Below are positions 1 to 38,160 of a stretch of 38,160 bases of DNA, one piece after another. The translations under genes were made by a program, and so were the position numbers. Origin of the DNA: an uncultured Winogradskyella sp. (GTDB taxonomy: Bacteria > Bacteroidota > Bacteroidia > Flavobacteriales > Flavobacteriaceae); assembly GCA_913061495.1 (NCBI GenBank), contig CAJXVG010000007.1, positions 1-38,160 on the forward strand, written 5' to 3'. The notes under the pieces are model-generated. The model made no database searches. It was given only the letters and a program-made list of their open reading frames with translations, and was not told the DNA's origin. Numbering within the stretch: the first letter of the stretch is position 1; each line of letters begins with the position of its first letter.

Positions 1-26
1 CAGCGTCAGATGTGTATAAGAGACAG
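1..26 (+). other. Nextera read-1 adapter (artefact)
   Basis: Positions 8-26 read AGATGTGTATAAGAGACAG, the 19-base Tn5 mosaic end used in Nextera libraries. Positions 1-7 (CAGCGTC) match the preceding bases of the read-1 adapter. This is library sequence, not genome. The real sequence begins at 27, and the left edge is an assembly break inside the prophage. Confidence 0.97.
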
Positions 27-64
27 TGATAAAATTGTAAATAATATGATTATTTTCTTCATTT

Positions 65-1600
65 TTAAAGTTTAATAAGTGAAACATTATCTATTGAAAA
101 TACTCCATTAGTTAAAGACCTTATAGAAAGTAATCCTCTATCTCCACCACTATGAGTATGCGTAAAACTGTGTTCACCGTTAGCATAATTTGTAAAGTCA
201 ATCCAATCTATAAGCCCAGAACTTGCATTTCTTACTAATATTTCAAATCTAGCATCAGCAGGCGCATTGGAGATTTCAAAAGAGATTTGATAAGTTTCGC
301 CATCGATTACATCTTCACTTAGGTAAAAACTTGCATAACCTAAATCTGTATTATCATAATTTAAAGTTCCTGTTCCAACGGAATATTCTTCATCAAGTGA
401 TAAATCATCCGCATTATCAAATTCTCCATTTATAATCAACCCACTAGTAAAAGGTGGTATCGGTACAGTATAATCACTTACAGCCCAATGTTCGCTAGTA
501 GATATCCAAACATTATCTGCTTTACTTGTAAGGGAAGCATAATCTTTTGTTCCTGTTTTTAAGACAAATTGCTTTTGAGTAACGTTTCCACTATTTGGAA
601 TTACCTTTATTGCACTACCATTTTCTGTGAAAAAAGAAGGCACAAGCAACGAATTATCCCAAGTAATTTCCGGCATATAAACAGTCACTGTATCAACTGG
701 TGTTGTGTCTGGTCTGTTTACGTTAAAGAAGTGAGGTTTACTGGCCAGTAAATCCGCCTCTAACAATGTGTAAGTGCTATCTGCTGTGACTTCTACAAAT
801 TCTAGTTGTGAAGATGGAACACTACTTATAGTAGCGTATTTATCATCAGCGTATAAGCGTGTTATTAACACTGAACTATTGGCAGAATTAATATCTGCTA
901 TTGTTACGTTTCTAGTTTCAATTGTTGAATCATCTGTATCAATTACTATATTCTTATCTCCTGACATTGTTAATCCTCCACCATTAGGAAATGTCATAAG
1001 GTTAAGACCTAAAAGTGAGGATATTTCCACATCTCCATTAAAGCTAATTTTCTTACCGTTACCTATTAAGATATTTTCATTGAACGTCCAATTTCCTGAA
1101 AGGGTATAATCTAAAGACGTATCAAATCCTATATTAAGATTTTCTATTAAATTCCAAATATCATCTCTGTTTGGAACTGTGGTGTCATTTTCCCAATTGG
1201 CATCATAAGCGTCTGAATCAACTGCAACACTAGGAGCTGTAACATCTGCATTTGCAGTTATTAGCGTACCGTTTAAAACAACTTGACCAGTGGAATTTAT
1301 TGTAATTCTACCATTTATAAGCTCCAGATACTCATTACCTGTATTCGATACTATTCTCTGGTCATCGACATTTAAATCCTCTGTTAGTATATGATCAAAA
1401 GAGCCTCCAGAAATTGGCAAATCACCAACAGCTATCCATTCAAATTCCAATGTAGAGAGGTTCCATGCAATTAGCCGAGTGTTAATATCTACGGACTCCA
1501 TTTCATTGACTGTTTCTGCCTTTATGTTAAAGGGATGTACATCTCGTTGCGCAAAGCCAATAGTACTTATGAGCACAAATAATAATAGTAGTTTTTTCAT
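65..1600 (-). CDS. tail-tip or fibre-like protein with signal peptide
   Basis: A 511-residue protein, last in the leftward late operon. Residues 1-17 form a classical signal peptide: MKK, a run of Leu/Phe/Val, then GFA before Gln18. The middle (about 60-260) is rich in short beta-type repeats with N, D, G and T, as in phage fibre and tail-tip proteins. The C-terminal portion (about 385-511) reads like a beta-sandwich carbohydrate-binding module (GEFDNADD, a mid-domain GETYQISFEI, terminal FSIDNVSLIKL). Position in the operon, after baseplate genes, supports a host-contacting tail structure. The signal peptide is odd for a virion protein. An alternative is a phage-encoded exported protein of the lysogen. 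No homologue is recognised with certainty. Confidence 0.6.
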   Translation of the reverse strand: MKKLLLLFVLISTIGFAQRDVHPFNIKAETVNEMESVDINTRLIAWNLSTLEFEWIAVGDLPISGGSFDHILTEDLNVDDQRIVSNTGNEYLELINGRITINSTGQVVLNGTLITANADVTAPSVAVDSDAYDANWENDTTVPNRDDIWNLIENLNIGFDTSLDYTLSGNWTFNENILIGNGKKISFNGDVEISSLLGLNLMTFPNGGGLTMSGDKNIVIDTDDSTIETRNVTIADINSANSSVLITRLYADDKYATISSVPSSQLEFVEVTADSTYTLLEADLLASKPHFFNVNRPDTTPVDTVTVYMPEITWDNSLLVPSFFTENGSAIKVIPNSGNVTQKQFVLKTGTKDYASLTSKADNVWISTSEHWAVSDYTVPIPPFTSGLIINGEFDNADDLSLDEEYSVGTGTLNYDNTDLGYASFYLSEDVIDGETYQISFEISNAPADARFEILVRNASSGLIDWIDFTNYANGEHSFTHTHSGGDRGLLSIRSLTNGVFSIDNVSLIKL

Positions 1601-1866
1601 AACTTAATTTCTGTATGGATTAATTTTTGTGTTTTTGCAACCTTACCATCAAATGAAAGCACCAAGTGTCCACCAAAGAACTCAACACCTTTTTCATTTT
1701 TTGAGCGACCAAAAAGAATTGATCCTTCTTGTATTTTTTTAGAGGTTGCTCCTTCTTTCCAGTAATGGGTAAAGTTGCCAAACTTTACGTTTTGGCTTTC
1801 AATTCTCAGGCACTCCAAAATGAGCTGCCAAAAACTTTTTTTAATTTCAATCTGTAGTGTTTCCAT
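1597..1866 (-). CDS. hypothetical phage protein, 89 aa
   Basis: Not recognised. The protein is 89 residues with no signal peptide or membrane segment, and it is rich in aromatic and basic residues. Its stop overlaps the start of the fibre-like gene by 4 bases (ATGA), so the two are translationally coupled. It sits between baseplate-distal genes and the fibre-like gene, which suggests a tail-tip or fibre accessory role. That role is inferred from position only. Confidence 0.6.
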   Translation of the reverse strand: METLQIEIKKSFWQLILECLRIESQNVKFGNFTHYWKEGATSKKIQEGSILFGRSKNEKGVEFFGGHLVLSFDGKVAKTQKLIHTEIKL

Positions 1867-2268
1867 CTATATAGTTGTTAATTTATCGGTGTACCTAATC
1901 CTTTTCCAACTAGCTATATCGTCTTTATCATCTGGATCTTCTTTTATAAATTGAGCCAAGGCCCAAAATTCAGTGGCGGACCACAAACCGTTTACGGCAT
2001 AATCATTTTGCTGCAGGCTAGAAGCCATTTGAGGATCATTGTTATCTGGATGCTTTACAAGTGTGAAAATGGTGTCGTTGGCTATTACTGTAGGTCTAGT
2101 AAAACTCTCAATTAATGCTTTAACCTTAGTGCCAAGCTCACTTATGCTGTTATAACCGTTTTCGTTGTGATCTGTACGAGACTTTAACTCCTGCCAATTA
2201 GCATCAACTTGCTCAATTGTAAATCGTTCAGCTTGATCAGCTCTCTTTTTTATTTCTGTTTGTATCAT
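1867..2268 (-). CDS. hypothetical phage tail-region protein
   Basis: Not recognised; 133 residues from the chosen start. The ATG at 2268 overlaps the stop of the upstream gene as ATGA, which decides the start over an in-frame ATG two codons earlier (2274). The N-terminal half is charged and helical (MIQTEIKKRADQAERF). The C-terminal half holds a Trp-rich stretch (LWSATEFWALAQF). It lies in the baseplate/fibre part of the late operon and is probably structural. Confidence 0.62.
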   Translation of the reverse strand: MIQTEIKKRADQAERFTIEQVDANWQELKSRTDHNENGYNSISELGTKVKALIESFTRPTVIANDTIFTLVKHPDNNDPQMASSLQQNDYAVNGLWSATEFWALAQFIKEDPDDKDDIASWKRIRYTDKLTTI

Positions 2269-2555
2269 ACCCAATAATTTTCAGCAACATACACCTCTAC
2301 TGCATAAGCAGCATCTATTGTTCCCAATCCGCCAGTTACTGGCTTTACCATATTCCGCTTATAAAACAGAACAACCTCATTATCCTTAAATTCTACATCT
2401 ACGTTTACAACTTCACCTGGCTCTCTGTCATCTGTCAAACCAAAATCATTCAGCAGGCAAATATCAAAGGCAGCTTCAACGGTTCCGGTTTCCTGTAAAC
2501 TGATATCTACAAGATTTTGATTGGATAATATTTTAACTTCTTTCTTTATGGCCAT
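2265..2555 (-). CDS. gpX-like tail protein (LysM-like), putative
   Basis: A 96-residue protein. The segment VKILSNQNLVDISLQETGTV followed by AAFDICLLNDFGLTDD and a GEVV turn resembles the small LysM-like domains of tail protein X of P2-type phages. Those proteins sit at the tail hub and are thought to touch peptidoglycan. The stop codon is shared in an ATGA overlap with the next gene, and it starts directly after the gp46/W-like gene. The family call rests on pattern and context. A generic small baseplate protein is the alternative. Confidence 0.5.
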   Translation of the reverse strand: MAIKKEVKILSNQNLVDISLQETGTVEAAFDICLLNDFGLTDDREPGEVVNVDVEFKDNEVVLFYKRNMVKPVTGGLGTIDAAYAVEVYVAENYWV

Positions 2556-2855
2556 TTATATACTTACTTCAATTTTATCAAAACCTTTGGTTAGATCAAT
2601 TTCAGGATTTTCATAACTATCAAATTTTAATTGCAGCTTGAGGTTTCTTAAAAATTCCTGTCTTTTGTTGGTTGTCTTTTTTAAGTAACGTGAAGCACCA
2701 AACCCTATCAATGGATTTTGTTTCCATTCGCCCTGGAACGATTTAAAAATATGGACCACGTGCTGTTGGTTACTATCACCAACTGCAAAGTCACCATTCT
2801 CAATCTTCAGGTCACCTTTATCATCCAATAAAAAATCTTTTCTGTCTAAAGCCAT
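2556..2855 (-). CDS. baseplate wedge protein, gp25/gp46-like
   Basis: A 99-residue protein with the layout of the small GPW/gp25 and Mu gp46 family. An N-terminal FLLDDKGDLKIENGDFAVGD strand pair precedes a helix (QHVVHIFKSFQGEWKQNP) and a glycine-rich GFGASRYLKK turn. In this family the protein joins tail hub and wedge at the baseplate. It lies right after the spike-like gene and before the gpX-like gene, the usual order in contractile-tail phages. Confidence 0.62.
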   Translation of the reverse strand: MALDRKDFLLDDKGDLKIENGDFAVGDSNQQHVVHIFKSFQGEWKQNPLIGFGASRYLKKTTNKRQEFLRNLKLQLKFDSYENPEIDLTKGFDKIEVSI

Positions 2856-2856
2856 T

Positions 2857-3375
2857 TTAACTAATCAATATGTTATTTAAATCTGCTTTGTTTGTCGTAA
2901 CTACAGACTGCTTTATAGTGTTTATCACTGTAACGTTTGGAGGCACTCCTTGAGTCACCTGAACAGCTGTCAAAGCATCACACAATTCGCCAAACTTATC
3001 CTGGAACGTGTTTAGCACTGTCTTTAAGTTTTTGCCATTGTTGGTAATTTTCACACCTTCCGGAACAATCTCAAAAACTAAATTATCAATGGTTACGGTT
3101 ACCTTATCAATATCTCCATAAGACAATATCACAGCTTCAGCAACATCTCCCTCAATTATGCCACACAACACTTTACTGCCTTTTTTGGGAGTGATTTTAA
3201 ACTGGTGTTCAACAGCTGTTAAAACACTATTAAAACGCACACCCAATAGATCAGGTTGATCTTCATCTCGTGAAACATCACAATCAAAATCCCTCACCGT
3301 TTTCACGGTACCAGAGACAATGATCATTTTCTCGTTTTTTTTCATTATTTGCTTTACAGCAGCTTCAAAACTCAT
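2857..3375 (-). CDS. baseplate spike/assembly protein, gp45-like
   Basis: From the chosen start (MSFEAAVKQIM) the protein has 172 residues. The start at 3375 overlaps the upstream stop as ATGA, so it is preferred to an in-frame ATG at 3441 that would overlap the spanin gene by 70 bases. The first half looks like an OB-fold barrel (IIVSGTVKTVRDFDCDVSRD), and the later part contains IVPEGVKITNNGKNL, as in gpV/Mu gp45 puncturing-spike proteins. The C-terminal third is helical with Val/Thr-rich stretches. It would form the central spike under the hub protein encoded at 4381-5376. Confidence 0.6.
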   Translation of the reverse strand: MSFEAAVKQIMKKNEKMIIVSGTVKTVRDFDCDVSRDEDQPDLLGVRFNSVLTAVEHQFKITPKKGSKVLCGIIEGDVAEAVILSYGDIDKVTVTIDNLVFEIVPEGVKITNNGKNLKTVLNTFQDKFGELCDALTAVQVTQGVPPNVTVINTIKQSVVTTNKADLNNILIS

Positions 3376-3845
3376 ATCACTCGTTTTATCCTCAATATTA
3401 CCAGCAATACCACAGCACCTAAAAAAATACCTCCAACCCACATTAAAAATTTTGCAAATTTCGGGATGTATCTTTCCGGTATCCTAATTGTGTTTCGCTC
3501 CTCAGTTCGTATTTGCCTTAATATTTCAATTTCTTTATCCTGCAATGCTATCTCAAGCAATAATTCGTCATCATGACATTCAGCTTCAATTGTATTTCCA
3601 ACACGTCTCAAGCTCAATCTTAACTTATTAGACTCACGTACAACAGCACGTTCTGTTAAAGCTTCTATTTGCTGACTGATCTTTAATGAGTCTGCAGGAA
3701 CAACCACAAGCGTATCACGTGGAATAATGCGTGTTTTTATAGTTGTGGAATCTGTAACAGTTCTTAAAGTTTCTTTGTGAGGAAATGAAGCACTTTTACA
3801 ACCCACTATACTGAAAAACAGAAATAAAATTAACAGTCGTTTCAT
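3372..3845 (-). CDS. unimolecular spanin candidate (lipoprotein plus TM)
   Basis: A 157-residue protein. Residues 1-15 are a lipoprotein signal peptide with lipobox IVGC (Cys16). Residues 50-125 are charged and probably coiled coil. Residues 132-151 (FLMWVGGIFLGAVVLLVILR) form one membrane segment, followed by a short basic tail (RIKRVI). A lipid anchor at one end and an inner-membrane anchor at the other is the layout of single-protein spanins, which fuse outer and inner membrane at the last step of lysis. The residues after Cys16 (KSAS) lack the acidic export signal of surface lipoproteins, consistent with facing the periplasm. It follows the endolysin gene with a 4-base overlap. Function is inferred from topology and context. 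Confidence 0.68.
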   Translation of the reverse strand: MKRLLILFLFFSIVGCKSASFPHKETLRTVTDSTTIKTRIIPRDTLVVVPADSLKISQQIEALTERAVVRESNKLRLSLRRVGNTIEAECHDDELLLEIALQDKEIEILRQIRTEERNTIRIPERYIPKFAKFLMWVGGIFLGAVVLLVILRIKRVI

Positions 3846-4384
3846 TGCGCTAGTTTTATAAATTCCCTTAACACATTTGCATAGTCATCAATACGACCAC
3901 AAAAAGCACAAGCATCTTGGCTATTGCTACCAAAAAAAGGCTCTACCAATAATGCCGAAGCTTCACATCCTAAAATAAATGTGCCACCGTTTTCCCTGGT
4001 TGATGTTACCGGAATAAGATCTCGTTTCACAATTCCAAACTCATCATGCACCATATCACAATAAAGACCGGCTAAACGCTTTGTATAACGATTGGTAATA
4101 TTGTGCAATGCTGTAACACCATGAGCTCTAGGATCACTAAAGCTGTTAAAGTGAAGTTCTAAAACTAGATTGTAATAATCCTTATTGATTTTATTTACAA
4201 CCTTTCTCAATCTAGACATTTCACTTACAAATAAGGTGTTTGGCCTGTAATAGATATCTGCTACATCCTTGAGCTTCTCAGCAACCTTACTGTTAAATTC
4301 AAATTCGCTCATACCTAACCAAGGAGAGTAAGCTCCTTGCGCTCCACTTCTGTGGCCAACTAATACCGCTACGTTATTGCTCAT
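3842..4384 (-). CDS. N-acetylmuramoyl-L-alanine amidase (endolysin)
   Basis: A 180-residue single-domain protein of the Amidase_3 type. Visible motifs are GHRSGAQGA with the zinc ligand His11, acidic residues at 27-29 as the second ligand, LELHFNS with His78, and the catalytic-type glutamate in LLVEPFFG (Glu148). It cleaves the bond between muramic acid and the peptide stem. No signal peptide is present, so it needs a holin or another exit route; none is recognised beside it. Its stop overlaps the spanin start, giving an endolysin-spanin lysis pair embedded in the baseplate operon. Confidence 0.85.
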   Translation of the reverse strand: MSNNVAVLVGHRSGAQGAYSPWLGMSEFEFNSKVAEKLKDVADIYYRPNTLFVSEMSRLRKVVNKINKDYYNLVLELHFNSFSDPRAHGVTALHNITNRYTKRLAGLYCDMVHDEFGIVKRDLIPVTSTRENGGTFILGCEASALLVEPFFGSNSQDACAFCGRIDDYANVLREFIKLAQ

Positions 4385-5376
4385 AATTTCAACCCTATTT
4401 TGTTTTCCCGGACAAAGCCATCGTTACTATTAAATTTCTTTACAACTCCTTCAATGAGATATTTACCGTCACGCTCACTGTTTTCGTAATTTGGATCAGT
4501 GACCTCAATTGCATCTCCTGCTTTGGTCAATGGCAAACCCCAAGTTGGTATTGTTCCCTGGTACCCATCAAAAGACAAGCTCTTAAAATTGTTCTCGGTC
4601 AATACCTCTAATTCCTTTAAGGACTTATTGGTAAAATGCAGCGTACGTGTTGCACCACCTTTATCTCCAAACTCAGTTCTAAACCTCGTACCGTCTTTAT
4701 TTATAGATATAGCCTTTAACAGCAGTTTGTAATCTTCTTTACGTACAAACTTTAAATCAGTAGAGAGCGCTCTTACATTTCTGTTCATGTTTATCTGGTG
4801 CACAACACCAGGAACGATTGATACTGGAAAGCCTATAACTAAAACACCATCCTTAAACCGACTGTGTAAGCCGTAGTTTTTTCTCAGGTCCTCTAGGACT
4901 TCATAAGCTGAAGCGTTATTAATGACGAATTTGCCAAGACCAACATCATCTATAAGATCTGTTTTATAACCTGGTGCAATCCCAGTAACGAGTTGAGCGA
5001 GACCAATGGAACTGTAAGATTTTACAAAATTAGTTTTGCGAAGCTTGTACATTTCATCTTCACACTCTAACACCAAAGGCACATCAGCACCAATGCTTTT
5101 TATATAGCCTTCAAACTCCGTATTGAGATTATTGTCGTACCCAAGCTCTATCTTTACGGTATCACCAACTTTAATAAAGTCAGTAATATTTCGTCTGGCA
5201 ATAGACTCGGTTCTACCTTCAACAATAGCCTCTTTAAATTCCCTGGGCAAAATCAATGTTGCTGTATCAGAGAGCTTCTTAATACTCTCGTTGACCGTAG
5301 CACTATTGACCCTATCAAAAACCACATTACCAGCTAAAGTGATTCTACAACTCATATTAAAATATAAGTGTATCAT
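4381..5376 (-). CDS. tail hub protein, gpD/Mu gp44-like
   Basis: A 331-residue protein of the late control D / gp44 hub family. It opens with beta-strands around NVVFDRVNSATVNESIKKLS and has FIKVGDTVKIELGYD and FEGYIKSIGADVPLVLECED. A small central domain (GLAQLVTGIAPGY...VLEDLRKNYGLHSRF) is followed by a C-terminal barrel ending GKYLIEGVVKKF. These proteins form the ring on which the spike sits. The ATG at 5376 overlaps the upstream stop as ATGA. An alternative start at Met8 (MSCRITLAG) is possible. It is flanked by a DUF6046-like gene and the amidase gene. Confidence 0.72.
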   Translation of the reverse strand: MIHLYFNMSCRITLAGNVVFDRVNSATVNESIKKLSDTATLILPREFKEAIVEGRTESIARRNITDFIKVGDTVKIELGYDNNLNTEFEGYIKSIGADVPLVLECEDEMYKLRKTNFVKSYSSIGLAQLVTGIAPGYKTDLIDDVGLGKFVINNASAYEVLEDLRKNYGLHSRFKDGVLVIGFPVSIVPGVVHQINMNRNVRALSTDLKFVRKEDYKLLLKAISINKDGTRFRTEFGDKGGATRTLHFTNKSLKELEVLTENNFKSLSFDGYQGTIPTWGLPLTKAGDAIEVTDPNYENSERDGKYLIEGVVKKFNSNDGFVRENKIGLKL

Positions 5377-5981
5377 AGGTTTGGACTTAGTAAGGTGAAA
5401 CCAACAGGCGCAATGCTACTAGCCTCTAATGTAAACTGAATAGTGTCCTCAAAACCTTGCACTCCGTTAACCTCAAAGTTTTTAAAGTAAATACTGTCTA
5501 TATCTTTATCAAAGAACTGTGTACCAATAACATCAACTACGTTGTTGTATTTAAAGAGCTGGTACAAGGCTCTAATTTTATCTTCAGGATAATGGTGTTC
5601 GCTCATGTCAATCAATAAACCTCTTATCCTAATTGACCAGGGTTTCGTACCCCAACGTTCTACAACGATATTTTCACTACCGTTTATTTCTGTTTCTATA
5701 TGCTTTTTAGATTGACTAAAATTGATTAGAGGCGGTGGAGCGATGATGTTTTGGTTAGTTGCTGATTGTCCCGTAACAAAAGGGATTGATCCAAATGTTA
5801 CCTTATTATCTTCAAACTGAAATTCTACATCTTCAAAATCATCGTTTCCTTTACCGTAAAACTCTAAGTTGTAACCATTGGTTTGCTCATTTACAGTAAC
5901 TGCATTTGGTTGGTTAGAACTTGCTAACGATCCAAATGCAGCTTTATATCTCTGAGCTAGTGAAAGTGTTACTAACGTCAT
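5373..5981 (-). CDS. DUF6046-like tail protein
   Basis: A 202-residue protein resembling the DUF6046 group seen in Bacteroidota contractile-tail phages. The features are IVVERWGTKPWSIRIRGLLI, a YPEDKIRALYQLFKYNNVVDV segment and a C-terminal beta-stretch (FTLEASSIAP). By position between tail chaperone and hub it should do the work of Mu gp43 or other LysM-like initiator proteins at the tail tip. Its ATG (5981) overlaps the TGA (5980-5978) of the frameshifted tail chaperone, so its translation is coupled to ribosomes that have shifted frame. Confidence 0.6.
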   Translation of the reverse strand: MTLVTLSLAQRYKAAFGSLASSNQPNAVTVNEQTNGYNLEFYGKGNDDFEDVEFQFEDNKVTFGSIPFVTGQSATNQNIIAPPPLINFSQSKKHIETEINGSENIVVERWGTKPWSIRIRGLLIDMSEHHYPEDKIRALYQLFKYNNVVDVIGTQFFDKDIDSIYFKNFEVNGVQGFEDTIQFTLEASSIAPVGFTLLSPNL

Positions 5982-6513
5982 TCTAATTGCTTTTTTAAGT
6001 TCGACCCTAACACACCTGTGTCAGCGAGATACTTTACTTGTGCCCACTTTAAAGACCATTCTTCATCGGGCAATGCTTCAGGAAAAGGGATATGTAAAAC
6101 GTGCGATATCAAAGCATCAACTTTAAATATCTCATCCTTACCACCCTTAAAGTGAAGACCGGAACAGTCTAAGAGAACTTTTTTATTCTTCCCTCTCCAA
6201 TAGGAATCAACTCAGCAACTAGCGCTACAGTTGTGTTAAACATAAAATCGTCATCTTCAATAACAGCCCTGTTGGTCATTATGCAACCACGGATCAAAAT
6301 CTCTGAAGCTTTCTTAGGATTGGCATCGGACCATTTCATGTATTGCCCTATTACGGTTCTACTAGGTATAATGGCAACAACATCCAAGAATTTACTGTGT
6401 GATTCGTCTTTAGGTATCTCAAGCTGTCTCAGCTTGTCCTTACCGTGCTTGTTGATTAAAGCCTGTACTTCTTCAGAGTACTTTACTTTAGTTCCTTCGT
6501 CTTTTGTATTCAT
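5978..6513 (-). CDS. tail assembly chaperone, -1 frameshift fusion
   Basis: Predicted 178-residue product made by -1 ribosomal frameshifting. Residues 1-112 come from the zero frame (6513-6178). After the slippery site A AAA AAG at 6184-6178 the ribosome enters the -1 frame and adds 66 residues (VLLDCSGLHF ... LGSNLKKQLE), ending at TGA 5980-5978. The -1 frame has no ATG, GTG or TTG start of its own near its beginning, yet its composition is protein-like and its stop overlaps the next gene's ATG. This equals the gpG/gpGT pair of lambda-type tails and the matching pair of Mu-type phages, in which the longer form helps load tail-tube subunits on the tape measure. Confidence 0.8.
6169..6513 (-). 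CDS. tail assembly chaperone, short zero-frame form
   Basis: A 114-residue acidic and helical protein (MNTKDEGTKVKYSEEVQALI ... GEGRIKKFS). It follows the tail tube gene by 12 bases, the standard place for a tail chaperone. The frame stops at TAG (6171-6169) two codons after the slippery AAA AAG lysine pair (Lys111-Lys112). It is the counterpart of lambda gpG and is expected in excess over the fusion form. Confidence 0.75.
   Translation of the reverse strand: MNTKDEGTKVKYSEEVQALINKHGKDKLRQLEIPKDESHSKFLDVVAIIPSRTVIGQYMKWSDANPKKASEILIRGCIMTNRAVIEDDDFMFNTTVALVAELIPIGEGRIKKFS
6178..6199 (-). promoter_or_regulatory. -1 programmed frameshift site
   Basis: The minus strand reads ATA AAA AAG in the zero frame, so the heptamer A AAA AAG (6184-6178) fits X XXY YYZ exactly. 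A purine-rich GGAGAGGGA (6199-6191) lies 6 bases upstream. It resembles the Shine-Dalgarno-like stimulator upstream of the same heptamer in dnaX. A short possible stem (AGAC/GTCT) follows downstream. The reading frames on both sides match a shift at this point. Confidence 0.8.
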
Positions 6514-6525
6514 AGCTTTTAATTA

Positions 6526-6942
6526 TTAATTATTTGAATTGTTATACTCAATACCCAGTACAAAGAATGTGTATTGTTTGTTCAGACCCATATCTCCAGT
6601 AACATCTCTTCCTTGATCCTGAAATTTTAAAAGCAAGGTGTCATTAATGATATCGTTAAATTCATTGACAAATGAAACGTTGACGTAAAAAGGTTTTACA
6701 CTTAATAAATCACCGTCAGCAGCACGCTCTATAGGTGCAATATCATGCATCATAAATGTACCTGAAGCGGTTGGTGTCTTTTTACCCATACTCCAAGATG
6801 TAGCATCAGATTTTAACGTATGGTTCAATTGGTGCTCTTGCTCAGTATTATAGTTAAGCTCAACCATATCTGTTAAGACTCCTGCTATAGTAACTTCAAC
6901 ATCTGCACTATCGTAAGCTTTATTGTTTTTAATTACCGTCAT
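6526..6942 (-). CDS. tail tube protein
   Basis: A 138-residue protein directly after the sheath gene, as in all Mu-like contractile tails. The sequence is beta-rich with a charged loop (LNYNTEQEHQLNHTLKSDA), a central MMHDIAPIERAADGDLL and a terminal strand pair (KQYTFFVLGIEY), in keeping with the gpFII/Mu gp40 tube fold. It forms the rigid inner tube pushed out on sheath contraction. The start overlaps the last base of the sheath gene. Confidence 0.72.
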   Translation of the reverse strand: MTVIKNNKAYDSADVEVTIAGVLTDMVELNYNTEQEHQLNHTLKSDATSWSMGKKTPTASGTFMMHDIAPIERAADGDLLSVKPFYVNVSFVNEFNDIINDTLLLKFQDQGRDVTGDMGLNKQYTFFVLGIEYNNSNN

Positions 6943-8189
6943 TATAAACTTGTTTTTAGGTTAGATGTACCGTTAATTGCGTTGACATTACCATAAGGAA
7001 TGATCTGGAACTTTACCTTCAGTAATTTCTCTACCAAGAGATCACTTTTAGGATCAACAATGGTTTTACCTTCAGTAATCTCCTTACGTCGCTCCATATC
7101 ATCAAGTACAGCGTCACCAAGGTTCTCAAAATGCTTAACCACACCAATCGGCAATAATCCAGTTTTAGGATTAACAGGTTGCTTGGTTTTAACTTTTGGA
7201 AGCAAAGCGGTTCTTAACCTTCTACGTGCTTCATCGTGCGTTCTATTATAAGCTATGGTATGACCATTAATGTTTCCATCATCATCTACAATGATCTCAA
7301 CACAGGTATGGTCATTGTTCCAACGTACTCCGTCCATACCCACATATTCAAAGCCAAAGATGTAACCCTTGTTTTCTAAAGTCTGTAAACTTTCTGCTAC
7401 TTCAGTATTCTTTTTATGGGATGAGAGTCCTGGTATTAACCAAGCATCTTTTGTGGAATCAGTAAGGTTAAACGCTTCATTGTCTCCAATGTTCTGGTTA
7501 ATTGCAGCTGCAGAAAGAGTACCTAAAGCAGTACCGACATCTCCAAACTTCTGGGCATTACCAACAAGGCTGTCAGCATATTTCCAATCCTGGCCATTAA
7601 CGAGTGACACGTTTGGTGCTTTTACGTTTTCAATAGCTCTAAGATTAGCAGCTGCTGCAGAATCAGTACCAAAGTCATAACACTCAAGAATAATTTGCGC
7701 AGGCTTAAATCGTTCGTCGGCCCAATTATACAGACCTTGCGCTTTTGGTATCGACGCAAACACATCGTCTGGCATATTGTTTAACATAACGGTTGCATCA
7801 GTTGGATTAACAGCAATTGCCAATTGCCTAACCTCACCTTTGGCCGTATTAAGCAACAACTTAGCAAACTCAACATCTACATCATCTAAAATGTCTGCCA
7901 TAGAAGTTGCTTGCGGTGCAAGTAACAGGTAGAGTTTCTCTCCTTCACCACGTATCCGATAAAACTCATCAATGTGCCTGTATAGATTAACATTGTTTTC
8001 CGTATCAAACGCAGCGTTAATACCTAATAAATTTGCATCAACACGATTGTAAATTTCCTCTACAACGCTATGCGCTAATTGAGCTGCCGCTGGTGCCGCA
8101 ACAACTAGCCCAGAAACGCCAGTTCCTTCAGCGAGTGCATTGGCACCAACTTTACCTTCTTTTATATCTGCTCCGTCTAAACTTGCCAT
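6942..8189 (-). CDS. contractile tail sheath protein (DUF2586-like)
   Basis: A 415-residue protein matching the DUF2586 sheath group of Bacteroidota phages. The features are an N-terminal arm, a Rossmann-like central region with GEKLYLLLAPQATSMADILD, RQLAIAVNP and AQGLYNWADERFKPAQIILE, the VSLVNGQDWKYADS loop, and the C-terminal polymerising domain GYIFGFEYVGMDGVRWNNDH with DEARRRLRTALLPKV. It contracts to drive the tube through the envelope. It overlaps the upstream gene by one base and the tube gene by one base. Confidence 0.82.
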   Translation of the reverse strand: MASLDGADIKEGKVGANALAEGTGVSGLVVAAPAAAQLAHSVVEEIYNRVDANLLGINAAFDTENNVNLYRHIDEFYRIRGEGEKLYLLLAPQATSMADILDDVDVEFAKLLLNTAKGEVRQLAIAVNPTDATVMLNNMPDDVFASIPKAQGLYNWADERFKPAQIILECYDFGTDSAAAANLRAIENVKAPNVSLVNGQDWKYADSLVGNAQKFGDVGTALGTLSAAAINQNIGDNEAFNLTDSTKDAWLIPGLSSHKKNTEVAESLQTLENKGYIFGFEYVGMDGVRWNNDHTCVEIIVDDDGNINGHTIAYNRTHDEARRRLRTALLPKVKTKQPVNPKTGLLPIGVVKHFENLGDAVLDDMERRKEITEGKTIVDPKSDLLVEKLLKVKFQIIPYGNVNAINGTSNLKTSL

Positions 8190-8659
8190 TATTTTGATTT
8201 TTTACCAAACAAAGCTCTTAAACCACCTTGCTTGTAAGTTATTTTTTCGAGCTTTCCGGCTTTAAATTCCAATGTTGAATCATTGTATTTAAAACTACCT
8301 TCAGCATCTTTACCATCAATAGTGGCAACGTCACCCTCTTTAGGCTCACGAACCTCTCCTTTTATCGCAGGAAATAAAATCTCTTTATCTCCAGCTTTAA
8401 TAAACATGCCTTCACTCTCCACTTTAACTCCCTCTAAAGGGTTAGTGATCTCATCATTCTCATCAATCTCTTCCTCGCTCTCAATTACGCTAGAGCGTAA
8501 AATTCTAGCATACTTGGTTTTGTCATTCTTAACACTGAGACCCACTAGGTTCTCTGTAGTGAAAAACTCACCTTTATTGTTAAGAAATAGTTCATCTTGT
8601 TTAGGATTAGCCTCAAAAATTTTTGAGGCTTGGTCCTTTTGTTCCTTCTTGATTTTCAT
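8189..8659 (-). CDS. conserved Bacteroidota phage hypothetical protein
   Basis: A 156-residue protein of unknown role between capsid and sheath genes. The N-terminal motif (ASKIFEANPKQDELFLNNKG followed by FFTTENL) is of a kind common in short Bacteroidota phage proteins at this locus. The middle is very acidic (SEEEIDENDEI), and the C-terminus has a repeating beta pattern ending in a basic tail (RALFGKKSK). Candidate roles are head decoration or head-tail joining; neither can be decided from sequence. Confidence 0.62.
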   Translation of the reverse strand: MKIKKEQKDQASKIFEANPKQDELFLNNKGEFFTTENLVGLSVKNDKTKYARILRSSVIESEEEIDENDEITNPLEGVKVESEGMFIKAGDKEILFPAIKGEVREPKEGDVATIDGKDAEGSFKYNDSTLEFKAGKLEKITYKQGGLRALFGKKSK

Positions 8660-8670
8660 AATTCTGTGAT

Positions 8671-9585
8671 TTATGCCGCAGCGTTAGATACAATTGCTCC
8701 CATTGCACGTGTCTTACGTGGCAATACGATATAATTGTGCTTCATATTATACTCCCATTGTTGTGTTCTAGGCTTTGGTTCTTCAGTGTAGTTTTTAGTG
8801 CTACCCATAGCTTTGAACATATCTGGTGCATAAAATGAGATTGACGCCTGAAAGTCGCCAGCAGCTGGTACAGCACCGTAAGATTTTTTTACACGTGTAG
8901 CTGCTGTGAAATATGGATTTTCAATAAACCAATACACTTTGAATCCAAATAGACGCGCATTCAGAAGACCTCCATTGTCGTCGCTAAATTGCTTGATATC
9001 TACTTTTTTATCCATAGCATCCGTTAATAGGTCATTGTAATGATCGCTACACAATACCAATACACGGCCACCTAAAGGAATCTTTTGGTCATCGTATTGC
9101 TTTTTGTGCGTGATAAGGTCCTTTAACGTAAGCATTTTACGACCTGTACCATCATCATCTCCAGTGGTTAATAATACTGGTGTGGTTGCTGTATTTCCAG
9201 CAGGAGCAAGTGCGTGAGCCGCCTTACCGTGCTTTTTGGCCATAATAGCTTTGGTGTGCTTTTCTTGCACCTTACGAATCTTATCGTAAGCGATATACTG
9301 TATCTCATCGTCCGTTACAGCTGTAACTTCGGTTTGATACTTATCTAAAGTAATCGCAATATCACCGTCCGTTTGGCTAGCCACCGGAATAGGATAGGTA
9401 GTGTTATTAATCAACACTTCAGGGTCCGCACCTATATCTACTAAGTGAATGACCTCGTTTTCGCCACGTGTGGCGCTTACAAAACGAGACTCATCCGGTA
9501 TCTCGTTTAAAAATGTAGCTTCTTCAGTTGCTCTAAATTGCTCAACAGCTACGTCAGTCCAAATTTCTTGATTTAATCCTGCCAT
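8671..9585 (-). CDS. major capsid protein
   Basis: A 304-residue protein with the look of an HK97-fold capsid subunit of the Mu gpT/B3 kind. N-terminal arm residues precede a beta-rich P-domain (GENEVIHLVDIGADPEVLIN, TLDKYQTEVTAVTDDEIQYI), a long spine-helix region (IRKVQEKHTKAIMAKKHGKA), and an A-domain with KDLITHKKQYDDQKIPLGGR and VLVLCSDHYNDLLTDAMDKK. It follows the protease/scaffold gene directly, as expected. The C-terminal residues (GAIVSNAAA) are hydrophobic. Confidence 0.82.
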   Translation of the reverse strand: MAGLNQEIWTDVAVEQFRATEEATFLNEIPDESRFVSATRGENEVIHLVDIGADPEVLINNTTYPIPVASQTDGDIAITLDKYQTEVTAVTDDEIQYIAYDKIRKVQEKHTKAIMAKKHGKAAHALAPAGNTATTPVLLTTGDDDGTGRKMLTLKDLITHKKQYDDQKIPLGGRVLVLCSDHYNDLLTDAMDKKVDIKQFSDDNGGLLNARLFGFKVYWFIENPYFTAATRVKKSYGAVPAAGDFQASISFYAPDMFKAMGSTKNYTEEPKPRTQQWEYNMKHNYIVLPRKTRAMGAIVSNAAA

Positions 9586-9609
9586 GATTTTTAACTATTC
9601 GTTTTTTGA

Positions 9610-10734
9610 TTATTCGCCTGGTTCAGAACCAAACTTAGATTTATATAATACGTTGTAAGCTTCAGCATTTTCTTCTGCCAATACTTCTAGCGCTCTAGGA
9701 TCTTCTTTTTGGTACTTATCCCAATTCCATCCATCTTTAACTTCAGCAACAGCACTATCAGCACCTTTGCCTGTTACAAAATCAGTGATAGACTTACGGC
9801 CTTTAACTCCCTCAAGAGCCACTTCTAAGGCTGCAATACCACTATTTTTGCCAATGTTTTCGTAAGCTTCAATCTTTTTAGCATCCATTTTACCTTTAAA
9901 AGGTTCTAACAATGCGGTGATCTTTGCCTCAGACTCTGTTCTCCTTTCGGTTTCCAACTGTTCTTTTTCGGTAGTGACCGTATCAAGCTTAGCTTGTACG
10001 CTACCAACTTTACTGCTTACATGAGCCTTTACAGCTTCAATTACAGCAGTATCTGAAGACTCAGCTGTAACGCTGCCAAGTCCCAATGCCTCAATGAGTT
10101 CTTTTTTCATTTTATCGTTATTTAGTTTTTGATTTTCGGTAAGATTGTCTTCGACCAACAAAGCAGAAAAACGACCATAAACATCCTGTTCGGCCAAGGC
10201 TTTAGTGTCGTCAATTTTTACATCAATTACAGGGTCTATGATAGCATTTACCAGACCTAATTTTAAAGCATTTGCTGCATTAAAGTAGTTGTCGCCAACA
10301 AACCACTTTTCAACTTCCTTTTTAGGTTTGCCAGTCATAGCAACAAAATCGTCCACAGCATTGGCTTGCATATCAGCTAAGAGTTGCGCCGATTTTTTAT
10401 GATCGTCTGAAGTTCCGCGTACAGTTCCCTGTGGAGCGTGGATCATTACAAAACCATTTCTAACAATCTCAACATAGTTAGCAGCTGGTAACATATAAGC
10501 GCCCATACTAAATGCGGTACCGTCAATCTTTAAATTGATTTTTAAATCAGAAAGACGTAAACGTGAAATAATATAGTTACCGGCAAAAACATCACCGCCT
10601 TTTGTGTGGAGATGTAAGTCTATTTCACTGTACCTAGATTCTAATTGAGCGAAGTAATACTCAAAATAAGTATCATCGCCAGAGAACAGGCGTCCGTGTA
10701 AAAATATTTTATTGTCTTTAACCTTAATGTTCAT
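9610..10734 (-). CDS. ClpP-like prohead protease fused to scaffold
   Basis: A 374-residue protein. Residues 1-165 are an S14 (ClpP-type) protease with nucleophile Ser76 in GTAFSMGAYM and His99 in VMIHAPQG. The segment WFVGDNYFNAANALKLGLVN is typical of phage capsid protease members. Residues 209-374 are charged and coiled coil and resemble a scaffold. An internal Met209 (DKMKKELIEAL) could start a separate scaffold protein, as gpZ is made inside gpI in Mu. First gene of the leftward late operon, transcribed away from the divergent regulatory region. Confidence 0.85.
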   Translation of the reverse strand: MNIKVKDNKIFLHGRLFSGDDTYFEYYFAQLESRYSEIDLHLHTKGGDVFAGNYIISRLRLSDLKINLKIDGTAFSMGAYMLPAANYVEIVRNGFVMIHAPQGTVRGTSDDHKKSAQLLADMQANAVDDFVAMTGKPKKEVEKWFVGDNYFNAANALKLGLVNAIIDPVIDVKIDDTKALAEQDVYGRFSALLVEDNLTENQKLNNDKMKKELIEALGLGSVTAESSDTAVIEAVKAHVSSKVGSVQAKLDTVTTEKEQLETERRTESEAKITALLEPFKGKMDAKKIEAYENIGKNSGIAALEVALEGVKGRKSITDFVTGKGADSAVAEVKDGWNWDKYQKEDPRALEVLAEENAEAYNVLYKSKFGSEPGE

Positions 10735-10914
10735 TAATGGATAAGTGCTTTTTTGTAATGATTGAAGCCCAAAAATGGGTTATTAAAACCAACAAAAAAA
10801 GATTGTCCGCAACCCTTGCTTACTTGCTTGAAACCCTTGCACTACTTTGGTTTATGGGTACATTGGTTTGCTTACTTTCGTAAGCAAACTCTCTAACAAG
10901 AGATGCATATTTAT
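10735..10914. promoter_or_regulatory. divergent late promoter/operator region
   Basis: This 180-base non-coding stretch lies between the leftward and rightward late operons. It holds two exact direct repeats AACCCTTGC at 10811-10819 and 10832-10840, 21 bases (two helical turns) apart. It also holds a perfect inverted repeat with 10-base arms, GTTTGCTTAC TTTC GTAAGCAAAC, at 10866-10889. A weak Bacteroidota-type promoter for rightward transcription may be TTG (10838-10840) with TACATTGG 19 bases on. The repeats are plausible sites for a late activator; no Mor/C-type activator gene was recognised. Confidence 0.55.
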
Positions 10915-11298
10915 ATGAAGTTTAAAATGGTCTTTGTGATCCTGATCGGGATGGTCAGTTTCATGGGATTCGGTAAAAACACTACAGCCGACCCAGCCGA
11001 AAATTCAGAAAAAGTTATAATCAGTCCGGTGACTGACGTAACATTAAATGTAGTAGCTATTGAAAGCTTGCCTAAAGTACAAAAATTTGATGTAGAACCA
11101 CAAAACTATCCCTATGGCTTGATATATGGCCAAGAGATTTATTTTGTACTTGTAGAGGCGCCAGCACCACCAGAACCCGATTATGGTTTTAGGATGTGGC
11201 CAAGCACAATGGTTAAAAAGACCAGCTTAAAGCATAGGAAACCAAAGATTGGTATCCACACCAACCGAGCTAGGGATAAAATTAATTATAACTCTTAA
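10915..11298 (+). CDS. small exported protein, unknown function
   Basis: A 127-residue protein from the ATG at 10915 (MKFKMVFVILIGMVSFMGFG). That start gives a clean basic-then-hydrophobic signal peptide; an in-frame ATG at 10903 adds four residues. The mature part has no recognised domain. It is Pro- and Lys-rich near its end (VEAPAPPEPDYGF, KHRKPKIGIHTNRARDK). It lies alone between the divergent regulatory region and a strong terminator, so it is probably its own short transcription unit. It could be a lysogen surface or secreted protein, or a small membrane lysis protein. Confidence 0.55.
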   Translation: MKFKMVFVILIGMVSFMGFGKNTTADPAENSEKVIISPVTDVTLNVVAIESLPKVQKFDVEPQNYPYGLIYGQEIYFVLVEAPAPPEPDYGFRMWPSTMVKKTSLKHRKPKIGIHTNRARDKINYNS

Positions 11299-11322
11299 AA
11301 AGGGTTAATCAATAAATAAAAT

Positions 11323-11352
11323 AAAGCCCATTAGAGACATAATGGGCTTTTT
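11323..11352 (+). terminator. intrinsic terminator
   Basis: A perfect 11-base stem, AAAGCCCATTA and TAATGGGCTTT, with a 6-base loop (GAGACA), followed by extra T residues. It ends the short transcript of the exported protein before the tRNA-like element and the terminase operon. Confidence 0.85.
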
Positions 11353-11358
11353 GTAAAT

Positions 11359-11433
11359 GCAAGTGTGCGTTGTTGGTTACGCCCTGGTTACATAGCACCA
11401 GATTACGCAGGTTCGATTCCTGTCCTTGCTCCA
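11359..11433 (+). tRNA. tRNA-like element, atypical
   Basis: A 75-base segment with tRNA layout. The acceptor has five clear pairs (GCAAG 11359-11363 with CTTGC 11425-11429), then T and an encoded CCA (11431-11433). The D arm is GCGT/ACGC with GG in the loop. The anticodon stem has five pairs (CTGGT/ACCAG) but an 8-base loop (TACATAGC, containing CAT). The variable loop is five bases, and the T arm has GCAGG, TTCGATT, CCTGT. The enlarged loop, lack of T33 and weak acceptor base make it non-standard. It may be a degenerate phage tRNA, a frameshift-type tRNA or a tRNA mimic. It ends 10 bases before the terminase start. Confidence 0.45.
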
Positions 11434-11443
11434 AATTAATTTT

Positions 11444-11878
11444 ATGGCAATAACGAATCAAAAGAAGAGAACGCTTGCGGAACGTATGTACATCGATGAT
11501 GGCCATACGGGAAAATACATAGCTGAGTTTCTGGGGGTTTCCGAACAAACAGTTACGCGCTGGAAAAAGGGGCGAAAAGGAGAGGACGATTGGGATACCA
11601 GACGTGCTGAAGTTTTAGCTGCACCTCACAAAATTAAAGAGTTGCTATTAAAACAGCTCAAACTCGTTTCTGAAGGAGAGAAAGCCACTATTGATGCCGA
11701 TGCCTTAGCCAAGATCAGTAAGGTTATGGAAGCCGTTAGCGCCAAAACTAGCGTTCAAGTGGTGCTCAGTGTCTTTAAAGAGTTTGACAACTTTATGGCA
11801 GAGCAAGATCCTGAGACGGCCATAACGTTTCTAAAATGGCACAAAAAATTTATTCTACATAAAGCATCAATGGAGTAA
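11444..11878 (+). CDS. terminase small subunit-like DNA-binding protein
   Basis: A 144-residue protein from ATG 11444. A TTG six codons earlier lies inside the tRNA-like element and is rejected. The N-terminus has a helix-turn-helix (TLAERMYIDDGHTGKYIAEF followed by LGVSEQTVTRWKKGRKG), as in Mu gp27/DUF1804-type small terminase subunits that bind packaging sites. The C-terminal half is helical for oligomerisation. The stop overlaps the large-subunit start (TAATG arrangement), and the pair heads the rightward late operon. Confidence 0.75.
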   Translation: MAITNQKKRTLAERMYIDDGHTGKYIAEFLGVSEQTVTRWKKGRKGEDDWDTRRAEVLAAPHKIKELLLKQLKLVSEGEKATIDADALAKISKVMEAVSAKTSVQVVLSVFKEFDNFMAEQDPETAITFLKWHKKFILHKASME

Positions 11879-13452
11879 TGGTAGATAAGAAGTGGGAGAA
11901 ATATCTAAAGGATTACGAACTGCATTGTAGGCGCATTGAAAAAGCGACGACAATAAAGCTAGGAGAAAGTCCAAAGGATAAGAACGCCAGGATTAAAAAA
12001 CTGGAATCGGATTATGTGGATTGGTTTGAGAATTACATGAACATGTATGCCAAATCCAAGTGCGCTCCGTTTCACAAAAGATTAGCTAACATTCTAATCA
12101 AAAATCCAACGGCAAGTGTCCTTGCAGAAATATACAGATCGGGTGCAAAGTCCGTCCATATTAATTTGGGGATTCCGCTGTATTTGTACTTAGTTAAGAG
12201 AGAGTTGTTTTTCATGCTCTTGGTCGGCCAGACCGATACCAAGGCTAAACGGTTACTGTCCGATATACAGGCGCAGCTCCAGTACAATCAGCGGTTAATC
12301 TCTGATTATGGCAATAGGTTTAAACGTGGCAATTGGGCTGATGGTGATTTTAGTACCATTGATGGAGTAAAGTTCACATCCCTTGGTTTTGGAATGTCAC
12401 CTCGTGGGATCAGGGAACTATCCGAAAGACCAGATTATGTGGTTGTAGATGACATCGATACCAAACAGCGTGTTAAGAACGACTTATTGAGCCGTGAAGC
12501 TGTAGAATGGGTTTGGGAGGACTTACAAGGCACATTTGATGAAGGTTCAAAATTTAGGCGTTTTGTTGTTGCTAATAACAATTTTCATAAAAACACGGTG
12601 ATCAATAAACTCAAGACAGAGTTTAAAAAAATCATTAAGGAAGACAAGGCGCTAGGCGAAAAGGTAGAACATTTTATTGTAACCATTACAGCCGTAAAAG
12701 ACCTGGTCACTTTTGAACCAACATGGCGAGCAAAAACGAGTGCTGCATACTGGAAAAAGAAATACCGAAAGACACCTTACAGGTCTTTCATGCGCGAGTA
12801 CATGCATACGCACATTGTAGATGGAACGCTATTTAAACACGAGCAAATTCGTTATACCAAAGCTTTAAAACTAAGTCAATATGATGCGCTTGTCGTTTAT
12901 GGTGATTTATCTTATAAGGATGCAGGGGATTACAAAGCCATGATGTTAGTTGGTAAAACTAAACGAGACTATCACATTTTAGCGGTCCACAATAGACAGA
13001 CCTCAAGGTCTAACGTAGCAATATGGCTGTACAATCTTTATGAGGATAAGAATTTACGTAAGTATAATATGCGGTTTTGGATCGAGGGCTTATTTGCCCA
13101 GGACGAATTTGTAAACGATTTTGATACCGAAGGAGACACCAGAGGTTATCATATTCCGGTAACGGCTGACAAACGGCCAAAAACCGATAAGCATGATCGT
13201 GTGGAATCCATGACAGGATACTACGAGCGCAATAACATCTTTATTGATGAAAAAATAAAGGACGATCCTGATGTTGTAGAGTATGTAGAACATTTACTGG
13301 CATTTGAAAAAGGCAGCAAGGTACCAGATGACGCTCCCGATTGCCAGCATGGAGCTATCTCTAAATTAAATGCAGCATACCATGTCAATAGATTTGAAAC
13401 ACGCCTAAAACCAAGAAAAGAAGTTATTGCTAATAAAAAGAACAGATACTAA
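11878..13452 (+). CDS. terminase large subunit, Mu gp28-like
   Basis: A 524-residue packaging motor. The ATPase part has a deviant Walker A (YRSGAKS, residues 86-92) and Walker B VVVDDID (188-194), with a coupling region FVVANNNFHKNTV. The RNase-H-like nuclease part starts at VVYGDLSYKDAGDYKAM (Asp343, Asp348, Asp351) and includes the late acidic motif DDAPD (484-488). It cuts and pumps phage DNA into proheads, and in Mu-like phages also cuts flanking host DNA. Directly coupled to the small subunit and followed by the gp36-like gene with a one-base overlap. Confidence 0.87.
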   Translation: MVDKKWEKYLKDYELHCRRIEKATTIKLGESPKDKNARIKKLESDYVDWFENYMNMYAKSKCAPFHKRLANILIKNPTASVLAEIYRSGAKSVHINLGIPLYLYLVKRELFFMLLVGQTDTKAKRLLSDIQAQLQYNQRLISDYGNRFKRGNWADGDFSTIDGVKFTSLGFGMSPRGIRELSERPDYVVVDDIDTKQRVKNDLLSREAVEWVWEDLQGTFDEGSKFRRFVVANNNFHKNTVINKLKTEFKKIIKEDKALGEKVEHFIVTITAVKDLVTFEPTWRAKTSAAYWKKKYRKTPYRSFMREYMHTHIVDGTLFKHEQIRYTKALKLSQYDALVVYGDLSYKDAGDYKAMMLVGKTKRDYHILAVHNRQTSRSNVAIWLYNLYEDKNLRKYNMRFWIEGLFAQDEFVNDFDTEGDTRGYHIPVTADKRPKTDKHDRVESMTGYYERNNIFIDEKIKDDPDVVEYVEHLLAFEKGSKVPDDAPDCQHGAISKLNAAYHVNRFETRLKPRKEVIANKKNRY

Positions 13453-13916
13453 TGGCAAGATTTTTAAACAATACCGATTACAGCGTTTTGATTCGTAATG
13501 AAATCAAAGAGATATTGATTGAGGCTGGTGAAGATGCTAACGAAGATGAAGCCAAAATGTTACGAGCAGAGGATATGGCCATAGCGCAGGTTAGGAGTTA
13601 CCTCAATTCAAGATATAACGTCTCCTTATCATTTATAAGTTATAATGATGAATACGAAAACGCTGAAGATACCAGAAATGCACATCTCGTAATGGTTGTA
13701 CTTGACTGTACTTTATATCATTTGTACACATCCATTGCGCCAGAGTTGATACCAGAATTTAGAGCTAACCGTTATCAAGATGCACTGGAGTGGCTTAAAG
13801 AAGTAATGAAGGGAGATGTCAGCGCTGAATTACCAAAGCTAACTAACGATAATGGAGAAGAAAAAAGTTTAATAAAAATAAGCTCTGAACGTCCTAATGA
13901 GGATAACAGATGGTAA
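13452..13916 (+). CDS. gp36-like protein (DUF1320)
   Basis: A 154-residue protein of the Mu gp36 / DUF1320 family. It has an N-terminal YSVLIRNEIKEIL helix, DMAIAQVRSYLNSRYNV, a central helical stretch (LVMVVLDCTLYHLYTSIAPE) and RYQDALEWLKEVMKGDVSAE. Family members are head-tail joining proteins. In Mu it sits next to the capsid gene, whereas here it lies between terminase and portal. Confidence 0.75.
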   Translation: MARFLNNTDYSVLIRNEIKEILIEAGEDANEDEAKMLRAEDMAIAQVRSYLNSRYNVSLSFISYNDEYENAEDTRNAHLVMVVLDCTLYHLYTSIAPELIPEFRANRYQDALEWLKEVMKGDVSAELPKLTNDNGEEKSLIKISSERPNEDNRW

Positions 13917-13968
13917 AATATATTAATAAACCGTTTAACACGTGTTTAACTCAAATTTTAAGCGAATA

Positions 13969-15210
13969 ATGGCTAAAAAGAACTACAATATACTAGGTTT
14001 TGATTTTTCGTTCGGCAGAACGTCTAAAAATGATTTTACAAGTAAAGATAGAAATCAAGGTAGATTGATTCAACTCGATAAGGATATTATCGACAAAATC
14101 GCCAATGCTTACAAAGATCGTAGCCGTAAAGATATACAGAAATGGAGAAATGCTATAAAGCTTTATGAGCACCCTGAAAAACCACGCGCCAATTATTATC
14201 AAGATCTTATTGATGATTTAATGACGGATGGCCATTTGATCTCTCAATTGAATCTTCGCAAATATTCTATTCTCAATACTGAGTTTAGCATTATCGATAA
14301 AACATCGAACAAACAAAACGAGGAGGCTTCAGAGTTTTTTAACCAGAAATGGTTTTATGATTTTTTGGCTCACGCTATCGATGCTAGCTACAGAGGTCAC
14401 ACCTTACTGGAATTTAAAGCATTTTATCCTGGTAATATAGATATCGGTCTTGTGCCAAGGCGTAACGTAGTGCCACAGTTAAAACAGGTCATTCCAGACT
14501 TAACAAAACTAGAGGTCATTGATTATGATAGTCCGGATTTTGAAAATTGGTTATTAGAAATCGGTGAACCGGACGATATGGGATTGTTAAACAACTTGGT
14601 ACCAAATTTAATTTGGAAACGTAACGTTGCTCAAAGTTGGGCGGAGTTCTGTGAAAAGTTTGGAATGCCAATTGTAACGGCCACAACCAACAGTTACAAT
14701 GACAAGGACCTTGATAAAATTGAATACATGCTGCAGCAACTTGGCGAAGCTTCAACTGGAGTATTTCCAACAGGGACTACAGTTGACTTAAAAGAAGCTA
14801 GTCGAAGTGATGCGTTTCAAACTTATAGTAAGTTCATAGAGTTTAACCGTGAAGAGATCAGTGTTGCGATTGTTGGTGGTACCATGATTACAAACGACGG
14901 TTCTAGCCGTAGCCAAAGTGAAGTACATGAGCGCAACCTCGATGGTAAAATTGCAACATCCCAAAAAAGAGACTTAACCTTTTTGGTCAATGATCAACTC
15001 TTACCTTTACTTAAAGCGCAAGGCTACACTTTTATTAAAGACAACGATAAATTTACATTTAAGTTATCGCACAACCTTGACCTCGATAAATATTGGACCA
15101 TCGTCAACGGAGTTATGCAAGGTCATGAAGTGGATCAAGATTGGCTCAGTGAAACCTTTCACATACCAATCACAGGAAAAAAAAAGTCCAATTCAGACCA
15201 ACAGCTCTAG
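13969..15210 (+). CDS. portal protein, Mu gp29-like (DUF935)
   Basis: A 413-residue protein from ATG 13969 (MAKKNYNILGF). A GTG nine codons upstream (13942) is less likely. The DUF935 portal signatures are visible: YYQDLIDDLMTDGHLISQLN, the YRGHTLLEF segment, SWAEFCEKFGMPI, FPTGTTVDLKEASRSDAFQ and EVHERNLDGKIATSQKRDL. It makes the dodecameric ring through which DNA enters and leaves the head. It is followed by the MuF-type head protein, the usual portal partner. Confidence 0.85.
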   Translation: MAKKNYNILGFDFSFGRTSKNDFTSKDRNQGRLIQLDKDIIDKIANAYKDRSRKDIQKWRNAIKLYEHPEKPRANYYQDLIDDLMTDGHLISQLNLRKYSILNTEFSIIDKTSNKQNEEASEFFNQKWFYDFLAHAIDASYRGHTLLEFKAFYPGNIDIGLVPRRNVVPQLKQVIPDLTKLEVIDYDSPDFENWLLEIGEPDDMGLLNNLVPNLIWKRNVAQSWAEFCEKFGMPIVTATTNSYNDKDLDKIEYMLQQLGEASTGVFPTGTTVDLKEASRSDAFQTYSKFIEFNREEISVAIVGGTMITNDGSSRSQSEVHERNLDGKIATSQKRDLTFLVNDQLLPLLKAQGYTFIKDNDKFTFKLSHNLDLDKYWTIVNGVMQGHEVDQDWLSETFHIPITGKKKSNSDQQL

Positions 15211-15227
15211 CCAATTATAATATCCCT

Positions 15228-16514
15228 ATGTATCCAGAGGCACATTGTTGCGATGGTTTTACAGCACTAGGAAAAGGGTTTAACAATCGTTTAGCAGCTA
15301 TTCAACAGCAATTAACTGAAGCTATATGGAACAATAAAGAGACCTTGTCCATTAGAGCAAAGCTGCTACTTGAGGAGGGAATGGAGTTTATAGACGGGTT
15401 ATTTACCGGCTGGAGTAATCGCCGATTAGATGTCGCATACAACGCTCCAGATCATTTAGCCTTGAGTATGATGGAATTTAACCTCATTGAGTTTGCCGCT
15501 TCAAAAACTGAAGCACGGCTAGCAGCCATGAACGACCTTATCATTAACAAAGATAAATTAGAGATTAGATCGTTTGCGGATTTTAAGCGTGAAGCCGAAA
15601 AGGTAACACTCAACTTTAATAAGACCTGGTTAGAAACGGAGTACAATCTTGCCATTGCTGTTGGGCAATCTTCAGCTAACTATTTTAGGTTTATGGACCA
15701 AAAGGATTCAGTTACATCTTATGTACAGTACCAAACCATTGGAGACAGCAAAGTACGTGAAGAACATCAGTTATTGGATGGACGCGTGTTCAACCTTAAC
15801 GATAAATCAGTACAGGCACTATTCCCTCCAAACGGTTATAATTGCCGTTGCGAAATGTTACAGTACGTGGATGATCCTGGTAACAATTTAATCAGCGGTA
15901 AACAAGGCTCTGATATTTTGGGCGATGGTTTTAAGGAATCAAACTTCAACACCAATTTTGCTGCTTCTAAAAAAGTGTTTAGCGGAAAGCAATTTTACAC
16001 CAATGATGGCGAGATTCTCAACAACATAAATAAACTGGATTACGAAAGTTTTGGACAGGAGAAATATGCCGATTTTAAAACTGGATTGTCCAGGATAAAT
16101 CTAGATACATCCATAACTCCGAAAAACGTATCAGAACTCTTTAAACCTGACGGTAAGATTGGCAAAAAGAATTTTATGGGCTTTGAAGATTACCTGAAGC
16201 GAAAAATAATACTGAAGGAGACTTTATTTAAAAAACATACTTCAGCCAAGTATGTAACAGAAACGGAAAAAAGACATCAACTCTTTGCCAAGGTAAAGGA
16301 TGGTTTAATTAAACCAGATGAAGTATGGATGCATACCCATAACCAATCTAAACAGAGCTTTCAATTACGATACATTAAATATTATAATGATGAAGCTTTG
16401 ATTGTTGAAGCGGATATTGCAGGAACTGGATTGGAAATAATGACATGGTACGGCTTAAAAACCGATGAAAAAACAATAAGAAAAGGCTTATTGATAAAAA
16501 AGCGAAAAGCTTAA
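15228..16514 (+). CDS. MuF head protein with PBECR-like nuclease domain
   Basis: A 428-residue protein in two parts. Residues 1-215 are the phage Mu F / gp30 minor head domain. It ends in the classic VQYQTIGDSKVREEHQLLDG segment and PPNGYNCRCEM, with the Cys pair at 206-208. Residues about 285-428 are an added domain with KPDEVWMHTHNQ, LRYIKYYNDEALIVEADI, MTWYGLK and a terminal RKGLLIKKRKA. This resembles the phage Barnase-EndoU-ColicinE5/D-RelE-like (PBECR) nuclease domains often attached to MuF proteins. Such a domain could enter the host with the DNA or act in conflict between phages. No dedicated immunity gene is seen in the next 98 bases. Toxin activity is inferred. Confidence 0.78.
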   Translation: MYPEAHCCDGFTALGKGFNNRLAAIQQQLTEAIWNNKETLSIRAKLLLEEGMEFIDGLFTGWSNRRLDVAYNAPDHLALSMMEFNLIEFAASKTEARLAAMNDLIINKDKLEIRSFADFKREAEKVTLNFNKTWLETEYNLAIAVGQSSANYFRFMDQKDSVTSYVQYQTIGDSKVREEHQLLDGRVFNLNDKSVQALFPPNGYNCRCEMLQYVDDPGNNLISGKQGSDILGDGFKESNFNTNFAASKKVFSGKQFYTNDGEILNNINKLDYESFGQEKYADFKTGLSRINLDTSITPKNVSELFKPDGKIGKKNFMGFEDYLKRKIILKETLFKKHTSAKYVTETEKRHQLFAKVKDGLIKPDEVWMHTHNQSKQSFQLRYIKYYNDEALIVEADIAGTGLEIMTWYGLKTDEKTIRKGLLIKKRKA

Positions 16515-16612
16515 AGTAATCTCTCTGAATGAATATTACAGCTGGTGTGTCGCTTACAGTGACCAAGCTCATTAAAAGATTACCAAAAGCCTAGAGTACA
16601 AATTTACGTAAA

Positions 16613-18640
16613 ATGAGTGCAAAATCAAAATTACAGCTCATACTGGAGCTAAAAAACAAATTGTTCAACAACAAGTTAACAGCCACTAAACGCAAGTTTA
16701 AGGCTACAACTAAAGGTATGGAGAACAATGTGAGCCGACTTAAAATGAAAACGGTAAGAGGTTTTAAAGCAATGACCTCTGAAGTACCGCTTTTTGGTAG
16801 AGCGTTGTCACTTCTGGGCAATCCCTATACATTGATTGCAGCCGGACTCGTCGCCACCATAGGACTGTTTGGAACTGCAGCCCTAAGAACCAAGGAGTTT
16901 AACCATGAGTTTCTTCAGGTCAAACAGCTTAATCTCGACAAGAACATTAAACAACTCGACGCTTACAAGGGTTTAATTAGAGATAGCGCGTTTGAAACCG
17001 GTAAAAATCTCAACGAAAGCACTAAGGCCTATTATGATATTCAGTCGGCATTAGGGTTTTATGGCAAAAAAGCCGACACTGTATTTAAGCAGGTTGCAAA
17101 GTTCAGCACGGCAACAGGAGCAGAACTAAATGATTCAATAAACGCCACCAGTAAAGCTATTAAAGCTTTTGGGTTAGGTGCAAAAGATACTAAAATGTTA
17201 CTTGAGAGTAATGCTAAAACCGTACAGGTAGGTATTACCACATTTAAGGAGTTGGCTAAGGTGCAAACCGATTATGCAGGTGCCGCAGCTGGAGCAGGAC
17301 AAAAAGTAGATACGGCCAATAAACTCTTTGCCGCATTTACCTCCATAGCCAAGAGCGGAACCGAAGCAGCCACAATGACAAAAACCGCATTGATGGGATT
17401 AACACAAAGTTCTACCATAAAGGGCTTTAAATCCATTGGTGTGGAGATGTACGATATTAATGGCAAAATGCGCGATGTTGACGGTATTTTAAGAGAGGTT
17501 TCCGGCAAGTTTAAAACCATGTCACCAAAAGCTATTGACGAAATCATTAATAAAATTGGTGGTACTGAAGGTCTGCGTGCCTTGCTTACAAAAGTAAAGA
17601 CTGGAGCTGATGACATGTTTAAGACCTTTGATGCCTTTGATGCCTCACAGTTTGATTTAGACAAGGCACTTAAAAATGCCATGGGAGATGTTACCGTTTT
17701 GGGTGGTATTGTAAAAAACAGGTTCAATACCGTTATGGCCAGATTAGGTGAAAAGATTCTACCTACCGTTGCCAGAGCTTTAGAAGGTATGAACAAATTT
17801 ATTACTTGGGTCTATAACAACTTTGGATTGCTAGAAGATATTATTGAGTCCGTTGGTATTGGCTTATTGGCTGGCGTGGCATATTTAGGCTATTTTAAAA
17901 TAGCCGCCATTGCCTCTACAATTTCATCCATTGGATTATCTGGTGCTATTGGTTTGGTAAACCTTGGATTGCATGCCATGAAAGCTGCTATACTTAGCAT
18001 ACCAATTGTGGGTTGGATTATTGCAGCGGTTACGGCATTAGTATTATTATATAAAAAATGGGACTTCTTTAGAGCTTCAGTTGACGCATTGGGTGCAGTA
18101 TTCAAAAGTTTCTTTGTCAATCTATGGGATGGTTTTAAATCTGTTATAAGTGGAATAATTGATGGTTTCAAAGCTATATTTAAGATAGCAGGAGGGCTTA
18201 AAAATCTTGATTTTAGTCAAATGAAAGAAGGTGCGGCAGATTTTATGACCGCACAATCTAAAACTACAGCAGCTGTTATAAAAATGAGTGGTGTAAACCA
18301 TATAAAACAAGCCACTGCTAAAGGTTTAAATGCTTACAGCAAGGTAATGCATAAATCTAAAGGTAAAGAAGAAGACAACAACCTTCTTGGTGAAGACGCT
18401 GGAGCAAACGGAAATGGCTTAGGAACAGGAGATGGGAGTGGACTTGGTAAGCAATTGACCACTGTAACCGGAAAGGCATCTCAACCGCGAAGCATTACCG
18501 TTAATATAGATGCGCTCAACAAAGGTGGTATTAATACCCAAAATACAACGTTGGCCAACATGAACGCCGAGGATATTGAAGCTTGGTTTAATGAAGCTAT
18601 GTTACGTATCATAAGAAATGTAGAACTGAGTGGAAACTAA
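16613..18640 (+). CDS. tail tape measure protein
   Basis: A 675-residue protein with the TP901-type core. An Ala-rich helical N-terminus is followed by MLLESNAKTVQVGITTFKEL, VQTDYAGAAAGAGQKVDTAN and LMGLTQSSTIKGFKSIGVEM. Hydrophobic membrane-like segments lie near 70-90 and 420-495. The C-terminus is Gly-rich and disordered, then TVNIDALNKGG. It sets tail length and may help DNA cross the membrane. Unusually it lies on the strand opposite to sheath, tube and chaperone, about 10 kb from the chaperone. Confidence 0.85.
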   Translation: MSAKSKLQLILELKNKLFNNKLTATKRKFKATTKGMENNVSRLKMKTVRGFKAMTSEVPLFGRALSLLGNPYTLIAAGLVATIGLFGTAALRTKEFNHEFLQVKQLNLDKNIKQLDAYKGLIRDSAFETGKNLNESTKAYYDIQSALGFYGKKADTVFKQVAKFSTATGAELNDSINATSKAIKAFGLGAKDTKMLLESNAKTVQVGITTFKELAKVQTDYAGAAAGAGQKVDTANKLFAAFTSIAKSGTEAATMTKTALMGLTQSSTIKGFKSIGVEMYDINGKMRDVDGILREVSGKFKTMSPKAIDEIINKIGGTEGLRALLTKVKTGADDMFKTFDAFDASQFDLDKALKNAMGDVTVLGGIVKNRFNTVMARLGEKILPTVARALEGMNKFITWVYNNFGLLEDIIESVGIGLLAGVAYLGYFKIAAIASTISSIGLSGAIGLVNLGLHAMKAAILSIPIVGWIIAAVTALVLLYKKWDFFRASVDALGAVFKSFFVNLWDGFKSVISGIIDGFKAIFKIAGGLKNLDFSQMKEGAADFMTAQSKTTAAVIKMSGVNHIKQATAKGLNAYSKVMHKSKGKEEDNNLLGEDAGANGNGLGTGDGSGLGKQLTTVTGKASQPRSITVNIDALNKGGINTQNTTLANMNAEDIEAWFNEAMLRIIRNVELSGN

Positions 18641-19109
18641 TTTTATAAAAAAACTAGAACGTGCCGCACGCGCTATGGATAGAATTCCAAAGCGCGCTGC
18701 CGTGGTTGCCGTAAACTTTAGCAAGGAGCGTTTTGTCCGTAAAAATTGGGTGGACAAGACACGTAAACCATGGAAATCCCGGAAACGAAAAGACAGAGGC
18801 AGTTTAATGGTACATACAGGACGTTTAAAACGTTCTATCCGTGTGTTGCACGTTACCAATAATTACGTGGTAATTGGTACCAACGTTCCATACGCCAAAG
18901 CCCATAACGAAGGCGAGACCATTAAAAAGAAGGTGGTGGTAAAAGCACATAATAGACGTACGCGATCTGGTAGAAACAGCAAGGTAACAGCTCATCCACG
19001 ACAAATGAACACCCAATTACCAGAACGTAGATTTATGGGCAATAGCGCGTTATTGGCCAGACGAATTGAACGCTTAATTGAACGCGACTTAAACAATGCT
19101 TTAAAATGA
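18630..19109 (+). CDS. virion morphogenesis protein, Mu gpG-like
   Basis: A 159-residue, strongly basic protein of the gpG/tail-completion family. Visible motifs are KNWVDKTRKPWKSRKRKDRG, LMVHTGRLKRSIRVLHV, VPYAKAHNEGETIKKKV and a C-terminal PERRFMGNSALLARRIERLI. The chosen start is GTG 18630, overlapping the tape-measure stop by 11 bases; the next Met is residue 16. It probably acts at the head-tail joint. Confidence 0.77.
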   Translation: METNFIKKLERAARAMDRIPKRAAVVAVNFSKERFVRKNWVDKTRKPWKSRKRKDRGSLMVHTGRLKRSIRVLHVTNNYVVIGTNVPYAKAHNEGETIKKKVVVKAHNRRTRSGRNSKVTAHPRQMNTQLPERRFMGNSALLARRIERLIERDLNNALK

Positions 19110-19648
19110 TAGATTTCTATTTAAAATTACAGGAAAAACTCTTTAGTGCAGAAGCCAAGGCAAAATACATAGATTGCAATGTACTGCCACCAAAGTTTAT
19201 TGATTTTTACAAACAACAATACCTGTCTCAAGAGGGTTTTGAGGTAATGGTTATGCCGTCTGTACTGATGGAATATGATATTGTCTATAACAATTTAGAA
19301 AAAGAACCAGGTACCATTAACTTAACCTTTCACCTCTGCTACGAAAATGCAAGGGCAACCGGAAGTTTAAACAAAGCCGTACAGGCTAAATCCTTGGCGT
19401 TTTTGAAATTTATAAATGTAACCTATGAGTTACTGAAGGACCTGGAGAGTGAAACCGTTGGCAAGCTAAAGATCACCAGCGAGAACCAAAACAAAACCGA
19501 CAGCATTATCTATGTGCACCTGTTAACATTTGAAGGCTCATTTACAGGGCGCAATATTAGCGATAAGGATAAATACGATTATACAGAAGATGATGGTGAC
19601 CTGGAATCTACAAGCGGACTTGTGAAGCATTATGATTTTGGGGATTAA
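19106..19648 (+). CDS. putative tail terminator (gp37-like)
   Basis: A 180-residue protein overlapping the gpG-like gene by 4 bases and ending the rightward late operon at a terminator. The pattern MVMPSVLMEYDIVYNNLE, INLTFHLCYENARATG and TDSIIYVHLLTFEGSFTG resembles tail-terminator / Mu gp37-like proteins, which are about this size and have a beta-alpha-beta core. No catalytic motif is seen. The call relies on layout and general pattern. Confidence 0.55.
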   Translation: MIDFYLKLQEKLFSAEAKAKYIDCNVLPPKFIDFYKQQYLSQEGFEVMVMPSVLMEYDIVYNNLEKEPGTINLTFHLCYENARATGSLNKAVQAKSLAFLKFINVTYELLKDLESETVGKLKITSENQNKTDSIIYVHLLTFEGSFTGRNISDKDKYDYTEDDGDLESTSGLVKHYDFGD

Positions 19649-19649
19649 A

Positions 19650-19673
19650 AAAAGCCCTCAATCAAGGGCTTTT
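19650..19673. terminator. bidirectional intrinsic terminator
   Basis: The stem AAAAGCCCT (19650-19658) and AGGGCTTTT (19665-19673) with loop CAATCA lies between two converging genes, the tail-terminator gene (rightward) and the exported TPR-like protein (leftward). A- and T-runs on the two sides allow it to work in both directions. Confidence 0.85.
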
Positions 19674-19676
19674 ATA

Positions 19677-20075
19677 TTATTGATAACTTTCAAAAAGTTT
19701 TAGATCACTGCTACTAGGTTTATAATCTGGTAGCTTTTTTTTTGCTTCAGCAATAACTCTTAAAGCAGCTTTAGCAAATTCTGTGTCATTGGTTTGTCCT
19801 GGTTTTAATAATATTGTTGTGTAAGCCCAAAGCTGTGCTTCATAAACTTTAGCTGTATAAGTGTCCGTAAGTTTTTGATATTGCTGTAAATCATCTATAG
19901 CCATTTGAAGCTGACCTATAGAGTGATGATCTTTTAATAATAACTTTGCGCGCTGGTAACGTACACTGGCATCTGTTGAGTCCTTACGGATCTCTATAGT
20001 TAATTGCTCTACGGATTGACCGAAACCAATCATTGTAAATAGCAATAAAACGGTGTTTAAATAGTGTTTTTTCAT
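19677..20075 (-). CDS. small exported TPR-like protein
   Basis: A 132-residue protein with a signal peptide (MKKHYLNTVLLLFTMIGFG before Gln20). The mature part is helical with repeat-like features (ASVRYQRAKLLLKDHHSIGQ, AIDDLQQYQKL, KVYEAQLWAYTTILLK), suggesting about two TPR-type hairpins. It is last in the leftward early operon and ends at the shared terminator. An exported protein in this position is a good candidate for a lysogen-expressed accessory gene. Function unknown. Confidence 0.55.
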   Translation of the reverse strand: MKKHYLNTVLLLFTMIGFGQSVEQLTIEIRKDSTDASVRYQRAKLLLKDHHSIGQLQMAIDDLQQYQKLTDTYTAKVYEAQLWAYTTILLKPGQTNDTEFAKAALRVIAEAKKKLPDYKPSSSDLKLFESYQ

Positions 20076-20077
20076 GT

Positions 20078-20467
20078 CTAGTTATCTTTATTTTTCAAAC
20101 TGTTAATTTGATCCCTAAGTTCTGCAGCTCTCTCAAAATTTTCAGCACGTAGAGCAAACATTAAATCTACTTCTAAATTAGAAACCTCAATAACCTCATG
20201 ATAATTCATTGGCTTAACAGCTTTTATTTCCTTACCTAAAATTGTAATAGATATTTCGGGAAAATATTTATTCCATTGTTCTGGTATTAAGCTTGTATAT
20301 CGCTCTATGTCATCACCATTATAATCTTCTTTAAAGTCATCCACTGAAGACCAGAATTGAGTGCCTCCAAAAGTTTCAAATGTATTAGTTACGGTACAGA
20401 AAAATGCAAATGTTGGCTTTTCACTATAAGGATATATTTGGTCCCCTAAATCAATGAATCTTTTCAT
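20078..20467 (-). CDS. hypothetical protein with UVR-like motif
   Basis: A 129-residue cytoplasmic protein. The C-terminus (MFALRAENFERAAELRDQIN then SLK) matches the UVR helical hairpin found at the ends of UvrB and UvrC and in Clp-linked proteins, where it mediates protein contacts. The N-terminal 90 residues are not recognised. It has a 4-base overlap with the upstream gene. Partner and role are unknown. Confidence 0.6.
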   Translation of the reverse strand: MKRFIDLGDQIYPYSEKPTFAFFCTVTNTFETFGGTQFWSSVDDFKEDYNGDDIERYTSLIPEQWNKYFPEISITILGKEIKAVKPMNYHEVIEVSNLEVDLMFALRAENFERAAELRDQINSLKNKDN

Positions 20468-20733
20468 GATATTCCAAATTTATATTCTGTTTCTTCCAAA
20501 TCGTAGCTTTTTTTCACATCTAAACCGCACAATTTATTCATGCCATTATGATTAGCTTGCTGATTTCGCAACCAATACACAAATTCTGGGTGTACAAAAA
20601 TAGTATCAAACTCTATTCCTTTTTTTTTGTAATGAGAAATCATAGCTTGAATTATATTCATCATAAAATCACCAGTTCTAACACCTCTGGTGCCTTCTAC
20701 ATGTACTAAGGAAAATTTATCAAATACATTCAT
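20464..20733 (-). CDS. hypothetical protein, 89 aa
   Basis: Not recognised. The start chosen is MNVFDKFSLVHVEG at 20733. A longer frame to 20808 would overlap the SEC-C gene by 65 bases, so it is rejected. Notable segments are GVRTGDFMMNIIQAMISHYK and FDTIFVHPEFVYWLRNQQAN. No signal peptide. It lies in an accessory part of the early operon. Confidence 0.6.
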   Translation of the reverse strand: MNVFDKFSLVHVEGTRGVRTGDFMMNIIQAMISHYKKKGIEFDTIFVHPEFVYWLRNQQANHNGMNKLCGLDVKKSYDLEETEYKFGIS

Positions 20734-20743
20734 AATCTCAAAT

Positions 20744-21064
20744 TTAAGGTTTTTTATTGATACAGCATTTTTTGTACTTGGCACCAGAGCCACAAGGGCA
20801 AATGGCATTGCGTGGCACTTTGGCTGTTTTATTTATTGGTGGAAACTTTGCCCTTTGCAAAGCACTAAAAGCAGCTTTACGTGGGTCTTTTGCGTTTGTT
20901 GCCTTGGCTTTTTGGTACTGCGACACAAAGAAGTCAAAAGCGTTTTGGTCCTGTACGTTAAAGCCACGGTTTCTAAAGTTTTGCGCTGCTTTGGTGATGG
21001 TACTAATAATTTCAGTAACATCTTTTGGCGCAATCCCTAATTCAGTTAATTGTTTGGAGTTCAT
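20744..21064 (-). CDS. SEC-C zinc-motif protein
   Basis: A 106-residue protein ending in a SEC-C motif, CPCGSGAKYKKCC, with ligands Cys89, Cys91, Cys100 and Cys101 (the last usually Cys or His). The motif is known from the SecA C-terminus and many stand-alone zinc proteins. The N-terminal helices (QLTELGIAPKDVTEIISTIT, NAFDFFVSQYQKA) are not assigned. Probably an accessory phage protein. Confidence 0.7.
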   Translation of the reverse strand: MNSKQLTELGIAPKDVTEIISTITKAAQNFRNRGFNVQDQNAFDFFVSQYQKAKATNAKDPRKAAFSALQRAKFPPINKTAKVPRNAICPCGSGAKYKKCCINKKP

Positions 21065-21119
21065 TTATTCCTTTTTTGTGGCATATTTTCATTTATGCCG
21101 TTATTTTAAAATTTGCAAC

Positions 21120-21188
21120 TACCCACAACAGTTGCTATAAACAATTGCTCGTGCCTCACAACTGATTCATAGCTTGGTGTTAGGCAAC
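21120..21188 (-). repeat. attC-like structured repeat, copy A
   Basis: Read on the minus strand this 69-base element begins GTTGCCTAACACC (21188-21176) and ends GTTGTGGGTA (21129-21120). The same two end sequences bound copy B at 21451-21586 in the opposite orientation. GCCTAAC at one end fits the RYYYAAC core of integron attC sites. The other end (GTTGTGG) fits GTTRRRY poorly. Internal inverted pieces (CAGTTG/CAACTG, GCTAT/ATAGC) allow folding. It directly follows the 3' end of the DUF3850 gene. Confidence 0.55.
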
Positions 21189-21190
21189 AT

Positions 21191-21442
21191 TTAAGAAACG
21201 CAGTTGTTTATCTCGATGCTTAGTGCTACATATCCATCAGTTAAGCCTTCAAATCCGTGAAGAACATATTTTACAGTACATTCAATGAACCTGTTAGTAT
21301 ATCCGTTTTTTTCAGTCCATTCTTCAAGTCTTAACTTATCACCCGTTTGAAATCCTCTGTCATTTTTTCTAATTTCAAACTGCTTTTCAAGTTCCCAAAC
21401 TCTATTAAAGTAAGTTGGTAATGTTTTTAAATTGTGAGTCAT
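21191..21442 (-). CDS. DUF3850 (ASCH-like) protein
   Basis: An 83-residue protein matching the DUF3850 pattern from end to end: HNLKTLPTYFNRVWELEKQF, EIRKNDRGFQTGDKLRLEEW, GYTNRFIECTVKYVL and a terminal GLTDGYVALSI. The family has a PUA/ASCH-type barrel and probably binds RNA or modified nucleotides. It is common in phages and small mobile cassettes. The gene fills the space between two inverted structured repeats (copies A and B), so it may have arrived as a cassette. Confidence 0.82.
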   Translation of the reverse strand: MTHNLKTLPTYFNRVWELEKQFEIRKNDRGFQTGDKLRLEEWTEKNGYTNRFIECTVKYVLHGFEGLTDGYVALSIEINNCVS

Positions 21443-21450
21443 AATAAAAC

Positions 21451-21586
21451 GTTGCCTAACACCGCATAAAAATAATAGCGGGTTCAGGGCTTTATTTAAG
21501 GTTAATAATATTTATTTAATTCTGTTCTCATTCGATTGGTTTATGCGTTTAATCCGCTACTATTCTTATGCAAAACGTTGTGGGTA
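21451..21586 (+). repeat. attC-like structured repeat, copy B
   Basis: A 136-base non-coding element that starts GTTGCCTAACACC (21451-21463) and ends GTTGTGGGTA (21577-21586), the same ends as copy A inverted. Just inside, GCATAAAAATAATAGCGG (21464-21481) pairs with CCGCTACTATTCTTATGC (21554-21571) in 16 of 18 positions, and the other two are G-T wobbles. One strand would thus fold into a long hairpin with a 72-base head, like large attC sites. Confidence 0.6.
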
Positions 21587-21593
21587 ATTGAGA

Positions 21594-21746
21594 TTAATCT
21601 ATTTGCTTTTGTGCATCCTTCATTATTTGAACAAACATCGGTCTTGTTATCAATAATTCTACTTCAATAAGTTCTTCAGGTGAACAGGCGTTTAAAAAAC
21701 GCTCTGGTGTGACATCCAACTCAAATTGTTTTGTAATTTTTGGCAT
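21594..21746 (-). CDS. small acidic hypothetical protein, 50 aa
   Basis: An open frame of 50 residues (MPKITKQFELDVTPERFLNA, then CSPEELIEVELLITRPMFVQ). It is acidic, probably helical and protein-like in codon use, and ends TAA just before repeat copy B. Not recognised. It is too short for firm calling, but it fits the tight spacing of the operon. Confidence 0.5.
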   Translation of the reverse strand: MPKITKQFELDVTPERFLNACSPEELIEVELLITRPMFVQIMKDAQKQID

Positions 21747-21751
21747 AACTT

Positions 21752-21907
21752 TTAATTTATAAGTTCATCGATTGCATATAGGACACCAAAAAACAAGAGT
21801 ATAAAAAATGTTTTGGTGTTAATCTTTACAAACAAAATCTGTAAAATGATCATTGATATATTCAGCGTTAAATAGATGGTCAGTAAAATGGTTATTAGTG
21901 TATTCAT
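21752..21907 (-). CDS. small membrane protein, two TM segments
   Basis: A 51-residue protein with two hydrophobic segments, NTLITILLTIYLTLNISMII and about residues 33-45 (TFFILLFFGVLYA). A short basic link (VKINTK) lies between them. The ATG overlaps the upstream stop as ATGA. Size and hairpin topology would suit a pinholin-like or other small regulatory membrane protein, but it is far from the amidase and spanin genes, so a lysis role is only a guess. Confidence 0.55.
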   Translation of the reverse strand: MNTLITILLTIYLTLNISMIILQILFVKINTKTFFILLFFGVLYAIDELIN

Positions 21908-22158
21908 AGCTTCATTACTTTTTTGAGTTTTTTAATCAATTCTACATCTACATTTCTATTTCCTTCTTCTATAATTTCATAATTACAGAATTGCTCAGTA
22001 ACATCTCCATCCCTATACTCATTTATGATTTCTATAAAGGACGTTGTTGTCTTTATTTCTGCAACACGATAACTAAATCCATCACTGCACTCATCAGTTA
22101 CCATTGGCTTTAATGTAAAACCAAGAGACTCAATTTCTTTATCTGAAAGCTGCTTCAT
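21904..22158 (-). CDS. hypothetical protein, 84 aa
   Basis: Not recognised. 84 residues with beta-strand character in the middle (GFSYRVAEIKTTTSFIEIIN) and a basic C-terminal helix (LIKKLKKVMKL). Its start overlaps the upstream small gene and its stop overlaps the membrane-protein start, both by 4 bases or fewer. Cytoplasmic, no catalytic motif. Confidence 0.6.
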   Translation of the reverse strand: MKQLSDKEIESLGFTLKPMVTDECSDGFSYRVAEIKTTTSFIEIINEYRDGDVTEQFCNYEIIEEGNRNVDVELIKKLKKVMKL

Positions 22159-22331
22159 AAATTTTGGTGTTCAGGGTTAGACTTCTGTACAAATTTTGCC
22201 AGTGCTTCAATATCCTCTAAAAAAGGACTGCTAAACAAGGTTACCCAATAAGGGATAAACAGAAATTGGCGACGTTCTTGCAATAGCCATAAACAGGCAA
22301 TGTGACTGACTCTAAGATTCTTTTTTTTCAT
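22155..22331 (-). CDS. small hypothetical protein, 58 aa
   Basis: An open frame of 58 residues (MKKKNLRVSHIACLWLLQER ... SNPEHQNL). It is basic at the N-terminus with an aromatic centre (FLFIPYWVTLF). It begins 3 bases after the DUF1643 gene and its TGA overlaps the ATG of the next gene, so it is very likely translated. No family recognised. Confidence 0.55.
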   Translation of the reverse strand: MKKKNLRVSHIACLWLLQERRQFLFIPYWVTLFSSPFLEDIEALAKFVQKSNPEHQNL

Positions 22332-22333
22332 TT

Positions 22334-22810
22334 TTATAGTTTAAATGGTATTCTTTTGATATTTGCTTTTACATATAATGGATGCTTTGGGCTTCCGTTC
22401 TTATTTATCTGAAGAGCTGTTGTATTATGCATCATATCACAAACTTTTTCAGCCCTATCAATAGTTTCTTTAAAAGCTCCCCATGCGCATAAAATTTCAG
22501 CTGATTTATTACCATAGAATTTCAACCAAAACTGGTTTTCTGAAAAATCATCATCCATATTAAGTTCTTTGGGATATGGTGTTACAAAAGAGTAAAGGTT
22601 GCACATGTACACACCTCCAAAACCCCAATCTTTAGCAAAATTGATTACACGTCTAATAGTAGGGTCATTTTGATTCTCATTAGCAGTTGATGGGTTAAGA
22701 CCTATAAACATTATACATGGTTTATGTTTATCCCAAATACGCCATAAAGCATATCGATGTCTTCTATCTTTACTAAATTTTGCTCCAGTTTCCATAAACA
22801 AATCACCCAT
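22334..22810 (-). CDS. DUF1643 protein
   Basis: A 158-residue protein of the DUF1643 family, shown by YALWRIWDKHKPCIMFIGLN followed by PSTANENQNDPTIRRVINFA, CNLYSFVTPYPKEL, ILCAWGAF and the C-terminal GSPKHPLYVK. The family is common in phages, plasmids and defence or accessory islands. Its biochemical role is not settled. The start may be Met1 or Met6 (METGAKFSKD). Confidence 0.82.
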   Translation of the reverse strand: MGDLFMETGAKFSKDRRHRYALWRIWDKHKPCIMFIGLNPSTANENQNDPTIRRVINFAKDWGFGGVYMCNLYSFVTPYPKELNMDDDFSENQFWLKFYGNKSAEILCAWGAFKETIDRAEKVCDMMHNTTALQINKNGSPKHPLYVKANIKRIPFKL

Positions 22811-22812
22811 AA

Positions 22813-23115
22813 TTATCTACAATATTTTAAATACTTAATAAGTTCTTGAGGCATACGATACAACGTTATTAAATGACAATCTGTAAAGAAGTACACGTTT
22901 TCGCCATATATGCGAATGTTGTTGGCGGTTCTGTACTGTAAATACAAGTTACTGATGTACTTGTTAAGCTTACCTTTGGTGTCCTTGTGCTTTAAACCAC
23001 CATAAAAGGCTTTTTTAGCCATTCTGTTTAACGTTTTCCTACGCCAAGAAAGGCGTTCTTTAGCACGCTCGTAAGCGTGTTCTGTAATCGTAAATTTTTT
23101 AGTTGTTTTGGTCAT
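22813..23115 (-). CDS. conserved phage hypothetical protein (DUF4258-like?)
   Basis: A 100-residue basic protein: TITEHAYERAKERLSWRRKT, a Gly turn, then RTANNIRIYGENVYFFTDCH and LITLYRMP. The order of an N-terminal His-containing helix and C-terminal strands that end in LITLYxxP recalls DUF4258 and related RelE/BECR-type folds. An RNase function is possible but no catalytic set can be named. Confidence 0.55.
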   Translation of the reverse strand: MTKTTKKFTITEHAYERAKERLSWRRKTLNRMAKKAFYGGLKHKDTKGKLNKYISNLYLQYRTANNIRIYGENVYFFTDCHLITLYRMPQELIKYLKYCR

Positions 23116-23120
23116 ATTTT

Positions 23121-23573
23121 TTAGGCTACACTACCGTAATCGTCCTCCCAATACCTTTGATTGAGATACGTATCCGGATTTGCTTTTTGAATGCCTGTTT
23201 TTCGGGTTAAATAGTTATTGTATATGCGTATGCCAGAGATGGCACAGCGACGGTCTGTGTTAGAGAGTTTGTCCCACAGCTTTTGCGACCTTATTTTCTT
23301 TACTTTTAAGCCGTACATACTCCAAAAGGTCTCAAAACCAAGGTCTAGTTCAGACTCTACCAGTGTAAAGTTTAGAATACCCTTAAACTGCTTTATCTGG
23401 TTCTCCTTGTATGGAAAATTTGGACCAAACAACCATTTAGATTGTTGCTCGCTCAAGGGTTCGTTATCCGAAATATCAAAGGCTGCCAAAAAACCGTTTA
23501 AATGGTATTTAAAGACTATTTCACCTTTCCATCCACGGTTGATCATTAAGGTATATGTTTTATAGACACTCAT
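23121..23573 (-). CDS. replication-protein-like (C-terminal domain)
   Basis: 150 residues from the start MSVYKTYTLMINRGWKGEIV (23573), which overlaps the upstream stop as TAATG. An in-frame start 27 codons upstream would overlap the neighbour by 82 bases. The C-terminal part (FETFWSMYGLKVKKIRSQKL, then W ... IRIYNNYLTRKTGIQKANPD, TYLNQRYWEDDY) matches the end domain of many phage replication initiator/DnaD-like proteins. A role in recruiting host replisome parts for replicative transposition is inferred. Confidence 0.6.
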   Translation of the reverse strand: MSVYKTYTLMINRGWKGEIVFKYHLNGFLAAFDISDNEPLSEQQSKWLFGPNFPYKENQIKQFKGILNFTLVESELDLGFETFWSMYGLKVKKIRSQKLWDKLSNTDRRCAISGIRIYNNYLTRKTGIQKANPDTYLNQRYWEDDYGSVA

Positions 23574-23914
23574 TAGGCTAGTTTTTGGTTTAAAAAATCT
23601 GCTATGTTCTGTATTACTTGTTTTTCGTAACCGTAAGGAAATACCTCTAAACACCGGCGAATAAGCAACTCTAAAAAATAACCTTCAAAGTACTCTAATG
23701 AGATACTGTACTGCTTTGAAGCCTTATCTACCTTAAAACGTATGGTAGCATACTTTTTACTGAACTTTACGGCCAGCTTTTTAGCCATACTTACAATGGC
23801 TTTTCCTTCAGCTGTTGTGTCATCAATAAAATCGACATAATTCCATATTTTATTTATGGCCACAAGCTGCGTTTTTGTGATTTTTAGTTTTATGTTGTTT
23901 TCCATAGCATCCAC
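23573..23914 (-). CDS. hypothetical protein, 113 aa
   Basis: Not recognised. Lys-rich, mixed helix and strand; features include LVAINKIWNYVDFIDDTTAE and YATIRFKVDKASKQYSISLE. An alternative start at Met4 (MENNIKL, 23905) would shorten the overlap with the upstream gene from 25 to 16 bases. Translationally coupled to the replication-like gene. Confidence 0.58.
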   Translation of the reverse strand: MDAMENNIKLKITKTQLVAINKIWNYVDFIDDTTAEGKAIVSMAKKLAVKFSKKYATIRFKVDKASKQYSISLEYFEGYFLELLIRRCLEVFPYGYEKQVIQNIADFLNQKLA

Positions 23915-24114
23915 GGTATCTCTAAATTGGTGTCTAGACTATCACTTTCATAATCCATAACCGTTAGGTGTTTTATTTCAATATTTTGTTCTACTAAGCG
24001 ACTGATCTCTCTGGTGAGTTTCAGCTCATCGGTTTCATTCTCTATAAAAGGGAGGTATGCCTGGTACCGACTGATCCATTTTCTGTTGTTCTTATATGTT
24101 TCCTCCCATGTCAT
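23890..24114 (-). CDS. hypothetical protein, 74 aa
   Basis: Not recognised. Charged, helical N-terminus (MTWEETYKNNRKWISRYQAY) and acidic C-terminal half. It overlaps the next gene by 16-25 bases and follows the zinc-binding small protein without a gap. Confidence 0.55.
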   Translation of the reverse strand: MTWEETYKNNRKWISRYQAYLPFIENETDELKLTREISRLVEQNIEIKHLTVMDYESDSLDTNLEIPWMLWKTT

Positions 24115-24237
24115 CTAACATTCCGTCTCTTCAATAATCACTTTGCCGCATAACTGACAAACCACTTTACCTGTTTCCCATTCTGCAAAGGCATTTACCA
24201 CCACTAGACTCACGTGCGTGTGCGTACATTTAGTCAT
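24115..24237 (-). CDS. very small putative zinc-binding protein, 40 aa
   Basis: An open frame of 40 residues beginning MTKCTHTHVSLVVVNAFAEW and containing VCQLCGKVI. Cys4, His6 and His8, the CxxC pair and a C-terminal Cys could bind one zinc ion, as in small rubredoxin-like or ribbon proteins. It overlaps the upstream gene by 8 bases and ends at the next gene. Short, so moderately supported. Confidence 0.5.
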   Translation of the reverse strand: MTKCTHTHVSLVVVNAFAEWETGKVVCQLCGKVIIEETEC

Positions 24238-24484
24238 TGTCTTTTTCATTGAACATGTCTATTTGGTTATCATTAAAAAGATTCGTTTGCTCTTCTATTT
24301 TTTTTAACTCACGTTTTGCAGGTGTGGCCAGGTACTCATAAAATGTCCTTAGCGAAATATGGTACTTTGGGTAAATGTGAAGTTTGTGAATATTTACATT
24401 GGTAAGCCCTTCAGCTTGTTTACGCAATGTGATGTCCTGAATTTCTACAATCCTTAAATATCTATTTCGCTTATTATATGCCAT
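24230..24484 (-). CDS. hypothetical protein, possible HTH
   Basis: An 84-residue basic protein, YLRIVEIQDITLRKQAEGLT then NVNIHKLHIYPKYHISLRTF and YEYLATPAKREL. The pattern suggests an HTH-like DNA-binding protein of the kind found after GemA-like genes in Bacteroidota Mu-like phages. The start overlaps the upstream GemA-like gene stop by one base. Confidence 0.58.
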   Translation of the reverse strand: MAYNKRNRYLRIVEIQDITLRKQAEGLTNVNIHKLHIYPKYHISLRTFYEYLATPAKRELKKIEEQTNLFNDNQIDMFNEKDND

Positions 24485-24951
24485 TAATTGAGTATTATTG
24501 GTGGTAACTTAAATTTGTGCTGATTGGCTTTGGTGCCTATTTTTTTAGCCGATTTATTGTAATTGGCTTCAATACCTCTAAATTGCTGCACCAGCTTATC
24601 TAGCTCATTGATATCGTACTTATTGAGTTGTCTCTTTAAAATGCTACGCGATATCATGAAGTTGTTAAACACATTCCAATCGTTAGGATTATGAAGTCCA
24701 ACACGTGTGGCGATGGTTAACACTATACTGCGTTTCTTTTTACATTCAATCTCCGCTGATCTATCAACATTAAAAGCCATTTTAGAATTACCATTTTGTA
24801 GCTTTCCTATAAGTGTCTTTACTTCTTGAGGTGATAAATCCCTAGTAGATTTTGTACGGCCATCAGTGTATAAATACACTAGGTTATGACGGCTTTTTTC
24901 ATCAAAGCCCTTTTTACCTAAAATGGTCATTAACTGTCTGTGAATACTCAT
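24484..24951 (-). CDS. GemA/gp16-like protein (DUF1018-like)
   Basis: A 155-residue basic protein. The N-terminal half (IHRQLMTILGKKGFDEKSRH, VYLYTDGRTKSTRDLSPQEV, KTLIGKLQNG) follows the DUF1018 pattern of Mu gp16/GemA. In that family a short helical segment is followed by S-x-x-x-L-S-xx-E/Q and L-I-x-x-L. In Mu this class influences host gene expression and supercoiling. The family match is partial, so the call is tentative. Confidence 0.5.
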   Translation of the reverse strand: MSIHRQLMTILGKKGFDEKSRHNLVYLYTDGRTKSTRDLSPQEVKTLIGKLQNGNSKMAFNVDRSAEIECKKKRSIVLTIATRVGLHNPNDWNVFNNFMISRSILKRQLNKYDINELDKLVQQFRGIEANYNKSAKKIGTKANQHKFKLPPIILN

Positions 24952-24968
24952 AGCTTTTGGTATTATGG

Positions 24969-25139
24969 TTAAACAATCTCTAGCTGTACGCTGTAATTAA
25001 ATTGGTCTCTTAATTCTATGACGTTGTTGTCATCTACATCTTTGTTAAACGGCCAATAAACCGTGTTTAAAAACGGATTGTACTGAATCCCTTTTTTTTT
25101 GATTTTACTATGTAAATAGTAACGCCTTTGATACGCCAT
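24969..25139 (-). CDS. small hypothetical protein, 56 aa
   Basis: An open frame of 56 residues, basic first half (MAYQRRYYLHSKIKKKGIQY) and acidic second half (FNKDVDDNNVIELRDQFNYS). It fills most of the gap between the DUF3164 gene and the GemA-like gene. Not recognised. Confidence 0.5.
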   Translation of the reverse strand: MAYQRRYYLHSKIKKKGIQYNPFLNTVYWPFNKDVDDNNVIELRDQFNYSVQLEIV

Positions 25140-25160
25140 AGCTTTAAGATTTAATTAGTT

Positions 25161-25232
25161 CCTGTGCAGAGTGTCGAACTCCGTAAACCAACCACTTGGC
25201 ACAGGTATTTTGGGCGGATATAGCTCCGCCCA
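25161..25232 (-). ncRNA. structured intergenic RNA with tRNA-like minihelix
   Basis: Two hairpins lie between coding regions on the early transcript. First, TGGGCGGA/TCCGCCCA (25211-25232) is an 8-base perfect stem with a 6-base loop and no following T-run, so it is not a standard terminator. Second, a 45-base element (25205 to 25161) has CCTGTG pairing with CACAGG. That stem stacks directly on a T-arm-like hairpin (CGGAG, TTCGACA, CTCTG), with a 16-base stub in place of D and anticodon arms. Function unknown; it may be an RNA-processing or stability element. Confidence 0.4.
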
Positions 25233-25240
25233 GGCTGCTA

Positions 25241-25927
25241 TTAATCAGCTGACGACTCTTCGCCCTCTGTTTCGGTGGTATCGATAGACGAGAAATTGAG
25301 TTTTAACGTCTGGAACTTACCAGAAGCGTCTTTAGACTGTATCTCGTAACCATACCCTTTAAGATGTATTTGGTAACTCTCTTTAAGTAGAGCTAAGCCT
25401 TCTACCCAACGTGGATCATCATAGTTATGTTCATTCTGAAGCAAAAGCATGACCTTAGCATACTCTAAATCTCCATCCTGGTTCTTTTCCAGGAATGACA
25501 TTAAGAGCGTGTATTCCTTTTCGGCTCGTTTCTTAACCACATCACCAAGGAAATCCTTTAACAGGTCCACGGCTTTAATGGAGCGCTCGTCCCAAACCGG
25601 TTGGGTGTCTCGTCTGCGTCTTATCCTTATATTGCCGTTATTGGTAGTGATTGAAAACCCGCCTTTGCTATTGCCACGGATGGCTCCGTATTCTGCAAGC
25701 TTTAAGGATTGGTGATTCATCTTGGTATGACATAAGTTTTTTAGCTTCAATAGTAAATTGTGCGCTTCTAAACCTAGATCAAACATCTCAATGATGGATG
25801 CATCCCTATCTAGTTCGTATTGCTTCTTTTTAGCCTCACGCTGTTTGCGTTCCTTTTTTTCTGTTTTTGCAAGCATCTGCTTTAGTTGCTCAACACTGTA
25901 CTCTGTTTTTTCTGCTGTTTCTGCCAT
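25241..25927 (-). CDS. DUF3164 protein
   Basis: A 228-residue protein of the DUF3164 family found in the early operons of Mu-like phages. It has a very charged coiled-coil N-terminus (about 10-45), then LAEYGAIRGNSKGGFSITTN, a basic IRIRRRRDTQPVWDERSIKA and the helical LKDFLGDVVKKRAEKEYTLL. The C-terminal tail is acidic. The function of the family is unknown. It lies two small genes after MuB, its usual position. Confidence 0.82.
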   Translation of the reverse strand: MAETAEKTEYSVEQLKQMLAKTEKKERKQREAKKKQYELDRDASIIEMFDLGLEAHNLLLKLKNLCHTKMNHQSLKLAEYGAIRGNSKGGFSITTNNGNIRIRRRRDTQPVWDERSIKAVDLLKDFLGDVVKKRAEKEYTLLMSFLEKNQDGDLEYAKVMLLLQNEHNYDDPRWVEGLALLKESYQIHLKGYGYEIQSKDASGKFQTLKLNFSSIDTTETEGEESSAD

Positions 25928-25938
25928 TTTTGTTGTCT

Positions 25939-26133
25939 TTAAAGTTGTTCAGTTATTAACTTGATATCTTCTGTTACATTTTCTACTAGAGTTTGATCAA
26001 ACTCTCTATCATCAAATAGAATTTTTACATTTCTATTTTCAACATTCATTGTAAATTCAATTACACCTATTTCGGCTAGTAGTTGTGCTATTTCATTACC
26101 TAGCTCTTCCCTTTTTTTTTGTTGTTCTTCCAT
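25939..26133 (-). CDS. small hypothetical early protein, 64 aa
   Basis: Not recognised. It begins with a charged coiled-coil-like helix (EEQQKKREELGNEIAQLLAE), then two short strands and a helix. Located between the MuB-side small gene and the DUF3164 gene. Confidence 0.55.
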   Translation of the reverse strand: MEEQQKKREELGNEIAQLLAEIGVIEFTMNVENRNVKILFDDREFDQTLVENVTEDIKLITEQL

Positions 26134-26137
26134 AACA

Positions 26138-26302
26138 TTAATTATTACTTAATTGATTTAATTCTAGTTCTTGTTTTGCTCCATTCATTCGGTCAAAGAC
26201 ACTTTTAGCGATATCTCCTTTAAATGATAATAGTGGTTTACCTTTTTTACTAAGTATGACCAACTGTTTTTTAACAGGGTCGTAGTTGTGTTTTGGTATC
26301 AT
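26138..26302 (-). CDS. small hypothetical early protein, 54 aa
   Basis: An open frame of 54 residues (MIPKHNYDPVKKQLVILSKK ... NQLSNN). The ATG at 26302 overlaps the MuB-like stop as ATGA, which is good evidence for translation. Basic, no recognised domain. Confidence 0.58.
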   Translation of the reverse strand: MIPKHNYDPVKKQLVILSKKGKPLLSFKGDIAKSVFDRMNGAKQELELNQLSNN

Positions 26303-27213
26303 ACTGTAGCTTTTAAAAGTTCTCGTTTTATTGAGCGCTTAACACGTCTCATATCTTCTACCACAGTAACCTGTGATTTATTGACCACCTTGCTTATTGG
26401 GTTGCACTCTTTAAAAATGTCGTTCTGGATGGTTCTGTCCTTAATGCCATTTATGTCACAGATTTTTTGTACATCGGTTTTTGTGGCTCCGATCAGTGTG
26501 ATGTAATTGCGACCTAAACGACTATCAATCTCATCATAGCCCTTACGGTTAAGCCTTACGCCGTTTTTAATCTCTTTTTTAAGGTTTTCGGTACCTAATA
26601 ACACTAAGCCAACCTTATCTTCTAAAGCGTTTGAAAACGGTATTAAAAAACGTAGTGCAGGTGCTTTGAGCTTATCTGCCTCATTGATAATAAGCAGCGG
26701 ATTTAAGTGTGAGCGCTCTTCAAAAAAATCAATGACTTTTTGCCCGAGCTCGTCAATGGTTATTGCACCTTTAGGACGATCTATACCTACCAATTTCATA
26801 AGGTTGTAGATAAACTCACGTTTAGCCCACTCGCGCGCATGTATATGGTACACGGCATCATCACTGTACAAGTCAGCAAATGTATTGGCAACGGCACTTT
26901 TGCCGCTACCAGCTTTGTTGCTTACCGGAATAAAAAGTTTTTCGGTCTTTGCATCGTTAAACACCTGAAACAGCATTTTAAAATTAGAGGTCTGGGCAAT
27001 TTGCCATCCTGAAAAATTGACATGCAATTTGCCAGCGACCTTTTGCCACATTCCGGTGCTTATTTTTTCCCAGTTGTGTTTTACCATTTGGCTAATCATT
27101 GCTCCAGATACATCACAATGGTTTGCTACCTTGTTGTTACTGCCAAGTCTTTTAGATTCTTTGTGAATCGCTTTGACTATCTCATTTTTTTGTACATTTG
27201 TCATAGTTATCAA
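26299..27213 (-). CDS. MuB-like ATPase, transposition target factor
   Basis: A 304-residue protein. The N-terminal 60 residues have an HTH (NNKVANHCDVSGAMISQMVK). Residues 95-220 are an AAA+ core with Walker A NKAGSGKS (99-106), Walker B LLIINEAD (173-180) and a sensor-like VLLGTENL. The C-terminus is basic. In Mu this ATP-dependent protein binds target DNA, stimulates the transposase and gives target immunity. The start overlaps the transposase stop by 4 bases. Confidence 0.88.
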   Translation of the reverse strand: MITMTNVQKNEIVKAIHKESKRLGSNNKVANHCDVSGAMISQMVKHNWEKISTGMWQKVAGKLHVNFSGWQIAQTSNFKMLFQVFNDAKTEKLFIPVSNKAGSGKSAVANTFADLYSDDAVYHIHAREWAKREFIYNLMKLVGIDRPKGAITIDELGQKVIDFFEERSHLNPLLIINEADKLKAPALRFLIPFSNALEDKVGLVLLGTENLKKEIKNGVRLNRKGYDEIDSRLGRNYITLIGATKTDVQKICDINGIKDRTIQNDIFKECNPISKVVNKSQVTVVEDMRRVKRSIKRELLKATV

Positions 27214-29315
27214 TATTGGTTTCTTGAATTATTAAGTAAATCGATATCAGAGTCGCTAGAGGTGTCAACATCACTTCCAGCGGCTCTTTTTAGTTCTATA
27301 TCTTTAGTATTGTTTGCTTCGTTGTGTAATCGGTGGGATTCTGCTGTCTCAGCTTCATCTTTATTGGTATAGCGACCCATAAGCATGGCTACTTCATCAA
27401 AACCTTGTGTTTTTTCTTCTAATTCTGCTGCTTTTTGGATTTCAATAGCCTTAATACGTGCCTTTTCTTCAGCAATGCGGTTAAATTCTGCCTGAGGACC
27501 ATACGGTTGAATGGTTTCATATTCATTGGCAATACCCAAATAGACAAGTAAATGTTCTCGTTTTTTGAATAAATAGACCTGTGAGAGGTCATTTAAGTCG
27601 TAACTGAGGATTACACGTTCGGTTTTGCTGAAAATCTCGTAATCATCAATTTTATACCAGTACTCAGCACTTTGTATCTCGGTTTTTATAAGACCGTTAT
27701 TCTTAACTTTTATAGCCTTTTTAAGTCCGAAAATCATTGAAATTTGATGTTCTTCTAAGAACCTTACATGCGGTTTCTCGGATTTTGAATGAATGAGCTT
27801 TGGAGACTCGTTTATTTGCTTGAATTTGCGCGAGTAATAACTGAATGGTGTCTCTCTATAAGCTTCGATGACCAATTGGCTCTCCTTCCAAGAATCGTAC
27901 ATATCAAAGCCTTCTTTGTGGGCTTTTTTACGGACTTCTTTTAAATACTCTGGCGATCTGTGCGCGTGAAGTCTCGAACTCTTGATACCTTCACCATAAT
28001 AGTATTCGCTCTGGTCCATGAATACACTTTGTAGCGTACCAAACCAACGTTCTAATCCTGCCTTTCCGGTTGCCTTATGTGTGAAGGTTACTTTTACTCC
28101 CATTTGCTCAAGCTGAGCAAACAGACGTTTTGCCTCTTCGGTATTGTGACCAGGAAACCTATCGAATACAATCTCATAAGGTAGATAGGATGTTTCAGTC
28201 ACTGCCATCTTAACGGCATTGATAACACTCCAGCGATCTTCTTTATAATCGAAGTTATAACCAAGCACATCTCCACTATGTACATCACGAACTGCAATCA
28301 CGAATAGGAAATCTTTGTCTCCGTTTTCTTTTTTGTGCGCAATAAGGTTTACACGCGTGGCATCTACCTGCCAACAATCTCCTGCAAACAAAGCGTTTTT
28401 CATAGGGATGTAACCCTCATAAATTGCTGCTTTGGTTGTACCTTTTCCGAAACGCTTGGATGCGGTAAGGAACTTGGTATAATGTTTCTCAAATATATTT
28501 TGACCAAACCATCTACGGCTAGGCATTGTTTTGCCTGTACGCAGACATAATTGGCGCACTTGGCGTATAATGGAATCGTTACTGTAATTCTTGCCCATTG
28601 AGCGCAGTTGAATGGCCCAGCTTTGCACTTCTGTATCTACATGCACCAAAGCGTTGTTGTTTCCGCTTCTTGGCAACTGTATTAATTCGGCAATAGCAAT
28701 ATCACCTTCAACGATTTCTAAATATTTCTCTTTAAATTTTCTGTAATTGTGAGGTAGGTACCTTACATCGTATTTATCTAATAGATTAGAGTAAGATTTA
28801 AAAATTTTATTTTTTGAGGTATCTAGTTCGTTATCATTGATCCACTTGATACAGCTCTCTAAAATTGCACAAGCTTTTGCAAGGGCAACCTGTTGGGTTT
28901 TGGTACAATCTAAATAACAAGGAATAAAGTCTTTGTAAACAGTATTTAAATACTGTTTGAAGTGGGTTTCTAAGCTTGTTTTTGAATTATTGTTTATGAA
29001 TTGACTGTAATTGTTGAGTAGTTGGGATTTATCACCGAACATATCTCTATAATAAGTAGGTTGCCGATTAGGCAATGATTGTAAGTCAAAATATATCTGT
29101 CCGTTAATTTTACCATACCTCCAACTTTTGGAGGTGTCCGGCATTATATTGTGATGTCTATGACAAGGTTGTACAGATTTTTTATAAGCTGATCTAACAC
29201 GTCTCAAATATCCATCACTTACACCTGTGACATCAATTATTAGATCAACGCTTAGCCAGAGTGTTTCACATTCTGCATTATTACGGGTTACTATGTCTCC
29301 TTTCTTGAAATTCAT
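27210..29315 (-). CDS. MuA-like DDE transposase
   Basis: A 701-residue protein. The N-terminal part (1-90) looks like the winged-helix and end-binding domains (LWLSVDLIIDVTGVSDGYLR). The rve catalytic core holds Asp318 (CWQVDAT), Asp385 (EIVFDRFPGHN) and Glu422 (KAGLERWFGTLQ). A beta-barrel and a Glu-rich C-terminal region (about 640-701, for MuB contact) follow. It carries out strand transfer at the prophage ends during integration and replicative transposition. Length is close to the Mu protein (663). Confidence 0.92.
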   Translation of the reverse strand: MNFKKGDIVTRNNAECETLWLSVDLIIDVTGVSDGYLRRVRSAYKKSVQPCHRHHNIMPDTSKSWRYGKINGQIYFDLQSLPNRQPTYYRDMFGDKSQLLNNYSQFINNNSKTSLETHFKQYLNTVYKDFIPCYLDCTKTQQVALAKACAILESCIKWINDNELDTSKNKIFKSYSNLLDKYDVRYLPHNYRKFKEKYLEIVEGDIAIAELIQLPRSGNNNALVHVDTEVQSWAIQLRSMGKNYSNDSIIRQVRQLCLRTGKTMPSRRWFGQNIFEKHYTKFLTASKRFGKGTTKAAIYEGYIPMKNALFAGDCWQVDATRVNLIAHKKENGDKDFLFVIAVRDVHSGDVLGYNFDYKEDRWSVINAVKMAVTETSYLPYEIVFDRFPGHNTEEAKRLFAQLEQMGVKVTFTHKATGKAGLERWFGTLQSVFMDQSEYYYGEGIKSSRLHAHRSPEYLKEVRKKAHKEGFDMYDSWKESQLVIEAYRETPFSYYSRKFKQINESPKLIHSKSEKPHVRFLEEHQISMIFGLKKAIKVKNNGLIKTEIQSAEYWYKIDDYEIFSKTERVILSYDLNDLSQVYLFKKREHLLVYLGIANEYETIQPYGPQAEFNRIAEEKARIKAIEIQKAAELEEKTQGFDEVAMLMGRYTNKDEAETAESHRLHNEANNTKDIELKRAAGSDVDTSSDSDIDLLNNSRNQY

Positions 29316-29318
29316 AGA

Positions 29319-29531
29319 TTAACCTTCAATCACTTTTAAAAATGCTGATGCTTTTTGAGTTATGGCTTGATAAGTTTTTGTGTTACGTTTAGAACCAGTA
29401 CCTTCTTTTAGTGCTTTTTCTACAGCTGTACGTGATACTTTTAATGATTTTGATATAGAAACCATAGGACTGGTTTGTAATTTTTCTATCTCGAGAGGGG
29501 AAAGCGTAACAGATGAAGTTGAATTTTTCAT
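29319..29531 (-). CDS. small HTH protein, Ner-like
   Basis: 70 residues from MKNSTSSVTLSPLEIEKLQT at 29531. A longer frame to 29651 would run through the operator array and is rejected. ISKSLKVSRTAVEKALKEGT is a helix-turn-helix. As first gene of the early operon, opposite the repressor, it stands where Mu has ner, a Cro-like regulator of early transcription. Role inferred from position and motif. Confidence 0.65.
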   Translation of the reverse strand: MKNSTSSVTLSPLEIEKLQTSPMVSISKSLKVSRTAVEKALKEGTGSKRNTKTYQAITQKASAFLKVIEG

Positions 29532-29573
29532 ATATTTGGTTGCTTTATTTATTTTTAATTGCTTTGAGAGCAA

Positions 29574-29636
29574 CAAATATATACAGAAATTCTTTATAAT
29601 ACAGAATTTCTTTAATTTTTTTACAATTATTCTGTA
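29574..29636. promoter_or_regulatory. early promoter with three repressor operators
   Basis: Three 15-base sites share the pattern TACAGAAWTTCTnTA: 29582-29596, 29600-29614 and 29622-29636. The first two are 18 bases apart, and the third is best in its TTCTGTA half. On the minus strand TATATTTG (29581-29574) fits the Bacteroidota -7 box and abuts the first operator, so repressor bound there would block the early transposase promoter. The third site lies 3 bases from the repressor start codon, consistent with self-control. Confidence 0.72.
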
Positions 29637-29639
29637 TAA

Positions 29640-30437
29640 ATGAGTATTCAAGAGGAAATATCGATACGTTTTACCCAGCTATTTAACGCTTTAAAAGAAT
29701 CTGGTGAGTTTAATAGTAATTCAGATTTAGCCTCTAAATTAGGATATACACCGCAAAAATTAAATGAAATACTGAAAGGGAGAACAAAATTTAATCTAGA
29801 TTTTTTACAGAAATTCTGTAATTTATTTGATATAAGTCTTGACTATATAGTGTTCGGAATAGAAAAACCAAATAGACAAAATATGTTACACGATGAAAGT
29901 GTAACAAAAAGTGTAACAAAAAGTGTAACAAACCAAAAAGACAAAAAAAGTTACACAAATAACGAAGTAAACGAACCTTCATTGGATATACAGAAATTTC
30001 CGTTGAGAACTGATATTATTGACGAATCACAGTATATTCCTCTTTACGACATAGAGGCTGTGGCAGGTATTGTACCTTTGTTTACTGACACAGCTAACCA
30101 AAAGCCAATTGACTATATTCATATTCCAAACCTACCAAGATGCGATGGTTCGGTATATGTTACTGGTGATAGCATGTATCCTTTATTAAAATCAGGTGAT
30201 ATTGTAGCGTTCAAGACAATAGAAGATTTTGACAATGATATTTATTTCGGTCAGATGTACATATTATCAATAGATATGGCAGGAGATGAGATAACCACAA
30301 TAAAATACATTCAGAAGTCAGATAAAGAAGGTTATATACGTTTAGTTAGCCAAAATCAACATCACCAAGAAAAGGATGTAAAGCTATCTAAAATTAGAGC
30401 TTTAGGACTTGTCAGAGCTAGTATTAGGGTTAATTAA
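29640..30437 (+). CDS. CI/LexA-type phage repressor (HTH + S24 peptidase)
   Basis: A 265-residue protein. Residues 1-72 contain an HTH of the phage-repressor type (NSDLASKLGYTPQKLNEILK). Residues 130-265 form an S24 peptidase with Ser178 in TGDSMYPLLKSGD and Lys222 in TTIKYIQ. AVAGIVPLF (Ala142-Gly143) is a likely self-cleavage site, so induction by DNA damage through RecA is probable. A linker contains three SVTK/SVTN units coded by a 12-base tandem repeat. It is transcribed away from the early operon and holds lysogeny by binding the operators beside and within the gene. Confidence 0.9.
   Translation: MSIQEEISIRFTQLFNALKESGEFNSNSDLASKLGYTPQKLNEILKGRTKFNLDFLQKFCNLFDISLDYIVFGIEKPNRQNMLHDESVTKSVTKSVTNQKDKKSYTNNEVNEPSLDIQKFPLRTDIIDESQYIPLYDIEAVAGIVPLFTDTANQKPIDYIHIPNLPRCDGSVYVTGDSMYPLLKSGDIVAFKTIEDFDNDIYFGQMYILSIDMAGDEITTIKYIQKSDKEGYIRLVSQNQHHQEKDVKLSKIRALGLVRASIRVN
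29806..29820. promoter_or_regulatory. intragenic repressor operator
   Basis: TACAGAAATTCTGTA has perfect 7-base arms about a single central base. It is the best match to the sites in the early control region but lies 167 bases inside the repressor gene. It could allow looping with the upstream array or act as a roadblock. Confidence 0.6.
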
Positions 30438-30536
30438 GGCTAAAAATCCAACCAAAATTAAACCAAAATTAAACCAAATTATTATTTGTTTTCTTTTAAG
30501 CCCTTGTTTTTATTGTCTTTTTGGTATTACCCCCCA
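30438..30536. repeat. prophage end with tandem 11-base repeats
   Basis: The non-coding stretch between repressor stop and host junction. It holds three head-to-tail copies of AACCAAAATTA (30450-30460, 30461-30471, and 30472-30481 lacking one A). Such iterated sites close to an end are typical transposase-binding sites of Mu-type elements. The outermost bases on the plus strand are ...TTACCCCCCA, giving a CA terminus at 30536. Confidence 0.65.
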
Positions 30537-30967
30537 TAGGAAACTATTATAGGTTCATTTGAAAATTCAAAATAATTTTTAATAACATGCGAGAGACGTG
30601 AGAGATATGCATAGGATTTAGGAAATTTGTTGTCCTTCTCCAATACATCAATATTACCTTTTGTTGTAGAAATTATGATACCAACATTTTCATTCAATTT
30701 GAGGTGAGATTTTCTAATTACATCTGATAAGGAAAGTAACATCAGCTTTTCTAGCTTGGTGTAATCTTCAATATTAGTTAAATGAGAAGCCTCTGCGTTT
30801 AGGGTCTTTTCATTTATTACTGATCCATAAAATGATTTGTGAAACCATTTAATGTCATTAATTAAATCAATTCCAGAGACTTCTTGCTTTACCTTTTTCA
30901 CTACAGATTCACTACCAAAACCTAAGGCAGATATAATTGAATTATGGGAAATATAAGCTTTAGGCAT
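30527..30967 (-). pseudogene. beta-ketoacyl synthase, truncated by prophage
   Basis: Only the first 143 host-coded residues remain. The start (ISHNSIISALGFGSESV) and the IISTTKGNIDVL stretch are those of FabF/KS-type condensing enzymes of flexirubin/dialkylresorcinol clusters, which are near 380-400 residues. The frame breaks at PIIVS, just before the region where the active-site Cys (usually in an NACISG-type motif) should be. It then reads three codons of prophage sequence to a TAA at 30529-30527. The missing part should lie beyond the other prophage end. It overlaps the thioesterase stop by 8 bases, so it belongs to the same operon. Confidence 0.82.
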
Positions 30968-31394
30968 TTATGAGTTTATGTTTTAGTTTCCAGTTTTTAA
31001 AAAACTCTGGTAATGTAAATGACATTTCTCCGGTTTTTAAGTTTGTGAAAACCTGAGTTGTTTCACCAGTACAAACTACAGATCCGTTTTCATTTTTAAT
31101 AGAATATTTAAAGACTAGTTTTGCAGCTCTATGATTTACAAAAGTTGTCTCAACAAAAGCGATATCTCCAAATTGTAAAGGTAATTTATGGTTTGTTTCA
31201 GTACTTACAATTGGTGTAGCGTAGCCTTGTTTTTTAATATCTAAATAAGAGATATTAAATTCTCGTCCAAATGCTTCTCTGCCATCTTCAAAATATTTTA
31301 TGTAATTGCCATGCCAAACAATGCCTAAGGCATCAGTTTCGTTAAAGCGGACTCTTATTGTATGAGTCGTTTTAAGAGGTATACCCATTTGCAT
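30960..31394 (-). CDS. acyl-CoA/ACP thioesterase, hot-dog fold
   Basis: A 144-residue 4HBT-type thioesterase. The motif NETDALGIVWHGNYIKYFE includes the catalytic Asp21 and the conserved His28-Gly-Asn, and a GREAFGREF helix follows. It is the right length for the family. In pigment clusters of flavobacteria such enzymes release or edit acyl-ACP intermediates. Fifth gene of the leftward operon, between dehydratase and the broken ketosynthase. Confidence 0.85.
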   Translation of the reverse strand: MQMGIPLKTTHTIRVRFNETDALGIVWHGNYIKYFEDGREAFGREFNISYLDIKKQGYATPIVSTETNHKLPLQFGDIAFVETTFVNHRAAKLVFKYSIKNENGSVVCTGETTQVFTNLKTGEMSFTLPEFFKNWKLKHKLINA

Positions 31395-31398
31395 AGAA

Positions 31399-31860
31399 TT
31401 AACTTTTTAGTATTGTATTCATTTCAGCAGTAGCCATTATTTTGCTATTAACTTTTGAAACAAATTTTACCATCGTCATGCCAGCAGCTTCGTAAGCAAT
31501 AGTCGCTTCGGTAATTATTGCATCATTAACATTAGGTAATGTAAAGATTTTGGATGATTTAATTGAAGCAATAAAGCCTTCCTTTACCGGAGCCTTGTTT
31601 GCGTAAAATTTATAACCAATGTGAAGTGCTGCAGTTTGTGCCATGTGTTCCATCACTCCGGTTTCAGAAAGATTGCCGTTCTCAACAAATATGTTTTCAT
31701 CAGAAATTATTAAGTTGGATACACCTTTTTTACTGTTATAAAAAAGTAAAGCATCTACCATAATCATAGGCTCACGGTGTGGGAGTAACTTTTTTATAAA
31801 GTTAAGATCAGTGATAGGTGCTTTTAGTTGATTAGTGTTCTCCATTGGTATTTTTATCAT
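31399..31860 (-). CDS. 3-hydroxyacyl-ACP dehydratase (FabZ/FabA-like)
   Basis: A 153-residue hot-dog dehydratase. LLPHREPMIMVD (residues 25-36, His28) and the second motif TGVMEHMAQTAALHIG (Glu71) make up the usual His/Glu active site. It removes water from 3-hydroxyacyl-ACP to form the trans-enoyl chain of a polyene. It overlaps the acyltransferase gene. A second start at 31845 (MENTNQLKAP) would halve the overlap and is also possible. Confidence 0.85.
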   Translation of the reverse strand: MIKIPMENTNQLKAPITDLNFIKKLLPHREPMIMVDALLFYNSKKGVSNLIISDENIFVENGNLSETGVMEHMAQTAALHIGYKFYANKAPVKEGFIASIKSSKIFTLPNVNDAIITEATIAYEAAGMTMVKFVSKVNSKIMATAEMNTILKS

Positions 31861-32728
31861 TCCAAAAGTCGTAAAAATTAAACCATTGTAAAGGATATTT
31901 TTTAATAACGCGTTCTATATTCTGAGTGTATTTTTTTAATAAATCTTTTGCATCTTTTGGTATTACTTCAACACGGCGAGCATACAAATGATAATGATAA
32001 CTGGGTTCTCGCATAACATACACAAAAAGTACAGGTACATCTAAGCGACTTCCTAAATAAAAAGGTCCTAAAGGAAATTTTGTTTTTTTACCCAACAATT
32101 CCGCTTCCATACATTTAGTGTCAGCCAAATAACGATCTCCGGCAATACAAATAATTCTGTTTTCTGCCAGTGCTGCATTTATTTCAAATATATGAGAAAA
32201 ATCATCCTTTACTATGATGAACTGCATCTGATCGCGTTTTAGATATTGGTTTAAATAGTCCTTAATATCTTCGTGATCCTGATCTGTAATAACAATGCTA
32301 ACTGCAGCGTCTGTTAAACGTTCTCTAAAGAAATATTGAGCCAGTTCAAAGTTACCAACATGGGCACTAATTAAAATGCCACCTTTATTAAGGCTTAAGG
32401 TTTCTTTCAGAATTTTTTCACCATCAAATTCAAACGTATAATTTTTTCTCAATCCTGCTGATATAGCAATTTTATCTATTAAAGTTTGTCCAAATACATA
32501 ATAGGTTTTGTAGATGCTAATTGTGCTTTTAAGCCATGAATAATTAAGACGCTTTCTAAAATAGTAACTGAGACCGCGTACATTTTTACGAGAAAATAAA
32601 TAGAAATAAGGAATTGGTAAATGCATTAATGCATATGCTGCTTTAATTCCAAATTTTTTAATAAAAAACACAAAGACTTTAAATCCAAAAACGGTACCTC
32701 TAGATTTGCCGTCCCATTCTGCTGCCAT
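31832..32728 (-). CDS. LpxL/HtrB-type acyltransferase
   Basis: A 298-residue membrane-associated acyltransferase. The HX4E motif is SAHVGNFE (His123, Glu128). GDRYLADTKCMEAELLGKKT and FPLGPFYLGSRLDVPVLFVY follow as in lipid A lauroyl-transferase relatives. In flexirubin and aryl-polyene clusters such an enzyme is thought to join pigment acid to a lipid or alcohol partner. It follows the ketoreductase gene after a 79-base gap in which no gene is seen. Confidence 0.85.
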   Translation of the reverse strand: MAAEWDGKSRGTVFGFKVFVFFIKKFGIKAAYALMHLPIPYFYLFSRKNVRGLSYYFRKRLNYSWLKSTISIYKTYYVFGQTLIDKIAISAGLRKNYTFEFDGEKILKETLSLNKGGILISAHVGNFELAQYFFRERLTDAAVSIVITDQDHEDIKDYLNQYLKRDQMQFIIVKDDFSHIFEINAALAENRIICIAGDRYLADTKCMEAELLGKKTKFPLGPFYLGSRLDVPVLFVYVMREPSYHYHLYARRVEVIPKDAKDLLKKYTQNIERVIKKYPLQWFNFYDFWNDKNTNGEH

Positions 32729-32807
32729 TATTGTTTAAACAATTTAGTTGAGTTGAAAATAAAAGAATCAAATTTACAAGAATTTTGTGTTCTTTAGATG
32801 AAATTCT

Positions 32808-33548
32808 CTAATAGATTCCACCATTGATATTTACCACTTCACCAGTTATATAAGAAGCTTTTTTCGAAACTAAGAAAGATACCAAATGAGCAACTTCCTC
32901 GGGTTTTCCAAAGCGATTGGTTGGTATCATTTTTTTAAGTTCCTTTTCGTCTAAATCTTTGGTCATATCAGTTTTAATAAACCCAGGGGCAACAGCATTT
33001 ACAGTTACATTTTTCTTGGCAATTTCTAGGGCAAGTGATTTAGTGGCAGCTATAACAGCTCCTTTTGCGGCTGCATAATTGGTTTGGCCAACAGCTCCTT
33101 TTAAGGCTGAAACGGAAACCATATTTACTATTCTTCCAAACTTATTCAAAAGCATGTTTTTAAGTAAATGATTGGTAACATTGTAAAAACCATTAATAGA
33201 AGTGTCCAAAACATCATTCCAATCATTTGGTTTCATCCATAAAAATAAGCCGTCTTTTGTAATTCCGGCATTGTTGACCAAAACTTCAATTATAGCATCT
33301 TTATTAGTTTGTTGCCAAGCATTGATTTGTTCTGTAACTTCTTGTTTATTGGCAACGTTAAATTGAATTATTTCTCCAAAACCACCAATTTCTTCAATGA
33401 CTTTTAGGGTTTCTAAAGCTGCATTTTTATTGTTGTTATAATTGATGAGAATTGTATATTCTGTATCCTTTGCTAATTGCAAGCAAATGGCTCTGCCAAT
33501 TCCTCTTGAACCGCCTGTAACTAAAGCATATTTCTTTTGCGTTTTCAA
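32808..33548 (-). CDS. 3-oxoacyl-ACP reductase (FabG-type SDR)
   Basis: A 246-residue short-chain dehydrogenase. The cofactor motif is TGGSRGIG (11-18), NNAG is at 92-95, and the catalytic residues are Ser145, Tyr158 and Lys162 (YAAAKGA). The C-terminal YITGEVVNINGGIY is typical of FabG. It reduces 3-oxoacyl-ACP during chain extension. The ATG overlaps the ammonia-lyase stop by 4 bases, so the two are translationally coupled. Confidence 0.9.
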   Translation of the reverse strand: MKTQKKYALVTGGSRGIGRAICLQLAKDTEYTILINYNNNKNAALETLKVIEEIGGFGEIIQFNVANKQEVTEQINAWQQTNKDAIIEVLVNNAGITKDGLFLWMKPNDWNDVLDTSINGFYNVTNHLLKNMLLNKFGRIVNMVSVSALKGAVGQTNYAAAKGAVIAATKSLALEIAKKNVTVNAVAPGFIKTDMTKDLDEKELKKMIPTNRFGKPEEVAHLVSFLVSKKASYITGEVVNINGGIY

Positions 33549-35077
33549 TTTGTAATATCGTTAGTAATAATAAACTCTTTAACCTGTTTTACAAATGGAA
33601 ACATAACCATATCCTCCTTAAAAACAGGAACTATTTCTCTAATATCCTTATACATTTTACTTGTACGGGTTGATACCTCGTTTTGTACGCCCAGATACTC
33701 AATGGCCTGAACAATGGTTATAAGTTCAATTGCCATAACTTCAAAGGTGTTTTCAATTACTTTTTTAGTAATTAAAGCTGCATTGGTGCCCATACTTACA
33801 ATATCTTGGTTGTCATTGTTGTTAGGGATGCTATGTACGTACATTGGGTTAGAAAGCATTTGGTTTTCTGCCGTCGTTGAAGTCGCTGTAAACTGTACTC
33901 CTTGCATACCAAAATTTAGACCTAGCGTACCAAGATTTACAAACGGAGGGAGGATATCGTTAAGTTTTGGATTTAATAAGTAGTTTAATTGTCGCTCAGC
34001 TAACATACTCATTTTTGTAACCACTAATTTTAGTTTATCCATTTCTAATGATACATAGTCACCATGAAAATTTCCGCCGTGATAAACATGTTTATTTTCT
34101 ACATCTACAATAGGGTTATCGTTGGCAGAATTAATTTCTTCAAAAAGAATTCTCTCCGTATGGTTTAGCGTATCAAGTACTGGTCCTAATATTTGCGGAA
34201 CACAGCGTAGTGAATAGTATTCTTGTACTTTATCCTCAAAAACAGTAACATTTTTGTTTTCTGTATATAAATGATGCTCACGTTTTTTCACAAGTGAACT
34301 ATCCTTTAAATGCTGGCGCATTTGTTTAGCAATATCTTGCTGACCTTTATGTTTTTTAGAAGCATTGAGTTCTACTGATAAATGATCGTCATAAGCCTTT
34401 ACAATTTCGTTTATTGATGCCGAAGCTGCTATCATCCAATTTAATAAACGCCTTGTGTAAATTGTGTTTACAATACCAATACCTGTCATTACAGAAGTGC
34501 CGTTCATTAACGCAAGACCTTCACGTAATTCAACTGAAATAGGCTTTAATTTTTCTTTTTTAAATACATTTTGCGTTAAGTGGCGCTCACCATTATAAAA
34601 TACTTCACCTTCGCCAATTAATACTAAAGCTAAATGTGCTAATTGCACCAAATCTCCACTCGCACCAACTCCTCCATGTTCATAGATTATTGGAGTTATG
34701 TTTCTGTTTATAAGCTCTGCCATTAATTCAATGGCACTTTTGTGTACACCAGAGTTACCTAATGATAAAGTGTTTAAACGAGCCAACATGGCAGCTTTTA
34801 CGTATTTTGGAGGAATGGCATTTCCGGAGCCTGAAGCGTGACTGCGAATTAGATTATACTGAAGTTTAATTCGTTCTGAATCCTCAATTTTATATTGTGC
34901 CATTGGACCAAAACCTGTGTTAACTCCATAAATCACTTTTTTTTCGGAAAATGATTTTAAGAATTCAAAACTTTTTTCAACAGTTTCAATTACAGAAGAA
35001 TCTATTTCCAAAGTGCTTCCTTCAAAAATAATTTGATAAAACGATTTTAATTCAAGCTTGCCTTTGAGTGTTAACAT
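33545..35077 (-). CDS. tal: tyrosine ammonia-lyase (MIO-type)
   Basis: A 510-residue lyase of the HAL/PAL/TAL superfamily. The MIO prosthetic group forms from Ala139-Ser140-Gly141 (GGVGASGDLVQLAH). The catalytic Tyr50 is in YGVNTGFGPMAQY, and LQYNLIRSHASGSG is the substrate-selector loop. NPMYVHSIPNNNDNQDIVSM follows later. The sequence is close in memory to the flavobacterial tyrosine ammonia-lyases, which supply 4-coumarate as starter for flexirubin pigments. Histidase activity is the main alternative. First gene of the operon, with a recognisable promoter upstream. Confidence 0.87.
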   Translation of the reverse strand: MLTLKGKLELKSFYQIIFEGSTLEIDSSVIETVEKSFEFLKSFSEKKVIYGVNTGFGPMAQYKIEDSERIKLQYNLIRSHASGSGNAIPPKYVKAAMLARLNTLSLGNSGVHKSAIELMAELINRNITPIIYEHGGVGASGDLVQLAHLALVLIGEGEVFYNGERHLTQNVFKKEKLKPISVELREGLALMNGTSVMTGIGIVNTIYTRRLLNWMIAASASINEIVKAYDDHLSVELNASKKHKGQQDIAKQMRQHLKDSSLVKKREHHLYTENKNVTVFEDKVQEYYSLRCVPQILGPVLDTLNHTERILFEEINSANDNPIVDVENKHVYHGGNFHGDYVSLEMDKLKLVVTKMSMLAERQLNYLLNPKLNDILPPFVNLGTLGLNFGMQGVQFTATSTTAENQMLSNPMYVHSIPNNNDNQDIVSMGTNAALITKKVIENTFEVMAIELITIVQAIEYLGVQNEVSTRTSKMYKDIREIVPVFKEDMVMFPFVKQVKEFIITNDITN

Positions 35078-35115
35078 ATATGGCTGATTCGATGGATTTT
35101 TCAGGATTTTTATTC

Positions 35116-35140
35116 AATAACCAAACGTAAAGTGGTTATT
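35116..35140. promoter_or_regulatory. inverted repeat over the ammonia-lyase promoter
   Basis: AATAACCA (35116-35123) and TGGTTATT (35133-35140) are exact inverted arms around 9 bases. The repeat covers the -7 box of the leftward promoter, so it may be an operator that controls the pigment operon, or a leader hairpin. Confidence 0.5.
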
Positions 35141-35152
35141 TTTGGTTCACAA
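35122..35152 (-). promoter_or_regulatory. promoter of the pigment operon
   Basis: On the minus strand TTG (35152-35150) and TACGTTTG (35129-35122) are separated by 20 bases. This matches the Bacteroidota consensus TTG - 17 to 23 bases - TAnnTTTG. Transcription should start near 35115, giving a leader of about 38 bases before the ammonia-lyase ATG at 35077. Confidence 0.65.
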
Positions 35153-35188
35153 ATTTAAAATAATAAATTACTTATTGCTTCACATTCT

Positions 35189-36421
35189 ATGACTGATATA
35201 AATGTAGACGTACTTATAATAGGTGCAGGTCCTTCAGGATGTGTCGCTGCAGCTTATCTTCATAAAAAAGGGATTAATGTTAAAGTGGTTGAAAAAAATG
35301 AATTTCCTCGTTTTGTAATAGGCGAAAGTTTACTGCCAAGATGTATGGATCATTTTGAAGAAGTTGATTTATTGGATTGTCTTATTTCAAAAGGTTTTGA
35401 AGTAAAGAAAGGAGCGAGATTTATTAGGAAAGATACCGTATGCGAATTTGATTTTAGCAAAAAACATACAGATGGTTATAACTGGACATGGCAGGCACCA
35501 CGTGCGGATTTTGATAAAACATTAACGGATGAATTAGAACAAAGAGGTATAGATATTTCATTTAAACACGAAGTTTTGGATGTTCAATTCATTAAAGATG
35601 GGACTTCTATATCAACTGTGAAATTGAGCAATGATTATCATTATAAAATAAAAGCTAAGTTTATAATTGATGCCAGTGGTTTTGGAAGGGTTTTACCAAG
35701 ATTATTAAACCTAGATAAGCCTTCTAAAATACCACAACATTCATCTATTTTCAGTCACGTTAAAGATGTTAACCGCCCAAAAGGTAGAGAAGGTACGTTG
35801 ATTACTTTTGATGTTATTGATAAAGATTGTTGGTTGTGGGTTATTCCATTTTCTAATGGAAACACAAGTATTGGATATGTCTGTACAACTGACTTTTTAA
35901 ATCGTTTTAAAGGTAGTGCTACAGAAATATTACAAGAGATGCTCAAGCTTTCTGATTATTACTACGAACGCTTCAAAGAAATGGACTTTTTATTTAAGCC
36001 GGTCATTATAAGAAACCATTCTAAGTCTGTAAAGCAACTTTACGGAAACGGTTATGTGCTAACTGGAAACAGTGCAGAATTCCTAGATCCTGTTTTCTCT
36101 TCAGGAGTAACATTTGCAACTGAGTCAGGTCTTTTAGCAGCCAAGTTAATTGCCAAAGCTTTGAATGGTGAGGTGGTTGATTGGGATACTTCATATTCCA
36201 ATTACATCAAAGAAGGAGTTACAGTTTTTGGGACTTATGTTAAAGAATGGTACACTGGTAATTTACAGACCATATTTTTTGAAGGAGAAACAAATCCAGA
36301 AATTAAAAAACAAATATGTGCTGTTTTAGCAGGTTATGTCTGGGATAAATCAAATCCTTTTGTTAAAAATCATAACCGACTGCTACCCACTTTGGCTCAC
36401 GTAATTAGGATGGGAGTTTAA
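35189..36421 (+). CDS. flavin-dependent oxidoreductase/halogenase-like
   Basis: A 410-residue FAD enzyme. The dinucleotide motif is GAGPSG (12-17). GESLLPR (44-50), then GFEVKKGARF with Lys72/Lys73 and CWLWVIP (213-219), are close to the flavin-dependent halogenase pattern (GxxxxP, catalytic Lys, WxWxIP). GNSAEFLDPVFSSGV (from 292) is typical of this group. It could halogenate or hydroxylate the aromatic head of the pigment; some flexirubins are chlorinated. A plain FAD monooxygenase is the alternative. Divergent from the ammonia-lyase across a 111-base regulatory gap. Confidence 0.8.
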   Translation: MTDINVDVLIIGAGPSGCVAAAYLHKKGINVKVVEKNEFPRFVIGESLLPRCMDHFEEVDLLDCLISKGFEVKKGARFIRKDTVCEFDFSKKHTDGYNWTWQAPRADFDKTLTDELEQRGIDISFKHEVLDVQFIKDGTSISTVKLSNDYHYKIKAKFIIDASGFGRVLPRLLNLDKPSKIPQHSSIFSHVKDVNRPKGREGTLITFDVIDKDCWLWVIPFSNGNTSIGYVCTTDFLNRFKGSATEILQEMLKLSDYYYERFKEMDFLFKPVIIRNHSKSVKQLYGNGYVLTGNSAEFLDPVFSSGVTFATESGLLAAKLIAKALNGEVVDWDTSYSNYIKEGVTVFGTYVKEWYTGNLQTIFFEGETNPEIKKQICAVLAGYVWDKSNPFVKNHNRLLPTLAHVIRMGV

Positions 36422-36461
36422 TGTGTGATTAACTTTTGAAATTTTCCGATTAGAAAATAAA

Positions 36462-36477
36462 ACTATGCACGCATAGT
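36462..36477. promoter_or_regulatory. palindromic operator upstream of NMO gene
   Basis: ACTATGC AC GCATAGT is a perfect palindrome with 7-base arms. It lies 7 bases upstream of a -7-like TATCTTTA (36485-36492) and 32 bases before the start codon. Position and shape suit a MarR-type regulator. No regulator gene is present in the window. Confidence 0.6.
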
Positions 36478-36509
36478 AATTTTTATATCTTTACGAAAAT
36501 TTTATTGAA

Positions 36510-37460
36510 ATGAATCCAACTAAAATAACTCAACTTCTCAAAATTAAATATCCTATAATACAAGCACCAATGTTTTTGGTCTCTAATGTTGCTATGGTTA
36601 CTGAAGCAATGAAAGCTGGTATAGCAGGTTGCATACCTGCATTAAATTACAGAACACTTGAGGAATTAAGAGCTGCGGCAAAAGAGTTAAAAGCAAATAA
36701 AGTTGAAGGTGGTTCATTTGGTTTTAACTTAATCGTTAATAAATCTAACATAAAATACAGAGGTCAACTTGAGGTTCTGTGTGAAGAAGGTTGTGATTTT
36801 ATTATAACTTCTTTAGGAAGTCCTGAGGAAACTATAAAGCAAGCTCATGCTGCTGGCATTAAAGTGTTTTGCGATGTGACAGACTTGAGATTTGCCAAGA
36901 AAGTAGAACAATTGGGTGCTGATGCAGCAATTGCTGTAAATAGTGAAGCTGGTGGTCACCGTGGAAATCTATCACCGCAAGAATTAACTTCATTATTGAA
37001 CAAGGAATTAAATATTCCGGTGATTTCAGCAGGTGGAGTAGGTTGTAAAGCAGATATAGATAAAATGTTGAGTTATGGAGCAGAAGGAGTTTCCGTAGGA
37101 AGCCCATTTATAGCTTCGGTTGAAGCAAGTGTAACTGATGAGTACAAACAAGCTTGTGTAGATTATGGAGCAGATGATATCATTATGACCGAACGTATTT
37201 CTGGTACTCCTTGCACAGTAATTAATACACCATATGTTAAAAAAATAGGCACTAAAGCTACGTGGATAGAAAATCTTTTGAATAAAAACCGAACCCTAAA
37301 GAAATGGGTGAAAATGATTCGGTTTTCAATTGGTATGAAAGCTACTGAAAAAGCAGCAAAAAAAGCGACATATAAAACTGTTTGGGTTGCTGGCCCAAGT
37401 ATAGAACATACTAACGCTATTTTACCTGTTAAGGATATTGTAGCCAACTTAACTGTATAA
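36510..37460 (+). CDS. nitronate monooxygenase-like FMN enzyme
   Basis: A 316-residue TIM-barrel flavoprotein of the nitronate monooxygenase / FabK family. YPIIQAPMFLVSN sits at the N-terminus. SEAGGHRG (145-152) contains the catalytic His150, and ISAGGVG plus YGAEGVSVGSPFIAS form the FMN phosphate site. It may oxidise alkyl nitronates or act as an enoyl reductase. It is read separately from the pigment genes and probably controlled through the palindrome upstream. Confidence 0.85.
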   Translation: MNPTKITQLLKIKYPIIQAPMFLVSNVAMVTEAMKAGIAGCIPALNYRTLEELRAAAKELKANKVEGGSFGFNLIVNKSNIKYRGQLEVLCEEGCDFIITSLGSPEETIKQAHAAGIKVFCDVTDLRFAKKVEQLGADAAIAVNSEAGGHRGNLSPQELTSLLNKELNIPVISAGGVGCKADIDKMLSYGAEGVSVGSPFIASVEASVTDEYKQACVDYGADDIIMTERISGTPCTVINTPYVKKIGTKATWIENLLNKNRTLKKWVKMIRFSIGMKATEKAAKKATYKTVWVAGPSIEHTNAILPVKDIVANLTV

Positions 37461-37509
37461 ATAAGGTCGCTTTAATTTTATTACCTTAGTTTAATATAAA
37501 TTACTTTTT

Positions 37510-37923
37510 ATGAAAAATGCACTTATCCTCTTCTTTGTGTTGCCATATTTATTTTTCACTACAAACATTCAAAAAACAGATTTTGTAGGGAAATGGACTG
37601 GTGAGGATAATGGGGAAATAGGCTTTATTATTTTTGACGATGAAGGCTATGCGGCTTTTGAGGTTAATGGACAGTTATTAGGTGGAAAAGATTTTGAAAT
37701 GAATGGCGAAAAAGGGGAGATGACCTACAAAATTGACGATTCTAAAGACCCTATAGAAATAGATCTTACCATGCGAAAATTTACTTCAAAAGAAGAAAGA
37801 ACGTTGTTGTGCATCGCAAAATTTACTGATAAAAATAACTTAATGTTCGCTATGGGTTATGGAGATACAAGACCTGTAGATTTTAATGGAGATGAAACCA
37901 TTGAACTACAACGTGTAGAATAA
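37510..37923 (+). CDS. small exported lipocalin-like hypothetical protein
   Basis: A 137-residue protein with an N-terminal hydrophobic export signal (MKNALILFFVLPYLFFTTN). The body is a run of beta-strands beginning FVGKWTGEDNGEIGFIIFDD, the GxW opening typical of small lipocalin-like barrels, and ends ETIELQRVE. No catalytic residue is evident. It follows the NMO gene by 49 bases and may share its transcript. Confidence 0.65.
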   Translation: MKNALILFFVLPYLFFTTNIQKTDFVGKWTGEDNGEIGFIIFDDEGYAAFEVNGQLLGGKDFEMNGEKGEMTYKIDDSKDPIEIDLTMRKFTSKEERTLLCIAKFTDKNNLMFAMGYGDTRPVDFNGDETIELQRVE

Positions 37924-38087
37924 TTTTATTCAAAAGGAATTCAGAAAAGATATTGATATCCCTAGACTTTATTCTTTGCTTAATCGATAAAATTATGTCG
38001 TTTAAAGCCTAATTCTCTTTACATATAAGACCAACTTAGTTACTTTTATATAAACTTAAAAAATAAGTCATAAAAAGAGTGAAATCA

Positions 38088-38113
38088 ATGTCTAAACGCA
38101 TTTTATTTATTAG
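38088..38113 (+). CDS. start of a gene cut by the contig end
   Basis: After 164 bases with no gene visible (37924-38087, AT-rich), an ATG at 38088 opens MSKRILFI before genome sequence gives way to adapter. Eight codons are too few to name it. The hydrophobic opening resembles many nucleotide-binding or glycosyltransferase starts. Confidence 0.3.
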
Positions 38114-38160
38114 CTGTCTCTTATACACATCTCCGAGCCCACGAGACCGAGGCTGATCTC
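38114..38160 (+). other. Nextera read-2 adapter with i7 index (artefact)
   Basis: CTGTCTCTTATACACATCT (38114-38132) is the mosaic end. CCGAGCCCACGAGAC (38133-38147) is the read-2 adapter. CGAGGCTG (38148-38155) has the form of an i7 index and equals the commercial N710 index as I recall it, and ATCTC begins the P7 tail. Not genomic. Confidence 0.97.

Follow-up and report, generated by a model that had tools for sequence, protein, structure and literature searches.

The feature analysed here lies on the minus strand of a 38,160-nucleotide stretch of DNA from an uncultured Winogradskyella sp. (hereafter the window), drawn from an assembly of 301 contigs. The zero-frame open reading frame (6169..6513, 114 codons) encodes a short, gpG-like tail assembly chaperone, assigned from its translation, its AF2 model and a weak match to PHROG 19076, and its 3' end reads GGA GAG GGA AGA ATA AAA AAG TTC TCT TAG, with the stop at 6171-6169. 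The heptamer A_AAA_AAG lies at 6178..6184 in the zero-frame register, two codons before this stop, just as an earlier first-pass annotation of the sequence had it, though without naming the strand; slippery heptamers also occur in the frame overlaps of relatives. In the -1 frame an open stretch runs from 6211 to a TGA at 5980-5978 and provides a gpT-like extension of 66 residues plus stop after the heptamer (5978..6178), recognised from the reading frames, relatives, dN/dS and an AF2 model. The fusion gene thus spans 6513-5978 and its product is 178 aa. No ATG, GTG or TTG was found in the window's -1 frame ahead of the conserved core of the extension, and the next ORF begins at 5981, so that the two genes share an ATGA overlap; the open frame without a start, the length of the fusion and the overlap all agree with the first-pass annotation. 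Two further elements on the same strand are candidate stimulators: a purine-rich, Shine-Dalgarno (SD)-like stretch, GGAGAGGGA, at 6190..6198, and a predicted stem-loop of six pairs (AGACTG TTC CGGTCT, -4.8 kcal/mol) at 6156..6170, 7 nt past the heptamer, which takes in the last two bases of the zero-frame stop.

Immediately upstream of the chaperone, also on the minus strand, is a probable tail tube gene (6526..6942), assigned only by its order after the sheath gene; its single PHROG match, phrog_9206, carries the name major head protein. The contractile tail sheath gene (6942..8189, minus; phrog_907 tail sheath, Pfam DUF2586) precedes it, and the gene directly after the extension encodes a baseplate hub protein (5373..5981, minus; phrog_5233, DUF6046). 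The chaperone gene therefore sits directly after the tail tube gene, the latter being placed by order. The tape measure gene (16613..18640, plus; matches to 15 tape measure families, best phrog_28, and PhageMin_Tail) is found away from the chaperone, sharing the opposite strand with the terminase, portal and minor head genes. This is a departure from the common order, which we do not count as defining. The presence of transposase and transposition protein genes bears out the earlier description of the phage as Mu-like, and the gene set as a whole has the layout of fF4-like phages (Winoviridae), with a transposase, with capsid, sheath, chaperone and baseplate genes on one strand, and with terminase, portal or structural, and tape measure genes on the opposite strand.

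The AF2 model of the short form, which constitutes the N domain of the fusion, has a pLDDT of 83.6. Its best three Foldseek matches in the PDB are 3fgx (E 7.7e-4), the HK97 tail assembly chaperone 2ob9 (E 0.41) and 3klu (E 0.41), with VIA-align Z scores of 10.0, 6.3 and 6.0 respectively compared to 4.6 for the next match, where a Z below 8 may indicate a common arrangement only. The match to 3fgx, with its low E and a Z above 8, is the only one significant by itself; its title gives no function, and we take both 3fgx and 3klu to be tail assembly chaperones. A viral structure library yielded one unnamed match below E 0.001, with named tail assembly chaperones from E 0.087 on. A tail assembly chaperone fold is thus supported for the modelled N domain. 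At the level of sequence, the weak match of the window's short form (E 0.0017) is to PHROG 19076, a family of unassigned function which is matched at E 0.01 by 10/10 short forms of our alignment A3 (one also matching a minor tail protein family), and which probably represents the short form of a tail assembly chaperone. There was no match for the fusion in Pfam at E 1 or for either half in NCBIfam at 0.01, and searches of PDB sequences with both profiles returned only matches at E 0.28 and 0.36. The identification as a chaperone is therefore based on the fold, the position and the two-frame design taken together.

Of 50,697 phage records searched by tblastn with the fusion, one matched, Flavobacterium phage fF4 (45.1% identity over 83%). 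A Bacteroidota host for the phage can be deduced from its named Flavobacterium relatives. In viral contigs, the short ORF alone found no match, a two-sequence alignment led to 11 loci and an alignment of the extension to 72 loci, and genome scans added more. The extension (alignment A4) and the short part (A5) were each also used on their own as queries, hence the frame relation between the N and C parts was not built into those searches. Once 35 duplicates and a further 19 loci are taken out, the resulting 144 related loci leave 90 distinct N/C pairs. The 19 excluded loci are 12 entries with the short form only (L118, L133 and five places that each occur twice), four in-frame loci (L127-L130), and L036, L204 and L210, respectively a locus without a match, a locus which is also -1 but was lost to the distance filter, and one at a contig end. 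L118, although counted as short-only, by eye carries A_AAA_AAG and a -1 extension. As the filter removes in-frame fusions with an open frame of >400 bases, the four loci with N and C parts in one frame belong beside the 90.

The extension is in the -1 frame in 90/90 distinct pairs, the same two-frame split for which the first-pass annotation had proposed searching homologues. Among these pairs, which are not independent events since the loci are related, 77 have a canonical heptamer within the frame overlap (25 G_GGA_AAG, 25 A_AAA_AAC, 19 A_AAA_AAG and eight others), compared to 19.1 +/- 3.6 expected when synonymous codons are redrawn (1000 draws, highest 31). Chance occurrence of the heptamer was rejected on this comparison. 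Of the first 24 pairs, 19 had a heptamer, compared to an average of 5.0 and a maximum of 12 in 2000 draws. A single codon separates the heptamer from the stop at 24/25 A_AAA_AAC and 18/19 A_AAA_AAG sites, the window with its two codons being the exception among the latter. The 13 pairs without a canonical heptamer carry runs such as GAA AAG or GGG GAA. Homologues lacking the extension or the heptamer had been named in advance as evidence against a programmed shift; such cases exist in these 13 pairs, the four in-frame loci and the short-only places, but relatives otherwise keep the extension, and most keep a heptamer.

The extension also behaves as protein. It is 48–63% identical between the window and nine relatives, compared to 35–55% for the short part, and its dN/dS is 0 to 0.22 in eight pairs, with synonymous changes near saturation between the window and L004. 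These ratios indicate that the extension is under purifying selection, and the same was seen for both halves in the pairs measured; conservation at the protein level, on which the earlier proposal also depended, is thus upheld. The AF2 model of the extension consists of helices at moderate confidence (pLDDT 72). As a separate observation, the extension shows less synonymous divergence than the short part in five (L005/L006, L007/L012, L003/L015, L008/L011 and L005/L007) of the seven pairs computable for both.

We consider it highly probable that the gene at 6513-5978 (minus strand) encodes a tail assembly chaperone, in a short form and a frameshifted long form, and belongs to a contractile-tailed, Mu-like prophage with fF4 as a relative. 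The central proposal of the first-pass annotation, a programmed -1 frameshift giving a long tail chaperone, therefore holds, since relatives retain the -1 extension as protein and most also have a slippery heptamer. Most ribosomes would terminate at the TAG and release the 114-aa short chaperone, while a minority would slip back one base on A_AAA_AAG, with tRNA-Lys(UUU) in the P and A sites re-pairing with AAA, and would read 66 further codons to give the 178-aa long form. We infer from the sequences that the slippage is ribosomal and of -1; a +2 shift reaches the same frame and is a conceivable alternative. A minority long form is the expected outcome at such a site, and efficiencies of 6% and 7% are given for the chaperone frameshifts of two genes of another cluster in PMC3711429. 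Slippage may be stimulated by the short downstream hairpin, by the upstream SD-like stretch, by both or by neither. One lysine tRNA, with anticodon UUU, is among 31 tRNA matches in the host, from the scoring of 150/287 first-look candidates; this list is incomplete, also holding no tRNA-Asp or tRNA-Ile, and tRNA-Lys(CUU) may therefore still exist. No tRNA gene was found in the window. With UUU as the sole lysine tRNA, both slippery codons would be decoded by a shift-prone tRNA, the property to which PMC4066793 ascribes the efficiency of A_AAA_AAG in E. coli. By analogy with gpG/gpGT of lambda, the shared N domain would bind the tape measure protein and the C extension would recruit the tail tube subunit, the ratio of short to long form mattering in tail assembly.

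Frameshifted tail chaperones are already known and ordinary in tailed phages, those of long-tailed phages having reportedly been described by Xu, Hendrix and Duda in 2004, and the window adds a well-supported member. The heptamer of lambda itself is G_GGA_AAG, while phage P2 has a contractile tail and a chaperone shift in the -1 direction and, unlike the window, keeps its tape measure gene near the chaperone. According to PMC5009743, lambda gpG/gpGT and long-tailed phages have a short and a long chaperone with a -1 shift near the gene end, as proposed for the window; G_GGA_AAG is very prone to shifting in E. coli; P2 has a frameshifted chaperone gene (E/E+E'), as the window probably does; and Mu is reported to use a -2 chaperone frameshift. 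Mu resembles the window as a transposable phage with a frameshifted chaperone, but 90/90 pairs of the present family fit -1 rather than -2. A chaperone-like fold and a neighbouring probable tube gene are further features common to the window and the lambda-type chaperones. In contrast to these, the window has a contractile tail and its tape measure gene is on the opposite strand; matches in Pfam and NCBIfam are lacking, and the heptamer is A_AAA_AAG, with several other heptamers in relatives.

Phage fF4 (MN850656, listed under Winoviridae) is like the window in gene order, DDE transposase, -1 extension and a tape measure gene on the other strand, where terminase and additional structural genes also lie in both. 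It differs in its heptamer, G_GGA_AAG, which by alignment lies three codons further upstream. The halves of its chaperone are entered in the public record as two separate CDS, both hypothetical proteins, and the extension (L003 8321-8464, QHJ72924.1) is annotated there as a 47-residue gene from an internal ATG, with its first part cut off. A limited literature search by title and abstract start returned no frameshifted chaperone in Flavobacterium or Bacteroides phages. The window's family is unnamed in the libraries searched, and a frameshift was not met before for the family in those searches.

Predicted RNA structure downstream of the heptamer differs between heptamer classes. At A_AAA_AAC sites the 50 nt immediately following the heptamer fold with a mean energy of -18.5 kcal/mol, compared to -5.4 to -10.7 at other offsets and -12.1 at the overlapping offset of +10. 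A_AAA_AAG sites show a peak of -11.7 (other offsets -4.6 to -10.3), and G_GGA_AAG sites show no peak (-9.2). A z below -2 relative to synonymous redraws was obtained for 20/25 A_AAA_AAC, 4/19 A_AAA_AAG, 2/25 G_GGA_AAG, 3/8 other canonical and 2/13 non-canonical sites. Most of the 25 A_AAA_AAC loci (L026, L035, L175-L203) have a strong predicted hairpin starting 7-8 nt past the heptamer, and five (L177, L179, L182, L186, L203) have no hairpin signal. Covariation was assessed on the 17/25 A_AAA_AAC sites that align gap-free. The outer helix has eight pairs, five of them with compensatory changes, and 89.7% of its cells are paired (68.6% for the inner helix). The covariation score of 0.270 compares with 0.159 for shuffled alignments (reached by 0/500); with slid partners it is 0.019-0.159. 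Like this score, the number of paired cells and the number of cells with changes on both sides lie above 500/500 shuffles. Two sterner measures gave less: pairs changed on both sides numbered 6 vs 3.6 (reached by 43/500 shuffles) and further pair types 13 vs 11.7 (129/500). The covariation term of RNAalifold on the same 17 rows was only -0.45. The six-pair hairpin of the window is weak by itself (z -1.1 vs synonymous redraws), and the window has no match in Rfam at gathering scores. The three nearest relatives of the window have differing predicted hairpins 7-8 nt past the heptamer, at -8.2 to -12.0 kcal/mol.

The frameshift signal of E. coli dnaX combines A_AAA_AAG with an SD-like stretch before it and a hairpin after it, and the first-pass annotation likened the purine stretch of the window to the dnaX stimulator. 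The window has the exact heptamer, and an SD-like stretch and a hairpin can be drawn; contrasts with dnaX are the different gene, an SD that is not general in relatives, a hairpin of only six pairs, and a shifted product that is the longer one. The spacing needs correction from the six bases originally given, as GGAGAGGGA (6198-6190) ends 5 bases before the heptamer and its GGAG ends 10 before. It is possible, but in our estimation rather unlikely, that frameshifting in the window relies on base-pairing between the anti-SD of elongating ribosomes and GGAGAGGGA. Its predicted pairing energy of -6.9 kcal/mol is equalled by no control window in the ORF, and the pairing energies in the window's clade of four (-6.9, -4.3, -6.8, -4.9) raised the probability that we assign to this dependence. 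Energies in the A_AAA_AAG class average -3.7 vs -1.4 in controls, and SD motifs, scored by the rule of PMC4066793, are present at 6/19 of its sites where about 2.9 are expected. Against dependence, the motifs occur at 4/25 A_AAA_AAC and 0/25 G_GGA_AAG sites and are not enriched over all sites (16/90 compared to 0.149 x 90 = 13.4 expected, with slip positions assumed for the 13 non-canonical sites). L004, the relative of highest identity, has GGTCAGGGTCGT at the SD position, and the stretch encodes a conserved peptide, which by itself may favour purines. By these sequence counts the SD would not be general among relatives, with a mild excess in the window's A_AAA_AAG class.

The use of SD pairing by the host bears on the same question. 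A 16S 3' end with the anti-SD (CACCTCC; pattern GGANCACC) was matched in 11/31 genus assemblies, which favours SD-dependence; pattern GGCTGGATCACC, which is wrong for the group, matched 0/60 genus genomes, and a 16S sought in the window's own assembly was not found. The +1 slip core of prfB, TATCTTTGAC, is kept at 31/31 host-genus prfB starts (L081 and L083-L112, the window's genome included), while the AGGGGG/AGGAGG SD-like element is replaced by AGACAA (20), AGACAG (5), AGGCAG (5) or AGGCAA (1). The prfB pattern including the SD had 0/31 matches. The slip core matched in 58/60 genomes and the reversed pattern in 22/60, and only the 31 with the upstream peptide read were taken as prfB. Judging from these sites, the prfB frameshift site of the host genus has apparently lost its SD, which argues against SD-dependence in the window. 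The F. johnsoniae prfB points the other way, as it carries a perfect SD-like element where the authors regard pairing as critical, according to PMC8710568, which also describes the anti-SD of Bacteroidia ribosomes as occluded, a point against dependence; in PMC12421855 the prfB element is called hyper-conserved. Of the proposed dnaX-like stimulator there remain a local outlier in the window and the pairing energies of its clade, set against the lack of enrichment over 90 sites and the SD-less prfB of the host genus, and the balance leans against the SD.

A quick tree of the 90 fusions places the heptamer classes largely by clade, with 16 changes of class on the best tree, although starred branches force only 1 to 4 changes per class and 23/87 inner branches are open. 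The window groups with L004, L139 and L146, all A_AAA_AAG (SH-aLRT 96). An independent-pairs test of heptamer against hairpin has one usable pair on starred branches and five on all branches. Since the classes follow clades and independent pairs are few, we claim no causal link between heptamer and hairpin. It is conceivable, with a probability we would put slightly short of even, that the frameshift persists while its signal is exchanged across heptamer classes, in which case selection would hold the product ratio and not the signal; our confidence was lowered because the two sterner covariation measures did not stand out. Read in this way, and just as tentatively, in a family with known hosts that make little use of SD pairing, the clade with the strong G_GGA_AAG would manage without a visible stimulator and the A_AAA_AAC clade, whose heptamer is weak in E. 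coli, would have a strong 3' hairpin with some compensatory changes. The window clade might then be intermediate, which we regard as a near-even possibility, combining A_AAA_AAG and moderate SD-like stretches with short hairpins that differ in sequence but not in position. More interesting than the frameshift itself are the heptamer exchange and the strong hairpin seen in the A_AAA_AAC clade.

Other routes to the long form are far less probable than ribosomal frameshifting. Transcriptional slippage on the A run is very unlikely: the window site does have six consecutive A, but such a run is short for bacterial transcriptional slippage, and 25/25 G_GGA_AAG pairs have no run >3 at the heptamer and yet share the same -1 architecture. 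It is more improbable still that the extension is expressed independently, as a gene with a start codon of its own or through reinitiation. The fF4 record annotates it in this manner, and a GTG or TTG occurs in 14/90 pairs within the stretch surveyed for starts (from the opening of the extension frame to the core, or to 15 codons past the slip). An ATG occurs there in 0/90 pairs, however, the window has none of the three codons, and residues common to the window and fF4 precede the annotated ATG of fF4; we rejected a separate gene on this start-codon survey. An assembly error or a decayed gene, for which no evidence was found, can be dismissed almost entirely, given the same frame relation in 90/90 pairs and purifying selection on both halves.

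A frameshifted chaperone at this locus suggests a function for the unnamed phage family PHROG 19076, and the public fF4 record provides an example of annotation splitting such a chaperone. Members of the family also form a natural collection of frameshift signals from a lineage whose ribosomes reportedly conceal the anti-SD, and the contributions of heptamer, SD and 3' structure there are directly testable.

The four in-frame loci (L127-L130), together with L120-L123, come from four genomes of one genus, in which a short chaperone-like gene is accompanied by a second, distinct gene that has the N and C parts in one frame. The two genes lie ~8-16 kb apart in the three genomes where both share one contig, and in this genus they apparently replace a frameshift. 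The example read in more detail is L211, with the genes at 3526-3870 and 11513-11983 (minus). Near the end of the window, on the plus strand, are a gene resembling FAD-dependent halogenases or reductases (35189-36421) and a FabK-like gene (36510-37460), both matching below curated cut-offs, which are perhaps host flank or cargo.
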